Position numbers and translations under genes: made by a program
Shown here: piece by piece, positions 1-64,000 of the stretch
Layout of the letters: every line of letters starts with the position of its first letter
Position numbering within the stretch: position 1 is the first letter of the stretch
Source: Fragilariopsis cylindrus CCMP1102
Lineage: Eukaryota; Bacillariophyta; Bacillariophyceae; Bacillariales; Bacillariaceae
Length of the DNA: 64,000 nucleotides
NCBI GenBank assembly: GCA_900095095.1
Contig: FMBT01000407.1
Location: 1-64,000, forward strand
Direction: 5' to 3'
The notes under the pieces: model-generated
Databases searched by the model: none
Told to the model about the DNA's origin: nothing
What the model saw: only the letters and a program-made list of their open reading frames with translations

Positions 1-19
1 GTATTACTTGGTAAAACAG

Positions 20-387
20 GGGTGTTAGCTACTACCTTAAGAAAGACTACGCATTTTACTTTCCCGTCACCGCTCTGTTCCTCTTCTTTGCTATCCCCCT
101 TATTTATGCTGCTTTGAACTCTTTCACAGTGCCGAAGTTAAGTTCTACGGACACTATCCAGGACATATACACAAGATCGTCTACAATACCACATCCATCG
201 TCCAAAAACTTATCAACTCCTGAGTAAGTGTATTTAGTTGCTGCTGCTAGTATTTGTTTGTCAACTATCGTAACAGCCAGGTCTATTCATCTTACTATAT
301 TTCTCTGCAATTATATATAGATCTACCTTGCCAGAAATTTGCGATCTAGATCCAACAAAATTGGTTTGGTATCACCCCACCCAATGA
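20..387 (+). CDS. 3' end of a membrane protein gene (partial, two exons)
   Basis: This is the tail of a gene that begins left of the window. An acceptor (ACAG) ends at base 19. From base 20 a frame reads GVSYYLKKDYAFYFPV, followed by one clear hydrophobic segment (TALFLFFAIPLIYAAL) and a polar tail. At bases 224-229 a consensus GTAAGT donor interrupts the frame. An ATATATAG acceptor ends at 320, and joining the two exons in phase continues the frame (PESTLPEICDLD...) to a TGA at 385-387. If the intron were not spliced, the frame would stop at TAA 225-227, so both ends are possible. The hydrophobic stretch suggests a C-terminal transmembrane helix, followed by a tail of about 50 residues rich in Ser, Thr and Pro. 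I do not recognise the family; the upstream exons are needed for naming. Confidence 0.55.
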
Positions 388-2564
388 ACAAAATGGAAAA
401 TGGTGATCAACTGCCTCTATCAATATAAATATACGAGTGGTTGTAAAATTCAACATTATTTAAAAGATACAGAGAGATACAATTAGATCAAAAAGAAACG
501 TCATCTAGTGAATTGACTGCTTCGCTCGACCCGTTGATGTTAGTGGGGATGTCTTTGTATCTTTTCGATTTAATCTCCTACTGTTATCGAACGTAACGCG
601 TACAAATTCACTTGTTATCTACTGTAGCACTATTATTACATGTTTACTCAAGATTTCGTATGCACGGAAAAGAGAATCTCGCACACGTCGTCAGAAATTG
701 CCTACATTATCCCCGCATTACCGCTGCGTATTCGTTTGATCGAAGTGACATGGAGGAGGATCAAGAACATGGCTGTGCAAAAACTGCAACGGCAGGAGAG
801 ATCAATCCAGCACGGTGGCGTCTCCTTCGGCATCTACCGAAATCGTCAGAAACAACGGGATTTAGGATTCGAACAATCCGCTAATAACTTAGTATGGCAT
901 AGTTGTATGAATGGAAAGTGACGAATGGCTCTAAATCGTTCTGAAAGAATAAATTATATAATTATTGATAATTTTTTCAATATAAAAGCACGGTGTAGCG
1001 TAACTAAATGGGAAATAAATATCATGTTGATGCTTTTTCTTCACCTACTGTACGCATCTAATTGACTAGGGTCATCTCCATTTCTCATTGTAACTGTAAT
1101 TAAACTGTATTCTAATTGGTAAAGTTCCTTCAACTCATTGTGTACATGGTGTGTCCAATAATGTCTGATCTTGTATGTATCTTCCCTCTATATTTGATAA
1201 TATATATATTGTATGTAACATGTTATTTCAAAGCTGCTGTGCCGCTCCTCCCTGTCTTACAAAGACAGAGGAGTCAACAGTCGACCTGCCTAATATATCT
1301 ATTGATAACTGCACTATGAATTATTTGTTGTGAAAAACTCACAAAACTGAGTTGGTTGGTTTCTATTGTACTTGCTTCCCTAAGAATCTGAGTAGCTATT
1401 ATATCAATTGATATAGGTTAGTATGCAAAAATTGCTGCCTTAGAAGATTGATTTTGGTTGTTCCTTTCAACAGGGTTAACCATGTGATGATGTGATGCTA
1501 GTAGTGCTTGTTCTATGAAAAACTTTATTCTGGTCAGAGGTTAGGTAGTGCCAGTTGATTATGCAGATTAGTTTGGCACACACTTGGTCCAAACACTTTA
1601 AGTGGATGTTACTCATACTCTCTTATTATTTCTTTAGTCTATGATAACAAGCAAAAATATACTAACAATGCATTGGGAATAATTATTTATTCCCTGTCAG
1701 CTTATTTCTCTAATATTTACCACCGGCTGAGATTGTTCCAAGAAGACTTGGTTTTCTTTGCTTTACCTAGCTACTCTAATCGGAATCCTGTTGTTAACAA
1801 CCAGTATATCTTTTTGAAGTGTAACTCACACTGTATCTTATCATTTGAGTCTTCAAGATTATTTATAGTATTGATGGTGCCACTAGAGCATTGGTAGGAA
1901 TTGGTGTTTTCACCAGTTTTGTAAAGGATCTCACCAAAATCTATACACTATATAATCTACAGCACCAAAATATAACAACAGAGAGCAAGCATAGCAATCA
2001 TTACTGCCACACACCCACATTAAAATCAATCATCATCAGCAAAAACACGAAACTGAGTGGTTGATGGACAAATGATCAACTCCACACTTCAAACATTCAA
2101 CTAGCAGATCTTTTGCTATAGCCATAGAGTTACAATTGATGTGGTTTTCTTAGAGGTGTAAGTCCTTTTTTTCGTGTGCTCGTTGATCCATTACAGCATG
2201 AGATATTAGTATTTAAAGTAAGTTACATCTTCAATTTATTTTATTGACTTTGACTTTGACTAGTATCAACTAATATAGTCCCTCACCCACTTTTTTAAAT
2301 ATTGCTTGAATCTTTCCTCGTTCATTCAGCATTTTGAATTTATTTGTACCGTGTATGAAAATTCAAAATGCATTGAGCACTTTTAGAAAAACACCTTCAC
2401 ATACAGTACAATTGTACTTCCAAGTACTTGAGGCCTGAAGTCTATTGGATCACTAGATCTACGTTAAATTGTGGATATAATTAAGTAATTGTCGGAGGAT
2501 ACTCACCCCCTTCTTCTTGCATCTATACCTGGTGGGGAAACTAAAAGTCAGGCGAATAGAAAGC
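388..2564. other. Intergenic spacer with one coding-like stretch
   Basis: AT-rich spacer before the RCC1-type gene. Bases 612-921 on the plus strand are richer in GC than the flanks and stay open in two overlapping frames (about 90 residues each, basic). I cannot match either to a family, and no splice context completes a gene. It may be a small gene, a decayed exon or chance. The rest holds poly-T and AT runs and no feature I can support. Confidence 0.4.
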
Positions 2565-5249
2565 ATGGTCATCGCAACTACAACCACCAATGCAAATAGG
2601 AATAATACTGTTCGATGTGGCAGCGCACCTCCCAGTAGACCGGCGCCGTTGTCTTCGACTTCGGAAATGACACGGAGTAACTTGAAATCACCAAAAACAT
2701 TCTCACTGCAGCTCCCTCCTAAGACACCCTCGCAGGTGAAGAACGCTACAATGTTGGTAAGGAAACGGAGGGCACCCTTACCGAAAACAAGAAATACAAG
2801 ACGCAATGAAGATACAAATAGTAAAAACTATAATTGCTCAGTGGCAATGTCCCGGACGGAATCTATCCTAGTGTCTTCGGCAGGTGATGTCATTGTTTGC
2901 AGATGTAGAAGATCATCGACACCATTTATCCCACCTAAGGCTCGAGATTCTCTAGATGTTTGGGACAAACAATTCCCTTGTTGTGACACAGAACTTTTAA
3001 GCAACATAGATGGACCCTGGTCTCCAGTTTTGGAAAATCTACCCGCGCAAGATAAGGGTCAAGCAAGAGCTGGATCGGGAAATCAGATTAGCACTACGAT
3101 TAGCACCACTACCGAAATCTCAACGTACGAATGGGAACAGAACAATCATGTTAGCAGTAGTAGCACCAACAACAAAGGTGTATTCGGAATAAACGGACTC
3201 AAAGGAGGTTCATTAAGCAGCGATCACAACGAGACGCTGCATGATTATATGAATGCGGATTCCTCTGCTGGGCGAAGAGTAGGTAAAAAGTCTGAAAGAA
3301 GTAGCATCAATGACAGTAGCAAGGAGGATCGCACAATGGAATTGATTGGTATGGAATCAAAAGAAGAGGATGCATCGAGTCACAGTAGTACTTGGGATAA
3401 TAACATTGGTGGTGACTTGATACTATCTCTTCCAAGCTTTGACTATTCACACATAATTGATGGGCATAACGACATGATACCACTGAAAGAGAACGATAAG
3501 CAAGGAATAAAAGTAAAAAATAAATTTACACATGATAAAAATACTCGACAAAAACGAAAGCAGCCGAAGTCGGTCAACCCATCCACCATCATAGAATCAC
3601 GAACAGAGAACAAAGCCGGAAGACGAAATGATTCCATCCTATCTCTAGAGGATGAACAAAAATTCTTCCACGGAGTTCCAATTTTTCTCTCTACTCTTTC
3701 ACAAATACGAATTAATAAGATCTCGGCGAATCCATTGGGTGCTCACGTGTTAATGATCTCAGAAGAAGCACTTTTGTTCACTTATGGCCTCAACCATCGT
3801 GGTCAACTTGGAATCGGATTCAAATCTGAAATCAAAAACAAACAGAGAGGATTCCACACCACACCGACATTGATTACTCCTTTGCTTGAAAACGGAGGCA
3901 AGGCAATACATTGTGCTGCTGGAGTTGACCATTCATTAGTTGTCGTTTCGACTGAAGGTCGGAGATTGCAAAAGCTTCAAACAAATCCTGGTGTAGCTCA
4001 TTCGGATCATTGCGTCGAATCCTTTCGTGTACCGAATTCGCCTATTAAAACATGCCTCGGTGGCAAGCATAAACTCGGCAATGACAAGCAAAGGGTCGTA
4101 GACGATCGGTTACATTTTCCCGAAAAATCTGTACAGTATCATCAAGTTTATGCCTTTGGTAGGAACAATTTTATGAAACTTGGTCTGGTGCGGCCACATT
4201 TAAATGATCAGAACACAAAAGGAGAAAATGCAAAAGACGTAGTTTTGCCACGGCGTGTAGGTCTTCACTGTACTGTTTGGCCACAGGAAGGGAATTTCAC
4301 TGATGTATCTCTTCCTTCGCAGGGTGTTTTCGACATAGCAGCTTCCGCGGAACATTCTTCTGCTTTGGTACGAAGAGCCACAGGTGACATCGAAGTTTAT
4401 ATGTGGGGAAATGCATCTCTTGGAGCCTTGGGTATATCGCTTAATCTAAAATCTCAAGAGATTCGTGGTGAAATAGCACGTAAGCCCTCCTTCAAGACGA
4501 AGAACATTACATCACTACCGACAATTGTAGAAAGCCTTTGTCATCGACGAAACGTTAATCCACAGTCTCCCTTTCCAACACAAGTCTCTCTTGGTCCATA
4601 CTGTTCCTTTGTTGTAATGTCGAATGGCAAATGCATGTCATGCGGCTTTAGCGCCGAGGGCATGCTAGGACAAGGCTACAATAAAACATACTCTGTGGAA
4701 CCTAGTGAGGTATTTTTGACACAATTAGATGGTGATTGTGGACACAGCAACCGCATTGTGTCCGTCAGTGCCGGAGCGTTTCACGCACTTGCACTCACCG
4801 ACGATGGGAATGTCTACTCCTGGGGTATAAACTCAAATGAGCGTCTCGGCCTTGGAACCTTTGATTATTCCTCCCTGGCCCCCAGCATATCCGCTAGAAA
4901 AGAAAATTTGGTTGTGATTGAATGGGTTCCACAAAGAATTGATGTTGGTGGTAAAAAGAAGGATACCACGAATAGCAGTTACAATAACCCCATAAAGGTT
5001 ACAACGAGAAATAGAGTAACTTTAGCCTGTGCTGGCTACGACAGCTCTTTGATAGTGACGGAATCTGGGCAAGTACTATCCTTTGGAAAACGATCTGGGC
5101 GTCTCGGTCAGGGTGAAATATCGTCCAACGTGTCTACACCACAACCATTATACGGTGGATTGCATCTCTTCCACCAGAGATGCAAGGAAAAGCGTAAGAA
5201 ACCAACGCAGATACATCAAAGAAGCATTTCTACCTCAGTAATGAAATAA
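2565..5249 (+). CDS. RCC1-repeat (beta-propeller) protein with long disordered N-terminus
   Basis: Intronless frame of 894 residues from the first in-frame ATG at 2565; the open frame reaches back to 2517 but only from a TTG. Six RCC1-type blade motifs can be seen: TYGLNHRGQLGIG near residue 402, YAFGRNNFMKLGL near 528, YMWGNASLGALGI near 610, SCGFSAEGMLGQG near 689, YSWGINSNERLGLG near 749 and SFGKRSGRLGQG near 836. The usual xxWGxxxxGQLG pattern and the repeated AAGxxHSxxL strands (CAAGVDHSLVV, SAGAFHALAL) support a seven-bladed propeller with one weak blade. Known RCC1-fold proteins act as Ran exchange factors, ubiquitin-ligase parts or scaffolds, and nothing here picks among these. The first 390 or so residues are Ser/Asn/Lys-rich and look disordered, so this is not a plain RCC1 orthologue (about 420 residues). 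The spacing between blades is expanded by charged loops. Confidence 0.85.
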   Translation: MVIATTTTNANRNNTVRCGSAPPSRPAPLSSTSEMTRSNLKSPKTFSLQLPPKTPSQVKNATMLVRKRRAPLPKTRNTRRNEDTNSKNYNCSVAMSRTESILVSSAGDVIVCRCRRSSTPFIPPKARDSLDVWDKQFPCCDTELLSNIDGPWSPVLENLPAQDKGQARAGSGNQISTTISTTTEISTYEWEQNNHVSSSSTNNKGVFGINGLKGGSLSSDHNETLHDYMNADSSAGRRVGKKSERSSINDSSKEDRTMELIGMESKEEDASSHSSTWDNNIGGDLILSLPSFDYSHIIDGHNDMIPLKENDKQGIKVKNKFTHDKNTRQKRKQPKSVNPSTIIESRTENKAGRRNDSILSLEDEQKFFHGVPIFLSTLSQIRINKISANPLGAHVLMISEEALLFTYGLNHRGQLGIGFKSEIKNKQRGFHTTPTLITPLLENGGKAIHCAAGVDHSLVVVSTEGRRLQKLQTNPGVAHSDHCVESFRVPNSPIKTCLGGKHKLGNDKQRVVDDRLHFPEKSVQYHQVYAFGRNNFMKLGLVRPHLNDQNTKGENAKDVVLPRRVGLHCTVWPQEGNFTDVSLPSQGVFDIAASAEHSSALVRRATGDIEVYMWGNASLGALGISLNLKSQEIRGEIARKPSFKTKNITSLPTIVESLCHRRNVNPQSPFPTQVSLGPYCSFVVMSNGKCMSCGFSAEGMLGQGYNKTYSVEPSEVFLTQLDGDCGHSNRIVSVSAGAFHALALTDDGNVYSWGINSNERLGLGTFDYSSLAPSISARKENLVVIEWVPQRIDVGGKKKDTTNSSYNNPIKVTTRNRVTLACAGYDSSLIVTESGQVLSFGKRSGRLGQGEISSNVSTPQPLYGGLHLFHQRCKEKRKKPTQIHQRSISTSVMK

Positions 5250-8200
5250 TTACTGAAAAAAGTTTCAATAGTTCTATATTCTTCTTCTTATCGTATTGTT
5301 CTTCCAAGCCTTCATATATACAGTAGCCATTGCAATCTTCTCTAAAAGAAATGATCAACAACAACCTTTCAGTAAAACACTACAAAAATATGAAAATCGT
5401 GTGTCCTGAAAGTACATGCGGTAAGTTGCCTGTCCATTTTCACACATCTATAAATGTTTGTGTGTGTGTGAGTGTGTGTGTCTGTGTTCTTTCAAATTTT
5501 GCTAGTCCTGATAGGACGCAAAAAGAATGATAAGGAATGAATGTTGCAGCCAACAAACTCCCTTCGCCAATATTAGGTCTAGCTTCAGAATATTATTCAT
5601 TCCCAGTCGAAATGATAATTCTTACATCACTGACTACATGAGTTTTCTATCCTATTATTCTTCCTATCAAGATTGACCCAAACAAGCAAGGTGGCACCAT
5701 GAGCAATGGTTAATGGTGTGAACAAATTCTGACGAATCAATCTAGTTTAGGAGTGCATTTTTTATAAGGATCTCACAAGGGCTTCGATTAATAAGCCTAG
5801 ACCAGGGTGACAAATTCCAAGCATTTCTCTGGAAGGTAAATTACTGCAAAACTAGTCGTATCGCAGCTGTTTTCTAGTAAGCTGGACATCTTCCCTCTAC
5901 AAACTAAAATTAACCATAAAAAGTCTCTGTTCCAATAAGCAATTCTTGCAAAACGATCTTGTTAGATGGATTTCTTCCGTTTATTACTTTGCGTGTGCTT
6001 TTGGCTGTAAAGTTTAAGAACCTTGACGTCTCTCAAAAAAAAATCGCTGTGTAGGTTTGTCGTGTTCGATAAGCTCAGTTCATAACAGCACTAACGACAA
6101 AAAAAATAGAAGGATCGTAAGAGCTAAAACAGCAGCAGATTGACCCAAGAATGAAACTGATTACCATACCCACGGTGTGCTTTCTTTAAGATTCGTAGCT
6201 AAGACCCTACGTCAACAGAGCTGATTGTCGAAACGAGCGAAAACGCTATAAGAGTCTTTCGTGAAGTGCAGGCAGAAATATATGGTATCAAAGCATTCAG
6301 TAGTCATTATGTGTTCAGACTTGATTCCATTGAAATACTCATAGCGTGGTGGAAAAGGTTCAAATTCTGAAAAAGACCAGAGATTCGAATACTTTAGCAT
6401 TATATCCTATAAAATCTAGCATCGATTCATAGGCTTAACTCTCCGATCGATTTTATGCTATATTTTTCATCTAACACATGATGATCCCTGGATTGCGATT
6501 CAAGCAAACACAACCAAGGAAGGGACGGCTCGATCTTCTCTAGATTGAATGCCTTTTTATGCACACAAGATCACTGCTTGCTACTATAGCCAAAGTAGTC
6601 GTTTCTGAAACAGGTTGTTCAGAATTCAGAACTAACACTACATAAGAGGATATTTTCAAGTTGGCGACGGGATAAGCATAATTGCAGGTGATTTTCAGTG
6701 TAAAACCTACCTTCATTTAGGAATTATACTGCACTAGAGATATCAAGACGAGAAGGATAAAAAAACCTAATGTAGGCTTTGCTCATCGTCGTTACAGAGA
6801 CGTTTTTGTTCTCTCTATCACCACAGCTATGCCGCTAAAAGGAACGATGATAAACAAGAAGAATCGACCTCTTGGAAACAGGAGGTTACATGAGTTTAAA
6901 TCTCTCTGTCAAGATAGACAGAACTTTTGAAAGCATTGGAGTATCGACTGGTAAAAGACAAAGCCTTGTTAACACTATGAAAATAATCTTCAGTAGATTT
7001 GATTCGCCTACATTCTTCCGTAATTCTCGGCGACAACAAAGGTCAACTCTGAAAACATCATCAATAACGTGCGTAAAAAGTACAGTGTGAAAAGACACAA
7101 TATTGCAGAAGTTCCTAAACATGCCTAGCAACAGCAATCAAAATTGTCCTTATTCCTCCAGGAAAGTAAGGCGTATAAATAAACGATAAGGCAACTTAAA
7201 TCGCAACACACTCAAAATGAATGATTGGACTCCACTTCCTAACCTTCCAGAGAGTTTCAATTTAGGTTGAAAGATACAAAAGCAACAACAGACTTTAGAG
7301 CTATAAATCTGATATTTTGGTCTTAGAACGAGCTCGAGCCTGAACACAATAGGGGGCAGTGCTACTCATTTCGTTTATTGTACGTGATTTTTCAAGTTCT
7401 CCAATGAAACCTTAACTTATATGGAGAAAGCATAAAGATAAACAAAAAGGAAAATATCGATTTTACTGCAACTTCCTACAGCTGAATCAGGAAATAAAAG
7501 TATAACTGTTCATATCAAACAAAAATCGTACGACCAATGGTTCGGGCAGTTAAAGAATCAGTTTGACTGACTTCAACTAAAACCACGGCATTTTTGTTGG
7601 GAAATATCCTGCGGTGTAAATGTAATAACAGACGAAAATTTAGTCTTAGTATCATCAGGATATTCAAAGTCAAAGCATATCAAGTCGTTTCACTCCTGAT
7701 AAGTTGGGTCGAACGAAGGAAGCAGAATCAATGCTTAGCAGTCGTACCCAGTAGAATATAGATTTGCGAACGATATCATAGTTTCTTGATAGTAGGTAAA
7801 GCGATCAGATTAAATTGCGCGTAGCAGCAGAGTATAAAAAGTGTCCTCAACTGTAGTGTGGTGCATCAAAAACCAAACTTTTCGCAATGACGGACGTTTT
7901 CCAGGAATCAAGAGGAAGGTCGATCTCATTGCGGCTATCATAACTGGTGCTTATTCTATGCGTGATGTTACAATTGATTTAATCACAAGAATTGTTTCAC
8001 TTGCAATATTTTTGTATTCCAGTTTTGTTTTGTTCCTGCGCAATCATTTATGCTAGAGACATTTCTTTGCTAATACAATTATTTTTGTTGAGTCGCTTCT
8101 TTTAAACAAAACCATTTTGAAATCAAAGTAAGTGGAAACGTTCAACCGAATTTGTCGCAACATCGAAAAATCTCAGTCAATTTTGGACGAAAGTTGGCCT

Positions 8201-9301
8201 AAGGAATATGAATATGTTAATTTTTTAATTTTTGCGGGACGTCAACGTTGTTTGCACTGTTCAGTTTGTAAGGCTCAACTTCGCTTTTTGAGTACCGGAT
8301 GCAGCTGTATTGTTGCAATGAGTTATATCAAACACAGTTGTTATAAATAGTCATCATGAATTTTGGCAATAGCACCTGATAACATATTATAGAGTTTCTT
8401 TTTGGTGCTCCTTTAGCTTACTGCACCAACAAAGACGCATCATCAAGAAGACAGCGTTACTGATCAGTCGAAGAATACTACCGAGTATACGGGACACAAG
8501 CTAGAATGGTACTATATTTCTAGAAGAAGAATCGATGGTTTCAGCTCAACTTCGTGTCAATTACTTCATCAGTTACAAGTTAAATTTGCCGCTGAAATCA
8601 ATTGTTCCAGTGCTGAAATTTCAAAAGGAGCAGTAGATTTGCATATTATAGGCGAAGTTGTTATCAATCTCACATTACAACTCGGATGTTTTTTCAAAAG
8701 AGGTCGGTTTGCAGTAAGGATCACAGCATGTTCAAATCGGAACATGATTGATCATCTATCATCGTATTTAACTGTAGCAGTGTTTTCTTTCTGATATACT
8801 TCTGTACTGATCTGCTCAGTTACAAAAGAGGTTGGATCTTAACATTTTCGCACTGTCATCTTGTCAATCGGAAGAAATTGTCGGTTCTAGTTCTACTGCC
8901 CGCAACTTACTGTGTTTGGATTGGATATTCTGTAATGAGTGGATAAACTACTTTTGTAGTTGCTTTTGTGTATAGTTCCTCCCCAGGACTCAAAGTTGAA
9001 CTTTGTGGCATGAAGGTGAGCGCCTTCTTTGTGGTCGGTGGGAGCCGCATATTCTAACATACAGTATATGGTCTTCATATATCCAAAAAAAACACTAAAA
9101 ATACACCTGATTGTGTCCTGGATCCCTTTAACGGCCGGACGGTGCATTAAAATTGCAACGATATCTGTTGATACTGTATCCGTATTTGTGACTATACTAA
9201 TCAATTTACAATCCTCCCATTTTTATGCACCTCTTTTGGTGACTCGAAATTTGCATGCCAATCCTATCTATAACCTAGCCAAATTTTTCCTAAATGACCA
9301 A
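5250..9301. other. Gene-poor AT-rich region
   Basis: About 4 kb with only short frames (under about 105 residues), none with recognisable domains or in-phase splicing. A (TG)n tract lies near 5458-5482. The stretch 7840-8350 carries two short plus-strand frames, one with several cysteines, which I could not assign. I see no tRNA-like cloverleaf. The segment may contain decayed genes or non-coding transcription units, but nothing can be claimed from the sequence alone. Confidence 0.45.
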
Positions 9302-9696
9302 ATTACATTGGGTCTTTTCCTCTCTATTGACCAGATTAACTTCTAAAATCAGCGTTTTACTCAAATGATCGTCATGGGGCTACATTCTAATCTATTCCCA
9401 CTGTCATGTTGATGTGAATGAGTTCTTTGTGTAATTGAAATGTACATGAAAAAATTCTCCCTGTCGTTGTGTGCAGTCAAGAAAGCTCACATTGGGGCTC
9501 TGAATCTTTTTCTTCCTACTGACAAAATTAACTGCTAAAATGAGGCACCTCTGTTTTACTCAACTGACTGCAATGAGGCTATAGGCGAATGAATTGTCAT
9601 TGTCATGTTGATGTGAATGAGTTCTTTTTTTAATTGAAATGTACATGAAACAATTTTTCCTGTGGTTGTGCGCAGTCAAGAAAGCTCACATTGGGT
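9302..9696. repeat. Tandem direct duplication, about 190-bp unit
   Basis: Two head-to-tail copies (about 9302-9486 and 9487-9684), plus the first dozen bases of a third at about 9685-9696. Shared blocks in the same order include TCATGTTGATGTGAATGAG, AATTGAAATGTACATGAAA, GTGCAGTCAAGAAAGCTC (one mismatch) and CTCACATTGGG at the unit boundary. The copies differ by scattered substitutions and small indels, so the duplication is not recent. No coding frame runs through both. Confidence 0.8.
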
Positions 9697-10377
9697 AAAC
9701 AAAATGCACTACACAAGACATACAAGTCAGCAAAGTTAAACATTCTTTGTGTTCGAATATAGGAGTGCAGATAGCAAAAGTCATAGAAACTACCTTTTCC
9801 CTCTACTACAGGTATAAAATCTGATGCATTTCACAAACAATGGGCAAAACAGAAGCTATTAATCTTCTTATTAATATGGTAATGGTTGCTACTCACTTCC
9901 CTAGATTATAGACTGCTGCAGTTGTTCTACCAGGCTACTCACGCTTCTTGAGTATGGATCTATATTTTGATGAAGAGATGCTGATTCTTCCTGTATATGT
10001 CTCTATGGATATTGCTATTGCAATACAATGATCTTTTCAAATGCAAAAGGTTGTGTTATATCAACACACTTGTTCATTCAAATAAGGACTGATGGTGATC
10101 AGGAGATTGGGCTCAATCATTATATGTGTAGATTCCTACTGAAAGGACAACTTCATTCATATAGGTGTGGTTAACTGCGCCACTTTATGGGGCCCATTTT
10201 TCTGGGGGGTGTAATTCCCTCAAAAAGTGGACTTAGTACCCCCATCTTGGGACACAGTATGCTCCCGTTTAAAGGCACCTGTCGTTTTAATAAGTGAAAA
10301 TACGCAAAGTTTGCTCTGTATGGACCTCACCTATGCTGTTACTTGTCCATAGCTACTCACTTAAAGAAGAGCACTGT

Positions 10378-10835
10378 AGGAATATTCGTTTACCACGAGA
10401 AATGGTGCAGAATGTGTGCCTGTGCTATAAGTTTAGTATAAGACTCCTTAGAATATTTAGGTAATGATATGAATCAGTGTAACTCCACTTGTTGTTGAAT
10501 TGGCTACACACAACCGGATTGGAGAGACGGACTTGGGTTTGAATTGTAACAACTTCCAGTCCCAATTTATTCTGTCAAAATCTTCATCCCTGCAATAAGC
10601 CGATAAACATTAATTATGGCCAAACACAGTTTGAATATTCGCAGTTAATAACACAAGAAATGGTGCTAAATATGTGCTTGCGCGATTAAAAATGCAAAAT
10701 ATACATGAGCCACTGTAACATCCCTTGTAGTACATATGGCAATTGTCCGCTGATTCAAGCTAGTAAACCTGGGTTTGAACTGACACTGCTAGAGTGTCAA
10801 AGCTCAATTTATTTTCTCCCATTCTTTGCCTCCCT
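10378..10835 (+). repeat. Two diverged tandem copies of a SINE-like sequence
   Basis: Copy 1 (about 10378-10605) and copy 2 (about 10632-10830) share, in order, GAATATTCG, AGAAATGGTGC followed by a TGTGC block, CACTGTAAC/CAGTGTAAC, CTTGTTG/CTTGTAG, GGGTTTGAA and CAATTTATT. The GGGTTTGAAYTG element resembles an RNA polymerase III B box. A TGGC-rich block 30-35 bases before it (TTGGCTACACACAACCGG; TGGCAATTGTCCGC) could be a degenerate A box. This arrangement is what a tRNA-derived SINE head looks like, but the boxes are imperfect and no poly-A tail or target duplication is clear, so the SINE assignment is tentative. Confidence 0.5.
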
Positions 10836-10876
10836 TGCCCCCTAAGAAGTCTTTCACTTTTTTTCATCTTTTCATA

Positions 10877-11105
10877 AAAAAATTATTGCGTGTTTTTTAC
10901 ACACCTAAAAAGCACAAAAATCCTCATAGCTTGAAAGCTGTTGATCTATTTTGCAGTTTGCTTCATCTCCAATCTACTCCTCAAAGTTTTTCTTCCTTTC
11001 TAATCTTTTTAACCTGCAAATTAACGTGTGTTTTGATTGCGTAAAATGCCAACAAAAAAGCCTTATAGCTTGAAAGCTGTTGATGCTAACAGGAAAGCTT
11101 GCTTC
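10877..11105. repeat. Short tandem duplication, about 135-bp period
   Basis: A second, unrelated tandem pair lies directly after the SINE-like repeats. The core TAGCTTGAAAGCTGTTGAT is repeated exactly at about 10928-10946 and 11065-11083. Both copies are preceded by a GCGTG/GTGTG-TTTT block and a run of AAAA, and followed by a TTTGCTTC/CTTGCTTC block. The core contains the palindrome AGCTTGAAAGCT. Confidence 0.7.
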
Positions 11106-11729
11106 AGCCGGTGACTGCAGCAGCAGGGGGGGATCCATTAGTCCCTCTACAAGGCTGATGTATATTACTGCCTCTGTTATGATATGATATTATTATTATT
11201 AGGTAAATGTTCTACATTTGTTTGCACAGTAGCAAGACTATGCACATTATTCTTTAGTTATACATAGGACCATACCACATGCATGCGCTAGCTAGCTCAT
11301 GTTGTATCTAGAAAACCTAGGGGTAATAGTTGCAGTTTAATGTGTAATTTTTGTGTGCGTGTGTGTGTGTTACTCTGAGAATATGGTTTTGCATTTAATT
11401 TGGAAAGGACCGGATTAATTTTACTCATTTTTTTTTGTGTACAACTAGCATCTTACTAATATTAATTGATCCGCCTCTAAATTTTAAAAGTGCTTTTACG
11501 TACCCTGAAGTACTGCGTCTTATTTACGACGTCTTCTCCTAAAATAATTATCCGCTCTTGGTGTCCTACGTTTACCGCGGTACGCATTGCGCTACGCTAA
11601 TACGAGTAATAGTGCTAGCTAGAGTAGGTTTAAGGGGGTAGAGCGCTTAGCAGCAGTATTACACTGTTCGCTTATTTCACCCATCACATACACACTCCCA
11701 GGAAGATTTCAAGAAAGGGATTAAAAACG

Positions 11730-12555
11730 ATGGCGCTTCGTTTGGCTTGCAATCAACTTGCGAAACATATGGCCGGTTCGCCTGCAGCTGCAGCTGCAGG
11801 CCGAACTGGTAGAAACATGGCGCTCCGATCGTTTGCCACAGCGGGTTCAGAAGAGTCTGCATCGGCTATTGGGGGAACCATTCCCTCTGTTTTTGACAAG
11901 ATTATTAGTCTGACTGTAGTTGATCCCAGTGGTGCAAGAAGAAAGATCAATGGCATGGTTGGTGAGTTCATTTTGGCGTTTAAATAATATTATCGTCCTT
12001 TTTTTCTGTCATTTTCGTTTATTGCTACCAATCTTGATCAAAAGTATTGATGCTTCTTTTTGTATTCTACTCCTTCTTTATTTGTATCAGGTAAGTCGCT
12101 GTACGAGGCGTGCGAGACCAATGAAGTCGAACTTGGTCCGGTGACAGTTTGTGGGCCCTCGGAAATTGTTCATTCTGAAGAGTGGACCGAACCTGTCTTT
12201 GGGGCGGATGTTACTTCCGGATATGATCATGTGATCGTGAGTGGACCAGGTGTTAATACTGCCGCGCCAATTACTCGATCAGGTAGGTGAATATTTCTGT
12301 GTATGGGCTGGTATTAATTAATGAAGAAATTGGTTTGATGAACTGATTCTGATCCTATCTTTTACCGTGCTTTTCTTTTAACGTTTGATTTCATGTTGAA
12401 CTGATCGATTTTAAGAATCTCGAATGATTGAAGATTATTGGGACTTTGATGAAGTCTTCCCTGAAAGCCGACTTGCCTCTATGATCACGTTAACGAAGCA
12501 AATGGATGGAATGATTGTGTACGTACCACCTCGTGTCGACGACAGCAATCCATAG
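11730..12555 (+). CDS. Mitochondrial ferredoxin-like protein, probable complex I subunit C1-FDX
   Basis: Three exons (11730-11961, 12091-12282, 12416-12555; GT-AG introns, both phase 1) give 187 residues. The first 40 or so residues are rich in Ala, Arg and Ser with no acids early, as in a mitochondrial presequence. The mature part follows the adrenodoxin plan: a beta hairpin (SLTVVDPSGARRKINGMVG), KSLYEAC, and a C-terminal ESRLASMITLTKQMDGMIVYVP that matches the SRLGCQxxLTKxMDxMxVxVP ending of mitochondrial [2Fe-2S] ferredoxins. The four cluster cysteines are not kept; only two Cys remain (YEAC and VTVC). A cysteine-poor ferredoxin fold of this kind is known as C1-FDX, in the bridge between the matrix arm and gamma-carbonic anhydrase module of complex I in plants, algae and ciliates. 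Assignment to that subunit is inference; a degenerate ferredoxin of another role is the alternative. It converges with the next gene, 160 bases apart. Confidence 0.65.
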
Positions 12556-12715
12556 GACAACGATTTCAATAGCATCACTTCAAAGTGAGAAATTTGTCTC
12601 GTATACTTTTAAGTAAATATAAAACAAGCATAATGTAACTTCTAAATATATGAATAAGAAAACGTATTATGATACCTGGATAATCGTATTGGACAGTTAT
12701 AGCGTTAATTTTTGT

Positions 12716-15700
12716 TTAAAAGTCATCAAAATCCCATCCACCATCCTCCTCGTTCTTGTCAGTAGGATCAATCTTGGTTACTCTATTTCTATCGGCTCCA
12801 TTGGGAGAGCGAGTCAATTGATGTGTGCTATCAGTGTTGCCTATGAAGGATTGGTTTATTGGTTCCCGCGACGATACTGTCTTTCGTCTTGTTTTTTCAA
12901 CTTGTGGCATTATTTGTTTCGAAGACAGGGATTTAATTAATCCGAGTTGCTCGGGCTGGCAACTAGAAGTACTAGAAGGTTTCGAATGATTGAGTAACAA
13001 AGTCCTTCCTTCTTCGATAAGTCTTTTACGGTTCCCAGGTTCATTACTTTTGGTGCTACGCAGCTTATTCAAAGCTGCTTGACCTCTCTTTCGCAACTCC
13101 TCTCTATCAATCAAAGATTTTTCAGCAATATTCCTCCCTGAAACAGTCCCAGTTGCAGACGTCAAACATTTTGACAACGGCACAATCGCTGCACGTGGAG
13201 GAGGAGGCGGTGGTCGCCGTCGTTTTTGGACGCTTCGCTTTTGGTGGTCCAAGGAAATCGAGTCGACCTTAACGATGCTATTTTCTTGATTAGCATGATC
13301 TTTTGTAGACACACGAGAAATATTTTCTGCAAGTTTCTGTTCCTTCTTCTGGCGTATTATTTTGTGAGCCACTGGTTGGATAGTCTTTATCTGTTTCTGT
13401 GAATCGGCTTTCGTCTCGGCAATGTAGTCCGAAGCATCAGAGGGTTTGTTTCCAACTTGAAGTCGATTTGCAATATTGTGAAGGATCGTGGAACGATGCG
13501 ATGGATCCTCAAGAATACGAGATAATTCTGTGAGACTCTTTTGAAGCAATCGTATGGAATCTTCCTCGACGTATTTTCTGTTAGTCGGTTTTAAAAAAAA
13601 GAAGGGGTTGTTGATACCAGAATCCGTCGTATGTAATGCAGCCCATCCTAGTGCGTCAGTGTAACCGGCATTCCCAGTCATTATAACTGCTCGTCTAGCC
13701 TCGTTGTCGCCGAAACCTATCTCGGTAAGTTTTTTTACTAGATTTGAATCAGGTAAAAGAAATGTGTTCATTGTTTCAAAACTTTCTTCACCGTCGACGC
13801 TAGTAGCTTGATCAAGTGCAATTTTCTGTAATTCATCAACGCAATTTCCCCCCGTAAAAGCACTTGGTATTTGTAGGATTAAAGCACAACCTGAAATTAA
13901 ATTATCTCGAAAGTCTGCCTTATCACGCAAATCGACAAAACTTTTGGGAGTTTTCGAGTCATGAATGCACCAATACATTGTAAAACGGCTCAATGCATTC
14001 ATTAAAGAATCATTCACCAGTCCATGGCTAGTTTGACTGGCCAACTCTGTAAATAGAGACTGTATTACTGCATTATATTCATGAAGTACATGATTATATA
14101 GTCGAGCGATGGGGCGAGAAAGTAGATGTTCTTTTTTTCCAGGAGGCAAACAGTCGATAACATTATTGAATCTGCTGGTTATACGGTCAAGATTCGAAGA
14201 AACTCGAAGGATAGTGTTGAAGGCTTCAGAGTTTTTCAAAAGTTTTGTCTTGAAACGGCATAAAACAGTTTGGCAAAGCTCTTTCTTTGTCATTTGGTCT
14301 AGATAATTTTCGGTCGAAACTACTTCAGCAATAGCACCGAGTATGACACTATCCATAGTTAAATTGGTGTACGATCCAAACTCTCGGTCATATATGAGAG
14401 TCCTGGCAATCGAAGCTGCAGCGCCATGCAATCCGATTTGTAAAGCATAATGAATGACCCTACATTTGACTGCCAATGCCGACGTCTTGCTTTCGAGTCC
14501 TAGAATTGTGGCTAGATGGAAAACCCCCCCTCCAGGTAAATCTGGCAACTCCTTGTTTTGATTTTCATCTAGTATCACACCAGTAGGAGATTCTGCTTGA
14601 CGGAGCAAGTTGTTTGCATCTCGAGCATAAGCACTATCCATCCATCGCGAACAGCCACATCCGATACATTCTGGAACTTTTTGCAAGACTTTCTCAATTG
14701 CATCTAATGCATGCATTTCCTTGAAGTCTAATGGTTTGAGAGGAGTCCCTAGTTTTCCATCGAAAAGGACATTTGAGACGAAACGAGAGGCATCGAGATA
14801 ACGGCGATTAGATTGAAATATAGACTCGAGTGAAGAGTCTAAAAGCGGTATGAGGATCTGTTGACATTTTATGGCGTCGGAGATTCTACTGTTGTCATCC
14901 CTTTCTGAAAACATAGCTTCATCAACGTATTCAAGAACTGAATCCTGTATTTTTTGTTTGTCCCCTACAGTACTATCAGATCCAAGATACGACGCAACTA
15001 TTTCAAAGTAGCCCTTTTGTAGTAATGCTGGAATAACATGTTTGCATACAACTGTAGAAATATCCAAGGAGCTTCCGAAGCACACTTCATTCAAGCTTCG
15101 TATGTCGCAAAGTAGATCATGGAATAACGCCACTTCGTTCCGAGTACTTGTAATAACGGTAACAGTGGCGAAGAATGATTTGCATATTTCAAGCACATCA
15201 CAGTATACTTTTTCAAATTCGTGGTCTGTCTTGTATCTTTTAATTTGGCGCTTGTTAAAAAAAGCAAAGGGTTGTTTACATCCAGGCCATCCTGACAATA
15301 TATCCATACCGACCAAATCTTGGTAAAACGCTTGGATTTTCAATTCGTACTCCAACTCTGATGAGATGAGTCGAGCGGGTAGTGTCTCGTACAACCTCCA
15401 AATAGATCCAATCAGTTCTTTTGTATCGTCAAAAGAAAGAACAGCAGTATCCAAATTCTTTGAAACTTCCTTTGTAACAGTCATCACAAGTTCAATCAGA
15501 CTTTCTTTCTGCTTTACGAGACGATCCCTCATATGCATAGACGCCTTGCTATTTTCTGCTATGACTATTGCAGATGCCAAGACTCGTTTCGCTCCGATAG
15601 TTTCCAAGTCCCTGTATCTTATTGCTTCTTTGAGACAAAATGCGACCAAAGCTTCGTCCAAATTATCATTTGAACTTGATATGTACATTTCCGTCACTAG

Positions 15701-18700
15701 TGGCTGGACAAACTCTCGGAATTGGTAGAGAATGTCAGAACTATGCGATCCACGACCTAGAATTAAGTCAAGTAGTTCCACTAAGTTAGTGCCCAATAGG
15801 TCATCAGTATTGATACTATCACCATCAATTGAAACTACTTGGTCCAATAGCATCCTCCGCAAAGATAACCCAGTTCGCCAAGTCTTATGCAATTCTTGGA
15901 CATAAGGATCAGCTATCATAAGACTGCTTTCATCTAGGTAAGGAGAAGAGCACTTTAGACCAAATACACATAAATTGATTACATCGTCAGCATTACCAAC
16001 GAAAGTCTGCGCTCGTTTTGCTCTCTTCACAAACCAACTGGCGACCAATGCTTCGGATATCGCCTCGTCATCGAACCTGTCGTACAAGACTTTATTGTAT
16101 TCAAGGACAATCATTTCATCAGAAGTACCAAAAACAGTCGATATTCTCATCGTTTCTGATATATATTGAGGCATATGAGACCAAGGTAACTTCGAAATGC
16201 ACTGACTTGAGTGCAGGAAAAAATCTGAAAAATTCCCTTGGTCGACTACTGGAAATAAGTGACAGTACAAAGTGGAAGTCAATGGCAAAGGTAGTGCAGC
16301 CAAAATGGACAACAAATTTCTGTGAACTTCGAAACGATGTCGAAACAATACGATAGTGAGAGCTCCAACATCGCCTCGTTCTGCTAATTGTAGCGACAAA
16401 CTAAGTAAATCAAGTTCCTTGAACTCGTTCATGAATTTTTTCAAAGATGGCTCAGACTTGAATCTTTTTGAGAGAAGTTCGTATGTTCCTAACCTGACAA
16501 AATAGCTCCTTATTTTCTGTATTTTTTCGTCTTCTCCTCTCAAGAAAACACGAAGAGCCAATTGAAGTACAGAGCGTAGTTTTTCGAGCGTCAATCCATT
16601 GTCACTTATGTCGGACTCGTATATAGCTAGCGCCTCTCGAATAATATATGGCTCGTCGTTAATAGCCTTCAAACTATCAACATCTCGCTCAATCTCCCAC
16701 ATATTTTTATAACAATTTTTTATAACAGCAGCGAGCGCATTTTGTTCGTATTCTGAAAGTTTTTTAGCCGACTGTATGGCCTCTCTATGCTTCGACTCTC
16801 GTGCCAATGTCTCTACAATTGCCATTGGTTGCAATTTTTTCAGTACGAAGAACTTTAAAAAATACGCACTTGTTTGTGCTATCGATGCCGGTCCCCGAAT
16901 CTGCCAGGAAACAAAGGATAGGCTGTTATCTTCTAGATTCGATATTGCAGCCCCGGATGCTGGAAATGACACATGTATCACGGAGGTTTTCAGTGGTCCC
17001 TCTTTGAGTGTTTGTTGTGTGTTAGTTATATCATCGTCTTCCAGAAAATTAAATGTTGCAATCACAAGTTTTCTGGAATGGTTCAGAATAAAGACAATGG
17101 GAGGCAAAAATTCAACTCCACCCACACCAATGCGTCCAAGCCAGTGAAAATTACCAACAGTTGGTCTTATCATAGGATGTTTCTGTAAAGCAGTTGCAAC
17201 TTCATTTCGAAGTACCACACTTTTCACGAGATGAAACGGCAGTTGAGTTTTATTTTGCTCACTCTCAGTGTCACGATATTGCCCATACTCGTGGTGTGTC
17301 ATATTTTGAGCGGCTACTCGAGCCAGTACAGAACAATCGAAAATCTGTACACCTCCGTTAAAATCTAATACCGATAGAAAAGGTCCCGAATGATTTGATT
17401 TAGATCCGTCACAACCAGAAAATTGCATGGACACAATTGGAGCCGTTGTTGTTAATGTTGTAACAGGGGTTTGATTTTGTGAGCTTTCTTCTTCGTCTCT
17501 TTTCGACACAGTAACATCCCTCAATTCAACCTGTCGCGGGGTCCTCCATCTGCTCATTATTCCTGACGTTGCAAAAATACTAACGGGAGAGCCAGTATTC
17601 GTCCAAATAGCTTCGAGTAAACAAGAGTGCAATTGAAAGTCAGTAGAACCTTTTGGATTTGTCGGTGTCGTTGATTCTTCGGGCGAAAAGATTGTAGATA
17701 TTGCCCAAAACGTAATTGTATCACCGAATCCACCTTCAACAGAAAGTCCAGATGCACATAACAGAAACTCCGCCGGTGGACCATGAGGGTATTCGTGATT
17801 ATTCCAGATTGATTCACTGTTGACATCAGTACGAAAAACTTCCAAGGTTTGGACATCAAGGTGGTAATCTAATGTCGTCAATGCTACAGTATTTAAGGGA
17901 GAGGCGATATTTTCGCCAGTGGTATAATGATATGGTTGTGGATGCCGGCCACGTTTGCTTTTAGCATGCGCTGAATTTTTTTTGTGTTGTCGATAATTAT
18001 TTGGTACAAGTATGGGGCCTTTCCACAGTTCTGTCGGCAACGGTACGAGTTCGATATATCCTCCCAATCGAGAGATAACTAGTGTAACAACTATGGACTC
18101 ATCTTCTTCCGTTACTTGTTTGGTCGGTGCTTCAACATGAAGTGCCACGCAATCGCTTATCTTTAGCAAAGGTGATCCCGGTTGTTCTTGATCGTCATGA
18201 AACAAGTCCTTAGCATCACTCGTCATACTTTCCAAGACGGGTCCCGAAGGTCCCAACCACCAAATAGCATCCCAACCCTCTCCTGCCGCGTCGTCGCAAC
18301 AAAAGTTGTCATTGTTGCTTGACATCGACATCCTTCTTCGGTAAAACACAGTAATTCCGTCTAAAAATCCCCACGAAACAGCAATACAGTTCTGTGAAAG
18401 GACGGTTCCCCGAACTGAAGGAAGGTCAAATTGCTGAGTGCGTTCGGCATATTCTAACAGTTCGTCACGATCTGAAGTATAAAATATTTGCGAAGAGGAA
18501 CTACGTTTCCCACTTGCAGAGCGTGTAGCGCTTATGGGAGTGTGACTCCCACCTAATTCGGCAATTTCTCCTAATCCTACGGCAATGAACATGTCGGATG
18601 ATTTGGATTCGGTACGAGGTTTAGTGTATTGCGATTGTTGTTGGGTCAGCTGTCTACTTCTCGGTCCGCACCGAAACGAATTAGGGTTTTCTCGTCGCAT

Positions 18701-19255
18701 TCTCGTCGACGTCAAATGAGATCTTGCCACATTGTACACTTCGAGCGGAATACAGGAGGTATCCAAAGAGTTGATTGTTCCACATAGAATTCCATCGTCT
18801 TCGTCGTTCGTAGTATTTCGATACGTCAACCGACTGTCGTCGTCGTCCTCGTCATCATCATTGCCGCTGTCATTAGTACTCATTTTAGTAGTATCGTGAT
18901 CCACTTCTGCTTCATCTCTACTACCAAATAAAAAAGTAAAGAATCCTCTTCGCGGTTTCTTCTTTGATTGAGTATCGCAATTTTCTTGTTGATTTTGGAA
19001 GGAAGAGGCTGCACTAGCCGCTTGCAACAACGTATCTCGTTGTCTTTTTTCTTCTAAAAGTTTTGCATTCGGATAGAGGTCTGCATAAGTATGGAAAATT
19101 TCTTCTAGCTCGGCACGAACTGCATTGTCCAATATGCTTGTTTTCTTGGCTAGTGCCTTGTTTTTGTCACTGGCTGCTGTTGTCGACGGCTGGACCTTGA
19201 CTTTTAATGGGTGACATCCATTTTTTTGGACGAGAGCGTAATGTTGTTGTGCCAT
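12716..19255 (-). CDS. NBAS/Sec39-like ER tethering protein (2179 aa)
   Basis: Intronless frame from ATG at 19255. The N-terminal 800 or so residues look like a beta-propeller-type region (SWGFLDGITVFYRR; repeated short beta segments). From about residue 815 an alpha-solenoid follows (VETLARESKHREAIQSAKKL, RLGTYELLSKRF, LSLQLAERGDVGALTIVLFRHR, LLSILAALPLPL) that resembles the Sec39 domain of NBAS and plant MIP2, including the order ATYE, then the lost-cargo helix pairs, then a conserved PW. NBAS acts with RINT1/Tip20 and ZW10/Dsl1 in the NRZ/Dsl1 complex, which tethers COPI vesicles at the ER. Length is near plant MIP2 and human NBAS. Two additions are unusual: a UBA-like helix bundle near residues 1842-1885 (EIGFGDNEARRAV...) and an acidic terminal GGWDFDDF. 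A polyproline run lies near residue 2020. Upstream a 38-residue acidic/Asp patch follows the N-terminal helix. The family call rests on pattern similarity over a divergent solenoid. Confidence 0.65.
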   Translation of the reverse strand: MAQQHYALVQKNGCHPLKVKVQPSTTAASDKNKALAKKTSILDNAVRAELEEIFHTYADLYPNAKLLEEKRQRDTLLQAASAASSFQNQQENCDTQSKKKPRRGFFTFLFGSRDEAEVDHDTTKMSTNDSGNDDDEDDDDSRLTYRNTTNDEDDGILCGTINSLDTSCIPLEVYNVARSHLTSTRMRRENPNSFRCGPRSRQLTQQQSQYTKPRTESKSSDMFIAVGLGEIAELGGSHTPISATRSASGKRSSSSQIFYTSDRDELLEYAERTQQFDLPSVRGTVLSQNCIAVSWGFLDGITVFYRRRMSMSSNNDNFCCDDAAGEGWDAIWWLGPSGPVLESMTSDAKDLFHDDQEQPGSPLLKISDCVALHVEAPTKQVTEEDESIVVTLVISRLGGYIELVPLPTELWKGPILVPNNYRQHKKNSAHAKSKRGRHPQPYHYTTGENIASPLNTVALTTLDYHLDVQTLEVFRTDVNSESIWNNHEYPHGPPAEFLLCASGLSVEGGFGDTITFWAISTIFSPEESTTPTNPKGSTDFQLHSCLLEAIWTNTGSPVSIFATSGIMSRWRTPRQVELRDVTVSKRDEEESSQNQTPVTTLTTTAPIVSMQFSGCDGSKSNHSGPFLSVLDFNGGVQIFDCSVLARVAAQNMTHHEYGQYRDTESEQNKTQLPFHLVKSVVLRNEVATALQKHPMIRPTVGNFHWLGRIGVGGVEFLPPIVFILNHSRKLVIATFNFLEDDDITNTQQTLKEGPLKTSVIHVSFPASGAAISNLEDNSLSFVSWQIRGPASIAQTSAYFLKFFVLKKLQPMAIVETLARESKHREAIQSAKKLSEYEQNALAAVIKNCYKNMWEIERDVDSLKAINDEPYIIREALAIYESDISDNGLTLEKLRSVLQLALRVFLRGEDEKIQKIRSYFVRLGTYELLSKRFKSEPSLKKFMNEFKELDLLSLSLQLAERGDVGALTIVLFRHRFEVHRNLLSILAALPLPLTSTLYCHLFPVVDQGNFSDFFLHSSQCISKLPWSHMPQYISETMRISTVFGTSDEMIVLEYNKVLYDRFDDEAISEALVASWFVKRAKRAQTFVGNADDVINLCVFGLKCSSPYLDESSLMIADPYVQELHKTWRTGLSLRRMLLDQVVSIDGDSINTDDLLGTNLVELLDLILGRGSHSSDILYQFREFVQPLVTEMYISSSNDNLDEALVAFCLKEAIRYRDLETIGAKRVLASAIVIAENSKASMHMRDRLVKQKESLIELVMTVTKEVSKNLDTAVLSFDDTKELIGSIWRLYETLPARLISSELEYELKIQAFYQDLVGMDILSGWPGCKQPFAFFNKRQIKRYKTDHEFEKVYCDVLEICKSFFATVTVITSTRNEVALFHDLLCDIRSLNEVCFGSSLDISTVVCKHVIPALLQKGYFEIVASYLGSDSTVGDKQKIQDSVLEYVDEAMFSERDDNSRISDAIKCQQILIPLLDSSLESIFQSNRRYLDASRFVSNVLFDGKLGTPLKPLDFKEMHALDAIEKVLQKVPECIGCGCSRWMDSAYARDANNLLRQAESPTGVILDENQNKELPDLPGGGVFHLATILGLESKTSALAVKCRVIHYALQIGLHGAAASIARTLIYDREFGSYTNLTMDSVILGAIAEVVSTENYLDQMTKKELCQTVLCRFKTKLLKNSEAFNTILRVSSNLDRITSRFNNVIDCLPPGKKEHLLSRPIARLYNHVLHEYNAVIQSLFTELASQTSHGLVNDSLMNALSRFTMYWCIHDSKTPKSFVDLRDKADFRDNLISGCALILQIPSAFTGGNCVDELQKIALDQATSVDGEESFETMNTFLLPDSNLVKKLTEIGFGDNEARRAVIMTGNAGYTDALGWAALHTTDSGINNPFFFLKPTNRKYVEEDSIRLLQKSLTELSRILEDPSHRSTILHNIANRLQVGNKPSDASDYIAETKADSQKQIKTIQPVAHKIIRQKKEQKLAENISRVSTKDHANQENSIVKVDSISLDHQKRSVQKRRRPPPPPPRAAIVPLSKCLTSATGTVSGRNIAEKSLIDREELRKRGQAALNKLRSTKSNEPGNRKRLIEEGRTLLLNHSKPSSTSSCQPEQLGLIKSLSSKQIMPQVEKTRRKTVSSREPINQSFIGNTDSTHQLTRSPNGADRNRVTKIDPTDKNEEDGGWDFDDF

Positions 19256-20175
19256 GATTATGTCACAGACGATCTAAGTAGTCTACTTTTCTTTGAAATG
19301 AACGTTGTTCTATGTAGATACCGGTATGCTACTTCCCAGTAGTAATCAAAGTCTTACCGGAGCGGCTTACGAGTACAGTAAAGAGTAGTTGTTACCTTAA
19401 TTATTTTCCTAAATGTCATTGTAGAGAGAAAGTAGTAGTATCCATTTTTCAAATAATTGTTTGTTCATAATTCGAGAATAATAATGCATGTATTCGTATG
19501 AGTACAGTATGCGCTCGATAAGAAATACACTCTTAATTTACCGACTTGGTGTGTTTCTTACAGAGAGTGTGTTTCTTATGATTTTCGGTACGACCCATCA
19601 ATCACTTCACGGGCTATCCCGCGAAAACCGATCTGGTGTATTTCTTATAAAGCGTGTATTTCTTAAATGTGTATTTCTTATCGAGCGCATGCTGTAGTAT
19701 GCCTTGGCACAAATTGAATAAATTAGTTTCTTTTCATTCAACAGAAATTTAATTCGGGTGAACATGGTCCTGAGAGTCTCAACTGACGTCTACAATATTG
19801 GTTTATTATATTTTTTAGAAGGAGTATAATTACGTGCTTTAGAAAATAGAGTTTAAAAATGATACAAATTCATATTTAGTTACGTTGATAGACTATATAA
19901 ATTTACTATTGTATTTCAATGCGAAATTGCTGTCGCAAAATTGCCAATCATTTTCTCAAATTTCCCCTCCAGACCTCCATTGATTATCATTTCTCTGTGT
20001 ACATCATATGTTAGAACAAAATCAGTCACTATTGTGAATAAACCTTCTTCACACTTGTGGTTGCACAGACCTGCATGTGCCATCATTATCAACAATTCTC
20101 CTTTTTCAATTCAAATCAAAAACTCCTTCTCATCACGTTTCCTGACAAACTTGAGGAGACCACCTTCAGGTTTTT
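19256..20175. other. Spacer containing a MITE
   Basis: AT-rich spacer between the start of the NBAS-like gene and the end of the lysine-rich gene. Apart from the 190-bp MITE at 19505-19694, I see no coding or RNA feature; short plus-strand frames near 19941-20243 lack any recognisable content. Confidence 0.6.
19505..19694. mobile_element. MITE, Tc1/mariner-pogo type, 190 bp with TA target duplication
   Basis: The ends are near-perfect inverted repeats: left CAGTATGCGCTCGATAAGAA and onward to ATACAC, right the same in reverse with one mismatch (CAGC instead of CAGT), 26 bases each. A TA dinucleotide flanks both sides (19503-19504 and 19695-19696), the target duplication of the Tc1/mariner superfamily. 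CAG- termini followed by CTCGATAA are typical of pogo/Tigger-like ends. Inside, a 40-base direct duplication (about 19540-19580 and 19628-19668, ACCGA..TGGTGTRTTTCTTA) repeats GTGTRTTTCTTA several times, also within the termini, which could be transposase binding sites. There is no transposase frame, so this is a non-autonomous copy. The good match of the termini suggests a young insertion. Confidence 0.85.
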
Positions 20176-21526
20176 CTAAGACCCTGCAACAAGGAAAGAA
20201 GAATCAGGTATATCAAATTCAGGCTTGTAAATGTTGTGAGTGAATTTTGAGTCACTGTGCAATTTCTTGGCCTTTAGATCTTTGTACTTTTGCCCTTTGA
20301 GCAGATCTGTGAAGGCTGTTGTCTTTCCTTGTCTTTCCAAATTTACACTTTTAGTTACCTCGATACAACGTGCCAAAAAAGGGCCCAACTGTGTAGTATC
20401 GTCGTTGGTGGGAAACTCCCCTACTATTACCACACTGGAAGTTGCATCACCAGAATTATTAAAATCCGAATCTTTGATTGAGTTCAATTTGTGTGATAGA
20501 ATAGTTGCTGTAGCTTCATCATAGGCATTCTTGAACTTGATCAACCCATTGGAACTCAGGTCAGTTCCACCTTTAGCTAATGCTCTTGATAAACCTCCTG
20601 TTTTCTCCTCAAAGTCCTTCATTTCTGAAAGTATTTATGACATCCAACCTGGGATGATTACCAGTGATAAGTGTGATGCCGTCCTTGCTTAGTTTTGTTA
20701 GCTTGTTATACACTCCTTCCGCTCCACAGCTACGTCTTGTTTCTTGGAAACAACAGCAACAACAAAAGAATATATAATATAATACAATATAATACATGGG
20801 TTAGAGTATAATAGAATAGCATTATAGAATATGATACAAACATTCGCCACATGAGATTGTAGAATATAATCTTACCTTTGTTTTCTTTTTTTTATTTCCT
20901 GATTTTTTTCTCTTCTTCTTGTTTGGTTCTCGGGTTTTCTTAGCAGCCGGTGCTATTGCTATCATTTTGTCTTTTTTTCTTTTCTTCTCTGTTGCTCGTA
21001 TCTTTTTGTTCCCCTCCTTCACCTCCCGGATCATCTTCGCAGTCAATGCTTCTGATTCTGCCTCTTCTCGTTTCAGTTGCATCCTCTTTTTTTCTCTGTT
21101 GTCCATTGTTTTCTTCGCTGCTGCTCGTATCTTTCTGTTTGATTCTGCTATCTTGTCGTCCCGTAGTTTCTTTTCATCTTCTATCTTGTTGTCCTTTGTT
21201 TTCTTATCTTCTGCTCTCTTATCATCCCGGATTTTCTTTTCTTCTGCTTTCTTGGCGTACTGTATCCTCTTTTCAATTCTGTCGTCCATTCTTTTCTTCG
21301 CTGCTCGTATCTTTCTTTTCTTGGCTTCTTTCTTGTCGTCCTGTAATTTCTTTTCATCTTCTATCTTTCTTTTCTTGGCTTCTTTCTTGTTGTCCCGTAG
21401 TTTCTTTTCATCTTCTACCTTTCTTTTCTTGGCTTCTTTCTTGTCTTCTCGTAGTTTCTTTTCTTCTGCTTTCTTGTTGTCCTTTGTTTTCTTATCTTCT
21501 GCTCTCTTCTCATCCCGGATTTTCAA
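20176..21526 (-). CDS. Lysine-rich repeat coiled-coil protein (hypothetical, several exons)
   Basis: The first exon frame (from ATG at 21526) encodes about 215 residues dominated by Lys, Glu, Arg and Asp. A unit of about 18 residues (KKLRDNKKEAKKRKIEDE-like) repeats, three times almost perfectly near 21260-21480, then in degenerate form. It should form a long charged helix. A GTAAGA donor near 20876 ends the frame after KKKKTK. A second open stretch (about 20612-20760, containing YNKLTKLSKDGITL) and a third (20176-20630, containing KDFEEKTGGLSRALAKGG and ending ...DSSFLVAGS) follow on the same strand in different frames. The second and third join in phase only if a very short intron (37 bases, GTAATC...TTTCAG) is accepted, so the exon structure is uncertain. 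I recognise no domain. The K-rich part is nuclear-like, but location is inference. The opposite strand is open only as a shadow of the repeat. Confidence 0.4.
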
Positions 21527-22389
21527 ATGAGAAGGAAGAGACCTGATATTCGTGATGGTTCTAATATGATTGTATTTGTTGCAAAAATAGTTTATTGTCT
21601 TTTGTTACTTTCGCTCCATAGTCGGAATTAGCAAATGATGGTGGTTCGTAATCCGCACCAGCAGGAGTGGCTTGCTATTATTTATGGTCCACAACAACAT
21701 GAAATCACACACAGTAGGTACATTACCATATATCAACGACTGTGCAGGGTAGAACTTTCTATGTCTCATACTCCTGATAGAAATTGAACACAAAGAACTT
21801 GACAGAAAGAAAACTGGTCTGTGTTAGTTAGTATAAGTTCTATGGACACTTCATTCTCCTAAGGCTCGCAGATGTCAAGTTGGTGTTACTAGCAGCCACA
21901 AGAAGATAAAACTTAACGCATTAACATCCGTCACTTCTTTCTTGATGATAAGTGTGCAAAGTTTCAATAATCAAATGATGAAGTTGATATTGAATATTAT
22001 AATCCCCCGTATTATTGTGGATGGAAGATTGGCAACTAGTTCAGCAATCAATTACAACATCAAGGTTCTTTATTCAAATACAATAGAGAACAATCTTGAT
22101 CTTATATAGATGAACCCTACAATAGTTGTAGTAGCTTAATATAATGATTGTGTGTAGAATTTCCAATGCAGTACTACTGTATGACAAAAACACAGATTGA
22201 AGATGTGATCAGTCGTGTAGAATTAGTCGAGTCCCAGGAAGATAAGAATTAATTGTTCGTCCACATCGAAGTATCCAATATGACTACTTTCGAACAATTC
22301 TTGACACATACTGCCCGAAAAGCAATCACGAGGCTCTCAAGATTACTCTAAATTCTAAAATTCAAACAAGAAGACATAATATTCGCAAA
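21527..22389. other. Spacer before the sorting nexin gene
   Basis: AT-rich, no frame beyond 62 residues and no repeat of note. It probably holds the promoters of the lysine-rich gene (minus strand) and the sorting nexin gene (plus strand), which are divergent, but I could not pick out elements. Confidence 0.5.
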
Positions 22390-24378
22390 ATGATGGGAGG
22401 AGTCCGAATGCCGCCCAATCCTCAAGCTGCCATGATGCGTCGTCCTAAGCCCGAAGATGCTGCTAATCACATTACTGTACGTTTAAGTTTGTTTAGCTTT
22501 GTGGGGGGGAAATATATAGATTTTGTTTGACAACGACGAGCTGTGGTTTTTGCCGTTTTGTGCTTTGAAACGAATGATCTACTCCTTCTAATAAATGGAG
22601 TTCTGTTTTCTTACAAATGCTGTCGTTATCATTGGGGGAACTACATTCCTTTTAACTACAGGTCTCTGATCCGGTGCAACATTCGGAAGGTGTAAACAAG
22701 TATACTTCGTACCGTGTCGATGTGCGTCCTCAGAACAGTGATCTGACCTCCACCCAGACCTTTTCGGCGGTCCTCCGCCGCTACAGCGATTTTTTGTGGC
22801 TTTATGAAAAACTGCAAACTGAACGTGCTGGAGCTATTGTGCCTCCATTACCTGAAAAAAATCCAGTGGGACGATTCAATCCAGCTTGTAAGTCAGTAAT
22901 AATAATACGCTCCTTGTTCTTGTACTCGGGAAAATATTTGAATATATCAAGTTGTTTGATTTGATTCTAATCGTTTTATTCATTCTCTCGTCGGTTGTAG
23001 TTGTCGAAATTCGTCGAAGAGAGTTAGAACGCTTTTTGCGGCGAGCTGTCGTTCATCCGGAGCTGCAGGACTGCGCTTCGTTGGATGTCTTTCTACGAGC
23101 AGACGATATGACATTCCAAGCGGCCAAAAATAGCAAAGGCGATTCTGTTGTTACTATGCAACAATCGGGTATTATGGGAATGGCTAACAGCATGATGGGG
23201 ACGCCTCATACTCGTACCTCAAATAGTATGATGATGCCATCGTCGTCGCAATCGTCCCCCAATAAAAAGGATGGGTTCAAGCGTTGGTTTGCTGAAACCA
23301 AAACTTCTATTTCTGGCGACCTTGTGAGTAAAGTAAATTTCAAAGTATGGCAATTGTCACATGCACATTGTATTTTTATACTAACAATCGCAACATTCAC
23401 TTTGAAAACATAACTGTAAATGAATACACACACATACACAAAAAGGTGAAATCACCCGATGATGAACTATTTGACGAAGTTCAACGGTACGTTCATGGCC
23501 TAGATCAGCAAATGAAAAACGTCTCCACTCAGGCGTCAGGCCTTGTTCGGAAAGGGAAGGAAATGGCGAATGGACTGTTTGAATTTGGACTGGCTTTTAA
23601 TTTGCTCGGACAATCCGAGGCAGATGCGCTTGGAGATGCTTTGTGCCAATTGGGGGAGACGGCTGATCGATTGTCTGTATTAAGTGCTGAGCATTCCGAT
23701 CAAGAAGCAGCACAATTTGAAGATCCATTGGTAGATATGATCAAGATGATACATGCCGTTAAACTAGCGTTGCATAAACGTCACGAAAAACGTTTGACTT
23801 ATAGCACCTGCTTACAGGAAGTTGAATCTAAAAATATGCAATTGTCGAAGATGAGAGCACAGATTGGAATGGAAGCCAAAGCCTACGCGCTTGAAATGTC
23901 TTTGCGTCGTGCTCAAGAAAATGCCGAAAATGCACGAGATAACTTTGCTACTGTCAGTCAACGTGTGCTTCGAGAAGTGGATCGATTCAAAAGAGAAACG
24001 GCCGAGGACATGAGGTTGACAGTGTTGGAGTACATTCGAATGCAAGTGGAATACAACAAAAGGATGGAGCAAATTTGGGCAGCTCTGATTCCACAATTAG
24101 AACGAGTTCAACTCGATCCCAATGCAAATGTAGTAAATGCGTCTCCGGCTGGACCCCAGATTCATTCACAGCCGGTAGTCAACAGCTCAGTCTCTAATCC
24201 CCAGCAAGCACATATGCAAACAATGGCACCAACAGCAACGATACCGAATAATCCATTTTTATCACAAAATAATAATCGAGGCGTTCTACCTCAGCCTCAA
24301 CAGACGATTGAAAATCATCAGGACCCTGCAACGTTATCAGTTCAATATCGTGAGGCACAACCTCGCAGCGGCTTTTAA
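22390..24378 (+). CDS. PX-BAR sorting nexin (SNX1/2, Vps5-like)
   Basis: Four exons (22390-22476, 22662-22887, 23001-23323, 23446-24378), all joined in phase, encode 522 residues. The PX domain covers about residues 30-150: TFSAVLRRYSDFLWLYEKL carries the basic RRYSDF motif that contacts PI3P, followed by IVPPLPEKNPVGRF and the RRRELERFLRRAVVHPELQ helix. After a Ser/Asn/Met-rich linker comes a BAR-type helical region (about 210-450) with LDQQMKNVSTQASGLVRKG and LQEVESKNMQLSKMRAQ. The last 75 residues are Gln/Pro/Asn-rich and disordered. This plan is that of SNX1/SNX2/Vps5, the membrane-bending half of retromer that recycles cargo from endosomes to the Golgi. The N-terminus is short compared with animal SNX1. 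The exon 1 start is ATG ATG at 22390; no better upstream start is seen. Confidence 0.9.
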
Positions 24379-24924
24379 TTTATTTTTCTTCCCTAAATAA
24401 AAAAGGAATAGCAAACACCAAATTAGAATGCACACGGTATCAACTAATTCTTTACTCCCCTCCTCTACCCCCTTAACAAGAGAGAAAAGAGCATCTAAAT
24501 TATTCCTTAGAAAATAGTAATAAAATATGCTCGAAACCGTCATTTGCATGTATAGCTAGTAAAAGCAGAACCAATGTGTTTGCCGTCGAAATTGTCCAGA
24601 TGTAGCTATATTCGTCAGCCATACAATAATCAAATTAGTTACTGGATAAGAAAAAGAGCAGGTCAAACTGATTATGGTATTGCGTAATTAATATGAAATT
24701 TTATGCTAGCTACCAGGAAGTAAGCTAAAGCATGGCTTATTATTTATTTTGCATCTTCATTATTGACCAAATTTAAGTTTGTGTGATTTCAGGCTATGTT
24801 GTTTAGTGCGTTGTTGTAAAATATCAATATTCATATTTCATATTATATTTTAATTCTCCAACTTCTACTGACGTTACTGGGGACTTGGTTTCATGGAGTT
24901 TTTTTGTATCAATTAGTTGGCATA
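24379..24924. other. Spacer between convergent genes
   Basis: Lies between the stop codons of the sorting nexin gene and the sulfotransferase-like gene. It is AT-rich, presumably holding both 3' ends. No other feature seen. Confidence 0.6.
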
Positions 24925-27723
24925 TCACAATAAAGACACCTTCTTAGAACTTCCTTTCTTTTCGCCTGTCTTTCCGCCATTCGTCATTTGTTGCTTCACT
25001 TGTTGCCAGTTCGTTTGCCTCTTTGGCCCTCTCACTAATCCCTTGTGGTTGATGATCATGGTATCATCACTGGTTCCGGCAATGAAAACACTGTAAATAT
25101 AAGAGAGGAGAGAGAAATGGGTGGTTAGAATATTAGACCACAGTATGTTACTTTGGTCGGATCTAATGCAAATTAAAAATTAACGTACCCAAGCTGGTCT
25201 AGTGGCTCTAATCTCCATTCACTTGGTTTGGGTATCAACATTTCTTTGTACCCAAACTTTTCCATTGTACCCATGATTCCATAGTTAATTTGGTGTAATA
25301 GATGTGCCGAATAATTCCCTTTGGTCAAACTCTTTCCAATACCTCCTGAACGTGCTTTATATGGACCAAGTTTTTCAATCTGGTCCTCTCCAATAGCACG
25401 TTGAATCCGGTCTTCGAAAAATGTCATACTATTTACCTCCAAGACAAACTTAATGACCTTGCCAATAACCTTTGTTGTCCATCGGATTAAATCTTCGTAG
25501 CGAACCACTAAAAGAGGAATCTTTTGTTTCAGCCAAAACTCGTGAAAGTCACGCCATACCAGAACTTCTTTCTTGGCCATTTCACCAAAGATCTTTCCGT
25601 ACTTTTTTCTGTCTGCTTTGGTGACACTTGTATTATGTGAATTTGTCGACATTAAGTTGAAATATGAATCCATAGCATCATACGGGTTTCGAACCAAGAG
25701 AACAGCACGACTAACAGGAAACGCTGGAGCGCCCATGCGCTCCGGGTAATGGGTCTTGACAAACTGTACGTTATTAGTTCCTGTCGCCATTTCACCTACT
25801 AGATCATGTTTTTGAAGACCACCCATCATGTCAGAACCCGTAACGCGGAGAGTAATTTTTTCGTAAAGATTTCTCATTAACGAGTTTCCGCTACGAGGAT
25901 ATGACGCGAGGACTGCCACAGCTCGAGGGCAAGGAGTAAACATCAGCAATTCGTACTTCGATGGCTTATCACCAACATACTCGTATTCCTTATCTTCATC
26001 GTCGCTGCTATCGGTATCGTCGTCACTATCTTCGTCGTCAGTGTTTCTTTCTTTCTCTTCCGATCCTTCTCTCTTGTAATCGGGAAATAAATCAGTTCGT
26101 CTTATCTTATAGTCTTCCAGAAGCTCTCCCCACTCTATATCTGCAATCTCATCGGTAGTTCTTTTGTAAGGATACGCCTTGTTGACATCATAACTTTTAT
26201 CCTGGCGTTTGAAATGTTTGATTCGGCGATATAGTCGTTTGGTATTTAGCTGTGCTAGAAGCGTATCACAATCGGTCAAGTTAATTCGCATTGACTCCTC
26301 ACGAGCCTTCATCATCTCAGCTTTTTTCTCAGGATCCAATTTTTTAGCACGACAGCTTTTACAGTCACACTCTTGCTCGGATAGAGAAAAGACACGAGTC
26401 AGTCTTTCCCTTAAAGCCCTGCAGCGAACACAATCGCAAGCTTGAATGGCCTTGATTCTACTAGTACGACAGCTCTCGCAGTTGCATGTCTTAGTTGTAC
26501 TTAATGCGGTGACGCAATTTTCGCAATCACATTCTGGATCAGGGGGAGGGATCGTTTCATCAGCATCGATAGTCAGCTGACATACCTCGTCGGTTTTATC
26601 CTCAGTCTCATCGCCATCAAGTTTTTTTTCTTCTTTTCCCCTCGTTTGCGACTCAACTTCCGTGTCATCTTTGAGTTGATCTGCAGTCTTCACTTCTGTC
26701 TCATTGGGATCAGCCTCGGGTTTCTTTTCAACCTCGCCATTTTCTGTAGACTTCTCGGCATCATCGATAGTCTCAGCGTCGATAAGATCAGCTTCCTTCT
26801 CGGAATCATCGGTGGGATCTTCTTTGTCCATCTCTTCGCCGACCTCCGTCTCGTGTACCTTGTTCTCTTCTTCGCTATTACCTTTTACCGGTTCATCATC
26901 CGTATTCGTGTCCGAGATCTCTGGTTTTTTGTCTTCCTTATTTACTTTATGGGCCTCAAATTCCTTTTTCTGCTGCAACATCATTTTTTGTCTCGCCATC
27001 ATCATTTGTTGTTGCTGCGTCAGCGGTCTTGGTCTCAATTTAGGATATGCCATTCCCAAAGTTTCCTGTTCTTCTCTAGTTAAACAAGAGGAAATCTTGG
27101 AACCGACATACTTGTTAAAGACATCAAGTTTACTTGGCGGTCCCATTGACATCATTTGACCTCTCCCTCTACCACGGCCAACAGGAACACGACCACCACG
27201 TCCCATGTAGCCGCGCCCCCCACCTGAGCGTCCATTATTGAATCGGCCACCTCCACCTCTTCCAGACTGCATCGAACGCCCTCTCCCTCCTCCTCTTGCG
27301 GGCATGGCCATTCTTCCTCTTCCACCTCTTCCAGGCATCTGATGATGTCTCGCTTGAGTCATGCGACCACGACCACCACCACCTGGCATCATACGACCAC
27401 GACCACCACCGCCTGGCATCATACGACCTGGACGACCACCTGGCATACCATTGCCCTGCATACGACCACCTGGCATCATACCGCCGCCACCGTCGTTCCC
27501 TCCCCAGACGGTACCTGTAATGTAATGTGCAGTTACAATAAAAGAAGATCAGTCAATATTTCTACAAGAAGTCGTATTTAAGATAGTAGAATAAAACTGA
27601 CCGATGCATCATCACAAAAAAAATGCATGATCCTTTCGTTTCTGCTTCTGATACTTTTACAGTAAATCTATAGATAAACTACTTACCACCACCCATTGCT
27701 GCACTACGTTGACCATAGGACAT
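24925..27723 (-). CDS. RGG-rich / CxCxxC-repeat / sulfotransferase-domain fusion protein
   Basis: Three exons (27723-27687, 27514-25189, 25090-24925) join in phase to 842 residues. Residues 10-140 are an RGG/MPGGR-type low-complexity region (GRGGRGRM, RGGGRGR) as in RNA-binding proteins. A Glu/Lys/Asp-rich acidic stretch follows (about 200-330). Next come four C-x-C-x2-C motifs (CDCENC, CNCESC, CDCVRC, CDCKSC; about residues 338-400), spaced 15-25 residues apart, which look metal-binding. A second acidic patch precedes a P-loop sulfotransferase domain from about residue 545: ASYPRSGNSLMRNLYE is the 5'-phosphosulfate loop, and RAVLLVRNPYDAMDSYFNL the 3'-phosphate site, with VKTHYPE between. 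The domain resembles the WSCD-type group. No signal peptide or membrane segment is seen, which is odd because most such sulfotransferases are Golgi enzymes. A cytosolic or nuclear location is therefore likely (inference). Substrate unknown. Confidence 0.8.
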
Positions 27724-28026
27724 GATTAATTAGTTGTTAATGACCAAAAAGAGGTATTAAAATTGAAACCTCCGCTGTGAAGATCCCGAGATGTGGGTTT
27801 TGTTGGGACTACGGACTAGCTAGACTTGTTATGAAGTCAATCTAACTAAAAGTTGTGTAATAGTATTCCGACAGTTCGTCAAGAGATATACTATTGAACA
27901 AGACAACCCGAAGAAGGCGTTTAACATCCAGAGGTAGGAAACCCACGCTCCTAAAACAAGATACTGCGCGAATGCATGTCAAGACGAAACCGTAGCACTT
28001 GTTTTTAGTAACATCGTATTGGATAA

Positions 28027-28070
28027 GCCCAAAGGCAGGGGTTATAAATTATTACCCCTGCCCAAAGGCA
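28027..28070. repeat. Hairpin flanked by direct repeats
   Basis: A 9-bp perfect stem (GGCAGGGGT / ACCCCTGCC) with an 11-base AT loop. It is flanked by, and partly made of, an exact 11-base direct repeat GCCCAAAGGCA at 28027-28037 and 28060-28070. It stands out in an otherwise AT-rich spacer. Confidence 0.7.
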
Positions 28071-28678
28071 TTAATTAATGCGTGCTGATAAAACAAATTT
28101 TAGTCCTACAAACGTCTTACTGACACGTTTATCATTATTTAGTCATACAACGTTTTTTAATCCCTTGTGGACCATATGATTTTTTCGACTATAAGTAGTA
28201 TATGCCTTGTATATACTGTATGTGGATTGTATACCATAAGTATGTAGAATTTGCGAGTATCATCAACATCAATTAATAACTGATGGGCGATACAGTAGTA
28301 AAAATGAAGCAAAAAGCGTAAGCATCAGCCTCAATGCGTGAAAGTTACCCCTGGATTCAAACCAATCACTATTGATGCTATATCTGAGTGTTGTTATCTC
28401 CTCCGGCTCCCTACATACGATATCAGCCCGTACATAAACTGGGGCCATTTTTTGGTTGATTCCATACTATTATGATTCATACAGGCTAGCCAACTTGTAT
28501 TTTTATTGAAGTAGGTAACATAACTGGTTTGCTGGAATTTTCTACTCAAATTTCCCGTAGAGCTTGCACAAAAACACCTCAAATAATGAATAAAAATAGT
28601 GCTTTTTAAAACCAACACACAGTCATATGGTGAAAGTTATACTTACTTGTACTTGTGTTTGAACAACAGCAACAACCA

Positions 28679-28705
28679 ATCAACCAATCAGTTTGATTGG
28701 TTGAT
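28679..28705. repeat. Perfect 12-bp inverted repeat
   Basis: ATCAACCAATCA, a 3-base loop, then TGATTGGTTGAT. It contains CCAAT boxes in both orientations and is preceded by a further CAACCAAT. It could be a hairpin or a protein-binding palindrome; no adjacent gene start is close. Confidence 0.6.
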
Positions 28706-30076
28706 CGAAACCAAATAAACCATGGTATCAAAATGTGGACAAAAAAGGTGCGCCCAGCAGGACCATCTTCCGTCCATACGTTGATAAAGATTCAACCAGA
28801 ACAAAAAAAATAGAATCAACTTTATCGCGCAAAAAAAAAGGAAAAAAAAGGATCAAAACAATTAGTAACTTATCTATTATTACTCTAATATTCGATTCAC
28901 ACGACTCCTCTCTCATGCACCTCTTGCGATGATCTGAGTCATACAGGAGCGCACAGTCTATTATCATCTAGTGTACCTCAAACATGGGTGAGTTGAGTCA
29001 ATATGTAGTCCCTCATCAAAAACTGTCCAAACCCTAAGTTTTGAGTGGTAGACCCTGTCTAGAGCCTTGAAAGGGTTTTTCAATGTGAACTGCATTTAAA
29101 TGATGGTATGATATACCTTCTTTGTGGAGTACTATTGCATTGCATTGGTCCCCAAAAAACTATAATAAGTACCACATCTCTACTCCACTGGATTGGACCA
29201 TTGTCTTCGTCGTCTACCCTCTCACATAATTTTGTGATACAATTTATTTATCTTAAGTATGTTGTAGATGTTTCTGTCAACTGGTTGTTGATGAGATTGT
29301 TTGTGCAAGCTGAGCAAATTACCTCCTAGCCTAGTGTACTCACCATAATATCTGAAGATAAGGTTAAATACTGGAAATGCTTTCATATTGCTGGTGGGTA
29401 TAATACAAATCATGCACAAAAAGACACCTTGTTCCTACATTGCGTGATAGCTCCTGCTTTGTGTCCTCAAAGTGTCATATTTCAGCCAGTTCTGAATTGC
29501 ACAAGACTATACCCTATGCCTCACATTATGTGAGATTTAATATGTACAGTATTTTAAAAATATACCAGATTTTCAATTTATTAGATCTTCACCTTCAGGA
29601 AAAGGCAGGGGTTTTGGTTGGTCATCAGTGGTATTAATGACATCCTAATCTGCTCTCAGTGGCTGGAGTAAGGAGTGATAGGTAGATAAGATACACATAA
29701 GTCTGCTAGTCAAGACCTACTCTTTTATTTTATAACGTGGGTGCGAACGTCGTTCGTTCGTTAAGTGAGGAGTATAGGAAGTACTGGTCGAGTAAATTAG
29801 TATTTCGTTCTTTATTTTACTGGCATTATAAAACAACCAAACGATATTTCTTATGATTGATCTGTTTCTAGCAATGAACAATTCCACATCTTCTCATGTG
29901 ACACTATGGTTTTCCTTGTTGATTCTCTCAATAACAATACCACAACAGCAAATGTGAAGACATCGAAAGGCTTCTCATACTCGTCGTCTATTGTGCGACT
30001 GTGCGACTCTTGTTCGTAGAATCGATTTTCTTGCTGATCCAAATCAAGACGAAGTATTTGGCTCCTTGGTACACCA

Positions 30077-30508
30077 TTATTTCGCAAGTGCAGCAGCGGC
30101 AGCACCAAAACCAGCATTCTTTGAAGTAGTAACTTTAAAGTCGATTCCGACTTTGATCCATTCTAAAAATACTACCGCGTCTTTAATATCCATACTGAAT
30201 TTTTCTGCGAATACTTCGGCCGAAACAGACTCAGTCCCGTTGGTCAAAATTTCGCTTATTTCAGTTGATTTCTCCGCTGTTTTTAAATTGTACTTTTCGA
30301 TTATTGTGTCGAATGCTTTCTTATGTAATTCGTATTGATGTGTCTGATACTCGCTGTTACACAAAGATTTGTGTACCTTCCATCCCGATTTTTGGCATAT
30401 TTCTGAACAATACCAAACGAGATGACATCTCGAACATGTTTTGCTGGCAGCTTTCTCGCACACTTGGCACGTCTTCTTTGTACCACTATTAGTTGCAGTC
30501 GGCGACAT
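30077..30508 (-). CDS. Small MYND zinc-finger protein
   Basis: Single frame of 143 residues from ATG at 30508. Residues 14-50 form a MYND finger: CQVCEKAASKTCSRCHLVWYC, then C, H and a last C (SEICQKSGWKVHKSLC), giving the C-x2-C...C-x2-C...C-x3-C...H-x3-C pattern. MYND fingers bind proline-rich peptides and recruit partner proteins. The remaining 90 residues are helical, with an Ala-rich end (AGFGAAAAALAK), and carry no catalytic domain, so this is a minimal adaptor-type protein of the kind common in diatom genomes. No introns. The specific partner is unknown. Confidence 0.75.
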   Translation of the reverse strand: MSPTATNSGTKKTCQVCEKAASKTCSRCHLVWYCSEICQKSGWKVHKSLCNSEYQTHQYELHKKAFDTIIEKYNLKTAEKSTEISEILTNGTESVSAEVFAEKFSMDIKDAVVFLEWIKVGIDFKVTTSKNAGFGAAAAALAK

Positions 30509-32806
30509 CTTCTTGTTGCTTTCTTCCGAATGCTTTCTTTGTTTGTAAGATATATGAATTTCAAATTTCGTCTGATACCCGAATGATCAGGATTAGCACG
30601 ACTTTAATTACAGTACAAGTATCAAATAATATCGATTATTGTTTAATGTTTGTAAATACTGAAGTACGGTAGATAGATAGATAGATATATGTTCAATGTG
30701 ATACGGTATGTGATTTGTGATAATAAATAACAATATAATACAAATTAAAAATAAATGTTAAAACTTTTCTTCATTTTTCGTTGGCGTGTAACGTTACCAA
30801 TCAATCAATCAATCGAGTACAGTAGAAGAAAGGAAGAATCATCAATTTGTTAGTTCACAATTCCCCGAACAATGAAATCAGCTATGTAGTTGACTCATTC
30901 GACTCATTCGATTTTTTTTGTAATCGCTTTACAAATAAAGAAATACTGTACAATGTAGAACGAATGAATGAAAAAATCGAATGAATCGTATCAATCAATA
31001 ATCATCAATCGAATCGAAGGAATCAATCAATCGAATCGAAGGAATGAATCATCGAATCGATCGAATCTCGCGGATCAACAAAGAACACTAACGATTGAAG
31101 ATAGAATAATACGTCATAACGTTACACTAACTTATTGCGCCTTCGTATTGATTGCACGAAAGAAGATTGAATCTTTACGTACAGAGTTTAAAGTTACAAA
31201 TCAGGAAGTAATAAATAATAGCTTACTGCCTTGTACATACTTCAGAATACTCTTGCTTCGATTGATACTTTCTACAGCCCACAACTATTACGACGATGAA
31301 CGGGCAATCAAATAGCGTCGATCACGACATGGTTGGTAGATTGTCGACGACAGACACACAAATGATGATGCAGAAAGATGCGGATGTTCTTTATAAATGT
31401 TCAATGGTACGAATGCGAGAGCGAACGAAATAAAAATAACCTTACTTACGCCTGCGAATATCGAATGCGTGAATGTGCTCTTTAAATTTTAGTCTCCTTA
31501 CGTCTAATTTAATAATCTCCTCTTTCTCATTTATTTGAATGATTTTCTGTTTTTGTCTTGTTATCATCGCCAACGAATAATCGAATATACATAGGAACCT
31601 GACAAAAACGACATCAGTAGTCCAACAGTTACCCTTTCTTCGACTCCACAAGATACTGCCTTTATGACGGAAGAAAATATGAAGAAGATTCACATGCCGA
31701 AAAGGATTGAATTCTGAATACACACTACGAATCGAATCATGAATATTGAATATGGTGTACCAGTTGCCTTCTTAATTTGAAGTATTCGTGTTTTTTATGC
31801 ATCAGAAGCTTTTTTTGTATATCTAAGTTTTGGGGCCATAGCTTTTGGATGGCGGAGATGATATGGAATTAATATAAGAGTGGGATAGGGATAGGCAAAT
31901 ACTGTTGGTATTCAGTTAGGATCGGTTTTCTTATACTTCGTTTTGTCAATTTACTACGATACTGCCGAGAATACAGTACAAAAGTATGTAGTACACTAGT
32001 ATGTATCAGCACTATTTATTTGTATCGTTCTACTAAGTGTTAAGTCAAAGTTAGAATATTTTCGTACCATAATCTATTTTGAATTTCTATATCTATTGAA
32101 TATAATCATTTTGTGTGGCAATCATGTTGTTCCAATAGAGGGTTATACATATGCAATGCCTCAAATGAAAAATGTATTTATGTTGAGACATCAAGTATTA
32201 AAAGATTTGTATGTACAGCAAACGGTATATTTTAAAGACACCATTGCTTATTTCAAAATTTAATCCTCTACTTTGAGACAATATATGACATGGAGGCAAG
32301 CATACTTAATCTCACACACTAGACATCATAACATAACAACACACTACTATGGATTTATCCGGATCATAAATCACCACAATTGAAATGACTTATATTTACT
32401 ATTACTACGATGTACTTGATTGGATTCATTCAGATCATATTATGGAAGAGAATCGAAGGAAGAGAGAGACAGAGAGAGAAGTAAAGTACAGAATTGTGAA
32501 AATCGGACTTGCTGAACTTCAAACTAGGACCTACTGTAACCTACCATCATACTTACTTCTCATCCATTATTGTGATGTGGCAAGAACAAGCATTATGAAA
32601 TCTATCTGGCGCGCGGGCGCGCGTTGTCTCGCCAAGCTCTGCACACTCTCATGGGCGAATAACGTCGTGTGTGCACTGTAACGTAACGTTAAGGCACATA
32701 TGTACTGTGTGTCGCCGTTGCTAGTATTATTATTCTACCATTACACTTCAATCAGCTCTCAAATTACACTGTTGACATAATTAAACAGACATACACAATA
32801 AGCACA
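30509..32806. other. Spacer rich in AATC/GAAT repeats
   Basis: AT-rich spacer with short simple repeats: (GATA)n near 30671, (CAAT)n near 30798-30815 and a degenerate (AATCGAATC)n block about 30960-31075. Open frames across the last block are an effect of the repeat. A GC-rich GGCGCGCGGGCGCGCG burst lies near 32608-32624, about 190 bases before the ATP6AP2-like gene, and could be part of its promoter region. Confidence 0.5.
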
Positions 32807-33775
32807 ATGCATTTTTTCATCTCAGTATCTGCCGCAGCGTTAGCGCTAGTAGCCTTGACCAGCAGCTCATCCGTAGTCGATGCTGCTACTCGCGTAGCCG
32901 TGATCGAACTGGGTGCGAGTGGAACGGTGCGTCGCACCACCACCGCTTCAAGCCTGGAAGAAACATCTGTCGACGGTGTTGCCTCATTTTGGAGTGCCCT
33001 TCATGGTTATGGACGCAAACTTCAGCACACTGGTATGCCCGTTGTTCCTGATCTCTTCAGTCGCCCTGAGAGTGGTGTCGTGGTTGGTTTGACAGGTACT
33101 GGTATCGACCTTGATCACATGCCCACACTTAACGGTTTGTTATTGAACCGTCAAGGACTGGAGGAACATGATAACAATCGTGTAGTTGGACACATGCAAG
33201 TTTCTGGAAACCAATGCAAGAAGATGCTGAAGAATGTCAAGCAGCAGCAAGAACTCAGCCCAGATGGATCCATGAGGGATGCATTCGAAAACCAAGCGCA
33301 AGAATTAGGCATCTCTGCTATGCACGTCGATGTCACATCCGCTAACGCGGCCGCAATTGATAGTCAGATTGCTTCGTTGCTTAATGAATATTCCTCTTCT
33401 TTGGATGGAAGCAAGACTATTGTACTTCATTTGGTTGTTGAAGAAGAAGATGGCGCATCTCGTCGTCGCAACTTAGCCCAAGACGGTCCTCAGCGGCGTC
33501 TCGAACAAGAAGATGCCGACGCTGATGAAGATGCTGACGCTGACGCGCAGGCTAACAACAACGGTTATTATGGATACGGTTACTATAATGCCTACGGTGA
33601 ATGGGTGACCCCTTATAAGACCATGTTTCAAATCCAATACTTCAATGTTGTTTTGTGGACTTCTTTGGGATTGGTTGCCGTCCTCTTTTTCAGTATTTAT
33701 CTCATGATCTACATGCCTCTCATGGCGGATACTTTGTTATTCGGAGAATCCGCTAGGGTTGCACATGACGACTAA
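32807..33775 (+). CDS. ATP6AP2 (renin receptor)-like V-ATPase accessory protein
   Basis: Intronless, 322 residues. A signal peptide is clear (residues 1-26, hydrophobic core AAALALVALTSSSS, cleavage near VVDAA). The lumenal part includes MPVVPDLFSRPESGVVVGLTG, which parallels the W..L..GNLFHRPRATVMVMV region of animal ATP6AP2. A transmembrane helix follows near residues 280-305 after QIQYFNVVLWTSLGLVAVLF, matching the FNMVLWIMIALAL segment of that family, and then a short cytosolic tail. ATP6AP2 is an accessory subunit in the V-ATPase proton-translocating sector and helps its assembly. Two dibasic/tribasic sites (SRRRNLA, QRRLEQE) before the acidic DADADEDADADA and Tyr-rich linker resemble the furin-processed stem of the animal protein. 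Sequence identity is low; the call rests on architecture and the two motifs. Confidence 0.65.
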   Translation: MHFFISVSAAALALVALTSSSSVVDAATRVAVIELGASGTVRRTTTASSLEETSVDGVASFWSALHGYGRKLQHTGMPVVPDLFSRPESGVVVGLTGTGIDLDHMPTLNGLLLNRQGLEEHDNNRVVGHMQVSGNQCKKMLKNVKQQQELSPDGSMRDAFENQAQELGISAMHVDVTSANAAAIDSQIASLLNEYSSSLDGSKTIVLHLVVEEEDGASRRRNLAQDGPQRRLEQEDADADEDADADAQANNNGYYGYGYYNAYGEWVTPYKTMFQIQYFNVVLWTSLGLVAVLFFSIYLMIYMPLMADTLLFGESARVAHDD

Positions 33776-34947
33776 CTGTAGCTTAATTATATACACATAT
33801 TTGATGTATGTGTAGTAGTAATATGACTTTTAAATTAAAACCTTTAGTAATCATATTTCATTGAATCGAAAGATATACAATATGTATTGGCTTAACGCTG
33901 CGGTTATATTGGGCTAATGCATTTCTTTATTCATACACCTTATTGTGCTCAAGATTGATGTAACTAACTGTAGCACAATGTAGCGACCGCTGATCGTCCA
34001 TCGTTTTTTTCAGCATATCTTACTAGTATCACCAGGAAAGAAAGGAAGTTTAAAGTTATCAATTAAATACTGATACGGTACAGCAATAAATAATATGTAA
34101 GGTTAGGTACAATTGTAAATGTAGATGTATTCAATTCGCATAGACCTGCTGTTTCCCTAATCTTGCCTTCATATCATCATATCTATAGCTTAATATAGTG
34201 CATTCATGTATGCACATATATAGGATATCTATTCCGTATGATTCTAGCTAGACTGCAAACAGAAAATATTGTATCAGTTGCAACTAACAACGAATGAAAT
34301 GGATTGAAACTATTGATTCCAAGTAATAACATCCATGCATGTTATTGTCGATCAGATACAATGATAACTGAGGTTAAAATTGACTGCAAGTAAGAAAATG
34401 ATTGTGTACCTTGATTGCTTGGAAAATATATCTCCCTTTCTCAAGATTTTTTCTTCCCTTCCTTTGAACTGTTATCTGTTCATACAAGGGTAGTAAATAA
34501 AATATAGTGGAACAACAAGTAAGTAAAGATTGAGATTTCTCTTCTCAATGTTATGACTCACTAGCTCAATGTAGTATTTTTATATACCTTCTTTCCATAA
34601 TCAGGATTAGCTTTCAGTTGATTTGCTTCAAAGATATGATTTGGCAAACTAACAAACAACAAACATAGTTGTGGCTATTGAAAGAGGTCAGACTTTCTCT
34701 TATCTATAATTGGCATTATTCATAGGCCGATAAGGTAGGTCTCGAAGGTGTGCATTGTTAGTGTCAAACAGTAGAAATCAAATTTACTTCTGAGGAATGA
34801 AATCATTTTTCACATGTTGTAGGAATAATTTAAAATCAAAAAATAATAATATATATATAGATATTTGCGATTCTTATATTATCAAAATTATGTGGCCAGC
34901 CCCAACCACAACCATATGAGACATGGCATGGCATGCATAAGTCGACT
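33776..34947. other. Spacer between convergent genes
   Basis: AT-rich, no frame of interest. It contains the 3' ends of the ATP6AP2-like gene and of the acyltransferase gene. Nothing else supported. Confidence 0.55.
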
Positions 34948-36283
34948 CTATTCTGCCCGCAACCCTCGTAGCAACGCTACTATCACAAGAATGATACTGA
35001 AGTAACATAGAACATTAACACCAACCACAAATAGCTTGAAAGCCATCATATTCCGTCGACCAATCCCTGTTCCTGTCCAAGGACACCTATGGGTCCAAAA
35101 AGATTAAACAGATAGAATTGATTGCGTTTATTAGTAATTGATTAGTAGAATAAGTCTAATAGTTGCTGTCAGGGAGGAAAGGAATAACAGAATATTTACG
35201 TACAAGTGATCATAGTCTTGTATTAAGACCCCACATTCCCGGCAATACAAAGCCCCCGGTGGCCGAAAACTTCCAACTTGCTCATTCCAAAACCAACCAC
35301 CATTACCAGCTTCTTCATCCGTGACCCTTTCCATCAAGCCTGGATCTTGACAGCTTACGCAAAATAAAGATGCTAAGACGACCCCCAAAACAGGGACGTA
35401 GATGTACGCCACCCAAATAGGCTTCAGGTTACCGAATTGAAAGAGAAATAAAACGAAATACAAATTTTGCGAGTGGAGTTAATAAAACATTGAAAGCTGA
35501 ACAAAGACAGTGAAAAATTTAAATTACGAAATATATAAATCACAATCTCGAACAGTCTCTACACATACCAGTGGTGAATCATTATTAATAATAACAAAAT
35601 AAGCAACTGCTGCTGACACAGCTAGTATCAAAGGTAACGTAACAAATACGCAAAAAGGCCAACAGGGTCTGCAGAAAAGAGAAACAGCATGTATAGTTAG
35701 TTTGTATAGTAGAGATTTATGGCAGATGATACGGTACACTCCTAAGTTTTTGTTAACATATATAATATAAATCAACCACTGTTTTTGTTCAGTCGAACTC
35801 AACTTACCCAGCAACGACAATGGGAGATCCGTCGGTTCGCTCACACAGTACAAACATATTCCCCAATCGTCGTGCACAACAGCACCAATAGCGATGAAAG
35901 TCATTGATGGGACCATTTTCGGCTACTTCGCGTTCCCACCTTGTTGACACTGCGTATCTAGCGATAAATTTTCAAGAATGAAAAGACAGTTAGAACATAA
36001 ATGCATAAAGCGCTCGTTGAAAAAGAAAAAGCAGCAAGCAAACGAACGAACGAACGAACGAGGTATTCTATATACATTATTTTTGGAGCATGCACAATAA
36101 GACTCACTTCTTTTTTCGTCGCCGACGTGAAGCTACCGTCGCCGTCGCGGATGATTGATTATTATCATCAGTTCGATGTTGAGATTGACGTGGTTGAGAT
36201 ATCCTGTTATCTCCTGTTTTACTATTGGCTATATCATGAGTGGCACTACTATTTCGATGTGTATCTTCTCCGAATTCTTGCAT
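34948..36283 (-). CDS. DHHC-family protein S-acyltransferase with DHLC motif
   Basis: Five exons (36283-36108, 35957-35808, 35668-35569, 35421-35204, 35086-34948) join in phase to 260 residues. The order is: Ser/Arg/Lys-rich cytosolic N-terminus (SRRRRKK), a segment containing RYWCCCARRLGNMF, two membrane helices (CVFVTLPLILAVSAAVAYFV; YVPVLGVVLASLFCV), the short cysteine-rich part LYCRECGVLIQDYDHLCPW, TGTGIGRRNMMAF, and two further helices. This is the four-helix plan of DHHC palmitoyltransferases, with the DHxCPW core and the GxRN that follows. The motif reads DHLC, not DHHC or DHYC, because the codon is split across the intron (TT|G). The zinc-binding HC-x2-C parts of the usual domain are also absent, and NCIG is TGIG. 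It may still transfer acyl groups through the Cys or be catalytically altered. Intron 1 carries an (AACG)n tract. Confidence 0.75.
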
Positions 36284-36938
36284 AGTAGACAAACTGCACT
36301 GACTTCACCTCCCCCCGAGACTTCTTATTCTAATGGACGAACTTCAATTACTTCAATTGTAATACTAGTTGCATATGTTGGTATCGGTACAAAACAATAG
36401 CGTTAATGGTTAATGGTACGGTACATATTTAAATACATTATGCACACGACAAGTAACTTAGCTTACGGTATTCTTATCTACTAACTTATAAGTTCTCTAG
36501 CGTTCATAAAAAATTTAAAAATGCTACTTGAAAGGGGGGAGTGTGTTATTTTTGATTTTTATGGGGTGAAATAACGAAAATACGAATTATGTGTACCAAG
36601 GAATTTGAAATTACAGCATTCGAATGTGAATGAATCTAATAATCTGAATCATCGAGAGCGATCACCATGGCAAAACTTGACTTATTGAACATACCTCCAC
36701 ATGTATATAATACACGTCTAGCTATACACCAGGGACATCCAAAATAACAAAGAAGACAGATAGAGCTACGATAGCTCCCCTAGGTAGTTCATCCTGCGAA
36801 ACTTTCTATTAGTATCATCTTCTGAATCAATCATCAAGCCTTGGAATTAAATAATTTTAAATTATTACACTTACTACTGTAGTAGCTTAAAGAAAATACA
36901 GGTGCAAAGAAAACGAAAAAAAAATCGACCAGGTTTCA
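36284..36938. other. Divergent spacer
   Basis: Promoter region shared by the acyltransferase gene (minus strand) and the Cmc1-like gene (plus strand). AT-rich; no specific element recognised. Confidence 0.5.
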
Positions 36939-37265
36939 ATGTCGTCTTCGTCTACTAGTAACGGTACTTCGCCTACTGATGTTGGTAAAGTCAAAGATGC
37001 TGGTAGGGAAAGCCGCCTGTCATTTAGAAATTTTGCCGAGAACCAACTCCGAAGAGATTTCAAAGCTGATGCCATGAAACAGTGTGGTTTGCAGGTGGGG
37101 GCGTTTGCCGAATGTATTAAGGATGAAGGCCTATTAGCACCCTTCAAGTGTAGAGAATTTAAAAAGGATTGCAACGAATGTATGGTCTTCTATAACTCAG
37201 AAGAAAGATTTCGTCTCTACGTAAAAGAACATGAGGAGGATACAGAAAAAAAACCATATGTATGA
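36939..37265 (+). CDS. Twin-CX9C protein, Cmc1-like
   Basis: Single frame of 108 residues. After a Ser/Thr/Asn-rich start comes a conserved core: KQC-x9-CIKDEGLLAPFKCREF and C-x9-C (the second pair being CREFKKDCNEC). The two Cx9C helices form the CHCH fold that Mia40 oxidises in the mitochondrial intermembrane space. The sequence between them (KDEGLLAPFKCREFKKDCNEC) is closest to Cmc1, a copper-linked factor for cytochrome c oxidase assembly. An extra Cys lies inside the second helix. The other CHCH members (Cmc2, Coa) cannot be excluded. No introns. Confidence 0.8.
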   Translation: MSSSSTSNGTSPTDVGKVKDAGRESRLSFRNFAENQLRRDFKADAMKQCGLQVGAFAECIKDEGLLAPFKCREFKKDCNECMVFYNSEERFRLYVKEHEEDTEKKPYV

Positions 37266-37733
37266 TCACAATAATATGAATTTGAAGAAGAAATGGGTTG
37301 GCATGGAATTGTATTCAGTAACTGCTTATATTGTTCAACCATTTGTACGATTATTCATTCATTCAGACTTGAAACAGAATCATATATACAAAATGTTGTT
37401 ATATTTATTAGTTGTGTACGAGTGATAGCCAGGTTAATTTATGAACCAAACTGTAGTACTTGTAATAAGCTAATAGATAATTCATAACATGCTCTCATAT
37501 GAAACTAATACAGCTGATATAATTAGAGCGGATCACTTTAGTAGTGCGCTTCCATAGGCTTGAACACTGCCAATACGCACTACGATATTCTAGTTCGTTT
37601 TATCGCTCTTTGATCTTTTTCTACGTCAATGTCAGAATCATCATCGTCCCCACCTTCGCCGTTATTAGCTGCTTCCGATACAACGCATCCTCCTCTTAAC
37701 GATGGCGAATCCATTTGTGTAGAATTAGCAGCC
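37266..37733. other. Spacer between convergent genes
   Basis: Contains the 3' ends of the Cmc1-like and SPX genes. A plus-strand stretch near 37630-37730 is an open frame rich in Ser and Asp but is the antisense of the SPX 3' region. Nothing else supported. Confidence 0.45.
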
Positions 37734-39190
37734 TTAGCATTCTCTTCCAGCAATTTCGCAGCGTAGAGGTAGCTGGCGATAACCTATCAGATCGGACCGA
37801 AATTGTACCAGCGACGTTAGAACTAGCAGTCCGTCTTTGTGTCGTTTTACCCTGCTTGCACTATCGGAACTGTCAAGTACTTGTTCATTCAATCTGTGAA
37901 TCATGTTGATGAAAAGCCTGTGCACAACAGAGTTAACATATGAAACGAGATATTAACAGGTGAGAGATGTAAGCAGAAAGGTGAGAGAATTTGTGGCGCA
38001 CGCATTCTATTATATTATTTAATCTCTCTCAAAGTTGTCGGTCTAATCAATCAACCACGTTATGTACAAAATTAGAGGAGTTACTGACGTACGTTCATCT
38101 TCGTAAAGTCCCTCCTTGCCTTCCTTAAGAAGGTTCACCGAAACTTCTTCGTAAAAACGCTCGCATCGTGTAATCATACTCAAAACTTTGGGGTAGTGCG
38201 TGAAGTTAGCCTTGTTGACAATGTTGGACATAAAAGCATTCCTCGTTTCGTATCCTGTATTCTTGTCATGTTTCTTAAGAATTTTGGAAAACGAACAATA
38301 CGTCATAATAGCAAATGTCTCAAGTAGGAGTAAGTCTTTGTAGAGTCTGTAGATTGACTTAGCCATAAGCCCCCACTTTTCGTTAACCAAAATAGAGTTG
38401 GGTTGTCTCATGATGTCCATTCCTTCTCGAACACGTTCTTCCCTGATCGTGAATTCTTCTGTTGCTCGATCGAAGAAGTGGGATGCTTTCTTGAATTCAG
38501 AATGCAGTAGTTTGAAGAATGCAACTTCTCCAGGGGATTTTCCTATAGATTCAGCATCTTGAGGATGATGTTGTTGCTGTTGTTGTGATGTTGACGTCGT
38601 CGAAGAGGATTCTTTTGAGGCAGAATTTGAAGTAGTGTTCGACGAAGATGCCGCAGGAAGAGAACTATTACGAACAACTTGACTGTTACTGGAAAGAGAC
38701 GGATGGTTGATGACTTGTGCTGTTGTTTTGTATTTTCTCCTGTTTTGTGCCCGTTGTTTTGATGGAGACTGGACGCAGTTGTTGGGCTTGTTATGTGTGG
38801 CATCGAGTCGGGGGAATCTGGATGAATCTTGTCATTTCCGGTTTCCACAGGGAAAGAGCTTTTTCCGTCATCGGTTGGTACAAGGGAGGGTAATTCCTTT
38901 ATTAGCTTCTGTAATGTTTTGAAAAGGGGCGATCGTTAGAAGCAGCATTGACATGGCGAAAGTCCGAAGATACATGATTATCGCTATAAAAAATCAGTAT
39001 TCTAAAATAGAAATGAAAAAAATGATGTACCACGAATCTTTATTCGCCGTAGTGAATCTACGTTGATTTTCCCGTGTTTTTTTACGATAATCGATAAACA
39101 TACCTTGAGCATTTTGTAATTAGTCCAATAGGGAGCCCATTCTGGATCAGAGATATCGACGACCCGTTGCAAGTTCTTGCAAAACTTCAT
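37734..39190 (-). CDS. Stand-alone SPX-domain protein
   Basis: Start ATG at 39190. Exon 1 (39190-39104) encodes MKFCKNLQRVVDISDPEW and ends LK before GTATGT. Exon 2 starts at 38908 with KLIKELPSLVP, giving the SPX N-terminal WTNYKMLKKLIKEL. A Gln/Asn/Ser linker follows, then the rest of the SPX bundle (AFFKLLHSEFKKASHFFDRATEEF, SFSKILKKHDKNTG). The lysine residues of the second and third helices are those that bind inositol pyrophosphates. Exon 3 (37917-37734) continues with LFINMIHRLNEQVL to a TAA. No EXS, RING or transporter domain follows, so this is a stand-alone SPX regulator. In plants such proteins sense phosphate through inositol pyrophosphates and bind transcription factors. Within the linker (about 38700-38830) the reading frame changes without a clean splice pair, so this part of the model is uncertain: an unseen intron, an assembly error or a real frameshift. 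Confidence 0.75.
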
Positions 39191-39846
39191 TTGGATTGTT
39201 TATCTGCGGGAAATATTGGTAGCTTGGTGAATACTGAAGCAAGTCCTTTTTTTGAATTGTCATGCTGTCTTGGACTGATCACAAAAAATATTAATCGAAG
39301 AACATAAAACTACTGTAAAACGAGCGAGAGCAACTAATTACAAGTTGGTAGCAGACAGCACGACTACTAGTACTTCCTGTATGTCACTTCACTTACAGAG
39401 CGGGTAAACGACCTTAATTAGTCCCAAAATTAGACCAGTTTCCCAGTCGTGTATAATTTAAGCAATCCAATAAATGTTTGTAGTAAGTTAACGTTACATG
39501 TTGTTTGACCGTTTGGAAAATTTTCAAAAAAATGAGAGGAGCTTTAGAGAAAACCTGTATTTGGGATAATTTATTGGTCGAGCGAATTATTTTTCTGCCG
39601 GTTTTTAGTAAGTTTGGTGCTTCAAAATTATTTAATGCGTAAGCTTTTTTTTCTGACACGAAGTTCAAAGTACGGAACAAACCGGAACGTGAGTATCGGA
39701 TATCGGAATACAGTAACGGCGTTACAGTGTGTTGTTGATGTTGAGATGGTCCTGGACGATAAATTTGATTATAATTACAATTAACTATCCTTACACTTTG
39801 TATCGGTAGTAGGACCTTAGTTAGAAGGATCCTACTCTGTACAAGG
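39191..39846. other. Divergent spacer
   Basis: Lies between the SPX start (minus) and the next plus-strand gene. A long minus-strand open frame (39414-40001) overlaps it and the following gene, but it is antisense and carries no recognisable content. No element identified. Confidence 0.45.
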
Positions 39847-40650
39847 ATGTGGATTTCAACCAAGAGAGTAACTGAAAGGGTGAATCCATCATCTTCTCCA
39901 TCGTCTACAAGTTCTACAATGGGCTGGAAATCTTCGCTGCCTCTAGATTGGACACGAATGCAAAGAAATGAAAAAGTGAAAGTGGACGATGCAGTTGGCA
40001 AAAGCGATGACTGTGGAATGATTTGTTGTCAAGATCCCGCCAGTTGTCGTCGTCTTGGTCACCGTCGTCCAGAGAATAGTAGCTCGATTCTCGCTCGACC
40101 GGTGCCGTTGCATTCCAACAATGATACTGATACTACAAGCAAGATTCACGGCCAAGCAATTTTCTGTTTGCACGATCTCGATCCTAGTTGGGTGCAAGGT
40201 TTTTTCTTACAACGGGGATGTAAGAAGCCATGGGGCCTGCTTGCTATTCAAGAAGAAATTGACGACTGTTTGGCATGTAGTGCGGGGGGATATCGTCGTT
40301 TATCGCTGACCGTGTATCGTCGTCATGAATCTGCTTCTAATGATATCCATCGAAACAGCAAGAGTGACGATCGTAGCTGCAACAACAATACGAAACCTTG
40401 CAAGATTGAAGGTGTCGATTGGACAGGTGGGGATATGATGTCACTCTATCATCCATACGTGGATATGGTTGGTGAAAGACTTCTCACGGGCGAAAAAGCA
40501 CTGCCAATGTTGAACAAATACTTTCAGAGTTTAATCAATCGGCTTGAAAAAGAATGCTGTGAGGAAGAGGGTTTATCGATTTTGGAGTGGCTTCCAAATG
40601 TAGCTATTGTAACGGGTTCCATGTCATTGACGTTGCCAGCAGAGTCGTAA
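39847..40650 (+). CDS. Hypothetical protein (orphan)
   Basis: Single frame of 267 residues from ATG at 39847; an alternative start at GWKSS (39922) would give about 243. The first 100 residues are polar and charged. The C-terminal half has compact, alternating segments (KIHGQAIFCLHDLDPSW, FFLQRGCKKPWGLLAIQEEI, GGYRRLSLTVYRRH, SLYHPYVDMVGERLL, MLNKYFQSLINRLEKE), suggesting a folded domain. A CKKPWGLLAIQ..DDCLAC stretch contains cysteines that might bind metal. I do not recognise the family. Codon use looks like that of its neighbours. Confidence 0.6.
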   Translation: MWISTKRVTERVNPSSSPSSTSSTMGWKSSLPLDWTRMQRNEKVKVDDAVGKSDDCGMICCQDPASCRRLGHRRPENSSSILARPVPLHSNNDTDTTSKIHGQAIFCLHDLDPSWVQGFFLQRGCKKPWGLLAIQEEIDDCLACSAGGYRRLSLTVYRRHESASNDIHRNSKSDDRSCNNNTKPCKIEGVDWTGGDMMSLYHPYVDMVGERLLTGEKALPMLNKYFQSLINRLEKECCEEEGLSILEWLPNVAIVTGSMSLTLPAES

Positions 40651-40928
40651 ATGATTCGAAGATACAAAACTGGTATGGTACTCATTTATTCTTTTCGAGA
40701 TATACAAACATGATACGTAATAACTTCGAATTTGAATATCGATATTCAATATTTCTCAGACTTGGTATGCTGTTCAATTTGTGATCAAAAGACGCGTAGA
40801 TACATAATACTAAAAAATAGACGACAATATACAATGTACAATAGCTATATGATATAGCTATGATATACACTATGCGTAGTCTATGTTTAGATGTGCCTGT
40901 GTGTGTGCTTAACTGTATTCGAATATTC

Positions 40929-41854
40929 CTAATTCTTCTTAGTAGCAAACTTGCCAAACGCGCCCCTCCCAGTCAGATTTATCCGAACTCCTGTATCATT
41001 AGTATTTGAACTCCTTTTCCATAAAGTACGACCGACTTTGTCGTCAGGGGAACGAGTTGCGGCAACGCCATCACTATCATATCTCGCAGAAATAATCAGA
41101 TCGTCATCAGTCCACCATGCATTCGTGATTAGGTTGAAATCGGCATCTGATGTTGCACGAGCGGCACCCTCTTGAGTAAGATCCTTTTCGCTTAAGGTAA
41201 ATGGAATGGAAAATTTGGATTCTCATATCTTGCAGCAAGCACAGCTTTTTTGTTTTACAAGATTAAAGGATCGATCGAGGTAAAGTAAAGAACACAACGA
41301 AAAGAGACGTCATTCATTTTGAGTGGAAAAAAATCACAAACATACACCGTAAAAGTATGCCCATACACAACCGTTACATTACTTACGTGGAGGCTTGCCT
41401 CTCGAACCATCTAACACGGCTTTAGGGACATTATCAGGAACATTGGGTCTAGCAGTGATATAAAGTGCAGGTGCTGGTGACTTGCTAGTGTTGCTATCAT
41501 CCACTCCTTCATTTTTGTTTTCGATTGGGAGAACCATATCAGGAAGGACGACCGTTCCTGAAATTATCCGATTTGCTGTCAAGTTGTCATTGGCAAGAGC
41601 AACTTCCTTCAAAGAGAGCCACGAAAATAAGTCACCAATATTGTTTGTCTTCTTGATTTGTCGTACACATCTGCTATTTCTTCGTTATTTTCTTTATATT
41701 CATATTGAATAGTATTACAACCACTGTGTAGTCGAGGGATTGAAATGTCACGTCTATCTATAAAACTGAAGCTCTCGGTGACACCAGAAGATAATACGAC
41801 AAGAGTTCCAACTACTAGTAAGTAAACTGACTGTTTTGCAAAAAATGCTGACAT
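40929..41854 (-). CDS. Secretory or plastid-targeted protein with CycH/CcmI-like C-terminal domain
   Basis: Start ATG at 41854 with a hydrophobic leader (residues 1-27, LLVVGTLVVLSSGVTES, followed by FSFIDRR). Exon 2 ends at 41387 (GTAAGT donor); exon 3 is 41221-40929. Between exon 1 and exon 2 the frame needs a short intron near 41740-41660 that I cannot place with certainty. The joined C-terminal region contains LYITARPNVPDNVPKAVLDGSRGKPP, FSIPFTLSEKDL and DDDLIISARYDSDGVAATR. This follows the C-terminal domain of bacterial cytochrome c biogenesis proteins CcmI/CycH: Lfv.AR....PmPlAv.r......P..f.L.d...........v.v.ARiS.sG.A. In those the domain lies in the periplasm. Here a thylakoid or secretory location is inferred from the leader. 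No TPR part is present, so a direct role in cytochrome maturation is not shown. Confidence 0.5.
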
Positions 41855-43399
41855 CTCAAAAAGCTAGTAAGCACATTTACCTTTTATTCGGATTGATGTT
41901 GAACAAATTGAAACGAAAAATGATGATGAAAGAAAGTTTTCCTTATCTACAATATTGAATATCGCATCGAATGCAACAAAACGCGCGTAAAGTAAACTAC
42001 AGTTCAATTTTTAGCATTACCGTACCTCGCCTGAACGGAAGTAGAGGATGCAGTACGGTAGATCCATACACTGGTACTGAATACTGAACACCGAAGACGA
42101 AAGACAGGATCAAGATAGAAATGTAATTTACAATCATATATCTGGTAAGTGATATATACTAGGTGGGTCAATAATCAATTGATACTGTTCTTGCAGCAAA
42201 TAGCAATTCATTTCAATGACAGTGTAGTGGGAGCCCATGAAAATATCATTCCATTATGCATGATTGTTTGATAGATTAGATTGATTTGATTCACCTCCCC
42301 TTAACATCCCCATTTAAGGTTTTGAATAAGATAAGTAGACTACTTACAGTCTTTCATTGAAATGCTGGAATCACAACACAAGTCACAGCACATCAAGAGA
42401 TGGAACCAGAACACAAGAAAGACGCCACAAAACACACCAAGATCATTGCTGACAAGATGACCAGCAATCAAGATTTCTGGCAGGATGGAATCAAAGATGA
42501 TAAACACACCAAGAGGATTGGCAATATGGAATCAAAACCTAAAGCAGCTATGAGTGAGAGGAGCCCTTAGGGTGTGCTCGAACAAGGATGATATTGCCAA
42601 GTCACACTCTCTCACCAAAGACAACAACAAGTCCCAATCCAAAAAAGTTGGTTTAAGTAAACAGGAATATACAACAACTCAAGAGTGCCAAGGAAGACAT
42701 CACCAACAAATCCAGACCAGTTAGTCAAAAATTGTATACTCTGTCTTACTGGTGTAACAAGTCTACCGTCATACCCTTTAATTTTAGTAGTAATAGGTAC
42801 AATTTTGTGACCTTCTTGTGATTGATTTAATCCCGTGTCAACGAAGTCACTGTGACCCACATAGCGTTCTTGTTTGATAGTTTTAGGTTATTATGCCAGA
42901 ATGCCTTTTTTTACAATATCAGGTATTCCAAGTAAGGAATCAAACTAACACCCTCACTTGAATGATTCAAGTAGAAGTTTCGTTATAAATTCAGACAATT
43001 TTTGAGTACAATACAATAACAAAGTAGTGATAATAGAAAATAATTATACAAAGCAACTACTGAGCTTCATATATAGATTTGTATTGTTTTATATTAGGTA
43101 AGAATGTTGTAGAAATAATATATAGAGAACAGTGTTTGATTTGTAGATTCGTAGATTCGTATTCAGCAATAGCAATAGCAATCATGATGGTAAATGAAGC
43201 AAGTTCTGTTAGAAAAGAGTAACAATGATAAGAGAAACAAAAGGAAGATTTGATGAATAATAATAATAATAATGACAATACCGATACCGATACCGATGCA
43301 ATTGCAGTCGGAAATACAGAAGACGTATTCAGCAATAGCAATAGCAATCATGATGGTGTTGATGTTGATTAATGAGACAAATATTAAACAATATATATT
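41855..43399. other. Spacer with short frame and direct repeats
   Basis: About 1.5 kb. A plus-strand frame of about 56 codons (42400-42570) is Lys/Asp/Thr-rich (MEPEHKKDATKH) and not assignable. On the minus strand 42612-42860 is open for 82 residues with no known domain. The 29-base block at 42885-42913 is repeated at 47785-47813 (see findings). Downstream are (ATT)n, (GATACC)3 and the 34-base duplication listed separately. Confidence 0.45.
43158..43357. repeat. 34-base direct repeat pair
   Basis: An identical block beginning CGTATTCAGCAATAGCAATA and ending ATCATGATGGT occurs at 43158-43191 and 43324-43357, 166 bases apart. Between them lie (ATA)n and (GATACC)n microsatellites. Probably produced by local slippage or duplication just behind the DUF6824 gene end. 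Confidence 0.8.
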
Positions 43400-46300
43400 C
43401 TATTTGTATTGAGCTGACTTCTTTATCCATTGTGCACCTTTACTTGCTACTGATTCCATTTCGTCGTTCGTCATTGAAGATAATGTTCCTCCATCTTTAT
43501 GGAACCAGTAGATTCCAACAGGTCGATGGCCAAAATAGTTCATGGAATGCCAATGACGCATTTCAAGGAGCTTACCCACAACAGAGTGATCAGTAATTGA
43601 AAGATGATTCATCAGACTTTTCCCTAGATCCGTGATGGCTTGTACGGTGATGATATCGTTAAATTCAGGCCAAACAATAGACACGCCGTCAACAGTTCTT
43701 GTAATATAAGCAGAACCAGTTCCACCACCAGTAAACTGGTGACTTGTATTTCTGATGTTAGCATTATTGTGAAACTTAGGACGGGCATCAATTCGTTTCC
43801 ACACAAGCTTGCCATCCTTATCAACTTCGCCAGTCTTTTCAATGGTTGATCCCGTTAGTGGATTCGAATTGCATCCAATCTTCCCTTTCTTCTTTCGATC
43901 AATGGCGTATTGGCAACCGTACATCACTTCCGTGTGAATTTTGTTCCACTCTTCACTATTGAATTTGTGATTATCATCATCATTTCTCAAGGCCATAAAT
44001 AAAGCAATAAGCAACGGAATATGAGAGTTAATACAAAATTTAGAAACACCATTCCATTGTACTACCTTTGGATGGCATGTATCTGGATAATGCATTAATC
44101 CGTGACGAATTGCTGATAAAAGATACTTGAGAGCACGACTCGTTGTGTCTTTTGTTACGAACGAATGTCCAAGGAAAGCGTTTTTTACGTTGCTTATTTT
44201 CCGAAGGACCACAAGCAACTCGGTTGTTTGTTTGGGTGTGAGTTGCCTGTAGCCCGTCTCCAACCGTTGTGTGGGTGTCTTTTCAATTAGGCTGATCTCG
44301 TACGATTTTTTCTATACCAAAAAGGTAGGAGATTCAACAAATAAAAGTTAGATTATAACAGAAATATAAGGATAAACATTGACAACTAACACAAATAGAA
44401 TTAACACGTACCGATTCTTTCAACTTTTGCGCCATATAGTCAATCATTTTCTGTTCTTCTGCTCTCTTCTTGTATCTTATTCCACAAGCTAAAACATTGA
44501 AACAACGACCGTTTGTTGTGGTGATGTCATCGGATGATCGTTTCTTGTTGTTGCTGTTGAACGTTACTGCGTTGCTGAAGGACGATGCACGTTGTTGTGG
44601 TGGATACGATGGTGGATGAAATGAAGTCTTTGACGACAAAGAAGACATTTCATTATTACCGGAAGGTAAGGTCAAAACGGTCTTGTAGATATCATTTTCT
44701 TTGTCATTGTTGTCGTTATCAATGCCTAACGTAGTAGTAGCTGTAGTAGTAGCTGTAGTAGTAGTAGTATCGATAGGAGGTTCCAATTCTTGTTGTTGTT
44801 GCTTGGTTGATGTGTTACCATGATGCGGTTCACCACGATCGCATAAATGATTCGGCAGTGTCGGTCCATGTGTACTGCATAAGCCAGCCTTTTTTGCAAT
44901 TTTATCGCATCCAAAGTGGTGAGAAGAAAGAGACTTGATATTCCTGTGTGTGTTGTCGACAGTAGATTTAAATTGTTTGACTAATTTTCGACTAGCAGCA
45001 GAACGTTCCGTAGATTCCATAAGTACTTTCCATGATTCATTGATCATTTTGGCATCAATAAGACTGTCTTGCTGTGATTGTGGCGTCATGCTGCTGTTGT
45101 TGTTGTGTTCCTCGGCCGTTGTCGTAAATTGTTTGACTAATTTTCGACTAGCAGCAGAACGTTCCGTAGATTCCATAAGTATTGTATCTTGGGAGGGAGG
45201 AGTTGTTGTCAATAGGGTAACCTCTCTCAGAGCCTTTTTGGTCTTTGTGAGTACTTTTATTTCATCAATTTCTACCCACCAATGAACACCACTGCCACCA
45301 ACAACGGATGTATCCTTAGTTAAGAATCTACCATTTTGTTGTTGCACCTGACGAACAACCTCTCTTGCGACAACTGTCTTTTCCTCCGTATCACGAGCAA
45401 GATTGTAATCTTCCTTCCTGAGACGAACCCATTCACGGAAGACTTTATTACCAGGATGAGAATTACTTCCCTTACCTATTCCACTAAGTACGTCTTGAGG
45501 AGTAATTCCACCACCTCGTCCACTAAGTACATCTTGAGGAGTTGTCGTCGATGACGGTGGGTGTTGTTGCTGTTGTTGTGATTGTGGCGTCATCGGTTGT
45601 GGCGGTGATGGATCATGATTCTTATTGTTATTATTATTATTATTCGATTTTGTTGTTACGGTGGCCGGTGCACCTTCTCGTAATGCCTGTCTATTTTTTT
45701 CTAATACCGTTTGTATACCGATTCCACGTCCCGATAAGACATCATGATAGTGTGGAGTTGCAATCCCACCAGTACTACCGAAAGTAGGAGGAGAAGATGA
45801 TGAGGATGAAGAAGCGCCATCAAAAGTTGTACCTGCTGATGGTGCTGATGGTGTACTCGTACCGCCACTACCAAAAGTAGGACCCGTAGACGACGACGAT
45901 GATGGGGGTGTACTCGTACCACCACTACCATCATTAATGTCGCCACCAGAATAAGCGTCAGGTTCCGGTGTTAATCGATTTAAATCCGCAGTCCGTTTTC
46001 TGAAGACTTGGTTTCCAAGACAACTACCTACGAATTTTTTCGAGATACGCATGGGATCACAATTTAATAATTTACTGAGGTAAGTTCGTAATGTGGTACC
46101 ATTTGTTAATGGTAACAAACCTGCTTCAAATTCTTGTATTACACGATTCGCATAGGCTTCTTCTTCGGGTGTCCAATTACCACGTCGTAATTGTTGCACT
46201 TTTTTTTGTTTATTATTATTAGAAGAATTGCCACCACCATTATTATTATTATTTCCATTAATAGGTTGTTGCTGTTGATTCTGTTGCTGGTGTTGCTTAC

Positions 46301-46583
46301 GTTGTTGTTGTTGCTGTTGAACTGACCGTGCTTGTGCTTGTGGATGTTGTTGGGCCTCATAATCATGAAGTACCACTGCGACTGTTGATGCTGCTGATGT
46401 TGTTGTCGTCGTAGCCTTCCTCTTCTTCACTAGATTGTAATTATTATTCGATTTTGTTGTTACGGTGGCCGGTGCACCTTCTCGTAATTCCTGTCTATTT
46501 TTTTCTATACGATTCGACGTCCCGATATTAATGCTTTCTGCTATTAATTCCTCGGCCGTTGTCGTGGGCGATGACGTTGACAT
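43400..46583 (-). CDS. DVLSGRG/DUF6824-like protein with long low-complexity linkers
   Basis: Exon 1 runs from ATG at 46583 to about 44412 (TCG|GTACGT). Exon 2 continues in phase from about 44278 to 43400, giving about 1016 residues. Near residue 145 there is a WTPEEEAYANRVIQEFEAG... segment ending RISKKFVGSCLGNQVFRKR, a helical domain seen in diatom proteins without known function. A DUF6824-type domain lies near residues 355-480 (DVLSGIGKGSNSHPGNKVFREWV, VVRQVQQQNGRFL, HWWVEIDEIKVLTKTKKALRE). These regions are separated by Gln/Asn/Thr/Ser runs. Internal duplications are visible: EKNRQxLREGAPATVTTKSN occurs twice and ESTERSAASRKLVKQF twice. The C-terminal 290 residues are well ordered (GHRPVGIYWFHKDGG) but not recognised. 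The exon 2 acceptor sits after a poor pyrimidine tract, so the exact junction is uncertain. The role is possibly DNA- or chromatin-linked (inference only). Confidence 0.7.
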
Positions 46584-47947
46584 TGATATTGTTTGATATT
46601 GCTGCTGCTGTTGTTGATATTGTTAGTCGTCGTCGTCTTCTTCTTCTTAGTCGTCGTCTTTTGAATGAATGATTAAAGAAGAAGAGGCCAGAAGAGGCAA
46701 AGCATTGCGTTGAACAGCGTGATCGGCAAATAATTACTTTTTTTTCTTTTGACGCAATGATTTTTCGTGAGCACCTCTACGGATGATCACAATCGCGATC
46801 CGATCGCGATATGATCAATCAATCGCGATCATGATATTTCGAGTCACAGACAAAAGCGCGCATGTGCGTGAATCCAATGGTGTGACCTACAGACAGACCT
46901 TGAAAATGACGTCATCACTTCAATTTCTCTACGCGCATGCCTGCGCGCAGTGAAATTGAGGTGATGACAGACCGGATGTGAAACAAGAAAATCCCATGGT
47001 TCAGTTCTTTCAACCAACTTACGACGATGACGACTCGTGGTGGTTGTTGTTGTTGTTGCGCCGTCACTACCCATGATCGATCGTCATCAAGAGAAGGTAA
47101 GGGTTGCCTATATTCATTGTTGTTGTAGTTGTAGGACTAGTAGCGAACTGTAACATCATCACTCATCATATGACGCGCCATGGAGATTGTCGGGAGATGT
47201 GCGGAACGATCGAAGATCCTTTCCAGCAAACTGTACATCCTTCTTATCCCCAATAGCATTCACGAATTTGCTGCTAGCAAACTCAGCTCTGTCATATGAC
47301 ATGTTGTTGTTGTGTTGTTGCGTTGTTGTTATTATTATTATTATTATTATTAGCATCGTCGTACTATCCTTACACAAACAACCAATTGTTTTCAAACTAA
47401 CGGACAACACCACAGGCCGAGGCTGATAATGTTGTGTCAGGTTCCAACAAAAGAGATGTAGAGATAGAGGAAATATGACATGTTGCTGTTGTTGTTGTTG
47501 TGTTGTGTTGTGTTGCTTTGTTATTATTATTATTATTACTAGTTGTTGTTGTCGTTGTCGTTGATGTGTTGTTTGTTAACAATTTGTAATATTATGAAAA
47601 TCTGGAAAAGCGTGGTTTTTTTAGAACTAGGCTAAAATGTCTTACTAGTAGTTTGTTAGTGACAACCGGTAGATGCATATTTATGGAAAAAGAAAAAGAA
47701 GAAAAATTGAATTTTCATAGTGACTGACTGACCGTTGAACGTGTGGTTTGTTTGTGTCTTGTACTTGTAAGTCATTCAGTTTTGAGGTTATTATGCCAGA
47801 ATGCCTTTTTTTAAAAACAACACTCGACAATATCAGTAAAAAAAGTCGTCATTTAATAAAAACACATAAATTTGAAAATCAATCAAATCTCAAATCAAAA
47901 GTCAAATCTAAATTAATTAAACTAACACCACCAAAAAACAAAGCATC
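46584..47947. other. Divergent spacer with GTT/ATT microsatellites
   Basis: Separates the DUF6824-like gene (minus) from the glyoxalase-like gene (plus). It holds GATCGCGATC-type palindromes near 46790-46832, the CRE hairpin listed separately, (GTT)n at about 47041-47056 and 47300-47335, (ATT)n at about 47330-47352, and further (GTT)n/(ATT)n at 47480-47550. The short frames here are produced by these repeats. Confidence 0.6.
46907..46968. promoter_or_regulatory. CRE palindrome with adjoining hairpin
   Basis: TGACGTCA, a full cAMP-response-type element, lies at 46907-46914. It overlaps the left arm of an imperfect inverted repeat with 17-base arms and one mismatch (46911-46927, GTCATCACTTCAATTTC; 46952-46968, GAAATTGAGGTGATGAC) around a GCGC-rich centre. 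In diatoms, CRE-like ACGTCA motifs are known to drive CO2-responsive genes through bZIP factors. It lies about 330 bases upstream of the DUF6824-like gene start. Function here is inference. Confidence 0.45.
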
Positions 47948-49121
47948 ATGGCACCTATGGGCGATAGCGACTCCGACGTCGAAGAAAGTGAAGAAGATGA
48001 TAGAATGAAACAACTCCTTGCTACCTGGGATGACGATAACGACGACGATTCTGATGATAGTTCTGATGACGACGACGATGATGACGACGAGGAAGATCAA
48101 GAACAAGTGGGCGCCACGAAACACGATTTGAACCTTCAGGACAATGTCTTGGATCACATCGTGATTGCTGCCCCAGATTTTGAAGAAGCTTTGAAGGAGT
48201 TCGAGAACATGACCGGAATCAAGCCCTCTGTTGTCGGCTCGCTTCGAGGTCTAGGAACTAAGAGTGCGCGAGTGGGTCTGGATAAAAACGCGTATATTGA
48301 GATTATCGCACCAGATCCCAAGAACTCGGGGCCAATTGGGGCTGCATTGGCTAGAGACTTAGAAGAAGGCACCTTATTACCTTATCACTATGCCATTCGC
48401 TCTAGTGAAGTTACTGAAATGAAGGATGACTATGTACCGAATGAGCTTGGTTGGCAGGTAAGTGTTGTTGTCGATGACGTTGGATGGTTTGAATTTCTAA
48501 TTGACAGTTCCAAAACATCTCACAAACTTTTCTTTCCTTGTTTGCTGACAACAGCCTGATCATATATCTATGTTCGGTGCATCACCAGATGGCACACCGA
48601 AGAAATGGGAAATGTTATATCTTTACGGACACAGAATTGGAGGCTGTGTACCGTTCTACATCGACTGGGGACAATGTGATCATCCATCTGCCTCGATACC
48701 TGAAGTCGGTTCCCTGAAATCATTGATTGTAAGAGCTCCTGCTGGTCATAAAGTACACGACCTCCTGAGCGCTGTGAGTGGAATTGAGGTTGTAGAAGGT
48801 GAACCCATGCTCGAATTTGCATTTGGAAGTCCTGAAGGTACTATAACCTTCTCGGCTGATAATCCTACTGGTGTTAAGTTCCCTGGGTTCGACGAAGGTG
48901 ATACTGGTGCTGCAGGAGAAAATACTGACGATAAAGGTGACTATAAGTTTCCTGGTATGCCAGAGTTGCTGCCTACATCTGGTAAAGGTGGTGGAGATGA
49001 CGACGAAGATAATGAAGAAGTTGACGAAGACGATTCTGACAAAGACGATTCGGACGACGACTCTGACTCTGATGTCGAAGTTTCGGACGTAGACAGCGAC
49101 GAAGATAGCGACGAAGATTAA
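47948..49121 (+). CDS. Glyoxalase-like domain protein with acidic tails
   Basis: Two exons (47948-48457, 48555-49121), phase 0, 358 residues. The core (about residues 57-275) fits the glyoxalase-like (Glyoxalase_3/VOC) fold: DNVLDHIVIAAPDFEEALKEFENMTGIKP, GTKSARVGLDKNAYIEIIAPDP, LYGHRIGGCVPFYIDWGQ. The HIV start and YIEIIAPDP pair correspond to the metal-site strands of VOC proteins. It is bracketed by a very acidic N-terminus (residues 7-50, DDDDDDDDEEDQEQ) and C-terminus (residues 310-358, repeated DEDDSDKDDSDDDSDSD). No signal peptide is obvious. The acidic tails are unusual for glyoxalases and could bind basic partners such as histones (inference). Substrate unknown. Its 5' UTR includes a 29-base block also found at 42885. 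Confidence 0.75.
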
Positions 49122-49565
49122 CTTAGAAACTACGCTCTCGCGAATTCTTTGGGTAGAATCTAAATTCAACGCAATACTAAAAGAATTGTACTATAATTAA
49201 TTGACTATTTTTCCTTTTGCAGAAGGGAGTCTTGTTAACCGTAGCTTATTTATTATTAAATGAATATAAGAATGATAATGATTAATCTCAAGTTTTACTA
49301 CTAGTCAGAAGATATTTCGTTCACAACTTTTCTTTACTTCGGAAAGACAAGATGAATTAATACAACTCCATCGACTGGGTTTAGGGTAGTATATGGTTCC
49401 ATTTTCTAATGTGTGTTTTTATTTTTGTCTAAAGCGAACTTTCTTTATGAAAACCGTTTATTAAAAACAGATGTATTCGTTTTTTTGTTCCAAATTGTAT
49501 TGATGTCTATACCGTACTGATAATTTGACAGCTCTGCTCCATCTTCGTCTATCATGTCACTTCTG
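49122..49565. other. Spacer between convergent genes
   Basis: Lies between the glyoxalase-like gene and the N-acetylglutamate synthase gene. AT-rich, holding both 3' ends. No feature seen. Confidence 0.6.
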
Positions 49566-51641
49566 CTACCGATCCCAAAAAAGTTCGTTTGCATCTAAAT
49601 CACGTAGGCTATTTATTTTTTTCATGTAAATTTTGCTGGCTCTATCGTAGTTATAAGTAGCTTGACGACTTGGAGGCAAGAGGTCCACCCCAACCTCGTC
49701 AAACCCTCGTTCGATGAACCATTCCATCGTTTGTGTGCTCAAAACAAATAGATTAGAAGCTCCCTCTACGACACATACTCGCTCAAGATATCCCAGCATT
49801 GCGTCACCTCTTCCTTTCGCACGATAGATAGGGTTAACGACAAGACAACCAATTTCGGCATAACCATTTTCAAACATCTTTAGTTGACCACTGGCTATGA
49901 GCAGACCATCACGAGTATATACATGATACTGATCAATATCTCTCTCTAGCTCTGCCTTGGTCCGCCCTACTAATATCCCCTCTTCCACGAGGGGAGTGAC
50001 GACTTTGTAAATAGCTGAGGCATCACCCACTGTGGCACGTTGAATACCATCATATAAGTCACCAGATATCATTGTTCCAGAGCCATCCCTCGTGTATAGT
50101 TCCTGCAAGAGACCACCATCATTGGGCGATATCAAATGAACACGCTTGACTCCTGCTTCGAGTGCATTCATACCCCATCCCATTTTGGTCAAGAAAAGTC
50201 GCTCGGCTCCATGGTCAAAGGGGCAATCGTCGAAGTAAACAAATCCTTTTGTTTCCATTCGTACACCATTTAATTCCAATAGTTTGCGCCCCTCGTTGAC
50301 ACGTAGATGCGGGATACTGCTTCTGCGAATCTTGTGGCGAAGCGCCGCATCCCTCCCAAGAAAGTATATAACCTTGCTAGCACCTAACTCACCTGCAGCG
50401 TACGAAGCCAGGTATTCCGAATTGACATTGAAAACTTCTCCGGTAGGACTGAAACCTAACGAGGTCAGGAGAACAATATCGCGATTCTGATGAACCTGGT
50501 GGATCTTTTTTGTTTCCATTCGCCGAACGAAGCCACTGTACTCGTAATCAACTCCGTCTAAGACGCCGAAGGGTTGAGCTGAATAAAAGTTTCCCGAAAC
50601 TACATTTCCCTCACCAACATCGACCTCATCGGTTCCATTACTACTGCTCCTACTAGTTCCCCACGACGACCCTCCTTTGAGAGCACGTGCGAGTTGACGC
50701 TCCACTTCAAATCGAACGTATCCCGCTTCTTCTTTAACGACTCTCAGCGATTCTTTGTCTGTTACCACCATACCCATGTGCTCACTTCTAAGTTGACTAT
50801 CTTCTTTGCATCTTTTATCGATCTGGTATCGACATCCCGCAACAATGACTATCTTCATCCCCAATAGCCATGATAGAGAAATATCATCCATTAGATCTCG
50901 AAAGCCCTTCGGATTCTCATCCATCAAGTCTCCAGGAATGTGAAATACTGCCAATGTATTGCGATGGGATGCTATGTAGTTTGCTGATCCACGGAACATT
51001 TCAATAAAATTTCGGTTACTAAATGGGCTGTTGAGGTCATTGGCAAGGAAGCCCTTCTTTTCGAGTTCATTCTCCATTTCTTGTTGACGTCGTTTGTCTG
51101 TCCGCTCGTATATGTCAACCATTTCTGGGTCGAGGCCTAAGACACTTCCAACCGTTTCTCGAGCACTAACATCAGCGGGAGGGGTAATACTTGATGCTTT
51201 GGCACTGCTATTGTTCCTGCTTTTATTTTTATTTTTGCGTTCATAGCTACTATTGCATGCATGATCAACTTCTTCATTATGTTCAGCCTTGAGGTTGGAA
51301 CTCAAATTCCTGATGCCACTTATTGGGTTTTTTCTGTCACGATAAATGCGGTTGAAATTCGTTGTACCTTCAATCTGAAAAGCAGTTGCTGACAATCGAA
51401 GTTGGTTACCTGATTTTTGTTTGTGAAATTGTCGACTTGATTTATGAAACGATGACGATTGTATTGTTGCTGCTGATAGGCGAGATTTATAACGACTTTT
51501 TATAATATTACCGCCGTTTACCCTACCACACCATCCAGAAACAAATAATGTATATTCACGACATACGCAAGAGGAGAACGTTACGATCAACGTCATTACC
51601 GCTATTCTAGTCGTTAATGTTGTTCTTTCCATCCGAAACAT
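49566..51641 (-). CDS. N-acetylglutamate synthase (amino-acid N-acetyltransferase), organelle-targeted
   Basis: Intronless frame of 691 residues from ATG at 51641. It makes N-acetylglutamate from acetyl-CoA and glutamate, the first step of arginine synthesis. Residues 1-40 form a hydrophobic leader (VMTLIVTFSSCVCREYTLFV), followed by a Ser/Arg/Lys-rich stretch, which suits import into plastid or mitochondrion. The kinase-like half (about 215-480) starts FRGSANYIASHRNTLAVFHIPGDLM and contains LLGMKIVIVAGCRYQID and ALGASKVIYFLG motifs. The GNAT half (about 540-680) shows IYKVVTPLVEEGILVGRT, LLIASGQLKMFENGYAEIGCLVVNPIYRAKGRGDAML (with the acetyl-CoA loop YRAKGRGD) and WFIERGFDEV. This is the bacterial ArgA-like two-domain type, as in plants. 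The 200-residue N-terminal extension before the kinase half is longer than in bacteria. Confidence 0.88.
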   Translation of the reverse strand: MFRMERTTLTTRIAVMTLIVTFSSCVCREYTLFVSGWCGRVNGGNIIKSRYKSRLSAATIQSSSFHKSSRQFHKQKSGNQLRLSATAFQIEGTTNFNRIYRDRKNPISGIRNLSSNLKAEHNEEVDHACNSSYERKNKNKSRNNSSAKASSITPPADVSARETVGSVLGLDPEMVDIYERTDKRRQQEMENELEKKGFLANDLNSPFSNRNFIEMFRGSANYIASHRNTLAVFHIPGDLMDENPKGFRDLMDDISLSWLLGMKIVIVAGCRYQIDKRCKEDSQLRSEHMGMVVTDKESLRVVKEEAGYVRFEVERQLARALKGGSSWGTSRSSSNGTDEVDVGEGNVVSGNFYSAQPFGVLDGVDYEYSGFVRRMETKKIHQVHQNRDIVLLTSLGFSPTGEVFNVNSEYLASYAAGELGASKVIYFLGRDAALRHKIRRSSIPHLRVNEGRKLLELNGVRMETKGFVYFDDCPFDHGAERLFLTKMGWGMNALEAGVKRVHLISPNDGGLLQELYTRDGSGTMISGDLYDGIQRATVGDASAIYKVVTPLVEEGILVGRTKAELERDIDQYHVYTRDGLLIASGQLKMFENGYAEIGCLVVNPIYRAKGRGDAMLGYLERVCVVEGASNLFVLSTQTMEWFIERGFDEVGVDLLPPSRQATYNYDRASKIYMKKINSLRDLDANELFWDR

Positions 51642-53221
51642 AGACGAAGATGCTATAATAGATGTGAAGTGGTGGACGACAAGAATGAATTGATTTAATT
51701 TGTTTGTTCTGAAGTAACGTTAAATCTCATACCACGACCTGCCTCTCTTATTCTTTGACTCGGGTGCTTTTTAGAATTAATTGTTGTTACGAGCATCTAC
51801 CGCACAAGTACGTGTTGCTTTGAGTTTTGAACGACTGATTCCGTGTTTTTGCTTGGATGTTACTAAATCTGGCTAAACGATATTGTGCCGGAACTATTAT
51901 CGTACAGGAGCTTGTACGTCGATGTATAGTGTGATGTTTAAACTCGAATACGGTATTTATGCGGGTGTTTCGAAGTGAAAAATTTAACTATGCTTAGATC
52001 TATTTAGATTTCACAATCGTGCGCGCGTCTCAAAACAGCCTACTACAGTAGTAGAAATAATGGGTGTGAAGCAAACTACTTGTGTGGTGTAGCAGTAGTA
52101 CTGTAGTATAATGTTTCTACTACTAGTACTGTGCCATTGACACCCAGTAGATGTTGATAATGCAGATATTTCAAAGTATCCTTGAGGTCAATCGACTTAT
52201 TGTTTCCACTGCACTGATGGTAACGAACATTAATGATCTTGGGTCCTTTAATCATGTTGGCTATTACATACAGGGAGCAGCTTTGACAGCATTTTGTCCC
52301 TTCGAACAGGACACCCACCAATGTCAAGCAGTAACAATGTTCATTCAATTGTAGCAATTTTACTTGATGCCTCATTTGTGGATCCTTGACTTTTGTCATG
52401 TTGATATGATGGTGGTATAATGGAAGGTTGCATTATTATGTGTACTATCAAGAAGAATGGTTAGAAATTCTGTTACTTCTACCTTCCCTTGGTGATATTA
52501 ATGCTCGCAACACAGAGCAAAATCATTCATTCATAATTTTTCCTCCTGTGGTGGAGGAATGTAACATATAATGGCATTTCCCCCCTCCTTGCAGAACATG
52601 TTCATCACATCAAGTGCTGTGTGATCATATAATGAGGAAAATACAAACAAATGGTGCTATTGGCAGTCACTAGCATTAACAGCTTTATTGAATGTTTTAT
52701 AATTTTAAACAATAAAGGTGTGAAGAATGCATCACTGTTTACATCATTGTCATCTCACCACAAGAGGTATACATGTGGCTCTTTCATTTTGTCCAAAAGT
52801 TGGTAGAAAAATTGTTGTTGTTAATCAGAGCTGGCATGGATCCCAGAGGATCAATCAGCGCTTCCTTACTTCATATCTGATTGGGAAACACTCATATTCC
52901 TCTCCTTTTCTCTAAGTCACATTATGATGCTGTATCTAATTGAATTCTGTCCAAGTCCATTGTCAATATAGAAGGAACAGTATTTCTTGAAATGTTGATT
53001 GATGTTTAATTAATGTGTACTCTAGTTTTAAAGTACTTAACATATGTTTTGTTTCCGTTCAGCATTTAATTAACAAATTTCAAAGCGCCTTCCAACACAC
53101 AACTGAAATTTGAAACATTCGAAAACTTTTTTTTTCTTAAACATTAATTAATAATAAGTGCGGCAAAAACGAGCTATCTAGGAAAAAATATAGCTACAAA
53201 ACATAACTTGCTACTGCTCCT
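51642..53221. other. AT-rich spacer
   Basis: No frame above 107 residues, and none with recognisable content. Several TACTGTA/TACAGTA words and CTACTACTAGTACTG occur near 52090-52130. Nothing to annotate. Confidence 0.5.
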
Positions 53222-54514
53222 ATGCCTAACGTTACTCGTCATTACGTTACCATAGGTCGACAGCTAGAGCCATTTTTCAGTTTTCGCATTGCGTTTGATA
53301 CGAAACCATACACTGGACGATATTTCATCATGAAATTTTCCAAGCCGCTGCCTTCGCGGAAAGAGAACCATTTCAAAGCCCGAATCATCGACAAGGACGA
53401 GGAGGAGTTTCACTCAGATTACCCGTACGGCGATACATATGACAACGAAGATAGAAAAGCAGATGCGATTGAAAATACTCTCTTCGATGCACTGACTACA
53501 GTTGAACGCAGCAATGGGAGTCTCCTCAGTCTGCAACAATTCGGAACTAACTCAGCTGTTGAAATGGGTCGCAGGATTTCGAGCTTGCGTTCTGCGGGAG
53601 AAACGGGCGTCTCCAGCGATGTCAAACTCAATGATAGCGAGACCAGATCGTCGTCACTACACAGTGTAATATCGATGCCAACGTTCATTAAGGTCGAAAG
53701 GGGCAATACGTTTTTGGCTCAGAAATCGTGGGATGCCATCATGTCCGATTCTCTTGAAGATGACAAACGAATGACCAATACCGGCTGTAACAGTAGTAGT
53801 GCTAATGTAAACGAATTTCCAACTTCGAGAAGACGCTCTTGGTCAAAGCTTCGTCGTGAAGTCAAAGGCAAAGATACAAGTACTAAAGAAAATGCTCGTA
53901 TCCCACTTGTAGGAAGACTTGGTAGTAGAATCAAAAAGAAAAACTCCCTTGACTCTCTTAACTCAGACAAATTACCTAATTCGTCATTCAAAGGACAACG
54001 AAATAACCGTAGTGCGGGTACAAACAGCACGTGTAGTCGCGGAGATGTCAGCAACAACAATAAGAATTATAGTTTAAATTATGCCAAAGACTACGACGTA
54101 GAAGTTTCCTTACAAGTTTCCTTACAAGATAGGAAAACAAGTCGGAGAAGACGATCATCAAGAAGAGAAGGGAAATGCAAGAATGTACCATCCACATCTA
54201 CCAGAAGTCAGTTAAATAATGATAACAATAATAATGACAACAATCGCAATCCAAAAGAAATTGATGAGAATGATAGCCAGAGCCAGAAGATACAAACAGA
54301 TCATTTATTCGTCAAAAATGACACTACTATTGTACCGACCGAAGATCCAGATGCACACGTCGAAGATGCAATTACGGAAGAATCTAAAGTCGTCGTTCGA
54401 TTAAATAATCAGCAAATAAATGATTTTCTATTTGAAGCATTGGAAGTGATTTGTTGTGTCGAAGATGGTGGAACTCTCGACATGACTACAGAGATGGTAC
54501 CTCCTCAGTTGTAG
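53222..54514 (+). CDS. Hypothetical Ser/Asn/Arg-rich protein
   Basis: Single frame of 430 residues; ATG at 53222, with an alternative ATG at 53330 (MKFSKPLP). Composition is high in Ser, Asn, Asp, Arg and Lys. A few ordered segments are visible: NTFLAQKSWDAIMSDSLEDD, ARIPLVGRLGSRIKKK and, at the C-terminus, VVVRLNNQQINDFLFEALEVICCVEDGG. SRRRRSSRREG near residue 320 looks like a nuclear localisation signal. A perfect 14-base tandem duplication (TTTCCTTACAAG twice) gives EVSLQVSLQD. No known domain. The C-terminal helix may be the functional part, but this is only a guess. Confidence 0.6.
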   Translation: MPNVTRHYVTIGRQLEPFFSFRIAFDTKPYTGRYFIMKFSKPLPSRKENHFKARIIDKDEEEFHSDYPYGDTYDNEDRKADAIENTLFDALTTVERSNGSLLSLQQFGTNSAVEMGRRISSLRSAGETGVSSDVKLNDSETRSSSLHSVISMPTFIKVERGNTFLAQKSWDAIMSDSLEDDKRMTNTGCNSSSANVNEFPTSRRRSWSKLRREVKGKDTSTKENARIPLVGRLGSRIKKKNSLDSLNSDKLPNSSFKGQRNNRSAGTNSTCSRGDVSNNNKNYSLNYAKDYDVEVSLQVSLQDRKTSRRRRSSRREGKCKNVPSTSTRSQLNNDNNNNDNNRNPKEIDENDSQSQKIQTDHLFVKNDTTIVPTEDPDAHVEDAITEESKVVVRLNNQQINDFLFEALEVICCVEDGGTLDMTTEMVPPQL

Positions 54515-54878
54515 TCGTGGCTGTGGTGTATACACTGTACAGTAGTTGCAATCTAATCCAACTGGCATAATTGGAAAGCATACCAAAATCATCTTGTTGA
54601 TATACAGACTGCATATAATATATGATATATTACGGCATATGAGCTCTTATTTTTCTACTAATCAAACAGATAGATGCGAAGGCAAGTGGGGATGCAGGGG
54701 ATCTTTAAACAGTACCGATATTTAAAGAATTATTAACTCTTGTGTGGTTTCTTTTTTGACGGGTTTTCATAAACAGTATACAATAATTGAAGAAAAAATA
54801 CAATAATTCTATGTAATATATAATATACTAGTGAATGACGGGATTAAATAAAAGAAGATACATCTATTATATTTTATA
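54515..54878. other. Short spacer between convergent genes
   Basis: AT-rich 3' flanks of the two neighbouring genes; no feature seen. Confidence 0.6.
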
Positions 54879-57800
54879 TTATCTCGACTCGGTGCTGATG
54901 ATCCACTTGTTTAAATCCAATAGCTCTACCCAAGGAATATTGCTGTGCCCTACACGCGTGTACCAATCTGCGAAATCGTCGAAACTAATCGTGTCGCGAA
55001 TACCACGACTACCCTTCATAGCTTTTTGAGCAGCCCATTGACATCCCATGTCGACAGCTCGTGATATAGTGCTGATCGAGTTGTCGCATTTTTCACCACT
55101 CATTGACGTCATAACGTCGTCAACAAAGTCAGAATCTAACGAACTAGACGAGGTAATCTTTACCAAAACCAAAAGAAACGAGCGTAGATATCGAGTTACG
55201 TCTGAGCTTAACAGAAATCCCCCTTTGTCTCTGTCCAGTATCTCAAATGCATACTCCAGTTTGTCACTTTTCTTGCCCTGACAAAGGAGAGTGAAACCGC
55301 AAGCGATGTCAAAGGCATTGGCTTTCCCGGTTCCATCATAGTCAAACGCCATGAATATATCGTTCAACAAATTAGATAAAGTTCGTTGTGTATCCACGCT
55401 CATATTTCTACTTACGATGACTGTACGCATAGCCGAATCGAAGCCCTCCTTGGTAACATAATGGGAGTTACGAGAATTAGATTTACCATCCCGATATGCT
55501 TTAGCTAGAATTTCTTTCGAAGCCTTTTCACCATCTATCTTAGGAAGACCACTTTCACACAACACATGACGTAGGTGACATAGGCGCTTCTGGCTCACTG
55601 AGAAACAATAACCGTCCTGGCTGTCGTCTGTTACTATATGAAACTTCAAAGGGTTAGAGTTTCGTGGAGGACTTTTAGCTTTGGGTGACGGCTTCGGCGA
55701 GTACGGAAATGATCTTACAAGCTTAGAGAGAACAGCATCTTCCTTATCTTGAGACGGCTGTTGCATCAAGAGCAAGTCCATTTCATCCATCATATCCATC
55801 GGCATGATAGCGTGTGCATCATCGTCATCAAAGAACGATGCATCGACTTCCGCATCGGGAGGTGCTGGTGGACAGCCCGGATCAGATATCTCTAGTCCAA
55901 GGGTATCACCAGGTGAGTTCGGCGGAATTTTTTCTTCCAAAGAATCTAAGTTTTCGACAAGTACCCATTTTGTCAAATCGAGTAGTTCCAACCATGGCGC
56001 TGTCTCATAACCCCCTTCGTTGTACCATTGACCGAATTCATCAAAGTCCACGCGTTCCTTCTTCCGCTTCCGCCATTGGTATCTCATAACATCATCTGTG
56101 ACCATATTGGCTGTATCCGCAATGTACCGATTGACTGCGTCATCCGATAAATCCCAGCTTTGCCGACAGCATGAAAATGTAACAATCAAAAATGATCGAA
56201 GGAACAGAAAAAGTTCTTCCCCATCCAATGAATTTGGCTTTGATAGGGCTTTCTTTCCTTTCTTTTTTCCTTTTTGACGCCGATCGAACAAGCTGAAAGC
56301 GAAAGATAATTTCGTCGATTTTTTTCCTCCACATAGCAAGGTCAAACCACCCATCAATTCGTTCAAGGAAACTTGATCAATCTGAACCAGATCATAGCTC
56401 CGAAAAAAGTTAGCAAGGACGTCCCGAGTATCAGATAATGATTTTGAAAGACCACTAGAACTTCGTTTTTTACTAGCTTTTACTTTGTTTTGAATAGTCT
56501 CGTGCATGTATTCCACAAAAGTTAACTTGTCGAGCAGCATAGATTTTGACATTGCCGCACTTTTTAGGTGTTTCTTTGGCATGTTCAATCCTGGTCGTTT
56601 CAATGCGACACTGTACAAAGTCGACCATACCTCCTCCGGAGAGAAAGGCAGCAATCCTAATTGATCAACAACCCCTCGAACGTAAGTCGCATCTTCCTTC
56701 AGAACAACTAGAGAGCACTGATTCGCTAGAGGGAATGTGAACAACACCTGAACCGATGGAGGGGGACGGGAATGGCCAAATGGTGTAAGGAGGGGACCAC
56801 TTGAACTGTGAACATGCCTTGTAACGTTGTGTGAATGCCGATATTGATTAGTAGAAAGATGAGAATGGCTGGGACGAGGTGAAATGAATCCTGGGGATGC
56901 AGTCTTCGGCCGTCCAGGAAATATTGGAAGTGCGTCATGTGTCGGCGTAGATGACTTCGGATTCATTTCGTCTCCGATTACTAAGGAGAGAAGCTTCTTC
57001 AAATCAAGAAGTTCGAGCCATGGTGCGGTATTGAAACCTCCGTTAGAATACCAAGAAGCAAATGACTCGAATGTGTGTCTTGCTTGGCTATCATCATCTT
57101 CTGGTAGACCCACATCTTTGAGGTAATGTCCTAACGTCCATCTCGCTCCGTTTTCAACGGCGGCGTACATCAACTTACGCGTGGCTGCGTTCAACTTAGG
57201 CTTCATTATACCATCCGATGATGAGGTCAAGAACGATATCCCGGCCAACATAGTTAAGTATGATCTTAAGAAGCGAACGAGTTGGTTGCTCGTCAATCCC
57301 ATCCCTATTTGTTTCTCGAGCATTTCGAATCCAGTTGCCAGCTTAGAGCTTTTGTTCCCGGCACACAGAAAACAGAATCCAACAGCAAGCTCATAAGTAA
57401 ACGCCTCTCGGGATTCAAGAGGTGGAATGCCCGAGTTGAAACAACCGAAAAAGTCTACAAAGCAGGAAGAAAATATATCCCCATCGATCTTCGAAAGTCT
57501 TCGAGTTGAACCAGACCCCAAAAGTTGGTGTAGGCAAGTGTGGAAACGCTCGATCGAGATAACTTTTTTCACATCCCCTTCGTGGTCACGATCCTTTGAC
57601 GCTTGTAGTAGGATTGTAGTTATTTCGTGGCTCGATCGATTGATTAGACCCGTTCTTTCTACTAAACTACGGAAGGTTTTGAGATTTTCTTCTGTTATGG
57701 TTATACAAAACGTGCTATCACCTTCTTCATCCTCAGGTAAAGATCCAGAAAAGTCAAAAGAAAGAACAGTCCTACTTGCTTTGTTGCTCACGTAGTGTGG

Positions 57801-59338
57801 AGTTTGGCAAGAAATCTGTGTTAGTGGGTTTGCGATCGACGTGACATCTTCAATTTTCTTTTTCGGCTCAGAATGATCCTGTGACTTTTCATTCCTTTCC
57901 AATAAATCCAGCGATCCTCCTTGGATAGACGACTTCTGTTTGGTAGGAAGTGAACTATTGTTGATTTCCTCGGACTCGAGTTTTGGTTGAGAAAGTGTAT
58001 GGTGTGTTCCCTGCTTCTGTTTGGTAGGCTGCTGTAACTGGTGGAGCGTTTGTGGTGGACCAGCACTTCTCTCGGTAGATCGCTGGGGTGTCTTCCACCT
58101 TGAAAGGTTCAGTAGATCCAGCCAAGGAGCTATTCTAGCCCCCTCTGCTTTTCGCCAACTCTGGAAGATGCCGAAGGTGACGACTACCGGTATATTATCG
58201 CTGATGTTGCTGCTCTTATCAATATTCCCTAACTTCTTTTGAGTGTACTTGATAAGACGGTCCGTTGCGTATATTGCTATTTCCTCAAATTCTTTGCGCA
58301 CCGATGATATTTCTAAGTCACCATCCTCTTTGAGAGTTGCGATTATCGAATTGTCAAAAGACACGGTGGGTGCCTTAAGTGACGGTACGGAGCCTGTGCC
58401 ATTTAAAATACCATGAATATCCGGAACAATATTCTTCTTCCAATCGGTTTCAGGAGTATTAGGCTTCCTCCGTTTGGCTTCTGGTTGCTCTCCGTTCGGC
58501 TTATTCCCATATCGATTTGCACCTCCGCGTTCTTATGAATACATGACGATATAGCAACAATGACTGCCCGGAAGAGTGAAAGTGCCCCGTCACGTGTGAG
58601 ACTCTTTTCTTCGTCTTTTTCTTCATCCTCCCCATTAGTTTCCGTTTCATCCATATCAGAAGTCCATTCACCTCTCCTTTGGTCACCAAGAACGTCAAAG
58701 ATTTGTTTGATTTTCGAATTTAAGTCCATATCTGAAAATACCATTACACCGGCTCTAATTTCTCGTGGAGACGATCCTGAATGTTTCATTTTTTCCAGAA
58801 AAGATTGTAACATAGTATTATCACATTGCCGAGCAGCGTCGTATATAAGTTCATCCAAGGATCGGTTGCAATTACTGTTATCGTTGCTGCTTTCTTTTTT
58901 GGAGGAGGCAACAATCCCAGGACAAGTCTTCGTTCCTTCGTCCTCCGAGGTAGAAACAGTTCGAAGAGGAGGTTCACCAGGTGAATCATTTACGTCACCA
59001 TTGTCCTTCTCGTCTATTGCGGTAATGCCATTCATCATTGATAGGGTGTCACTACTACTACTGCTACTTATATCACCATCTTTCAGAACGGGCAGTGACG
59101 CCATATTCTTATCCTCCTCTCGCTGCTGCATTTCATACAGTTTTTTGGTCAAGGCTTCACTTGCTTCCAGAACACGCTTGACGTCATCTTGAGTGATCGA
59201 CAAGGTTATCGAAGGAACGGGGTTCTCATTACTTGTAGTATTAACAATAGCAGTAGAACATGCACTCTTTGTGGTGTTGGTGTGTGGAACCGATTCTTCC
59301 TTGTTCATCGGAGAAGAAGACGCAACAACAGTAGCCAT
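54879..59338 (-). CDS. Large EF-hand-like protein built of four repeated units
   Basis: Begins at ATG 59338 (MATVVASSS); the frame is open to 58403 and continues in another frame from about 58510 to the stop at 54879, about 1460 residues in all. The two frames can be joined by a GTGCAA...GGAGGAAG intron of about 58 bases near 58440-58500 (phase 0). Four units of about 250 residues can be seen. Each has a long helix, an EF-like pair and a closing signature: WRKAEGARIAPWLDLLNL, WYSNGGFNTAPWLELLDL, WYNEGGYETAPWLELLDL, WYTRVGHSNIPWVELLDL. Units 2-4 also carry FTLLCxGKKSxKLxxAFxxLDR. Unit 4 has a canonical calcium loop (DYDGTGKANAFD); unit 3 (DRRQKGKKKGK) and unit 2 have lost it. Linkers are Ser/Pro/Gln-rich. 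Calcium sensing or scaffolding is inferred from the EF-hand; no catalytic domain is seen. Confidence 0.65.
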
Positions 59339-60140
59339 GGTATAATCCTTTGCTCTTGCAATATTCGAAAGTAGAAAGTTACACGACGGTGAAGGATTTG
59401 ACAGGGAAATCTCTAGGGACAATGCAGCCTTGATACTTTGCGTAGTGGCTATGATTGTCAGAAGAACTCGAACCAATTTTTTGTCACTGTATTATAGTAG
59501 CGTGTATTTATATCAATTTCTTCTTTCAAAAAGAATGCTGTGTAGATAGATATCCTGTTTTGTTACAATCCTGTTGATTGGTTGAACGAGGGTCGCTGAG
59601 GTACTAATCAATCAGTAGCACAAAATTTGCATCAAGGTATTACTAGACGGTAAATTGGTTTTGTTTCGACCAATATACAAACACCATCGACAGGGCATTG
59701 ATAGCATCAAAAATATTGTTTCTTTGTTACTGTGTATCTGTGTTTGAATTGATTCGATTTCTTTTGTACAATACCTTGAACCGGTAACAAAATGGAATGG
59801 TACGGACCATCATACTACGTGCAGCAAAAACTGTTTCAAATTAAGCGCAGGCCTCTCCAAATGCTGTTTTGAATTTTTTTGTTTTGAATTGGATATTGTG
59901 CGCGCAACAGTGCGTGCATTTGGAGGGGCCGGGAGAAATTTAATAATTGAATTTAGTTTTTCCAAGTGTCGCTCCATTCCATTTCTCATTTCTCATCATT
60001 CAACATCGACCCCATCGAAAGGGATAGGACAAGATAAAATATTGCTGACTACCGTAGACACTCATCGACTCGTTAGGACCATAGAACCTGAAACTTAAAA
60101 CCCCAACAAGTTTCTTATTACGAGACACTCCTAAATCAAC
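59339..60140. other. Divergent spacer
   Basis: Lies upstream of both the EF-hand-like gene (minus) and UBL5 (plus). The reverse strand stays open a further 46 codons past the chosen ATG but only back to a TTG. A near-palindromic GTTTTGAATTTTTTTGTTTTGAATT tract lies near 59868-59890. No specific element named. Confidence 0.5.
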
Positions 60141-60362
60141 ATGATCGAAGTGGTGCTGAACGATAGGCTTGGGAAGAAAGTGCGCGTTAAGTGCAACGAA
60201 GATGATACAATTGGCGACCTGAAGAAACTCGTTGCAGCTCAAGTGGGCACTCGACCAGAAAAAATCAAGCTGCAAAAATGGTACACTGTTTACAAGGACC
60301 ACATCACGTTGGAAGACTACGAAATTCATGATGGTATGGGGCTCGAATTGTACTATCAATGA
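60141..60362 (+). CDS. UBL5: UBL5/Hub1 ubiquitin-like modifier
   Basis: A complete 73-residue frame: [18 protein letters not shown], then [41 protein letters not shown] and the family-defining end GMGLELYYQ. Length and the YYQ terminus are exactly those of UBL5/Hub1, which lacks the GG tail and binds spliceosomal proteins such as Snu66/Prp38 non-covalently to help alternative 5' splice-site use. No introns. This is the most secure assignment in the window. Confidence 0.97.
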
Positions 60363-61482
60363 ATACGAATATTGCGAATAATTTCAGACGTTTTGTTGCC
60401 GGTTACTTTTCATACGACGACGACGATAGATATCGGCGCTTTCCTTTTTCGAGAAATGAGCAAGAGGTACGGTACCACAACACAACAGGAAGGATCAAGA
60501 TTAAAGAAAACCTCGTCGATATTGATATTTATTGCCGTGCGCTCACTGTCCTTCCTCTTTTAGAAGCAGCATACAGCACACAGCACACAAGCCAACGTAA
60601 AGTAAACTAAATTAAACAGTAAATGAATAGTTATGAATAATCAGTTCCCAATTGTAACATCAAAGTAACATTGACTGGAAATTCTTAAGATAAACGGAAG
60701 ATCAGATATTGAAATCATTCCAAGAAAATAGGACAAAATCCCAACTCAATAAGAAACAATTGAGTATAGTTGATGATGTATCATGCTTTAAGTACTATTA
60801 CTGTAATTTTGATATTTTTACACTAGTAGCGTGTCTGGCAATGTCATTATAAAAACTTTGGTATATTCTTGCATCCTAATCATCTAGCTAGTATCCAATA
60901 GTTATCCAACCACAATATAGGTAAACAAGAATAAGATATGGATTAATAACAAAGATATAAAAGGAACTGTTACCAGAAAATCCTCTTATAGGCTTAGGAA
61001 GAACTTGTGTTTTCAAAAAAGAACAAGATGAATATAAAGGTGTGGAACAGCCTAGTAGTTAGCCAAGGGCCAAAAGTAGTATTGTTGTAAAATAGTCCAC
61101 ACTTTTTTCATCACACATATGACACAACAAGGTGAAAATTCATTCAAAAAGAGAAGGTAATCATCTAAAAATTAACTTTAAAAAAATCATTCTACTGTAC
61201 AGTAGCACTAGCGCCGCGTAACGAGCAGATAGATACACGTGTAATTTATAATTTGATTGATTCAATTTGCAACAAAGACAAAACACAGATTCGAAAATAT
61301 CCACCCACAATCAATGTCAAATTAAATGAGTGAACAGAAAAAAATAAATCGTTAACAGATCGATACATGTTGCATGGTGAGCTATCCCAATCGAAAAGCT
61401 CAAAAAAATCAACCTTGCTTCGAGCAATCTGAAATGACGAGGTCAAGAATAACACTAAAATTTGTCGAATACAGTCGCAACC
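60363..61482. other. AT-rich spacer
   Basis: Carries the UBL5 3' end and the PI4K 5' side. A plus-strand frame at 60359-60610 follows the UBL5 stop directly but has no recognisable content. Nothing else supported. Confidence 0.55.
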
Positions 61483-64000
61483 ATGTTTGATGTGACAAAC
61501 TTCTTGATGAGATGGCTCTTTTTGAGTAATCTAGTGAGAGATGTCGCTGATGTCCAAACTCTCCCATACAATCCCGGAATCCCACTACCACCGGTTGCAC
61601 CTGTTAGACATAATAATCACATTCAAGATACTGATTACCCGACGTCGTCATCCTCCTCATTGTTGGTACACCAAGCAACACATAATATACCTCGCCATCC
61701 GGTGGAAATACAACAACGTCCAACATCAATGACACCGCCATCACTTTCCACTGCTACCAGTGTTAATTGCGAAGACGAATGGAGGGATCAATGCTTAAGA
61801 GGAATTCTATCGTATCCTTCAGGAACGCAACGATTATTAATAATGGACGCCATGAGAGCCGAGTTGGTCGAACGACTGTCTAGTTCATTAAAGAAAGCCG
61901 ATCAAACATTGGAGCAATACGAACGCTATCGTCAACAAGAGAATCAACATGTAGGAGGAGATATCAACAACGACGCGTTATCTTCTCCAAAATTAGAAGA
62001 AATTAATACTGAAGAAGATAATAGATATGATGGCATCGAAAATCGCCAATATAATGACCCATCGTCTTCGTCGTCGATAACGGCAGCGGCAGCGGAAAAG
62101 GAGAAACCCAAAGAAGATAGGAATGACATCTCAATTGCCTCGACCAAAAACGGAAGAAGGGTCGTAGACCTGGCTCCGCTTGACCTCCCGTCAACGATAA
62201 TCGAATACGGAAAAAGATCAACCACAGCTATACCAACAAGCTTGATAATAAGAGATATAGATGAATCCGAAGGAGAAAGAATACCCAAACCCTCCGCCGA
62301 AGAAGCTGACGACGCTCAAAAGACAATACGAGTTATCCGTGATTTTCTACCGCAACTTGTATCGGTCGTCCTGAAATCTCCACCCGCTTTTGATCCAAAT
62401 CTAGTTGATCCAGTTGACAAATTGCGTCGTCTGATTGTCAGACGCTGCGTCGATGACGCTAATTGGGGGGTCGATATGTGTTGGTTACTAGAGGCTGAGG
62501 TTGGTAGAGCTTGGAAGACTCTTTTTGAACATAGACAACAGACTGGAAGGAGACTAATAATAGTTCTACCTGCAGAAAAAGCTGCTGTCTTGGCGAAAAT
62601 TGGGTCAGGGAAGAAAGAATCATTTGACTTACTGCAAGATGCCGAACAAGCTACAGCTTTCGGGTTTACTGTTCCCTTCGATGAAAATATTTCCTATCAT
62701 GATCCTAATCAATACCAGGAATATAATCACCGTAACGAGGGGAACCTTCACGAAGATGGTCAAATTCCAAACGATAGCAAGTTACCATCGAGCTTGAGTC
62801 TTCGAAGATGCAGCCATTTCGGGGACACGATGCACTTTATTGATCGGCTCACCAAAATTTCCCTTGATATGCGGGGCGTTCCGATAGTTCATCGGCACGC
62901 ATATCTACAAGATAGTTTAAAAGAAATTAATAGACGAATACGAAGACGAATGATCACGTGCGGGGATGTCAGTCTGGATGTTGAGGATCATCGTAGTCCT
63001 GATGACTGGCCTTTGATATCAGATATCACTTCAGATATGTTGATGTATTCGGTCCATCTCCCTATAGATCCCAAGGTTAGTAATGTTTGATCCGTTGCTT
63101 ACCAAAATCTTAACTCAAAAAAAAAAACATCCCCCTTGGCCTAACAAACTTTTTCTTTGTCGTAACCAATTCGTGAAACAGCAAAGTAGTATATGGCCTG
63201 GAGGAGTACCAACTCAGTACATCACGAATGAAGGATCTGTAAAAATTCTGAATATTGTAGTAGAAGAGTCTCGTGTTCTAGCGTCAAGGGAACGATGTCC
63301 CTATCTCGTTCGTGTAGAAGTAGCAGACACTAACTTGAGGGGAAATGATTCCCGACTATATGCCTCCGGTGCGCCTGGACTCGGGGCAACTATCGAGGAA
63401 GCCTTGTCTATGAGTGCTACGGCGATGTCCAACGCAGCTGCAACTGAAGCAAATATACACGAGCAAGGGTTCAGGAATTACCATATTCCTTCGGAGCTAC
63501 TAGTACCTACCGCTCGCAAGTCGAAGAAGCATTGCAGTGTGACAATCGCAGAAAAAGAACTCGTTATGGAACCCCTATCGAAGGAGATGCCAAGAGGAGG
63601 ATGGCAAGCAAATGAAACTTTGTTTTACTCCCACAATCCTGAAGATGTCTTTACAACCAATCCATATGATGCTGTTCGCGAAAACGAATATCAACAATTG
63701 CACCAACAAATGTACAACGATCATGGTATGATTGTTCAGGCACCAACAAAAGGAACAGAACAAAGGTATGTAGTATTATCTCGTCCAATAGTATTCAGTA
63801 ATATTTACACCCATGATTTGACCTCATAATTATATTTTGGTCTTTGTGTCAAATTAGCCCTCTTATCTCTACTAGAGAAGCACTTCTAGATAGAATATTT
63901 GGACAGCTTTGGGACGACAAGTGTGAAGAGATTAGACAGGCTTCACCGTATGGTAAAATCGAAGGATGGCGACTTGCATCATTTATCATGAAAGCTGGAG
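61483..64000 (+). CDS. Phosphatidylinositol 4-kinase, type III beta-like (partial, runs off right edge)
   Basis: Exons 61483-63075, 63182-63765 and 63858 onward join in phase; the window ends inside exon 3. After a short start come Pro/Ser/Thr-rich and acidic linkers. A helical region follows (about residues 290-530: RVIRDFLPQLVSVVL, LDMRGVPIVHRHAYLQDSL, RRRMITCGDVSLD), which corresponds to the lipid-kinase unique region of PI4K beta/Pik1. Exon 2 holds NEGSVKILNIVVEESRVLASRERCPYLVRVEV, the N-lobe entry of type III PI4 kinases. Exon 3 reads KCEEIRQASPYGKIEGWRLASFIMKAG, matching the E.IR..SPYG...GW.L.S.IVK.GDD segment that carries the ATP-site lysine. The catalytic and activation loops lie beyond the window. 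These enzymes make PI4P at the Golgi and TGN for vesicle formation. The N-terminal part is longer and more disordered than in animals. Confidence 0.88.

Follow-up and report, generated by a model that had tools for sequence, protein, structure and literature searches.

The question raised by this locus of the diatom Fragilariopsis cylindrus is whether a long minus-strand gene, lying within a window of 64,000 nucleotides (the whole stretch of DNA that was analysed), encodes a repeat family of its own or a chain of domains of an already known kind. The initial annotation had favoured the former, i.e., a possible undescribed family of four EF-like units, each ending with a common tryptophan-containing motif that would be the functional part of the protein, with calcium input from the last unit. 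The answer depends on the integrity of the reading frame, on the relationship of the units to each other, on their identity as EF-hand domains and on which of the described EF-hand proteins they resemble most.

Gene, reading frame and the two copies of the locus

In the window, the gene appears as two open stretches in different frames and not as a single one (Table 1). A near-identical contig of the same assembly, namely C321, carries a second copy with 99.97% identity across 6181 bases, and the differences between the two consist of one substitution at position 58254 and one extra base of C321 in the C run at position 58505. Lacking this base, the window copy loses its frame, whereas on C321 the gene is open over 1486 codons without a break. 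The silicon transporter family has 27 matches above cut-off in this genome, in keeping with a diatom. As the window copy is frame-broken, the protein sequence of 1486 residues considered hereafter was taken from C321. A one-base change in a C run is a frequent kind of assembly error, and the window copy is either such an error or a frame-broken (second) allele. At the N-terminus, where the assumed protein starts with MATVV, the frame stays open above the assumed ATG, for 1537 codons in total, and the start at position 59338 is therefore an assumption; at the other end, the C-terminus comes directly after unit 4. Other open frames of the window are listed at the end of Table 1.

Table 1. Positions in the window of the gene, its units, motifs and loops, and of other open frames (residue numbers refer to the protein of 1486 residues).
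Feature	Positions	Strand	Description
Whole gene	54879..59338	minus	assumed ATG at 59338, stop at 54879; 1486 codons on C321
Unit 1	58080..59221	minus	residues 40-420; strongly diverged, long polar insert; good match to the unit profile over the C-terminal ~77 residues only
One-base length difference in C run	58505..58505	.	one C fewer in the window than on C321
Closing motif of unit 1, APWLDLLNL	58104..58130	minus	residue 404
Unit 2	56976..57722	minus	residues 540-788; homologous to unit 4 along its length; without well-formed calcium loop
Closing motif of unit 2, APWLELLDL	57000..57026	minus	residue 772
Unit 3	55950..56729	minus	residues 871-1130; homologue of units 2 and 4; third EF hand with lysine-rich insert
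Closing motif of unit 3, APWLELLDL	55974..56000	minus	residue 1114
Unit 4	54888..55625	minus	residues 1239-1484; best-preserved EF-hand domain; matches dystrobrevin
Second EF loop of unit 4, DYDGTGKANAFD	55308..55343	minus	four of six relaxed positions; partly canonical
Conserved EF2/EF3 block of unit 4, GFTLLCQGKKSDKLEYAF	55245..55298	minus	part most like dystrobrevin
Third EF loop of unit 4, DRDKGGFLLSSD	55200..55235	minus	all six relaxed positions; residue 12 is Asp
Closing motif of unit 4, IPWVELLDL	54912..54938	minus	residue 1468
691-aa open frame	49566-51641	minus	amino acid kinase and GNAT acetyltransferase domains, presumably the layout of an N-acetylglutamate synthase
749-aa open frame	44334-46583	minus	DUF6824 (76.8 bits)
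2179-aa open frame	12716-19255	minus	

Repeat units and their mutual relationship

The limits of the units were set by ourselves on the protein of 1486 residues. Units 2, 3 and 4 align with each other over most of their length, with pairwise BLAST bit scores of 83 (units 2 and 4), 76 (units 3 and 4) and 53 (units 2 and 3). In a multiple alignment, their identity amounts to 25-28% and 36 columns are invariant, among others in two blocks, three sequences being few for such a count. Units 2-4 are thereby clearly homologous and shown to be duplicates. The description of the locus as four EF-like units of about 250 residues holds for these three but not for unit 1, which spans 381 residues as delimited and in which only the C-terminal ~77 residues match convincingly. 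As a whole, unit 1 obtains 26.2 bits against the profile of units 2-4 (7.1 bits for the best of 2000 shuffles), of which its last ~77 residues taken alone already give 22.9 bits; deprived of its last 40 residues, it falls to 2.5 bits, a score equalled by 29 of 2000 shuffles, the weak remainder aligning at the expected place. Besides the closing motif, little else is recognisable in this unit.

Between the units, the composition of the chain is more polar, residues P/S/T/Q/N/E/D/K/G making up 60-74% of the linkers and of the insert of unit 1 versus 50-61% of the units themselves. The mean hydropathy never exceeds 1.45 in any stretch of 19 residues over the whole protein, and a membrane span is thus not expected. 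Among the matches listed, neither protein nor pattern searches found a paralogue in the genome (67.9 Mb).

EF-hand identity and calcium loops

Unit 4 is an EF-hand domain. Submitted alone to Pfam, it reaches the cut-offs of both EF-hand_6 (29.8 for a cut-off of 25) and EF-hand_7 (30 for a cut-off of 30), and scores 20.6 with EF-hand_1, i.e., under the cut-off of 25.4; the protein submitted as a whole lies under the Pfam EF-hand cut-offs. When units 2-4 were searched at E<=10, two of the three matched EF-hand_6 and EF-hand_7, and none matched EF-hand_2 or EF-hand_3. Genome searches with PF09069 and PF09068 returned nothing, a result of little weight since control genomes also remained below the cut-off. 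At the same E<=10 limit, no ZZ domain, WW domain or spectrin repeat was matched by Pfam in the whole protein. Elsewhere in the genome, eight ZZ matches above cut-off are listed, on contigs C324, C91, C760, C451, C265, C253, C525 and C120, all of them other than the contigs of this gene.

Calcium loops were sought with two patterns, namely a strict canonical EF-loop pattern and a relaxed one considering six positions. None of the 12-mers of the 1486-residue protein fits the strict pattern. The third loop of unit 4 is the sole 12-mer of the protein with all six relaxed positions. The four positions of the second loop are not a rare score, considering that ten other 12-mers of the protein also have four and one 12-mer of a linker has five. 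At position 12, both loops of unit 4 carry Asp and not Glu; such a replacement favours weaker calcium binding or magnesium binding. As such, the view that a canonical calcium loop is retained in unit 4 only is right in placing the best-kept loop there, but a strictly canonical loop is found nowhere in the protein.

Likeness to dystrobrevin and to other EF-hand proteins

Among PDB sequences, dystrobrevin comes first for unit 4 (E 8.3e-8) over 78 residues, which correspond to EF2 and EF3, as well as for the whole protein (7.2e-7); calaxin, calsenilin, calcineurin B and others come after it. At the level of sequence, the likeness of unit 4 to dystrobrevin in EF2-EF3 is established. Searched singly against the same sequences, units 2 and 3 do not retrieve dystrobrevin, and their assignment follows from their homology to unit 4. 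At the domain level, these results do not support the earlier statement that no described family is known, unit 4 resembling dystrobrevin in its sequence and dystrobrevin, dystrophin and NCS1p in its predicted fold. A layout of four such units was seen in nothing that these searches found.

It is possible, if on the unlikely side, that the units are NCS/calaxin-like (recoverin-fold) calcium sensors that have been multiplied and have degenerated, in which case the likeness to dystrobrevin would only be the general one of EF2-EF3, the very part to which the match of unit 4 is limited. The fold comparison was made with the predicted model of unit 4, that of unit 2 being uninformative; the unit 4 model can be superposed over ~195 residues on both dystrophin and dystrobrevin, with NCS1p tied with dystrophin. 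In the same direction, the profile of units 2-4 retrieves dystrobrevin alpha and KChIP4 at the same level from the PDB (3.2e-6 and 3.4e-6, respectively, each over ~140 positions), calaxin ranks behind dystrobrevin as the next match of unit 4 and heads the list of unit 3 without reaching significance, and unit 3 obtains more from a profile HMM of NCS proteins (8.1 bits) than from one of dystrophin and dystrobrevin (4.7 bits), both scores being weak. For unit 4, on the contrary, the dystrophin and dystrobrevin HMM, which does not recognise units 1-3, gives 31.3 bits against 10.5 bits for the NCS HMM. The genome searches, which are the most telling of the tests, also stand against the sensors: among the matches listed at E<=10, the EF region of dystrobrevin reaches nothing but unit 4, on both contigs (E 1.8e-7), whereas NCS-1 reaches 27 places (best E 6e-4), none of which is at this gene among those listed. 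Taken at face value, the likeness to dystrobrevin would not be general to the EF-hand genes of this genome. On the opposite side stand dystrophin, which as a query against the genome found nothing, the failure of units 2 and 3 to retrieve dystrobrevin singly, the dystrophin and dystrobrevin HMM in units 1-3, and the absence of EF-hand_2 and EF-hand_3 matches in units 2-4. Moreover, the assumed start MATVV is not the MG of NCS-1, and the strict canonical loop is absent. Whether the likeness to dystrobrevin reflects descent or a general EF-hand likeness constitutes the main uncertainty of the analysis.

Closing motif

The pattern W-x(8-12)-PW[LV][ED]LL[DN]L occurs four times in the protein and in none of 20000 shuffles of it. 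In the 67.9 Mb of the genome, the DNA pattern of the motif core has eight matches, i.e., the same four sites on the two near-identical contigs, and its reversed control has none. As far as the presence of four closing motifs and of EF-like units with mostly degenerate loops is concerned, the motif count, Pfam and the loop scan bear out the initial annotation. The pre-eminence granted to the motif on account of its conservation does not survive: in units 2-4, 13 of the 32 gap-free columns of the closing stretch are invariant (23 of 191 in the preceding part, EF2/EF3 block included), but so are, at the same rate, 9 of the 22 columns of the EF2/EF3 block around GFTLLCxGKKSxKLxxAF. With this block equally conserved, it does not follow that the motif is necessarily a functional surface, although unit 1, in which the motif is retained with little else recognisable, would be compatible with such a role.

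The counterpart of the motif in the alignment is the last stretch of dystrophin's EF region, F-L-D-W ... V-W-L-P-V-L-H-R (letters per PDB 1eg3), PW[LV]ELL falling on VWLPxLHR. Taken alone, the last 45 columns are equalled in score by 7 of 200 shuffles, which is marginal, and likewise in the NCS comparison 7 of 200 shuffles are as good; without these columns, the score to dystrophin and dystrobrevin hardly drops (37.3). The likeness of the closing motif to this stretch of dystrophin is suggestive only, and the terminal location of the motif in the domain is as compatible with a structural closing helix as with a partner-binding surface.

That the protein is a calcium-switched receptor, with the closing motif as partner-binding surface and unit 4 as calcium input, appears improbable. 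The closing stretch does belong to the best-kept parts, even in unit 1, and the best loop does lie in unit 4; the EF2/EF3 block is nonetheless as conserved, a structural role would suffice where the motif aligns with dystrophin, and the loops of unit 4 end in Asp and do not fit the strict pattern. As for a decaying gene, of which the window allele would be frame-broken and units 1-3 functionless degenerating leftovers, as the break at position 58505, the degenerate loops and the barely recognisable unit 1 could suggest, it is very improbable in view of a C321 copy open over its entire length, of a break that comes down to a single base within a run of C, and of the invariant columns that units 2-4 retain despite their low identity, few as three sequences are.

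Proposed organisation and wider meaning

The explanation that we prefer, and to which we grant about an even chance, is a scaffold devoid of ZZ or WW domains and for the most part calcium-independent, in which EF-hand domains of the dystrobrevin type follow one another. Such a protein would comprise three clear EF-hand domains and a worn one, arranged in tandem and separated by polar and probably disordered linkers, within a soluble scaffold; as neither ZZ, WW nor membrane parts were detected in this chain of modules, a cytoplasmic scaffold is the best reading of it. Each domain would be a four-EF-hand-like helical module of the type found in the EF region of dystrobrevin and dystrophin, arisen by internal duplication, a fold that we infer to be common to units 1-3. 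Calcium binding would have been lost in units 1-3, while unit 4 would keep one or two loops for possible binding of calcium or magnesium, through which the last module could be tuned. The W..PWLELLDL stretch may form the final helix closing each module and possibly also contribute to a docking face. The modules might bind partners or each other, in analogy to the pairing of dystrophin and dystrobrevin through their EF hands. In the passages available from the respective sources, dystrophin and alpha-dystrobrevin are described as pairing via their EF-hand regions (PMC12750041), and the EF hands of dystrophin, beside the WW domain, as serving partner binding (PMC10789850).

As far as these searches go, the locus holds a real tandem of a known kind of domain, and one that is undescribed. 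Profile and single-protein searches confirmed no relative in viral contigs, prokaryote genomes or phages, i.e., collections that are not meant for diatoms; the DNA pattern of the closing motif had no match in the viral contigs and matched two bacterial stretches in the collection of genome contigs. Literature searches, limited to open-licence papers, yielded no mention of a diatom protein of this kind.

A broader proposition, which we put forward as doubtful, is that a diatom has the dystrobrevin-type module, known from the dystrophin complex of animals, in covalently linked tandem copies, neighbours of which would pair in the manner of dystrophin and dystrobrevin; the origin of the module would then predate animals, and it would have worked as a scaffold free of ZZ that the W..PWLELLDL helix keeps closed. 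The interest of a diatom relative of this module comes from the report, in the available passages of one source, that dystrophin and dystroglycan are absent from unicellular organisms, these passages not addressing the EF region of dystrobrevin by itself (PMC10293626). The gene would provide a test of the origin of the core module of a muscle-disease complex, and a tandem version free of ZZ would offer a way to ask about the role of the EF-hand region on its own. If the likeness is only that of EF-hand proteins in general, the gene would encode a repeat protein of modest interest.

Comparison with known systems

Three kinds of EF-hand proteins can be set beside the diatom protein. NCS, calaxin and KChIP proteins share with the units a four-EF-hand helical fold and the EF2/EF3 block, NCS1p having the same fold score as dystrophin; the diatom protein differs from NCS in its MATVV start in place of MG, in lacking a strict canonical loop and in being missed by the NCS-1 search. 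Calcineurin B resembles unit 4 in EF2/EF3 (E ~1e-4, ~68 residues), i.e., more weakly than dystrobrevin does (8e-8, 78 residues). The EF region of dystrobrevin and dystrophin (PDB 8yt8, 9c3c and 1eg3), which we take to be the Pfam pair EF-hand_2 and EF-hand_3, is like the units in length, with ~210-250 residues. To our knowledge, the own EF hands of dystrophin bind no calcium. Compared to these two proteins, the diatom gene has three to four copies in tandem, lacks ZZ, WW and spectrin repeats according to Pfam, and is made of units that do not match EF-hand_2 or EF-hand_3 and whose closing likeness is marginal when taken alone. In dystrophin, the end of the domain can nonetheless be aligned with the units as F..W ... 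W[LV].[LV]L, and it is in dystrobrevin that the EF2/EF3 block, LCGGKIMDKLRYIF, comes closest to that of unit 4.
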